Shown one piece after another: positions 1 through 21,892 of a stretch of 21,892 nt of DNA; position 1 is the stretch's first letter, and the number at the start of each line of letters is the position of its first letter. The DNA lies in the IMG/VR virus record IMGVR_UViG_3300008108_000858, positions 1 to 21,892 of that record; one strand, written 5' to 3'. The stretch comes from a virus. Below the pieces are notes generated by a model that saw only the letters and a program-made list of their open reading frames with translations, was not told the origin of the DNA and did no database searches. A program made the translations under genes and the position numbers.

Positions 1-901
1 TTGTATGGGTAATGTTATGATACAACCAACAATGTATTTTTATCTTAAGAACATTCCAATGTTTAGAGGTACATATTGGATTACAGAAGTTAGTCATAAT
101 ATTAGAGATAATAACATTGAAACAAGTTTTAAGGGTACAAGAATACCGGTTGCAGCGTTACCTGACCCTGAGGATTCGTTTGTATCAAGTTACAAGTCAT
201 TATTAGATAAGATTACAAACTCAGCACGTGCCATTGTTAAAAAGGCCGCAGATAATACAAACAGTACGACCGGCACAACTGAACAAACAATTAGAACTGA
301 CTTTGGGAATTTTGTTACCGACATGGGAAAAACTCAGATAAATGGTGAAGAACTTATTAATACTTCCGGAATTAGTCAGTTTGGTATACCATTTAATGGT
401 TATGGTAATGAGAAATACATACAAAAAGTTACCTATAGACAACAAAATGGACAACAAGGTGAATGGTTTAGAGCGAAAGTTGCCAGAATGGGATTGGAAT
501 CTACTATATATGAATTATCGGATTCTACACACATGTCACTATTGAGTAAACTCCAAAATACAATCAATGTGAATTCGGAGGGTCAAACTGGATTGAAATG
601 GTCAGAACTAAAAGAATTGTCGAATTCTCATTATTTCTATTCAACTAAGTTTCAGTTTAGTAAAAGTATAACAGCAGATAAAATAATCACAGGTGTTACA
701 GAATTCTTGAATCCTAATAACAATAAACAATATACCTTAAATCCAAATTACGATTTAGATAGAAGAGTAGATACTTTAAATGTTTCGGGACCTGTTAATG
801 TTGGACCATTTATAGATGGTTATGGTATCGGACTTTCCAATAAACTAATGAGTGAATTGAAAATATCGGAAGGGGAAATTCTTTATTTTAGAATAAAATA
901 A
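1..901 (+). CDS. Tail/baseplate hub-like structural protein, 5' end cut off
   Basis: The frame is open to the left edge of the window (codon 2-4 reads Cys), so the ATG at 5 is probably internal and this is the C-terminal ~299 residues of a longer protein. The first ~45 residues (TMYFYLKNIPMFRGTYWI, then EVSHNI and TSFKGTR) resemble the closing strand pattern of gp27/late-control-D type baseplate hub domains, in which the chain ends with a P-x-F-x-G-x-Y-x-I-x-x-V-x-H pattern. The remaining ~240 residues, from about residue 50, have no domain I recognise; they include a short Thr-rich linker (residues 86-93) and end in GEILYFRIK. It stops with TAA 46 bases before the next gene. A structural role is inferred from this pattern and from the neighbouring virion genes; the exact hub identity is uncertain. 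Confidence 0.6.
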   Translation, partial: CMGNVMIQPTMYFYLKNIPMFRGTYWITEVSHNIRDNNIETSFKGTRIPVAALPDPEDSFVSSYKSLLDKITNSARAIVKKAADNTNSTTGTTEQTIRTDFGNFVTDMGKTQINGEELINTSGISQFGIPFNGYGNEKYIQKVTYRQQNGQQGEWFRAKVARMGLESTIYELSDSTHMSLLSKLQNTINVNSEGQTGLKWSELKELSNSHYFYSTKFQFSKSITADKIITGVTEFLNPNNNKQYTLNPNYDLDRRVDTLNVSGPVNVGPFIDGYGIGLSNKLMSELKISEGEILYFRIK

Positions 902-926
902 AAACATTAATAATAAACGGGATATT

Positions 927-936
927 TATATTTATA
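927..936 (+). promoter_or_regulatory. Shared TATATTTAT element, possible late promoter
   Basis: The decamer TATATTTATA ends 11 bases before the ATG of the 67-aa gene. The same core occurs just upstream of the genes at 8058, 10654 and 17621, with a shorter form before 12869. Its reverse complement contains TATAAATA, the T4 late promoter core, but no minus-strand gene lies nearby. The role is inferred: promoter -10 element or A/T-rich translation leader. Confidence 0.3.
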
Positions 937-947
937 ATAAAATCATT

Positions 948-1151
948 ATGGACAATAATAAATTAAGAAACACCGTAGACCAGTTTTTAAACACAAAACA
1001 AGTTAGAAAGGTATCTAACGATGGGATGGAACGGGAAGAATGTGACTTGGCAACCGGAGAGTGTTATGTCATCAGGTCTAAAGATGGAATTGTTGAAAGA
1101 ATAAATAAAAAATATATTACCGAAGACGGTAGACAACTTTTACAAGATTAA
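948..1151 (+). CDS. Small hypothetical protein, 67 aa
   Basis: A 67-residue, charged, soluble protein with no signal peptide or membrane segment. I do not recognise it. It has two cysteines in a short span (EECDLATGEC, about residues 26-35), followed by a Lys/Arg-rich stretch with the segment KYITEDGRQLL near the end. The ATG at 948 follows an A/T-rich leader without Shine-Dalgarno. The gene ends with TAA five bases before the ATG of the 205-aa gene, so the two are probably co-transcribed and perhaps translationally coupled. The real-gene call rests on tight packing, same strand and protein-like composition, not on homology. Confidence 0.65.
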   Translation: MDNNKLRNTVDQFLNTKQVRKVSNDGMEREECDLATGECYVIRSKDGIVERINKKYITEDGRQLLQD

Positions 1152-1155
1152 AGCC

Positions 1156-1773
1156 ATGAGTTTAGAGAAAAAGTTACACGAAGAGTTAAAGCGTTTTAAT
1201 GCGATTAACAAATACGGGAAAAAAATGATTATGGAACAGGATGTTCCACCTGCAGATCCTGCATTGGCCGGTGATTTACCACCAGCACCACCTATGGGTG
1301 CAGCTCCAATGGATATGCCACCACCTCCACCAGCACCTGCAACTGACGATGTTGAAGAGATTGATATTACTGATTTGGTTAATATGACCAAGAGTATCAA
1401 AAAAGAAATGGATGACAAGAAAGCGGAACAAGATGGTGTGGTAAATAAGATGGATGATGTTTTCAGTAAACTATCTGATTTGGAAAGTAAGTTAACCCAA
1501 ATGGATATGGTTATGTCTAAAATTGACCAATTAGGTTCTAAAGTTGAAACTATGAGAGAACCGACCGCACAAGAAAAATTGGAAATGCGATCCTTAGACT
1601 CATATCCATTTAGTCAAAATCCACAACAATTTTTTGCGACGAAACAAGACCAAATGAGACAAAGTGGAAAAAATGAATACGTTTTATCAAAACGAGATGT
1701 TGATGAATATACAAAAGACACAATAAGACAAAGTTTTAATCCGGATAGAGAAGAAGATGAATTTAGGTTCTAA
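1156..1773 (+). CDS. Pro-rich coiled-coil protein, probable virion or assembly protein
   Basis: The 205-residue protein has three visible parts. The N-terminus (residues 1-28) is a basic amphipathic helix containing ELKRFNAINKYGKKM. A Pro/Ala-rich linker follows (about 30-62, including PPPPPAPA). Then comes a long heptad-like helix (about 72-135, DLVNMTKSIKKEMDD through KIDQLGSKVETM) that looks like a coiled coil. The C-terminal 60 residues are polar (SLDSYPFSQNPQQFF). This layout fits a small structural, chaperone or scaffold-like protein of the phage particle, but no family is recognised. Its last 17 bases overlap the next gene, and the run EEDEF near its end contains the next start codon. 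Confidence 0.6.
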   Translation: MSLEKKLHEELKRFNAINKYGKKMIMEQDVPPADPALAGDLPPAPPMGAAPMDMPPPPPAPATDDVEEIDITDLVNMTKSIKKEMDDKKAEQDGVVNKMDDVFSKLSDLESKLTQMDMVMSKIDQLGSKVETMREPTAQEKLEMRSLDSYPFSQNPQQFFATKQDQMRQSGKNEYVLSKRDVDEYTKDTIRQSFNPDREEDEFRF

Positions 1774-2122
1774 TATTAATTTTTTCATGGGACTTCAAGT
1801 TCAAATGAAAGTAAACCATTGGCAAACCAAAGGTTATGCTAGACATCAAGCTTTTGGTAACTTTTATGAAGTTATGGATGGTTTAATTGATACTTTCGTT
1901 GAGTCTGCGATGGGAAAATACGGTCGTTTTGTACTTGATGAAGGAACAAAAACAATAGAACTGAATAATTTATCTGATTTGGATATGAAGGGATTAATTA
2001 ATACTGTAAGAGAAGCCTTGGTTCAAATTGAATTGGACGAGGTGGACACAGATTTATTAAACATAAGAGACGAAATGATTGGAGAAGTCAATAAATTATC
2101 TTATCTTCTAACTTTAGAGTAG
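1757..2122 (+). CDS. Dps/ferritin-like four-helix protein, 121 aa
   Basis: Residues 9-49 look like the first helices of Dps-type mini-ferritins: an HW pair (H21-W22) in the context MKVNHWQTKG, a second His (H30), then a helix with Asp/Glu four apart (D45, E49), like the D-x3-E ferroxidase pair of Dps. The spacing H21 to D45 is 24, against 27 in E. coli Dps. At 121 aa it is shorter than Dps (about 165), and the second half (DLDMKGLINTVREALV and on) is helical without obvious ligands. It may bind iron, or only keep the fold. The start overlaps the previous gene by 17 bases; an alternative ATG at 1787 would give MGLQVQMKVNHW. It ends with TAG, the only non-TAA stop among the complete genes here, and a terminator follows. 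Confidence 0.6.
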   Translation: MNLGSNINFFMGLQVQMKVNHWQTKGYARHQAFGNFYEVMDGLIDTFVESAMGKYGRFVLDEGTKTIELNNLSDLDMKGLINTVREALVQIELDEVDTDLLNIRDEMIGEVNKLSYLLTLE

Positions 2123-2148
2123 TGAAAAAATAATTTTCAAAAATAAAG

Positions 2149-2175
2149 ACCCGGATTTTTTAATTCGGGTTTTTT
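2149..2175 (+). terminator. Rho-independent terminator after the Dps-like gene
   Basis: ACCCGGA (2149-2155) pairs with TTCGGGT (2164-2170), seven pairs with one G-T wobble, around an A/T loop and followed by a run of six T (2170-2175). It lies 27 bases after the TAG stop and separates the upstream structural-type genes from the gp32-like gene. Confidence 0.75.
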
Positions 2176-2225
2176 AGTTTATACTTTATGAGTAACGTTA
2201 TCATTAATTTTAAAATTTAACTAAT

Positions 2226-3080
2226 ATGTCAACATTTGATGCAGTACTGGCACAGTACGAAAAAAGTAAACAAGCCACAGGTGGCAACGGAAACAAAGTC
2301 TCACAAGAAGACAGACTGAAAAAGTATTTCACCACACTTTTACCAAAAGGTTCTCGTGGTGAGGAAAAAAGAATTAGAATTTTACCATCTAAAGACGGAG
2401 GTTCACCTTTTGTTGAGGTGTATTTTCACGAAGTTCAAGTGGATGGTCAGTGGTTAAAACTCTATGACCCAAAACAAGAAGGTAAAAGATCACCATTAAA
2501 TGAGGTTCATCAAAGTTTAATGGAGACAGGTGTTGAATCAGATAGAGAACTTGCAAGACAATATCGTTCTCGTAAATTCTACATTGTAAAGATTATCGAT
2601 AGAGACCATGAAGCAGATGGTGTGAAATTTTGGAGATTTAAACACAACGCAAAGAACGAAGGTGTTTTAGATAAAATCTTCCCTATCTTTAAAAATAAAG
2701 GAGACATTACTGATATTAACAAAGGAAGAGATTTGATTCTTTCTTTGGGACTAACTAAAGCGGGAACAGGGAAAGAATATACAACTATTAATTCCATTAT
2801 TCCTGAAGACCAAGGACCACTTCACGAAGACCAAAATAAAGCAAATGAATGGGTTAATGACTCATTAACATGGTCTGACGTTTACTCTAAAAAGGGAGAA
2901 GACTATCTTGAATTGGTTGCTAATGGAGAGACTCCGAAATGGAGTACTGAAAGTAATAAATGGATTTCAGCAACTCAGTTGGAATCTCGTTCAGAAGAAA
3001 CAATTGCGGCTCCTAAAAAATCTGCACCAGTTGTTGATCTTCAGGATGATGACGATACCGACTCAGATTTACCATTTTAA
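2226..3080 (+). CDS. 32: gp32-like single-stranded DNA-binding protein
   Basis: A T4 gp32-type protein of 284 aa (T4 gp32 is about 300) that coats single-stranded DNA during replication, recombination and repair. The N-terminus (about 1-35, with EDRLKKYF) matches the region that in T4 drives cooperative binding. A basic/aromatic OB-like core follows (IRILPSKDGGSPFVEVYFHEV at 50-70, RSRKFYIVKII, FWRFKHNA, DITDINKGRDL). The C-terminus is very acidic and ends DSDLPF. The protein contains no cysteine at all, so the zinc-binding His/Cys site of T4 gp32 is absent; the matching stretch is about 76-95. The last residues resemble the DIPF tip of bacterial SSB, which recruits partner proteins. It stands alone between two terminators and next to uvsX, which supports the assignment and suggests separate, strong expression. 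Confidence 0.88.
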   Translation: MSTFDAVLAQYEKSKQATGGNGNKVSQEDRLKKYFTTLLPKGSRGEEKRIRILPSKDGGSPFVEVYFHEVQVDGQWLKLYDPKQEGKRSPLNEVHQSLMETGVESDRELARQYRSRKFYIVKIIDRDHEADGVKFWRFKHNAKNEGVLDKIFPIFKNKGDITDINKGRDLILSLGLTKAGTGKEYTTINSIIPEDQGPLHEDQNKANEWVNDSLTWSDVYSKKGEDYLELVANGETPKWSTESNKWISATQLESRSEETIAAPKKSAPVVDLQDDDDTDSDLPF

Positions 3081-3088
3081 TTAACAAG

Positions 3089-3125
3089 AACATTCCCGAG
3101 GACATAAAGTCCTTGGGGTGTTTTT
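3089..3125 (+). terminator. Terminator after the gp32-like gene
   Basis: The left arm 3089-3103 (ending CCCGAGGAC) pairs with the right arm from 3109 (GTCCTTGGGG onward) around an ATAAA loop, with one wobble and one bulge toward the base, and is followed by five T (3121-3125). It sits 9 bases after the stop of the gp32-like gene and 16 bases before the uvsX start, so gp32 can be made on its own short transcript, with partial read-through into uvsX possible. Confidence 0.72.
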
Positions 3126-3140
3126 AAAAAAATCAAAAAC

Positions 3141-4121
3141 ATGGCAATTAAGAAAACAGATTTTAGTTCAATTAAGAAAAAGTTCTCAAAAGAGGCGGAA
3201 TATAAACCTGACCGATTTTTCGATTTGGGTGACGCATTTTTAGATGCATGTGGTATTCCCGGCCCTGCGATGGGACATATCAATATGTTATTAGGACATA
3301 GTGATACAGGTAAAACAACTGCGTTGGTTAAATCGGCGGTAGATGCACAAAAAAAGGGTATCATTCCTGTGTTCATTATTACAGAACAAAAATGGAGTTG
3401 GGACCATGCCGAATTGATGGGATTCGATAAGGATGGTGATTATCTTTTTAATAGTGATTTCGAGTACATTGAACAAATCACAGATTATATCAATGAACTA
3501 CTTGATGCACAAGAGAAAGGAGACTTACCTCATGATTTATTAATCCTATGGGATTCTGTTGGTTCAGTTCCATGTAAGATGACATATGATGGTAAAGGTG
3601 GTAAACAACACAATGCATCGGTTTTGGCAGATAAAATCGGAATGGGTATTAACCAACGTATATCGGGGTCAAGAAGAACTGATAAACCTCATACAAACAC
3701 TTTAATTATTGTTAACCAACCATGGGTGGAATTACCTGACAACCCATTTGGACAACCAAAAATTAAAGCAAAAGGTGGTGAGGCGATTTGGTTGAATTCA
3801 AGTATTGTGTTCCTATTTGGTAATCAAAAAGGTGCAGGTACGACCAAAATCTCAATCACAAAAGATAAGAGAAAAGTTAAAATTGCTACAAGAACAAAAA
3901 TCTCAATTATGAAAAACCACATCAATGGTTTGGGATATGAAGATGGACGTATCTTGGTAACATCACATGGGTTTATGCCGGGTAGAGAAGATTCTGAAGA
4001 GAAAAAATCTATCGATGAGTACAAAAAACAGAGTGGTGATTACATTAGTAAAATGTTAGGTGTTAGTGTTACTGACATTACGGATGTAGAAGTAGTAACA
4101 GAAGAAAGTAATGATTTTTAA
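3141..4121 (+). CDS. uvsX: UvsX-like RecA-family recombinase
   Basis: This ATP-dependent strand-exchange protein forms filaments on single-stranded DNA and, in T4-type phages, drives recombination-dependent replication. The 326-aa chain has the RecA core: Walker A GHSDTGKTT (52-60), the catalytic Glu in TEQ (E82, equivalent to RecA E96), Walker B LLILWDS (133-139), and the sensing pair N192-Q193, followed by loop L2 (about 194-213) and the KGGEAIWLNSS segment typical of UvsX. It is somewhat shorter than T4 UvsX (about 390 aa), mainly at the C-terminus, which ends acidic (TEESNDF). The start has no Shine-Dalgarno but an A-rich leader. It lies 9 bases upstream of the exonuclease gene, after the gp32 terminator, consistent with a recombination/replication operon. 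The family assignment is firm. Confidence 0.93.
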   Translation: MAIKKTDFSSIKKKFSKEAEYKPDRFFDLGDAFLDACGIPGPAMGHINMLLGHSDTGKTTALVKSAVDAQKKGIIPVFIITEQKWSWDHAELMGFDKDGDYLFNSDFEYIEQITDYINELLDAQEKGDLPHDLLILWDSVGSVPCKMTYDGKGGKQHNASVLADKIGMGINQRISGSRRTDKPHTNTLIIVNQPWVELPDNPFGQPKIKAKGGEAIWLNSSIVFLFGNQKGAGTTKISITKDKRKVKIATRTKISIMKNHINGLGYEDGRILVTSHGFMPGREDSEEKKSIDEYKKQSGDYISKMLGVSVTDITDVEVVTEESNDF

Positions 4122-4130
4122 TAATGATTA

Positions 4131-5153
4131 ATGTCTGTATTATTAGTTGATGGTGACAATTTACTTACGATTGGTTTCTTTGGTCTTAAAAATCACTTCT
4201 ATAAGGGAAAACACATTGGTGGAATTTTTCATTTTATCAATACTCTTAGAAAATCGTTTGAGATTTATCATTTAGACAAAATCGTTGTCTTTTGGGACGG
4301 TAAGGATGGGTCACAATCTAGAAGACAAATCTATCATCAATACAAGGAGAATCGAAAAAACAGGATTAGAAGTGAAGAGGAAATAGATAATTACAATTAT
4401 CAAAGACATAGAATAAAACAATATCTCGAAGAATTATACGTAAGACAGGGAGAATTTGAGTTCTGTGAAAGTGATGATTGTATTGCCTACTACTCCCTTA
4501 GTTCCCAAGAAGAAAATAAGATTATTTATTCTTCTGATGGGGATTTAACACAACTTGTTTCAGAAAGCACCCACATATTCAATCCATCACATCAAAAACT
4601 CTATAAGGTCAATGATACAATAATTTACAATCATGAACCTGTTCACATTGATAATGTGAAATTGATAAAGATGTTGTGTGGAGACCCGTCTGATAATATT
4701 TCAGGAATTAAAAATATGGGAGTTAAAAGGTTATTAACCTTGTTTCCTGAGATAAGAGAAAGGGGTGTTTCATTGGAAGAAGTCATAGACCGCACCAATC
4801 AACTATTCGAACAAGATAAACATAATTGGTTATATAAAAATATTTTAACCGGTGTTACCAAGTATGGTGTGTTTGGTGAAGAATTCTTCCAAGTGAACAA
4901 AAGAATAGTTAGTCTCGAAGAACCGTTTCTAACTGATGAAGCAAAGGAAAATATAGATTTATTAATTAATGATGTTTTAGATCCTGAAGGCCGTTCATAT
5001 AAAAATATGATGAAAATGATGACGGAGGATGGAATTTTCAATTTGTTACCAAAATCTGATGATGCGTGGACAAATTTTCTAAATCCATTTTTAAGATTAA
5101 CGAGAAAAGAAAAAAATAAAAAAAAAATAATCAAAGTTAAAAATTATGAATAA
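4131..5153 (+). CDS. rnh: RNase H / 5'-3' flap exonuclease (FEN family)
   Basis: A T4 RNase H-like nuclease that removes RNA primers and 5' flaps during lagging-strand synthesis. The 340-aa protein carries the FEN/PIN-like acidic active site in order: LLVDGDN (D7, D9), VFWDGKDG (D56), the arch basic segment QYKENRKNR (70-78), CESDDCIAYY (E113, D115, D116), YSSDGDLTQLV (D136, D138) and GDPSDNISGI (D185, D188), leading into a helix-3-turn-helix DNA-binding motif (KNMGVKRLL). Length is close to T4 RNase H (305 aa), with a Lys-rich tail (RKEKNKKKIIKVK). The tail is encoded through a run of ten A (5118-5127), a possible slippage point. The gene overlaps the next one by 8 bases, suggesting coupled translation. 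Confidence 0.9.
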   Translation: MSVLLVDGDNLLTIGFFGLKNHFYKGKHIGGIFHFINTLRKSFEIYHLDKIVVFWDGKDGSQSRRQIYHQYKENRKNRIRSEEEIDNYNYQRHRIKQYLEELYVRQGEFEFCESDDCIAYYSLSSQEENKIIYSSDGDLTQLVSESTHIFNPSHQKLYKVNDTIIYNHEPVHIDNVKLIKMLCGDPSDNISGIKNMGVKRLLTLFPEIRERGVSLEEVIDRTNQLFEQDKHNWLYKNILTGVTKYGVFGEEFFQVNKRIVSLEEPFLTDEAKENIDLLINDVLDPEGRSYKNMMKMMTEDGIFNLLPKSDDAWTNFLNPFLRLTRKEKNKKKIIKVKNYE

Positions 5154-5592
5154 TCAACAAGAAATCACAAAATTCGAATTTTTGTTTACATTAGATGGAA
5201 ATATCGTGTGTCAAAGATTCTTCAACGTAAAAAACCATAATCCACAAGCAAGAAGAAGTATGGATTTACATGAATATGTAAAAAATATTTCGGAAGATAT
5301 CAGTGATGATTTGAAAATAAAAACATCCGATTATCTGTGTGAAAATCAAAATTATTTCTCAAATTTAGAGGTTGTGGAAGATTCGTCCGAAGATAAAAAA
5401 GAAGACTTTTTGATTGAAATTAAACTCAACGATGATGTATTTATTTCAAGAATATTCCCCGCATACTACTATCACCCTAAAGTAAGATACACTGTGGATA
5501 TTCGCCCAAAATTGAGAAGAATTTTGTCAGACTTAACTGACATTTTGTCATCCAAAAATTTGGAAACAACATATTTGAATTATCAACTTTAA
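5146..5592 (+). CDS. Unknown replication-block protein made of a duplicated domain, 148 aa
   Basis: No family is recognised. Residues 10-56 and 88-134 align without any gap at an offset of 78, sharing F10/F88, L16/L94, R24/R102, F26/F104, P33/P111, R36/R114, D40/D118, I48/I126, D51/D129, D54/D132 and L56/L134, plus many conservative pairs. Each copy reads as a few beta strands (F-x5-L, V-x3-R-x-F) followed by a helix beginning at the MD/VD-(L/I) position. An acidic linker with VEDSSEDKKED separates the copies. The gene is wedged between the exonuclease (8-base overlap) and the helicase (11-base gap), so a role as a replication accessory such as a helicase or clamp partner is plausible, but this is inferred from position only. 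T4 has genes 33 and 59 downstream of rnh; no similarity to their products is visible to me. Confidence 0.8.
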   Translation: MNNQQEITKFEFLFTLDGNIVCQRFFNVKNHNPQARRSMDLHEYVKNISEDISDDLKIKTSDYLCENQNYFSNLEVVEDSSEDKKEDFLIEIKLNDDVFISRIFPAYYYHPKVRYTVDIRPKLRRILSDLTDILSSKNLETTYLNYQL

Positions 5593-5603
5593 AATAAAAA
5601 AAA

Positions 5604-6983
5604 ATGTCAGAAGAGAAAAATTTTGGTTATCTAGGTCACACGTTTCAACAACAATTAATAAAGTCCATTATTGAAGATAAAAAATTTGGTGATGTAATTA
5701 TTGATGTCTTAGAAAGCAAGTATTTTGATAACAATTCATTTAAGTTCATTATGGAAAACATAAAGGAACTTCACTTGTCTTATAACAAAGTACCCAACTA
5801 TGAAACATTGGCTCAAAAAATAATGTCTGAAGGCGGTAACAAAGATGTTAATCGTCCACACATTGATACACTAGAATCAATCAAAAATTTGGAGAAAAAT
5901 GATGAGTTTGTTAAAGACAAATCATTAAATTTCTGTAGACAACAAAATCTTAAAAAGGAATTAAAGGTCATCCAATCAATTATTGAGAATGGAGAATTCG
6001 AATCCTACAATAAGATTGAACAAAAAATCCAAAAGGCGTTACAAGTAGGTATAATGAATGATACTGTTGTTGATGTTTTTCACAACATAGACGATGCACT
6101 TGAAAAGGATTATAGATTACCTATTAGAACGGGTATCGTTGGATTAGATAACGTACTAAAGGGTGGTTTAGGTCGAGGTGAATTAGGTGTTGTTTTGGCA
6201 CCAACTGGTACAGGAAAAACTACCTTAATGACCAAATTTGCAAACACGGCATATAATGATGGTTTTAATGTTCTTCAAATATTTTTCGAAGATAATGAAG
6301 CACAAATTAAAAGAAAACATTATACAATTTGGTCAGGAATTGCACCGGATGACCAACCTGAATTTAAAGAAGAAGTTTTATCTGCGGTTAGAGAACAACA
6401 AGAAAGGTCTACAGGATCTTTGAAACTATCCAAGTTACCGAGTGACAACATTACAATTTCTGAAATTAAATCTAAGATTAGAAAAATGATTTCAGAAGGG
6501 TTTAAACCTGACTTGGTACTAATCGACTATGTTGATTGTATCTCACCTGAAAGAAGTGTTGATGGTGAAGAATGGAAGGGTGAGGGTTCAATCATGAGAA
6601 GTTTAGAATCAATGACATCCGAATTCAATATTGCTATTTGGACTGCAACTCAAGGTAATAGAGGTTCAATTTCATCTGAGGTTGTGACAGGAGACCAAAT
6701 GGGTGGTTCTATTAAGAAGGCACAAATAGCACACATCATTCTTTCAATTGGTAAAACACTTGAACAAAAGGAGAGCAATTTGGCTACATTAACTTTATTA
6801 AAATCTCGTGTTGGTAAGGATGGTATTATTTGGCAAAATTGTAAATTCGACAATCAATTCTTAGTGATTGATACGGAGTCACAAAACACTTTGTTGGGTC
6901 ACGAACATCAACAAGAAGAGAGAAGATCGAATAGAGCTGCCGAAGTCTTTAGAAAGGCACAAGAAAAAAAAGTTAGAGTTTAA
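5604..6983 (+). CDS. 41: Replicative DNA helicase, DnaB/gp41-like
   Basis: A hexameric 5'-3' helicase of the DnaB/T4 gp41 type that unwinds the replication fork. The 459-aa chain (T4 gp41 is 475) has an N-terminal helical domain (about 1-150), a linker, then the RecA-like motor: Walker A APTGTGKTT (199-207), the catalytic acidic pair in FFED (E229-D230), Walker B LVLIDYVD (304-311), the glutamine motif ATQGNRG (near 350) and an arginine-finger segment KSRVGKDG (near 400). The segment RTGIVGLDNVLKGGL just before Walker A is typical of DnaB-type helicases. The C-terminus is basic and Glu/Arg-rich. It follows the duplicated-domain protein by 11 bases and precedes nrdB by 12. No primase (gp61-like) gene lies in the window. 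Confidence 0.92.
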   Translation: MSEEKNFGYLGHTFQQQLIKSIIEDKKFGDVIIDVLESKYFDNNSFKFIMENIKELHLSYNKVPNYETLAQKIMSEGGNKDVNRPHIDTLESIKNLEKNDEFVKDKSLNFCRQQNLKKELKVIQSIIENGEFESYNKIEQKIQKALQVGIMNDTVVDVFHNIDDALEKDYRLPIRTGIVGLDNVLKGGLGRGELGVVLAPTGTGKTTLMTKFANTAYNDGFNVLQIFFEDNEAQIKRKHYTIWSGIAPDDQPEFKEEVLSAVREQQERSTGSLKLSKLPSDNITISEIKSKIRKMISEGFKPDLVLIDYVDCISPERSVDGEEWKGEGSIMRSLESMTSEFNIAIWTATQGNRGSISSEVVTGDQMGGSIKKAQIAHIILSIGKTLEQKESNLATLTLLKSRVGKDGIIWQNCKFDNQFLVIDTESQNTLLGHEHQQEERRSNRAAEVFRKAQEKKVRV

Positions 6984-6995
6984 TTTATATAAGAT

Positions 6996-7994
6996 ATGAG
7001 TAAGTTATTTACAGATAGAATTGCGTTTAAACCATTTGAATATCCTGAATATTACAATGAGGGTTGGTTAAAACAAATGCAGGCATTTTGGTTACACACC
7101 GAAATTCCTATGCAGGGTGATGTTAAAGATTGGAATGAAAATTTAAGTGGTTCTGAAAAACACTTAGTTGGTAACATCCTTTTAGGGTTCGCACAAACAG
7201 AATGTGCGGTATCGGATTATTGGACAGGAATGGTTACTAAATGGTTTCCAAAACACGAAATCAAACAAATGGCGATGGCGTTTGGGTCTCAAGAGACAAT
7301 TCACTCGGTTGCATATTCATATCTAAATGAAACGTTAGGTTTGGAAGATTTTGAAGGGTTTTTACATGATGAAATCATGAAAGAACGTTTTGAATTACTT
7401 ACAAATACAACTGCAGATTGGACACCCGAAGATTTAAAAAACAATCATAAAGCAAGAGTTGAGGTGGGTAGAAGTTTGGCGATATTTTCGGCGTTTGCTG
7501 AAGGTGTTGCACTTTATTCGTCGTTCGCGGTTCTTTATAGTTTTCAAATGAGAAACTTATTAAAAGGAATTGGGCAACAAATGAAGTGGGGTGTGAGAGA
7601 TGAATCATTACACTCAAAGATGGGATGTCAATTATTCAGACATATGTGTATGGAATATCCTGAATTATTAGATGAGGCTAAAGAAGACATTTATAAGGCT
7701 GCTGAAATGATTAGAGATTTGGAACACAAATTCATTGATAAGATTTTTGAAATGGGTAATTTAGAGAATCTTAAAAAAGAAGATTTAAAAGAGTTTATCA
7801 CAAAAAGAACTAATGAGAAATTAATAGAATTAGGGTATACTCCTCAATTTAAATATGATGATGAAATGGCATCAGAACTTGATTGGTTTTATAATTTAAC
7901 AGGAGGACACACTTTAACAGATTTCTTTGCTATTAGACCTACTGATTATAGTAAGGCAAACGAAGGTGAAGATTGGGAAAGTGGTATTTGGTAA
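6996..7994 (+). CDS. nrdB: Class I ribonucleotide reductase, small (radical) subunit
   Basis: The beta subunit generates and stores the radical used by NrdA to reduce ribonucleotides. The 332-aa protein has the di-metal carboxylate site: E69 (in AQTECA), E100-x2-H103 (SQETIHS), E169 (AFAEGVAL) and E203-x2-H206 (RDESLHS). The spacing from E69 to E100 is 31, the same as D84 to E115 in E. coli NrdB, so the first ligand is Glu instead of Asp. Y107 lies seven residues after E100, matching radical Tyr122 of E. coli. The C-terminal tail (EGEDWESGIW) is acidic and aromatic, as expected for the peptide that docks on NrdA. There is no ATP-cone at either end. It is separated from nrdA by a homing endonuclease gene. 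Confidence 0.93.
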   Translation: MSKLFTDRIAFKPFEYPEYYNEGWLKQMQAFWLHTEIPMQGDVKDWNENLSGSEKHLVGNILLGFAQTECAVSDYWTGMVTKWFPKHEIKQMAMAFGSQETIHSVAYSYLNETLGLEDFEGFLHDEIMKERFELLTNTTADWTPEDLKNNHKARVEVGRSLAIFSAFAEGVALYSSFAVLYSFQMRNLLKGIGQQMKWGVRDESLHSKMGCQLFRHMCMEYPELLDEAKEDIYKAAEMIRDLEHKFIDKIFEMGNLENLKKEDLKEFITKRTNEKLIELGYTPQFKYDDEMASELDWFYNLTGGHTLTDFFAIRPTDYSKANEGEDWESGIW

Positions 7995-8030
7995 AATGGT
8001 TTCGTTAGTTAATGGTTTTTTCATCTAACC

Positions 8031-8040
8031 TATATTTATA
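8031..8040 (+). promoter_or_regulatory. Shared TATATTTAT element before the homing endonuclease
   Basis: TATATTTATA ends 17 bases before the ATG at 8058, identical over ten bases to the element at 927. It could give the homing endonuclease its own transcript inside the nrd operon. T4-type free-standing endonuclease genes often carry their own late promoters, but here that is inference from sequence resemblance only. Confidence 0.3.
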
Positions 8041-8057
8041 CTTAAATAATTAAAATT

Positions 8058-8762
8058 ATGTATATCTATAAAACGACCAATTTAATTAACGGTAAAATTT
8101 ACATAGGTAAGAGCGAAAAACATTTCAATCCAAATTATTACGGTAGTGGTATTTTATTGAAGAAATCGGTAAAAAAATATGGGATTGAAAACTTTTCGGT
8201 TGAACTTATTGAAAAATGTGACTCTATTGAAGAGTTAAATTATAGAGAAAAGTATTGGATATTACAATATATTGACAATTCGTATAACATTGCAGAAGGA
8301 GGTACGGGAGGATGGACAACAAAAAATTATACATCAGAACAAAAATTAGAATATGGTAAATTATTATCTGAAATACGGAAAGGTAGAAAACATAGTGAAG
8401 AAACTATTCAAAAATTAAAAATTATGCATAGTGGTAAAAATTTTGGTGATAGTGAAAAAGTTAGTGAAACCATTAAGAAATTATGGAAAGACCCAAACTC
8501 GATTTACAATTCTAAAGAATATAGAAATAGACTATCTATTGCCAGTAAAAAAAGAATATGGACCGATGAAACAAAAGAAAAAATAAGACAAAGTAAAATT
8601 GGTTCAAAAAATCCGGTATCAATTAAAATTGAAGTTGACGGAGTAATTTTCGAAACCAGAAGAGAATGTGCAAAACATTTTAAGATTAGTGAACCTGCTG
8701 TTACAAAAAGATGTAAAAGCAAAAACTTCGAAAATTGGAAAATAATTAACAAAAAAAATTAA
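8058..8762 (+). CDS. Free-standing GIY-YIG homing endonuclease
   Basis: A site-specific endonuclease of the SegA/I-TevI type that cuts a cognate site and spreads its own gene by repair. The 234-aa chain begins with the GIY-YIG nuclease: YIYKTTNLINGKIYIGKS (2-19), the YYGSG segment (27-31), KYGIENF, a catalytic Glu in NYREKYWI and the closing Asn in SYNIAEGGTGG. Next come NUMOD3-like DNA-binding motifs (KGRKHSEETIQKL and RIWTDETKEKIRQSKIG) and a C-terminal IENR1/NUMOD1-like helix-turn-helix (ETRRECAKHFKISEPAVTKRC). It lies between nrdB (63-base gap) and nrdA (20-base gap) without interrupting either, and no intron is evident. It is Lys- and Asn-rich, consistent with independent acquisition. 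The nrd genes are known hot spots for such elements in T4-type phages; the likely target is a nearby nrd sequence, but this is not shown here. Confidence 0.92.
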   Translation: MYIYKTTNLINGKIYIGKSEKHFNPNYYGSGILLKKSVKKYGIENFSVELIEKCDSIEELNYREKYWILQYIDNSYNIAEGGTGGWTTKNYTSEQKLEYGKLLSEIRKGRKHSEETIQKLKIMHSGKNFGDSEKVSETIKKLWKDPNSIYNSKEYRNRLSIASKKRIWTDETKEKIRQSKIGSKNPVSIKIEVDGVIFETRRECAKHFKISEPAVTKRCKSKNFENWKIINKKN

Positions 8763-8782
8763 AAATTAAATTAGAAATCAAT

Positions 8783-10561
8783 ATGAAGAACTATGGAGAA
8801 GAACTCGGGTGGGAATTAGATGTTGATTTCCCATCATGGGGAAACACAGAAATTTATGTAAAAACGATATCTAAAGGATATCTTTTACCGGGTGAGAAAC
8901 CAAAAGATGCTTATTGGAGAGTGTCGACTAAAATTGCACAAAGATTGGGTAAACCACATTTGGCAACTAAATTCTTTGACTATATATGGAAAGGATGGTT
9001 ATGTCTAGCAACACCTGTTCTTTCAAATACAGGTACGGATAGAGGTTTACCAATTTCATGTTTTGGTATTGATGTCGGTGATAGTATTTTCGAAATTGGT
9101 AACAAAAATCTTGAATTGATGTTACTTGCGAAACACGGAGGAGGAGTTGGTATCGGTATCAATATGATTAGACCGGCTGGTGCGAAAATCACAAATAATG
9201 GAACATCTGATGGTGTTATTCCATTTATAAAAATCTACGACTCAACAATCTTAGCAACAAATCAAGGTTCTGTTAGAAGAGGAGCAGCATCGGTTAACAT
9301 TAAAATTGACCATAAGGATTTCGAGGACTTCTTAGAAATTAGAGAACCAAAGGGAGACGTGAATCGTCAATCACTCAACTTACACCAGTGTGTAGTTGTA
9401 AGTGACAAATTCATGAAGAAACTTGAGGAAGGTGATTCGGATGCAAGAAGAAAATGGGGTAAACTACTTCAAAAGAGAAAAGCAACTGGTGAACCATATA
9501 TCATGTACAAAGGAAACGTGAATAAACACAATCCTGAGATGTACAAAAAGAATGGTTTAAAGGTTCATATGACAAACATCTGTTCTGAAATTGTTCTCCA
9601 TACTGATGAATCACATTCATTTGTTTGTTGTCTAAGTTCACTTAATTTGGCGAAATACGATGAGTGGAAAGACACGGATTTAATTTATACCTCCACTATC
9701 TTTTTGGATGGAGTATTGGAAGAATTCCTACAAAAGGCTAAAAATATGAGAGGGTTTGAAAACTCTGTTCGTTCAGCTGAAAGAGGTCGAGCTTTAGGTT
9801 TGGGTGTATTGGGATGGCACACATACTTACAACAAAAAGGTATTCCGTTTGAAGGATTGACAGCACAATTTGAAACTCGTAAAATTTTCTCACAAATGAA
9901 AATTGAATCTGAAAGAGCGAGTAGAGATTTGGCTTCCGAATATGGAGAACCACTATGGTGTAAGGAAAGTGGATTTAGAAATACACACTTAAGAGCAGTT
10001 GCTCCAACGGTTTCTAACTCAAAGTTGAGTGGTAATGTTAGTAGTGGTATCGAACCATGGGCAGCAAACGTGTTCACCGAACAAACTGCAAAGGGAACAT
10101 TTATTCGTAAAAACCCTGAATTAGAAAAAGTTTTGCGTAAAATTGGTAAGAATACAAAAGAGGTATGGGACCAAATTTTAGCAGATGGTGGATCAATTCA
10201 AGGACTTGATTTCTTGGATGAATGGTGTTTTGTTGATAGTAAAGTAGTTCAATGTTCTGAAGTCAAAGAAGATGAAGTGTTTAAAATGAGTTCCGTTAAA
10301 GAAGTGTTTAAAACATTCAAAGAAATTAACCAATTAGATTTGGTTAGACAAGCTGGAATAAGACAACAATATATTGACCAAGCAGTTTCATTAAACCTAG
10401 CATTTCCTGCGGTTGCTGATCCAAAATGGATTAATCAAGTTCACATGGAAGCGTGGAAACAAGGTGTGAAAACACTCTATTATATGAGAACAGAATCCGT
10501 TTTAAGAGGAGATATTGCCGCACAGGCGATGAATCCGGATTGTGTATCATGTGAAGGATAA
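8783..10561 (+). CDS. nrdA: Class I ribonucleotide reductase, large (catalytic) subunit
   Basis: The alpha subunit reduces ribonucleoside diphosphates to the deoxy forms. The 592-aa chain is complete from the helical domain to the C-terminal tail. Visible active-site parts: redox Cys C93 (LPISCFG), the N265-x-C267-x-E269 triad (MTNICSEI, equal to N437/C439/E441 of E. coli), the partner Cys at C282/C283 (VCCLSSLNL), the tyrosine pair Y566-Y567 (KTLYYMRT) for radical transfer, and the shuttle cysteines C587-x2-C590 at the extreme C-terminus (PDCVSCEG). It is much shorter than E. coli NrdA (761) because the N-terminal ATP-cone is missing, so dATP feedback through that domain cannot operate. A strong terminator follows, ending the replication/nucleotide block. 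No thioredoxin or glutaredoxin gene is seen nearby. Confidence 0.93.
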   Translation: MKNYGEELGWELDVDFPSWGNTEIYVKTISKGYLLPGEKPKDAYWRVSTKIAQRLGKPHLATKFFDYIWKGWLCLATPVLSNTGTDRGLPISCFGIDVGDSIFEIGNKNLELMLLAKHGGGVGIGINMIRPAGAKITNNGTSDGVIPFIKIYDSTILATNQGSVRRGAASVNIKIDHKDFEDFLEIREPKGDVNRQSLNLHQCVVVSDKFMKKLEEGDSDARRKWGKLLQKRKATGEPYIMYKGNVNKHNPEMYKKNGLKVHMTNICSEIVLHTDESHSFVCCLSSLNLAKYDEWKDTDLIYTSTIFLDGVLEEFLQKAKNMRGFENSVRSAERGRALGLGVLGWHTYLQQKGIPFEGLTAQFETRKIFSQMKIESERASRDLASEYGEPLWCKESGFRNTHLRAVAPTVSNSKLSGNVSSGIEPWAANVFTEQTAKGTFIRKNPELEKVLRKIGKNTKEVWDQILADGGSIQGLDFLDEWCFVDSKVVQCSEVKEDEVFKMSSVKEVFKTFKEINQLDLVRQAGIRQQYIDQAVSLNLAFPAVADPKWINQVHMEAWKQGVKTLYYMRTESVLRGDIAAQAMNPDCVSCEG

Positions 10562-10586
10562 GTAATATATTCACAACAAATTTATT

Positions 10587-10616
10587 ATCACGGCACAATT
10601 GTGTCGTGATTTTTTT
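10587..10616 (+). terminator. Strong terminator after nrdA
   Basis: ATCACGGCAC (10587-10596) pairs with GTGTCGTGAT (10601-10610), ten pairs with one G-T wobble around an AATT loop, followed by seven T (10610-10616). It marks the boundary between the replication/nucleotide block and the downstream baseplate genes. Confidence 0.88.
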
Positions 10617-10640
10617 ATTTATTACCATTTTATAATAGTT

Positions 10641-10650
10641 TATATTTATT
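10641..10650 (+). promoter_or_regulatory. Shared TATATTTAT element before the gp25-like gene
   Basis: TATATTTATT ends only three bases before the ATG of the gp25-like gene and directly follows the nrdA terminator, where a new transcript should begin. This close spacing would make the mRNA nearly leaderless if the element is a -10 box, so it could instead be part of the translation start region. Confidence 0.3.
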
Positions 10651-10653
10651 GAT

Positions 10654-11106
10654 ATGGCAGTAAAGTATGGTATTGACTATCCATTTAGAGATAGTACTAA
10701 GGGTGATTATATCAAAATGACTGAGACTCCTGAAAGAGAAGTTAGAGCAAATCTTTTGCACCTTCTTTTAACTAAAAAGGGGACTCGTTATTATTTACCT
10801 GATTTTGGTACAAGAATATACGAGTATATTTTTGAACAAAACGATACGGTTACCTTTAACCTAATTGAAGAAGAAATACGAGATGGGGTTAAAAAATACA
10901 TTCCCAACTTAGATATAAACTCAATAACAATTAATTCGGCGGAAAATGATCCGGATGAACAAAGAACATTTTCACAAGACGAAGATGAAAGATTGTTTAG
11001 AGTTTCTGATTTCAGTTCAAAACCATATACCGCTAAAGTTAGAATAGATTATACGGTTAATAACGGAGCATTTTCATCTTCGGATTTTGTAATTATCAAT
11101 ATATAA
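10654..11106 (+). CDS. 25: gp25-like baseplate wedge protein
   Basis: The 150-aa protein matches the gp25 family (T4 gp25 is 132 aa), a small wedge component that sits next to the sheath start and is conserved in contractile tails and type VI secretion. The N-terminus YGIDYPFRDSTKGDY is the usual opening of the family; the core follows (EREVRANLLHLLLTKKGTR, 27-45), with the hallmark G-T-R and then P-D-F-G-T-R-I-Y (49-56). The C-terminal half is beta-rich (VRIDYTVNNG) with an acidic insertion (DPDEQRTFSQDEDE). The ATG at 10654 is supported by the conserved N-terminus despite the very short leader. It ends one base before the start of the gp6-like gene, the common gp25-gp6 order of contractile-tail gene clusters. 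Confidence 0.88.
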   Translation: MAVKYGIDYPFRDSTKGDYIKMTETPEREVRANLLHLLLTKKGTRYYLPDFGTRIYEYIFEQNDTVTFNLIEEEIRDGVKKYIPNLDINSITINSAENDPDEQRTFSQDEDERLFRVSDFSSKPYTAKVRIDYTVNNGAFSSSDFVIINI

Positions 11107-11107
11107 T

Positions 11108-11860
11108 ATGTCAAAGAAAATATCATACGCAACCAGAGATTTTGCGGGACTAAGGGAAGAGTTGGTTAACATGACCAAAAGTTATTATCCTGATTTAGTT
11201 AAAAACACTAATGATGCCTCAATATTCTCAGTATTATTAGATTTGAATGCAGCGGTTGCTGATAACTTACATTTTCATATTGATAGAGTTTGGCAAGAAA
11301 CCATTTTGGATTTTGCTCAACAAAGACAATCGTTATTTCATATTGCAAAAACATATGGTTTAAGAATACCGGGTAATAGACCTTCGGTAGCATTGTGTGA
11401 CTTTTCAATAAATGTACCTGTTAGTGGTGACTCAGAAAAAACTGAATATCTTGGTTTACTTAGAGCTGGAGCCCAAGTATCGGGTGGTGGACAAATTTTT
11501 GAGACCCTTGAAGACATTGATTTCTCAAACCCGTTCAATAGTAAGGGTGAACCAAATAGATTGAAAATCCCAAATTTTGATGGTAATCGTAATTTAATAT
11601 CATATACAATCACCAAAAGAGAAGCGGTTGTAAATGGTGTTACACGAGTTTTCAGAAAGGTGATAACTGATTTGGAACAACGACCATTTTTGAAAATTTT
11701 CTTACCTGAACAAAATGTATTAGGTGTAACGTCTGTTATACATAAAGATGGTACAACCTTTGGTGCGAATCCTACAAATGGAGAATTCAGTTCACCAACA
11801 AACAAATGGTATGAGGTATTTTCATTTAACTTTTGGTTCGGGAACTGTAAATCCACTTGA
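11108..11860 (+). CDS. 6: gp6-like baseplate wedge protein, N-terminal part (frameshifted)
   Basis: The N-terminal portion of a T4 gp6/gpJ-type wedge protein, which dimerises to form the ring around the baseplate hub. Conserved signs: ATRDFAGLREEL (8-19), SYYPDL, DASIFSVLLDLNAAVADNL with its companion helix HIDRVWQETILDFAQ, and then the KTYGLRIPGNRPS turn that opens the beta domain. Family-like sequence continues to about NKWYEV (codon ending at 11818). After that the frame reads FSFNFWFGNCKST and stops at TGA, the only TGA stop of any candidate gene here, so the tail is out-of-frame noise. The rest of the protein continues in another frame at about 11820. Either a real mutation, an assembly or read error, or (less likely) recoding explains this. 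Confidence 0.8.
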   Translation: MSKKISYATRDFAGLREELVNMTKSYYPDLVKNTNDASIFSVLLDLNAAVADNLHFHIDRVWQETILDFAQQRQSLFHIAKTYGLRIPGNRPSVALCDFSINVPVSGDSEKTEYLGLLRAGAQVSGGGQIFETLEDIDFSNPFNSKGEPNRLKIPNFDGNRNLISYTITKREAVVNGVTRVFRKVITDLEQRPFLKIFLPEQNVLGVTSVIHKDGTTFGANPTNGEFSSPTNKWYEVFSFNFWFGNCKST

Positions 11861-12812
11861 TAATTTGGACAATTATATAACAGGGGATTTAAAAGTAAAC
11901 TTAGCCACATATCTTAATAATTTATCCCTTGGTGCACTACCTAAAGCCAACACAACTTTATTCATAAAATATAGAATCGGTGGAGGTAGAGATAGTAATT
12001 TAGGTGTAAATGTTATTACAAGTGTTGATAATGTTGATTTTGCAGTGAATGGTCCAGTATCTTCAGTTAATACACAAGTAATACAATCACTAAGAGTAAC
12101 CAATGTTACTCCTGCAATTGGTGGGGCAGACCAACCAACTGTTGAGGAAATCAGAAACATGGTTTCATACAATTTTGCTGCACAAAATAGAGCCGTAACA
12201 TTAAATGACTACAAATCAGTTATTGAGAATATGCCGTCCACTTTTGGTGCACCTGCCAAGGTTAATGTTATGGAAGAAGACAATAAAGTTAAGATTAAAC
12301 TTATTTCATATAATGAGAGAGGTAGTTTAACTAATGTTGTTTCCACTACACTAAAAAATAACATTATAGAATACCTTTCTGAATATAGAATGATTAATGA
12401 TTATTTAGAAATTGAAAGTGGTGAAGTTATTGATTTATCAGTTGAAATTTCTGTTTTTGGTGATAAAAATGAAAGTGAAACTGAAATTGTCCGTTCGGTA
12501 ATCGAGGCAGCCATACAATATTTTTCAATCGACAAAAGAAAAATGGGTGATCCACTCTTTATTGGTGATTTATTTAAAGAAATTGGTACACTTTCAGGTG
12601 TTGTAAGTGTGACTGAAATTAAAGTATTTGGTAAAGTTGGGGGTGAATATTCAACGAATGAAGTTTCAGTTGGATATGTGGATGAAACAAAGAAAGAAAT
12701 TAGACAATCAGATATGACAATCTTTATGAAATCAAATCAAATCCCTCAAATAAGATTTCCTAATAAAGATATTAAAGTAAGTGTTAAACCATATAATTCC
12801 CCTACATATTAA
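11748..12812 (+). CDS. 6: gp6-like baseplate wedge protein, C-terminal part (frameshifted)
   Basis: This frame carries the C-terminal portion of the gp6-like protein. Genuine family sequence begins near 11823 (HLTFGSGTVNP), so the ATG at 11748 is only the first start in this frame and its first ~25 residues are an out-of-frame reading of the upstream part. Typical gp6/J features follow: the FGSG turn, TTLFIKYRIGGGRDSN, the PTVEEIRNMVSYNFAAQNRAVT motif with NDYKSVIENMPS (a hallmark of J-type wedge proteins), and helix/strand repeats to KVSVKPYNSPTY. A +1 shift at the T run 11819-11822 would join WYEV to FHLTFGSG. The joined protein would be about 568 aa against 660 for T4 gp6. Confidence 0.8.
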   Translation: MVQPLVRILQMENSVHQQTNGMRYFHLTFGSGTVNPLDNLDNYITGDLKVNLATYLNNLSLGALPKANTTLFIKYRIGGGRDSNLGVNVITSVDNVDFAVNGPVSSVNTQVIQSLRVTNVTPAIGGADQPTVEEIRNMVSYNFAAQNRAVTLNDYKSVIENMPSTFGAPAKVNVMEEDNKVKIKLISYNERGSLTNVVSTTLKNNIIEYLSEYRMINDYLEIESGEVIDLSVEISVFGDKNESETEIVRSVIEAAIQYFSIDKRKMGDPLFIGDLFKEIGTLSGVVSVTEIKVFGKVGGEYSTNEVSVGYVDETKKEIRQSDMTIFMKSNQIPQIRFPNKDIKVSVKPYNSPTY

Positions 12813-12853
12813 TCTGAATTTTACTTATATTAAAATGGAAAACATCATTGTTT

Positions 12854-12862
12854 CTATTTATT
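12854..12862 (+). promoter_or_regulatory. Partial TATTTATT element before the giant baseplate gene
   Basis: CTATTTATT ends six bases before the preferred ATG (12869) of the 1247-aa gene and matches the right-hand eight bases of the elements at 10641 and 17600. It falls in a short 56-base gap. The role is inferred; it is the weakest member of the set. Confidence 0.2.
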
Positions 12863-12868
12863 ATAAGA

Positions 12869-15800
12869 ATGACACAAAAGCATAGAATTTCTACAAACAT
12901 CGGTAAGGATCAAATAATTAAAGTTGAATTAAAACAAGACTTTGATTTATTAGAGATTCTTTCATTAAAATTCACACAGAAAGAAGTATATACTTCTCTT
13001 TGTGCTGATTATGGTGTTGTATGTGGAAGAATTTCAGTCAATAACGGATTAGGAGTTCCCAATGCAAAAATTTCCATTTTCATACCATTGAGTGTTGAAG
13101 ATGAAAAAGACCCTGTCATATCAAGACTATATCCATTTAAATCAAGTGTATTAGATAAAAATGTTGATGGATATAGATACAATCTATTACCATCAAGAAA
13201 ACAACATGGTGGACATGAACCAACGGGAACATTTCCCGACCAATCAGATGTCCTTAATAGAGAAGAAATCTTAGAGGTATACGAAAAATATTATAAGTAT
13301 ACTGTTAAAACTAATTCTGCGGGTGACTTCATGATATGGGGAGTTCCAATTGGACAACAAACCCTTCATGTGGATGTAGACTTGTCTGATGTTGGATGTT
13401 TCTCTTTAAGACCTTATGATTTTATTAAACAGGGTTTAGGAGAAGATAAATTTAGAAATACATATAAATTTAAATCATCACCCGATTTATCAACATTACC
13501 ACAAATTGTAACTTTTGATAAGACGATTGATGTTTACCCATTTTGGGGAAATGAAGATTTATGTGAAATAGGATTAACTAGAACGGACTTTGACTTATCC
13601 GACAGAGGAATTAAAATTGAACCTAAGGCATTTTTAATCGGTGGAACATATACCGATACAGGTAAAAATTCAATCAACAAAAGTTGCCAACCCAGAAGAA
13701 AAATGGGTAGGAAATGTGATTTAATCACTAAGACGGGTATAATAGAATCAATTCGATTTACACATAGAAAGGATGTAGACAATAGACCTGTACTCCAAAG
13801 GTATGAAACTGATGAAGATATACCTGATGATGGTTCATTTGTTATGGAACTACCAATGAATATGGAGTTCTTATATACAAATGAATTTGGTGAAAATGAA
13901 ATAACGAATGACCCAAATAGAGGTGTACCGACCGCGTCCTGTTATCGTTTTAGGATTTCACTTGATGATAGTGGTAATGAAAGAGTTAGAAAAACTGCGT
14001 CTTATTTAGTACCCAATATTAGAGAGTATTCAGGAGAAGAAAACGAATCATACGCATTCTCAACTTCATGGAATGATTACCCAACTGATGCAGTTTCTTC
14101 AGATTCAAATCGAGGTATATTATATAATGAATTCGGACAATATTTTCCGAAAGATTACTTTTACAGAGTAACATATGGAAAAGTATACACGGTCTCATCT
14201 TTTCAAAATATACATTATGCAGCATCATCATTCACTGATGACAGATATTTGGGAATTAAAGAAATTGTACCAACGGAAGAAGAAGATTGTTCAAGTGAGA
14301 TAGTTACACCACCAGTTAATTTTGCAAAAAAGAATTTTACATTCACATTATTAGTTTCTGAAATTCTACTCTTTTTAGAACATTTATTAAATCTTGTTTT
14401 ATTAACTTTTTTAAATACTGTGACAAGAGTATTTCACCAATTAGCAAATGCTGTGGATTTTTGGCCTATTGAAAAATTATCAAAAACTGTTAGAAAGTTT
14501 GCGTATAGATTACAAGATGCGTCGCAACGAGAACTTTATTTAATTAGTTATCCCGAATGTGAAGAGTGTAATAGTACTGAATATGGTATACAAGGTGGTG
14601 TTGGTGATAGTATAAATTTTTGTCAAGTCGGTACGGTAAAAATTACTGGTTCAGATAATCAATCGAATAGAGTATTAAATGCTAGTGGATTTACATTCTC
14701 TAATCCTGCGTTACCAAGTGAAAATTGTTATACTGGTGCAACGGTACCAAGTGATGTGACCGATTTTGTAACTAATCAATCAGACTATATTGTTTCATAT
14801 CAAAGTTTTGGTGTTTTACTAACAGGTACAACAATTTTTCAATATGATTCCGGTACAAGTGGTTATACATTTACGGATACAGGTGGTATTTTTAATGAGA
14901 ATTTGGAATATACTGTAATACTTCGAGATAGAAATTCTACAGAAGAACAATTGTCAATAACCACTCCAGTTGAAACTGGTTGTCAGTTATATGACATACC
15001 ATATGATGAAGATATTGTTGAGACATATTATATAGGTACAGGAAGAACACCATCTTCAACATACACTCCTGGTGCGGATGTAACTGCAACTAAATTATCT
15101 GACACCGCTGATTATCGTTTAGTGAATAGTTACGAAGGTGAAGTATATTCACCCGTAACGGTATCAGGACACACTGAATTTAGTAATGGTATTTTTAAAA
15201 TTATACCGGGTTCATTAAGTAACATTCGACTTTTCAATATATTGAGAGAATACCGTAGAAGAAAAAGAGTTGGTAAATTATTTTGTGGAGGAATTGTAAA
15301 TTATTCTTTTGTGGACAATTGGTTGTCAGGTTCTCTTTATTTTTTCCAATTCAAAGGGAAAAGTTCGTTGGTTTTCGGAAGAAGATATTGTGAAGATGTG
15401 ATAAGATATGTATCATCACAAGATAGATTTTATTACAGATCCTCACCTTATTTGTCTGAAAGTAGTTGGGGTACACCAAAATACGATGACGAACTTAATT
15501 TAGTGGGTAGAAATTTAGGTCGACCAACAACAATGGTGGATCTTGGACCTCGAGATGAATTTATAAAAGAAATCTGTGTAGACCCATCTCTTGACCCAAA
15601 TTGTTCTGTGACACGGTCAATAGGACCCACTTCATTCCAAAGTTTTGGAGAATTGTTAGGTTTGGCAATAAATTATAGAATGGATGTTAGTAATAATACA
15701 TTCGACATCAATGAATTTTTCGATAATGAGGGATTTCTATATACTACGAGAGTATTAGATGGTGATATTTTGCAATTAATATCAACAAATAATGAAGTTG

Positions 15801-16612
15801 GTATTGAAGAGTTTGATTTACAAAATCCGAGGTATCTTGGATATTCTTATCAATTTTTGGACCCTGATATTACCCCTGATGTTTTTAAAAATGGTACGGG
15901 TGTTTATGGACCATTACCAATAACCATGTACTTGGATGAGGACGGAGAAAGAGTGAGGGCATGTTTAAATGAACCCGGTAGATTAACCGATTCCTCACAG
16001 AAAGTCCCATTCTTTTTATGGGATAAAAAAGGTACTGGATTTGGAGCATATAACTCATTAACATTGGATAATCAATCATGGGATTATGCTAACGTACAAG
16101 CCCAACCATTACAGGGCATGACTTTTGCATATAATTTGACAGGAGGAACAAATGACCCATCTGACAAATACCTTTTGTTACCAATGACATATACATTTAG
16201 TGGGTTAACATTAAACACAGGAAATGTTACAAACGATGTTGAATTTGATGAAATTTCCCCTCCATTAACAGATAATCACAGTAGTTTTTCTAGTGAATAT
16301 CCGGGATTTACATATTTGTATGTAATAAGTGGAACTACACTTGAACCTATATCGGGGATTTTATATACTAGAGTCGGTTCTGTTGGAGCCACTGCAACTT
16401 CACCATTTACAATTACAGATGGGTGGCATCAACAAGCGTGGACATTTACTAATGATTTTGTTATACGTCCATCAATTGACTATTACACGGGAAACAAACA
16501 AATACTATCAACTCCATTTATGTTCTATTTTGGATTGAGGGTTGGAAAAACAGGTGTGGATAAATTTGTAAAACTATTTGGTGATAAAGGAGCATTTACA
16601 ACCGCTGAATAA
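12869..16612 (+). CDS. Giant baseplate/tail structural protein with carboxypeptidase-regulatory-like domain
   Basis: I prefer the ATG at 12869 (MTQKHRISTNIG, 1247 aa) to the upstream TTG at 12848, which would add seven residues encoded by the TATTTATT element. Near residues 50-70 a carboxypeptidase-regulatory/transthyretin-like domain begins (CGRISVNNGLGVPNAKISIF). Its second half comes after a ~70-residue insertion (KYTVKTNSAGDFMIWGVPIGQQTLHVDVDLSD, written here as the pieces TNSAGDFMIWGVP and QQTLHVDVDLSD). Around residues 490-525 lies a strikingly hydrophobic, Leu-rich stretch (FTLLVSEILLFLEHLL, then LNLVLLTFLNTV). It is followed by a CEEC cysteine cluster, Thr/Gly-rich beta regions and more unrecognised domains. 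The size, the position between gp6-like and other wedge-type genes, and the beta-rich composition point to a virion baseplate protein, perhaps filling the place of T4 gp7/gp8/gp10, but no one-to-one match is visible. It overlaps the next gene as TAATG. Confidence 0.7.
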   Translation: MTQKHRISTNIGKDQIIKVELKQDFDLLEILSLKFTQKEVYTSLCADYGVVCGRISVNNGLGVPNAKISIFIPLSVEDEKDPVISRLYPFKSSVLDKNVDGYRYNLLPSRKQHGGHEPTGTFPDQSDVLNREEILEVYEKYYKYTVKTNSAGDFMIWGVPIGQQTLHVDVDLSDVGCFSLRPYDFIKQGLGEDKFRNTYKFKSSPDLSTLPQIVTFDKTIDVYPFWGNEDLCEIGLTRTDFDLSDRGIKIEPKAFLIGGTYTDTGKNSINKSCQPRRKMGRKCDLITKTGIIESIRFTHRKDVDNRPVLQRYETDEDIPDDGSFVMELPMNMEFLYTNEFGENEITNDPNRGVPTASCYRFRISLDDSGNERVRKTASYLVPNIREYSGEENESYAFSTSWNDYPTDAVSSDSNRGILYNEFGQYFPKDYFYRVTYGKVYTVSSFQNIHYAASSFTDDRYLGIKEIVPTEEEDCSSEIVTPPVNFAKKNFTFTLLVSEILLFLEHLLNLVLLTFLNTVTRVFHQLANAVDFWPIEKLSKTVRKFAYRLQDASQRELYLISYPECEECNSTEYGIQGGVGDSINFCQVGTVKITGSDNQSNRVLNASGFTFSNPALPSENCYTGATVPSDVTDFVTNQSDYIVSYQSFGVLLTGTTIFQYDSGTSGYTFTDTGGIFNENLEYTVILRDRNSTEEQLSITTPVETGCQLYDIPYDEDIVETYYIGTGRTPSSTYTPGADVTATKLSDTADYRLVNSYEGEVYSPVTVSGHTEFSNGIFKIIPGSLSNIRLFNILREYRRRKRVGKLFCGGIVNYSFVDNWLSGSLYFFQFKGKSSLVFGRRYCEDVIRYVSSQDRFYYRSSPYLSESSWGTPKYDDELNLVGRNLGRPTTMVDLGPRDEFIKEICVDPSLDPNCSVTRSIGPTSFQSFGELLGLAINYRMDVSNNTFDINEFFDNEGFLYTTRVLDGDILQLISTNNEVGIEEFDLQNPRYLGYSYQFLDPDITPDVFKNGTGVYGPLPITMYLDEDGERVRACLNEPGRLTDSSQKVPFFLWDKKGTGFGAYNSLTLDNQSWDYANVQAQPLQGMTFAYNLTGGTNDPSDKYLLLPMTYTFSGLTLNTGNVTNDVEFDEISPPLTDNHSSFSSEYPGFTYLYVISGTTLEPISGILYTRVGSVGATATSPFTITDGWHQQAWTFTNDFVIRPSIDYYTGNKQILSTPFMFYFGLRVGKTGVDKFVKLFGDKGAFTTAE

Positions 16613-17595
16613 TGAATAAAAATTACCATAAAATATTAAAGACGACTACAGGTTTAACCTATAATATACCGATGTTTTTAGAATCAACGGTAGATGAGAT
16701 GGGGGTTATGGTTGGGTTCGATGGTGATATTGAACAAGTGGAACAATTATGTAATTTTTCATATACAGGTACAACTGGTAATACTACAATAACAGTATAT
16801 AATACAGTTAATCCTGATAAATTAAGACAGATTGTTGAACAAACATATACTATAAATTGGGGAGATGGAAATTCTTCAGGATTGACAGTGAATAGTGGAG
16901 TTGTTGGTACTAATTTCCCATCAGTGTCACATACGTACGCAACCGCATCAGGATATACAATTACAATAACATTGGCAGCACCATGGGTTACACAAAAATT
17001 ATCGAAGCAAGTTGTTGTTCCTTTTAATTTTGGTGTTGATTCATATTTGGGTACGTTTACATATACGGGTACAAGTTTACCATATTATAATTCTAGCCCA
17101 ACCGAATATTATCTACAGAGTGGTAGGACTCAAAATTATTTAAATGATTTGGAATATAACCCTACAACGGGTCATACCGCATTTACTTATTTAGGTATTG
17201 GTGGAAGTAGAATACAAGAAAAGAGAAATTACGGTTCAACAACATATAACATAACAACAGGAACTGATGCCAATGGTAGTTATTCGGGTTATAGTTTTAC
17301 TTATACAGGAAATACAACAGGTACTACTGTGGTTCAATATAGAGATTATAGTGATGGCACAACATTAATAACAGGAAATACAACAGGGTTCACTAAAGAA
17401 GAAATTATCAATAAAATGATAACAAGAAATGAACACTTTTTAGGGTTTATAGATAGTCCAACAATTTTTTCTGACATTTTTGTTGAAAGAGGTAAACAAG
17501 GTGTTATGGAAAAAACATTTAGACTCAGTGAGATAGATAATATTGGTGAGTTAGATGTGTATGGAAATGGGTATTTTAAAATAAGAAAACAATAA
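16612..17595 (+). CDS. Tail structural protein with PKD-like domain, 327 aa
   Basis: The 327-aa protein contains a PKD-like beta-sandwich at about 79-125: YTINWGDGNSSG with W83-G-D-G86, then SHTYATASGYTITITL, the usual H-T-Y and G-x-Y-x-I-x-I ending. Such domains mediate protein or carbohydrate contacts on surfaces. The remainder is Thr/Gly/Tyr-rich beta sequence with repeated YTGT/TGNTTG phrases; a 17-base exact repeat (17305-17321 and 17371-17387, 66 bases apart, in frame) underlies two of them. The C-terminus from about 265 (FTKEEIINKMITRNEHFLGF) is more helical and ends with GNGYFKIRKQ. It starts by a TAATG overlap with the giant gene, so translation is probably coupled. The virion role is inferred from context. 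Confidence 0.7.
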   Translation: MNKNYHKILKTTTGLTYNIPMFLESTVDEMGVMVGFDGDIEQVEQLCNFSYTGTTGNTTITVYNTVNPDKLRQIVEQTYTINWGDGNSSGLTVNSGVVGTNFPSVSHTYATASGYTITITLAAPWVTQKLSKQVVVPFNFGVDSYLGTFTYTGTSLPYYNSSPTEYYLQSGRTQNYLNDLEYNPTTGHTAFTYLGIGGSRIQEKRNYGSTTYNITTGTDANGSYSGYSFTYTGNTTGTTVVQYRDYSDGTTLITGNTTGFTKEEIINKMITRNEHFLGFIDSPTIFSDIFVERGKQGVMEKTFRLSEIDNIGELDVYGNGYFKIRKQ

Positions 17596-17599
17596 AAAC

Positions 17600-17609
17600 T
17601 ATATTTATT
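17600..17609 (+). promoter_or_regulatory. Shared TATATTTAT element before the 306-aa gene
   Basis: TATATTTATT lies 12 bases upstream of the ATG at 17621 in a 25-base gap and is identical over ten bases to the element before the gp25-like gene. The spacing would suit a T4-late-type -10 element with a very short leader. The function is inferred. Confidence 0.3.
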
Positions 17610-17620
17610 AATAAAAAGTT

Positions 17621-18541
17621 ATGGCAGTAGGTAGTTACGGAACAATAAGACCCGCAGATGTGTCACCATCGGACGTTGAGATATTTCTTCATTACGTACC
17701 GAATAGATTATCGACCGCGGAAGTTACCTTAACAAAGTTATCTTCCGAAAATATTTTAACCCCTATTTTTCATAATTCTGATACAACAACAGTTACAGCT
17801 GCACAAAATAGGGAACTATTAGGTGGATTATATAATTTAAAATTATCAGCATCAGACTTTTCTGATTTAGGAATATACACTCTACACATTAGACCAAAAC
17901 AAATTAGAACATCAATTGCTGATTGTGGTATTTTAGCATCTTTACCATCTGTTAGAGGGATAATTATTGATTTATCAAAAGTCCCATCAACTGATAGAGG
18001 AAAGTTTACACCACAAGGATTAGTGGGATATAGAATTGAATACCTTAATAATGATGGTACTAAAATTCCTAATTTTTATAGAGTTGTTACATCATCATTT
18101 TATTGTACCGCAGTTGTATCTAATTTAACTAGTTCAACACAAAAGGCGGTAAGATATCAATATAGTAATAGTACAACAAATTTAGTGTTCTTAACCGTTA
18201 CACCATCATCTGCACCAACAAGTAGACCAAATGTTGTTCCATTTATTGGTAACCCTGGACAGAATATTTTATTAACAAATACATTCTTCAATCCAACAAC
18301 AATCGAAGTGGAAATGGTAGAACACGATTCCTCCACATTGGCACACGCACTATACGGTAATCAGAGTAAGGCTGTTTCTAATGGTATTTACACCATCTAT
18401 GACAATAATAACGATAACGCTATCTACAAACAATACAATCTATACGAAATTAAGGACGAATTCAACGAGACCCTTTATGAAGTTAGAGAAGAGAAGCTTG
18501 ATATCGATGAAACATTAAACTTTGACGACATTACAGAATAA
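17621..18541 (+). CDS. Hypothetical baseplate/tail structural protein, 306 aa
   Basis: I recognise no family. The protein is beta-rich and soluble, with no signal peptide or membrane segment. It opens with SYGTIRPADVSPSDVEIFLHY, continues with alternating strands (GIYTLHIRPKQ, VRGIIIDLSKVP, LVGYRIEYLNNDG) and ends in an acidic helix-rich tail (YEIKDEFNETLYEVREEKLDID). The tail is more codon-balanced (C-rich third positions, about 18301-18500) than the gene's middle. It sits between the PKD-domain gene and the long gene at 18541, whose ATG directly follows its last stop base pair (TAATG overlap), so the two are probably translated together. A role in the baseplate or tail is inferred from this context. 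Confidence 0.65.
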   Translation: MAVGSYGTIRPADVSPSDVEIFLHYVPNRLSTAEVTLTKLSSENILTPIFHNSDTTTVTAAQNRELLGGLYNLKLSASDFSDLGIYTLHIRPKQIRTSIADCGILASLPSVRGIIIDLSKVPSTDRGKFTPQGLVGYRIEYLNNDGTKIPNFYRVVTSSFYCTAVVSNLTSSTQKAVRYQYSNSTTNLVFLTVTPSSAPTSRPNVVPFIGNPGQNILLTNTFFNPTTIEVEMVEHDSSTLAHALYGNQSKAVSNGIYTIYDNNNDNAIYKQYNLYEIKDEFNETLYEVREEKLDIDETLNFDDITE

Positions 18542-21500
18542 TGGCAACAAGAAGAGTTCCACCTAGTCAGGCTGCAACTGGTGCAGATACGTTTAGTGAT
18601 AGTTTAGTTGGTTTTCAAATTACCGACGGAACTAGTCAATTTACTAATACGAACTTCACTATTGATAGATCTGCACCTGAAAGGGATACAAGAACATTCA
18701 GTACTGGTCAATTTTCCGCCTTTTTAACACTTGATGACTTAAAAGAAGAAAAATTTAATTCTGATGGTCAAACTACTGAGACAAAGAAAAAAGAAGTTTC
18801 TTTTAGAACATCGAAAAGTAATGCAAACAAGTCGTTATTTGGTTCATTAAAAAATAGAATTGGTGTTTCCTTAACAAACATAATACAGAAATTTCCTGCG
18901 GGTGTTTTAATTGATAAAAATAGTGTAACGAGATCTTCTGATTTTACTATTGAAAGCATTGTTTATGATATTAATTTAGATACAACACAATTCAATGTTG
19001 ATTTTGGTAGACTATTCAATCCATTTGATATTTTATTTGTTAAGCCAAATAGTCAAGTAGAACCAAATACTACCAATAAGGTAAGAAATTTTTATTCATC
19101 ATTTACTAAATACGTTTTAGAGTTAAGTGGTGTAACATATGATATTATTAGTTATACTCAACCAAATGCGGATTCTAAAATCAGTTTAAAGGTTAAAGGA
19201 AAACCATTTGGTACATCTTCAAATTATAGTGAAAACGTTTTAATTAGACCTAATGGTGGTTTGGTTGAAGAGTTTTTTGGTGGTTTAGACGAATTAGAAC
19301 AAAGTTTATTAGATAGAGACACTAAACCAAAATACACCGCAACATTTAGTGTTCCAAGAGATAGTATTAATCAATCCAACACTGTATTGTCTGATGTTCA
19401 AATAACATGGCCGATTTCAAGAGATGGTTGGAACATTAAAATTATTGGATTAGAATACGACCTGTATGTTCAAAAATTATCTCAAATTTCAGATGAAGTA
19501 GACGATTATAAATCTAACCTATTTGTTAGATTTATGTCTTCACCACAGTTATTTGAATTTGACACTGAGGATAAAAAGGTCGATGCAATTTTTCAATTAT
19601 ACGGACATAATTTTGATAAAGTAAAAAAATATATTGAGAACATAGCGTACATGAGAAATGTAAGTTATGATGGTATTAATAATTTACCCGATATACTTTT
19701 AAAGAACTTATCTAATACCTTAGGTTTATCAACAGTTAATTTGTTTGATGAGAAGAAACTTGAGGAGTTATTATATACAAGACAAGATACACAATACCCC
19801 GGATTAACAGTTGGAAAAACAATTGTTGATGCTGAGTATGAATTTTATAGAAGACTTTTAGTTAATTTATCTCACATATATAAATCAAAGGGTACACGTT
19901 CATCAATTGAATTCTTTTTAAGATTCTTGGGTGCACCAAGTCCAATGATTAGTATTAATGAACACGTATATACTGTTACATCACTACCAAAGTCATTTGA
20001 TTTAGATGATGACATTTATGATGTTATATCAGGTACAAAGGTATATAGAGTTGCAACATTCGTACCAAGTGGATACACCTATCAAATTACAACTACAACA
20101 GGTAGAACTACATTTACATCAAGTAATTATCCGGTTTTAGAGGGAACCAAAAAACCTAAGGGGGCATATGATGAAATATCTGATATGTTTTTCCAAAAGG
20201 GTGCTGGTTGGTATGATAAAACCTTAACTCACAGGTCTAGTGATATATTAGATTTAGAAAATTCAGTTTTAACAGGAACAACAAAAATAATTAAAACCAA
20301 AAGTGGACCTTTTACATATGGTGAAGACTACTTTGATACGTTTAGAACACTTCCTGGATTAGATACTGGTTATGAAATTTTAAGTGAAGTAGACAACTTA
20401 CAAAGACGGATTACAGATAGTAATTCTGTTTATAATTTTAATAGAAAAAACATTGATATTTTCCTTTCATCGGCAAAAGCCGTTGAGTATGATATTTGGA
20501 AAAAATCAAGGGAATTAGAAATTTCATTTGGTACTAATGGTCTTCAATCACAAACAGGAATAACATTCGCTGAGTTTGTGGACAAAACTGTAACTGACCA
20601 AATTAAGAACTCTCACTCAATAAAATACAAGAAGAATTATATAAAACTCGAAGACATTTTTCAGGATTATATTACATCAACTGGTTTTACACCATATAAT
20701 ATTCCTGATGTTAATGAGTTTATAAATAAAATGAGTCCATATTGGACACAAGTTTTAGAACAGTTAATACCTGCAACCACATTATGGTTGGGTGGTAATT
20801 TAATTGAGAACAATATTTTTGGTAGGTCAAAATATAGATACAGATTCGGATGTCAACCAAAAGTATTTGTTGAAAGTTTATATCCTAACTTCGAAAACGC
20901 AATAGAAGAAGATTTCGAAAAGATATTAGGGAGTCAGGAAAATTTTAGAGGTTTATTAAACGCAACCGGTGTTACATATTATCCTATCATTGACATCGAT
21001 GGAGTTGAATATGGTGGATCTGGTTCTCAATTTAAAGTTGTTGTTAGTGGTACAACAAATACAAGTAACAGTGCAAAATTATTTAATACCTTTCCAATAA
21101 CAGGATGTACAGGTATTATATCATCAACCACCGGATTACCATTAATATGTGAATACAAAGATTATCTTAGTCCCGATGTAACCAAAATTAAAGAACTTTG
21201 GGTTTCGGCATTGAGTAACTTAATTGACAATATAAATTCTTCCACAGGTTATACTGCTGGATATTATGATTATGCACCATTTACTGCAGCCACAAGTGGA
21301 TCAACTTATTCAACTGAGACTAAACAGAAACTTAAGTATTCATTTTTTACTGATGTTGATGGTGTAGAAAAAATAAAAATCATCTCGGTAAAAAATGGTC
21401 CAAATGATTGTTCAGTAAACGAATATTTGGATTATAAATTTGTTGCGATAAATCAAACGACATCACCTAATTGTGAGTTAAAATTGGATTTTTCATTTGA

Positions 21501-21892
21501 TTGTGATGGAAACGGTGGAGATTTAGATAGAACATTCATAGGTGATAAAATTGATTATCCAGGTGGTCCCCAATGTGTATTAAATGGTGATTTAAAAATT
21601 ACAATTACTGGTTCCACAAATAGTATTATTCAAAAAAATAGAATAAATAGTTGGCCATTATTCGTTTACAAAAATTGTGATTATGATGTAAACGAAAGAA
21701 CGGGGTATACTGTAAATGGTTCAATAATGGACGTACCTACAGGATATACATGTACATGGGTTATAAATAATGTTAAGGAAACCGATGAAATTGATTTATT
21801 ATTTACCGATGCGGCAAACTGTGACATAAAAGTCAAATTCCAAGGGATTAATCCACAATTTGTGGATGATAACGTTGGTTCGGAAGACATAT
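18541..21892 (+). CDS. Very long baseplate protein (tail protein I/gp7-like), 3' end beyond window
   Basis: I read this frame codon by codon from the ATG at 18541 to the right edge and found no stop: at least 1117 codons, truncated by the window. It begins MATRRVPPSQAATGAD. Around residues 440-465 it has YKSKGTRSSIEFFLRFLGA, the K-G-T-R plus amphipathic helix plus L-G pattern of tail protein I/gp7-type wedge proteins, preceded by a helical region (EYEFYRRLLVNL). A second wedge-like helical segment occurs near 720-770 (DVNEFINKMSPYWTQVLEQ, LIPATTLWLGG). The last ~150 residues are Cys- and Gly-containing beta domains (FDCDGNGGD, YTCTWVINNV). T4 gp7 is 1032 aa. Identification as the gp7-equivalent is inferred from the motif and from following gp25- and gp6-like genes. 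Confidence 0.8.
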   Translation, partial: MATRRVPPSQAATGADTFSDSLVGFQITDGTSQFTNTNFTIDRSAPERDTRTFSTGQFSAFLTLDDLKEEKFNSDGQTTETKKKEVSFRTSKSNANKSLFGSLKNRIGVSLTNIIQKFPAGVLIDKNSVTRSSDFTIESIVYDINLDTTQFNVDFGRLFNPFDILFVKPNSQVEPNTTNKVRNFYSSFTKYVLELSGVTYDIISYTQPNADSKISLKVKGKPFGTSSNYSENVLIRPNGGLVEEFFGGLDELEQSLLDRDTKPKYTATFSVPRDSINQSNTVLSDVQITWPISRDGWNIKIIGLEYDLYVQKLSQISDEVDDYKSNLFVRFMSSPQLFEFDTEDKKVDAIFQLYGHNFDKVKKYIENIAYMRNVSYDGINNLPDILLKNLSNTLGLSTVNLFDEKKLEELLYTRQDTQYPGLTVGKTIVDAEYEFYRRLLVNLSHIYKSKGTRSSIEFFLRFLGAPSPMISINEHVYTVTSLPKSFDLDDDIYDVISGTKVYRVATFVPSGYTYQITTTTGRTTFTSSNYPVLEGTKKPKGAYDEISDMFFQKGAGWYDKTLTHRSSDILDLENSVLTGTTKIIKTKSGPFTYGEDYFDTFRTLPGLDTGYEILSEVDNLQRRITDSNSVYNFNRKNIDIFLSSAKAVEYDIWKKSRELEISFGTNGLQSQTGITFAEFVDKTVTDQIKNSHSIKYKKNYIKLEDIFQDYITSTGFTPYNIPDVNEFINKMSPYWTQVLEQLIPATTLWLGGNLIENNIFGRSKYRYRFGCQPKVFVESLYPNFENAIEEDFEKILGSQENFRGLLNATGVTYYPIIDIDGVEYGGSGSQFKVVVSGTTNTSNSAKLFNTFPITGCTGIISSTTGLPLICEYKDYLSPDVTKIKELWVSALSNLIDNINSSTGYTAGYYDYAPFTAATSGSTYSTETKQKLKYSFFTDVDGVEKIKIISVKNGPNDCSVNEYLDYKFVAINQTTSPNCELKLDFSFDCDGNGGDLDRTFIGDKIDYPGGPQCVLNGDLKITITGSTNSIIQKNRINSWPLFVYKNCDYDVNERTGYTVNGSIMDVPTGYTCTWVINNVKETDEIDLLFTDAANCDIKVKFQGINPQFVDDNVGSEDI

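Follow-up and report, generated by a model that had tools for sequence, protein, structure and literature searches.

Our best reading of an unnamed gene in the window, the whole 21,892-nucleotide stretch of DNA analysed here, is that its product serves the replication fork as a dedicated accessory in a large, T4-related lineage of phages known only from uncultured material. Judged from its sequence and predicted fold, the product, which we call X, consists of a single strand-strand-helix unit present in two copies that have diverged, and its gene lies in a block of SSB, RecA, exonuclease and helicase genes (Table 1). A helicase-loader or SSB-partner role is plausible, with the type of SSB tail and the linkage to the helicase gene as indirect support. 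The core replication block of a phage lineage that is widespread, with contigs of up to 380 kb, gains an unnamed gene, which was present in every helicase-selected locus tested and is linked to a switch in the SSB tail.

The coordinates and frame of X, its overlap with the flap exonuclease gene and its place before the helicase gene were all as given in a preliminary description of this DNA. The exonuclease gene overlaps the start of X by 8 nt, and 11 nt separate the X stop from the helicase start. Six pairwise comparisons with the window copy gave dN/dS values of 0.09-0.16, indicating purifying selection and therefore a real gene.

Table 1. Features of the replication block and of X in the window
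Feature	Coordinates	Strand	Basis and details
gp32-like SSB, C-terminal DLPF at 3066-3077	2226..3080	+	PF08804 E 2.9e-15; translation
RecA/UvsX-like recombinase, same block	3141..4121	+	phrog_97, PF00154
5'-3' exonuclease (flap/RNase H type)	4131..5153	+	PF02739 E 2.8e-26, phrog_107
X gene, uncharacterised two-copy protein, 148 aa	5146..5592	+	ORF; purifying selection; relatives
N-terminal copy of X, residues 6-66	5161..5343	+	Predicted strands 7-16, 19-29; predicted helices 33-37, 39-66; invariant R24, F26
Acidic low-confidence linker of X, residues 67-83	5344..5394	+	pLDDT <50 at 72-74 and 76-81
C-terminal copy of X, residues 84-141	5395..5568	+	Predicted strands 87-94, 97-105; predicted helices 111-115, 120-135; invariant R114, Y115
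DnaB-like replicative helicase, directly 3' of X	5604..6983	+	phrog_19 E 2.7e-65, PF03796

Elsewhere in the window, a small DUF5856 protein (1757-2122; PF19174, E 4.6e-17) is encoded directly 5' of the SSB gene and is adjoined by a proline-rich 205-aa ORF, and a GIY-YIG homing endonuclease gene (8058-8762; phrog_314, E 3.8e-45) lies between the NrdB and NrdA genes. What we take by resemblance to be a gp6-like baseplate gene (11108-12812) is spread over two ORFs, 11108-11860 and 11748-12812, which overlap and differ in frame. Its relative in a distant X locus (L208, from 14706) is a single open frame up to the locus end; near 11.8 kb of the window, a sequencing error or a frameshift is likely.

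Internal duplication and conserved residues of X

That X is built from two copies of one domain had been proposed from 11 identities in a gap-free alignment at an offset of 78, a count that proved exact on re-check. The best ungapped self-alignment of X falls at this same offset (residues 16-59, BLOSUM62 score 56), and its score was reached by 0 of 5000 whole-protein shuffles (99th percentile 39) and by 1 of 5000 local shuffles. To describe the repeat across the family we used 61 rows, comprising 60 distinct proteins of at least 130 aa from 78 helicase-selected loci together with the window copy, with shorter, cut or duplicate X proteins left out; the internal repeat was detected at p<=0.01 in 45 of these rows and at p<=0.05 in 54. 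Profiles of the two halves (residues 6-66 versus 84-141, 67 homologs) matched gap-free over 52 columns, with probabilities of 93.0% and 95.7% depending on direction (scores 34 and 40). Among the controls, the best of 200 column shuffles of the half profiles scored 17 (probability 9.4%), a reversed half profile scored 14, and 49 windows taken from five neighbouring proteins scored no more than 15. The match between halves was weak (15%) in the long X subset alone, and the repeat signal therefore comes mainly from the shorter members.

An AlphaFold2 model built from a deeper alignment (pLDDT 83.3, pTM 0.73), which superseded a first, shallow-alignment model (pLDDT 66), predicts that both halves run through one and the same succession of elements, spaced by the offset seen in the sequence repeat; it is on this succession that the comparison of the halves rests. 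Shuffles, half profiles and model bear out the two-copy proposal, as the predicted halves share their element order and profile searches returned no known single-domain family spanning both. The repeat shows, and the predicted fold supports, that an ancestral two-strands-plus-helix domain was duplicated and fused, after which its halves diverged.

Within the 61 rows R24, F26, R114, Y115 and V117 are invariant and F104 is kept in 60. Both halves carry a basic residue two before a Phe on the second strand (R24-x-F26 and R/K102-x-F104), with position 102 being basic in 57 rows. Four anchor pairs had been suggested between the halves, two of which hold in the family: 24/102, with R in 61/61 at 24 and R in 31 or K in 26 of 61 at 102, and 40/118, with E/D in 61/61 at 40 and D in 57/61 at 118. 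The other two do not, since only R114 and not R36 is invariant in the pair 36/114, and D54/D132 lacks conservation; the halves agree better at F10/F88, F12/F90 and F26/F104. Conservation in the 67-row A3 alignment is higher in the N half than in the C half, a contrast to be read with the partial selection of these rows by an N-half motif. We rejected CQR as an invariant signature of X: it is present in 67/67 A3 rows, but the scans behind A3 partly required it, and it occurs in only 35 of 78 helicase-selected X proteins, where R24 and F26 alone of that stretch are invariant. X is mostly acidic (pI <7 in 54 of 67 family members), which fits a protein-protein adaptor.

The X family and its gene neighbourhood

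X forms a large environmental family, carried by many uncultured phages of aquatic and animal-gut origin. In IMG/VR, a pattern scan returned 222 relatives, of which 80 were kept, among them 46 distinct proteins, and a genome-contig scan added two distant relatives (L207 and L208) on MAG contigs labelled Paludibacteraceae and Mycoplasmatota, both of which are phage-like. L208 has the gene order SSB-RecA-exonuclease-X-helicase; in L207 (532-1446) the X gene is broken around 1075 into two ORFs in different frames. X proteins reached from these two measure 146-330 aa, on contigs of up to 380 kb. A profile search found X in 291 of 295 sequences, the remaining four being X-lacking comparison records; many X loci overlap, having been cut from shared contigs, and distinct-sequence counts were used where possible.

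The window X matched no Pfam family and 0 PHROG v4 families, while some of its homologs weakly matched short unknown PHROGs (phrog_10862, best E 0.0027; phrog_7845, 0.0038). Searching 50,697 phage records by tblastn at E<=10 with X returned nothing, as did a plasmid search, and tblastn with its homologs returned nothing beyond chance-level matches (best E 0.5). PDB sequence searches gave chance matches to a kinase and a bromodomain (best E 0.086 and 0.075). With the model as query, the best PDB match had an E of 0.46 in Foldseek, the best VIA-align row was LepA/EF4 at Z 4.6 (rmsd 4.2, 96 aligned), under the noise level of the tool, and no known loader fold was matched in these fold searches. 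Two proteins belong to the same family by structure, A0A6J5L9R9 of an uncultured Caudovirales phage (E 1e-16, TM 0.90, 44% identity to X) and A0A8S5LA10 of Myoviridae sp. ctPuP5 (E 1.9e-6, TM 0.73, 19% identity); both are listed only as uncharacterised, with neither function nor duplication given. Herpesvirus LORF5/LORF11 matches in BFVD (E 0.0065-0.0095, rmsd 6.7-8.1) were not accepted as relatives. Literature searches did not find protein X, which has no name to search by. The preliminary description knew of no T4 counterpart, in agreement with the 67-member X profile, which had no match in the whole T4 genome; it found nothing either in the X-lacking isolates RM378, MaF61, Mx1, pT24 and Cellulophaga phi14:2. 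The X-bearing lineage may overlap or adjoin the 'moraphages', which PMC12619734 describes as phages of 200-307 kb, mostly from freshwater, with predicted Bacteroidota hosts.

Across X-selected loci (160 distinct X), the exonuclease gene lies upstream in 157 of the 158 with room (within 300 nt in 155 of the 157) and the helicase gene downstream in 151 of 153 (within 300 nt in 150 of the 151). Helicase-selected loci have X immediately upstream in 78/78 with room, none beyond 300 nt. This latter sample is the best 80 of 587 relatives of one X-bearing helicase, minus two with <600 nt upstream, and several of its loci are on contigs that had already been sampled; it was drawn by an alignment-based helicase scan, two single-sequence scans having given only 4 and 1 relatives. 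The survey of related phages proposed earlier confirms a conserved exonuclease-X-helicase order, and the view of X as a dedicated replication-block gene is supported.

Departures from this order are informative. A gene for a 352-aa protein with a metallopeptidase-like HELGHYFQ motif separates exonuclease and X in L250 (3815-4870) and L256 (3833-4888), where X is still beside the helicase. X stands directly after the exonuclease in L261 and L263, but without a helicase in the next 5 kb; the record containing L261 (G011) has its helicase 166 kb off, and no helicase match was found in that containing L263 (G012). A split exonuclease in some marine loci was ruled out, as the ORF of L269 is complete, encoding 343 aa from a TTG start codon. 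On one 380-kb contig (L296 = G005:C1:16000-28000; L267) the full SSB-RecA-exonuclease-X-helicase block occurs twice, near 18-24 kb and near 251-257 kb, in mutually diverged forms; the cause is a chimeric assembly or else a genuine duplication or exchange. The helicase ORF measures 832-851 aa in L208 (8927-11464), L211, L213, L220, L223, L256 and L294, and that of L208 has its P-loop interrupted by an insert that is intein-like, judging by its motif.

Relatives that lack X, SSB tails and known loaders

X is missing from three relatives that have this block, namely Immutovirus (L147), Microcystis phage Mel-JY01 (L146) and LR756508 (L145); none of them gave a match to the X profile. Flavobacterium phage vB_FspM_immuto_2-6A resembles the window in its order SSB-RecA-exonuclease-helicase-NrdB-NrdA, but lacks X, both between its exonuclease and helicase genes and at any other place, and its SSB ends FDDLFN. 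The X-bearing phages fall on one side of a branch in both the helicase tree (52 rows, support 99/100) and the exonuclease tree (46 rows, support 100/100). Because these trees carry flagged long branches, T4 among them, we treat a one-branch origin by single gain or single loss of X as a fair reading.

Among distinct, complete gp32-like SSBs of X loci, 108 of 109 end in P-F/Y, most commonly as DLPF (83 of 109). The sole exception ends DLPL and comes from a record (G008) with an additional, bacterial-type SSB whose tail is DIPF. G011 has no gp32-like SSB match, and its bacterial-type SSB ends DDLPF. Bacterial-type SSBs usually end in PF anyway. In none of the 12 X-lacking records examined does the SSB end in P-F/Y: that of T4 ends DLDDLLNDL, those of cyanophages have ends like SYFAKLAEED, and those of the three sisters end FDDLFN, FDDLFNKD and FSEIFDE. 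The association between X and the SSB tail is a correlation, with one single deep evolutionary change behind the contrast. The phage DLPF end beside X is like the tail of bacterial SSBs, which recruits many partners according to PMC11253446. R24, F26, R114 and Y115 are candidates only for residues that could form a pocket for the SSB P-F tail.

The gp59 profile PF08994 matched 0 of 11 X-bearing records and did match the T4 positive control; in a Pfam scan of 67 X-family members at E<=1, no gp59 was among the matches listed (25 of 27 families). This absence fits, without proving, that X fills the gp59 role. Of the 12 X-lacking records, 4 match gp59 at E<=0.1, two of them above cut-off, and the other 8 gave none. 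The three X-lacking sisters had no gp59 match either, suggesting that such a helicase may need neither X nor gp59. Genome-wide matches to PF01695, searched for DnaC/IstB-type AAA+ loaders, were mostly short stretches, over cut-off in 1 of 15 records. Mirror-tree partial correlations over 33 taxa were 0.56 for X-SSB, 0.47 for X-exonuclease, 0.20 for X-helicase and 0.01 for X-RecA, and lend weak support because equally high values were obtained for some pairs that do not involve X (helicase-exonuclease, 0.45).

Possible roles of X at the replication fork

We tentatively favour X as a replisome adaptor that would bring the DnaB-like helicase to SSB-coated DNA, a reading that we hold with somewhat less than even confidence. 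One half would dock the SSB tail or SSB-DNA, the other would dock the helicase, and X would thereby bring the helicase onto SSB-coated single strands; the physical binding of both partners, the loading step and the assignment of tasks to halves are all what we infer. Strict helicase linkage, one-branch origin, the P-F/Y tail, the lack of a gp59 match and the acidic pI argue for such an adaptor. Against it stand the distant helicase of G011, the record without a helicase match (G012), the absence of a matching loader fold, a mirror-tree signal weaker for helicase than for exonuclease or SSB, the single change behind the SSB tail contrast, and the sisters that have neither X nor a gp59 match. 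A bolder form, which we consider rather unlikely, would make X a new class of helicase mediator, neither AAA+ nor gp59-like, that arose by tandem duplication of a strand-strand-helix unit: one half would read the SSB P-F tail (of a bacterial-type SSB in one record), the other would grip the helicase, coupling loading to SSB-coated DNA, and the lineage would have acquired X and this tail jointly, at its root.

The main rival, itself somewhat improbable in our judgement, has X as a partner of the 5'-3' exonuclease, tethering the flap/RNase H nuclease to SSB or to the fork for Okazaki fragment processing. The overlap of the two genes in the window, the loci L261 and L263, in which X stays beside the exonuclease with no helicase following, and the higher partial correlation with the exonuclease than with the helicase all point this way; yet where the 352-aa gene parts exonuclease from X (L250 and L256), X stays beside the helicase, and three relatives have the exonuclease-helicase pair without X. 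X might instead be some other replisome or late-gene coupling factor, an adaptor of clamp, primase, polymerase or RNA polymerase that is only genetically linked to the helicase. Its place in a replication operon with SSB and RecA would suit this, as would the retention of X in G011 though the helicase lies elsewhere, but we regard it as quite unlikely: the gp45 clamp profile PF02916 was above cut-off only in T4 among 15 records, leaving the clamp-partner suggestion of the preliminary description unsupported, and no gene linkage to such partners was seen, with primase, polymerase and sigma genes lying outside the survey. That X acts in counter-defence or like an antitoxin, as T4 Dmd does, is very improbable. 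T4 dmd does lie directly after gene 41, and RB69 Dmd appears among the VIA-align rows (63/64 residues aligned, rmsd 3.4 A), but its Z of 3.1 is within the noise range of the tool, hhalign with T4 Dmd gave <2% probability for whole X and for each half, and a dN/dS near 0.1 with near-universal presence is unlike an arms-race gene.

If X is a helicase mediator, it would explain how forks start in these phages without a recognisable gp59, and would offer a compact, well-delimited model for studying the division of two binding tasks between the copies of a duplicated domain. DnaC/IstB-type AAA+ loaders would have only this possible role in common with X, which, unlike them, had no ATPase domain or P-loop family match in Pfam. 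The possible likeness to T4 gp59 (PF08993/PF08994) is also one of role, as both would be small proteins that assist a DnaB-like helicase in phages whose SSB is gp32-like. According to PMC3016281, gp59 is an alpha-helical, two-domain, branch-specific DNA-binding protein that interacts with gp41 and gp32 and loads gp41. By contrast, the predicted fold of X is a pair of strand-strand-helix units; the protein is mostly acidic, gave no match to gp59 and is encoded between exonuclease and helicase. The role proposed for X would therefore be close to that of gp59, carried out by a protein that differs in sequence and predicted fold.
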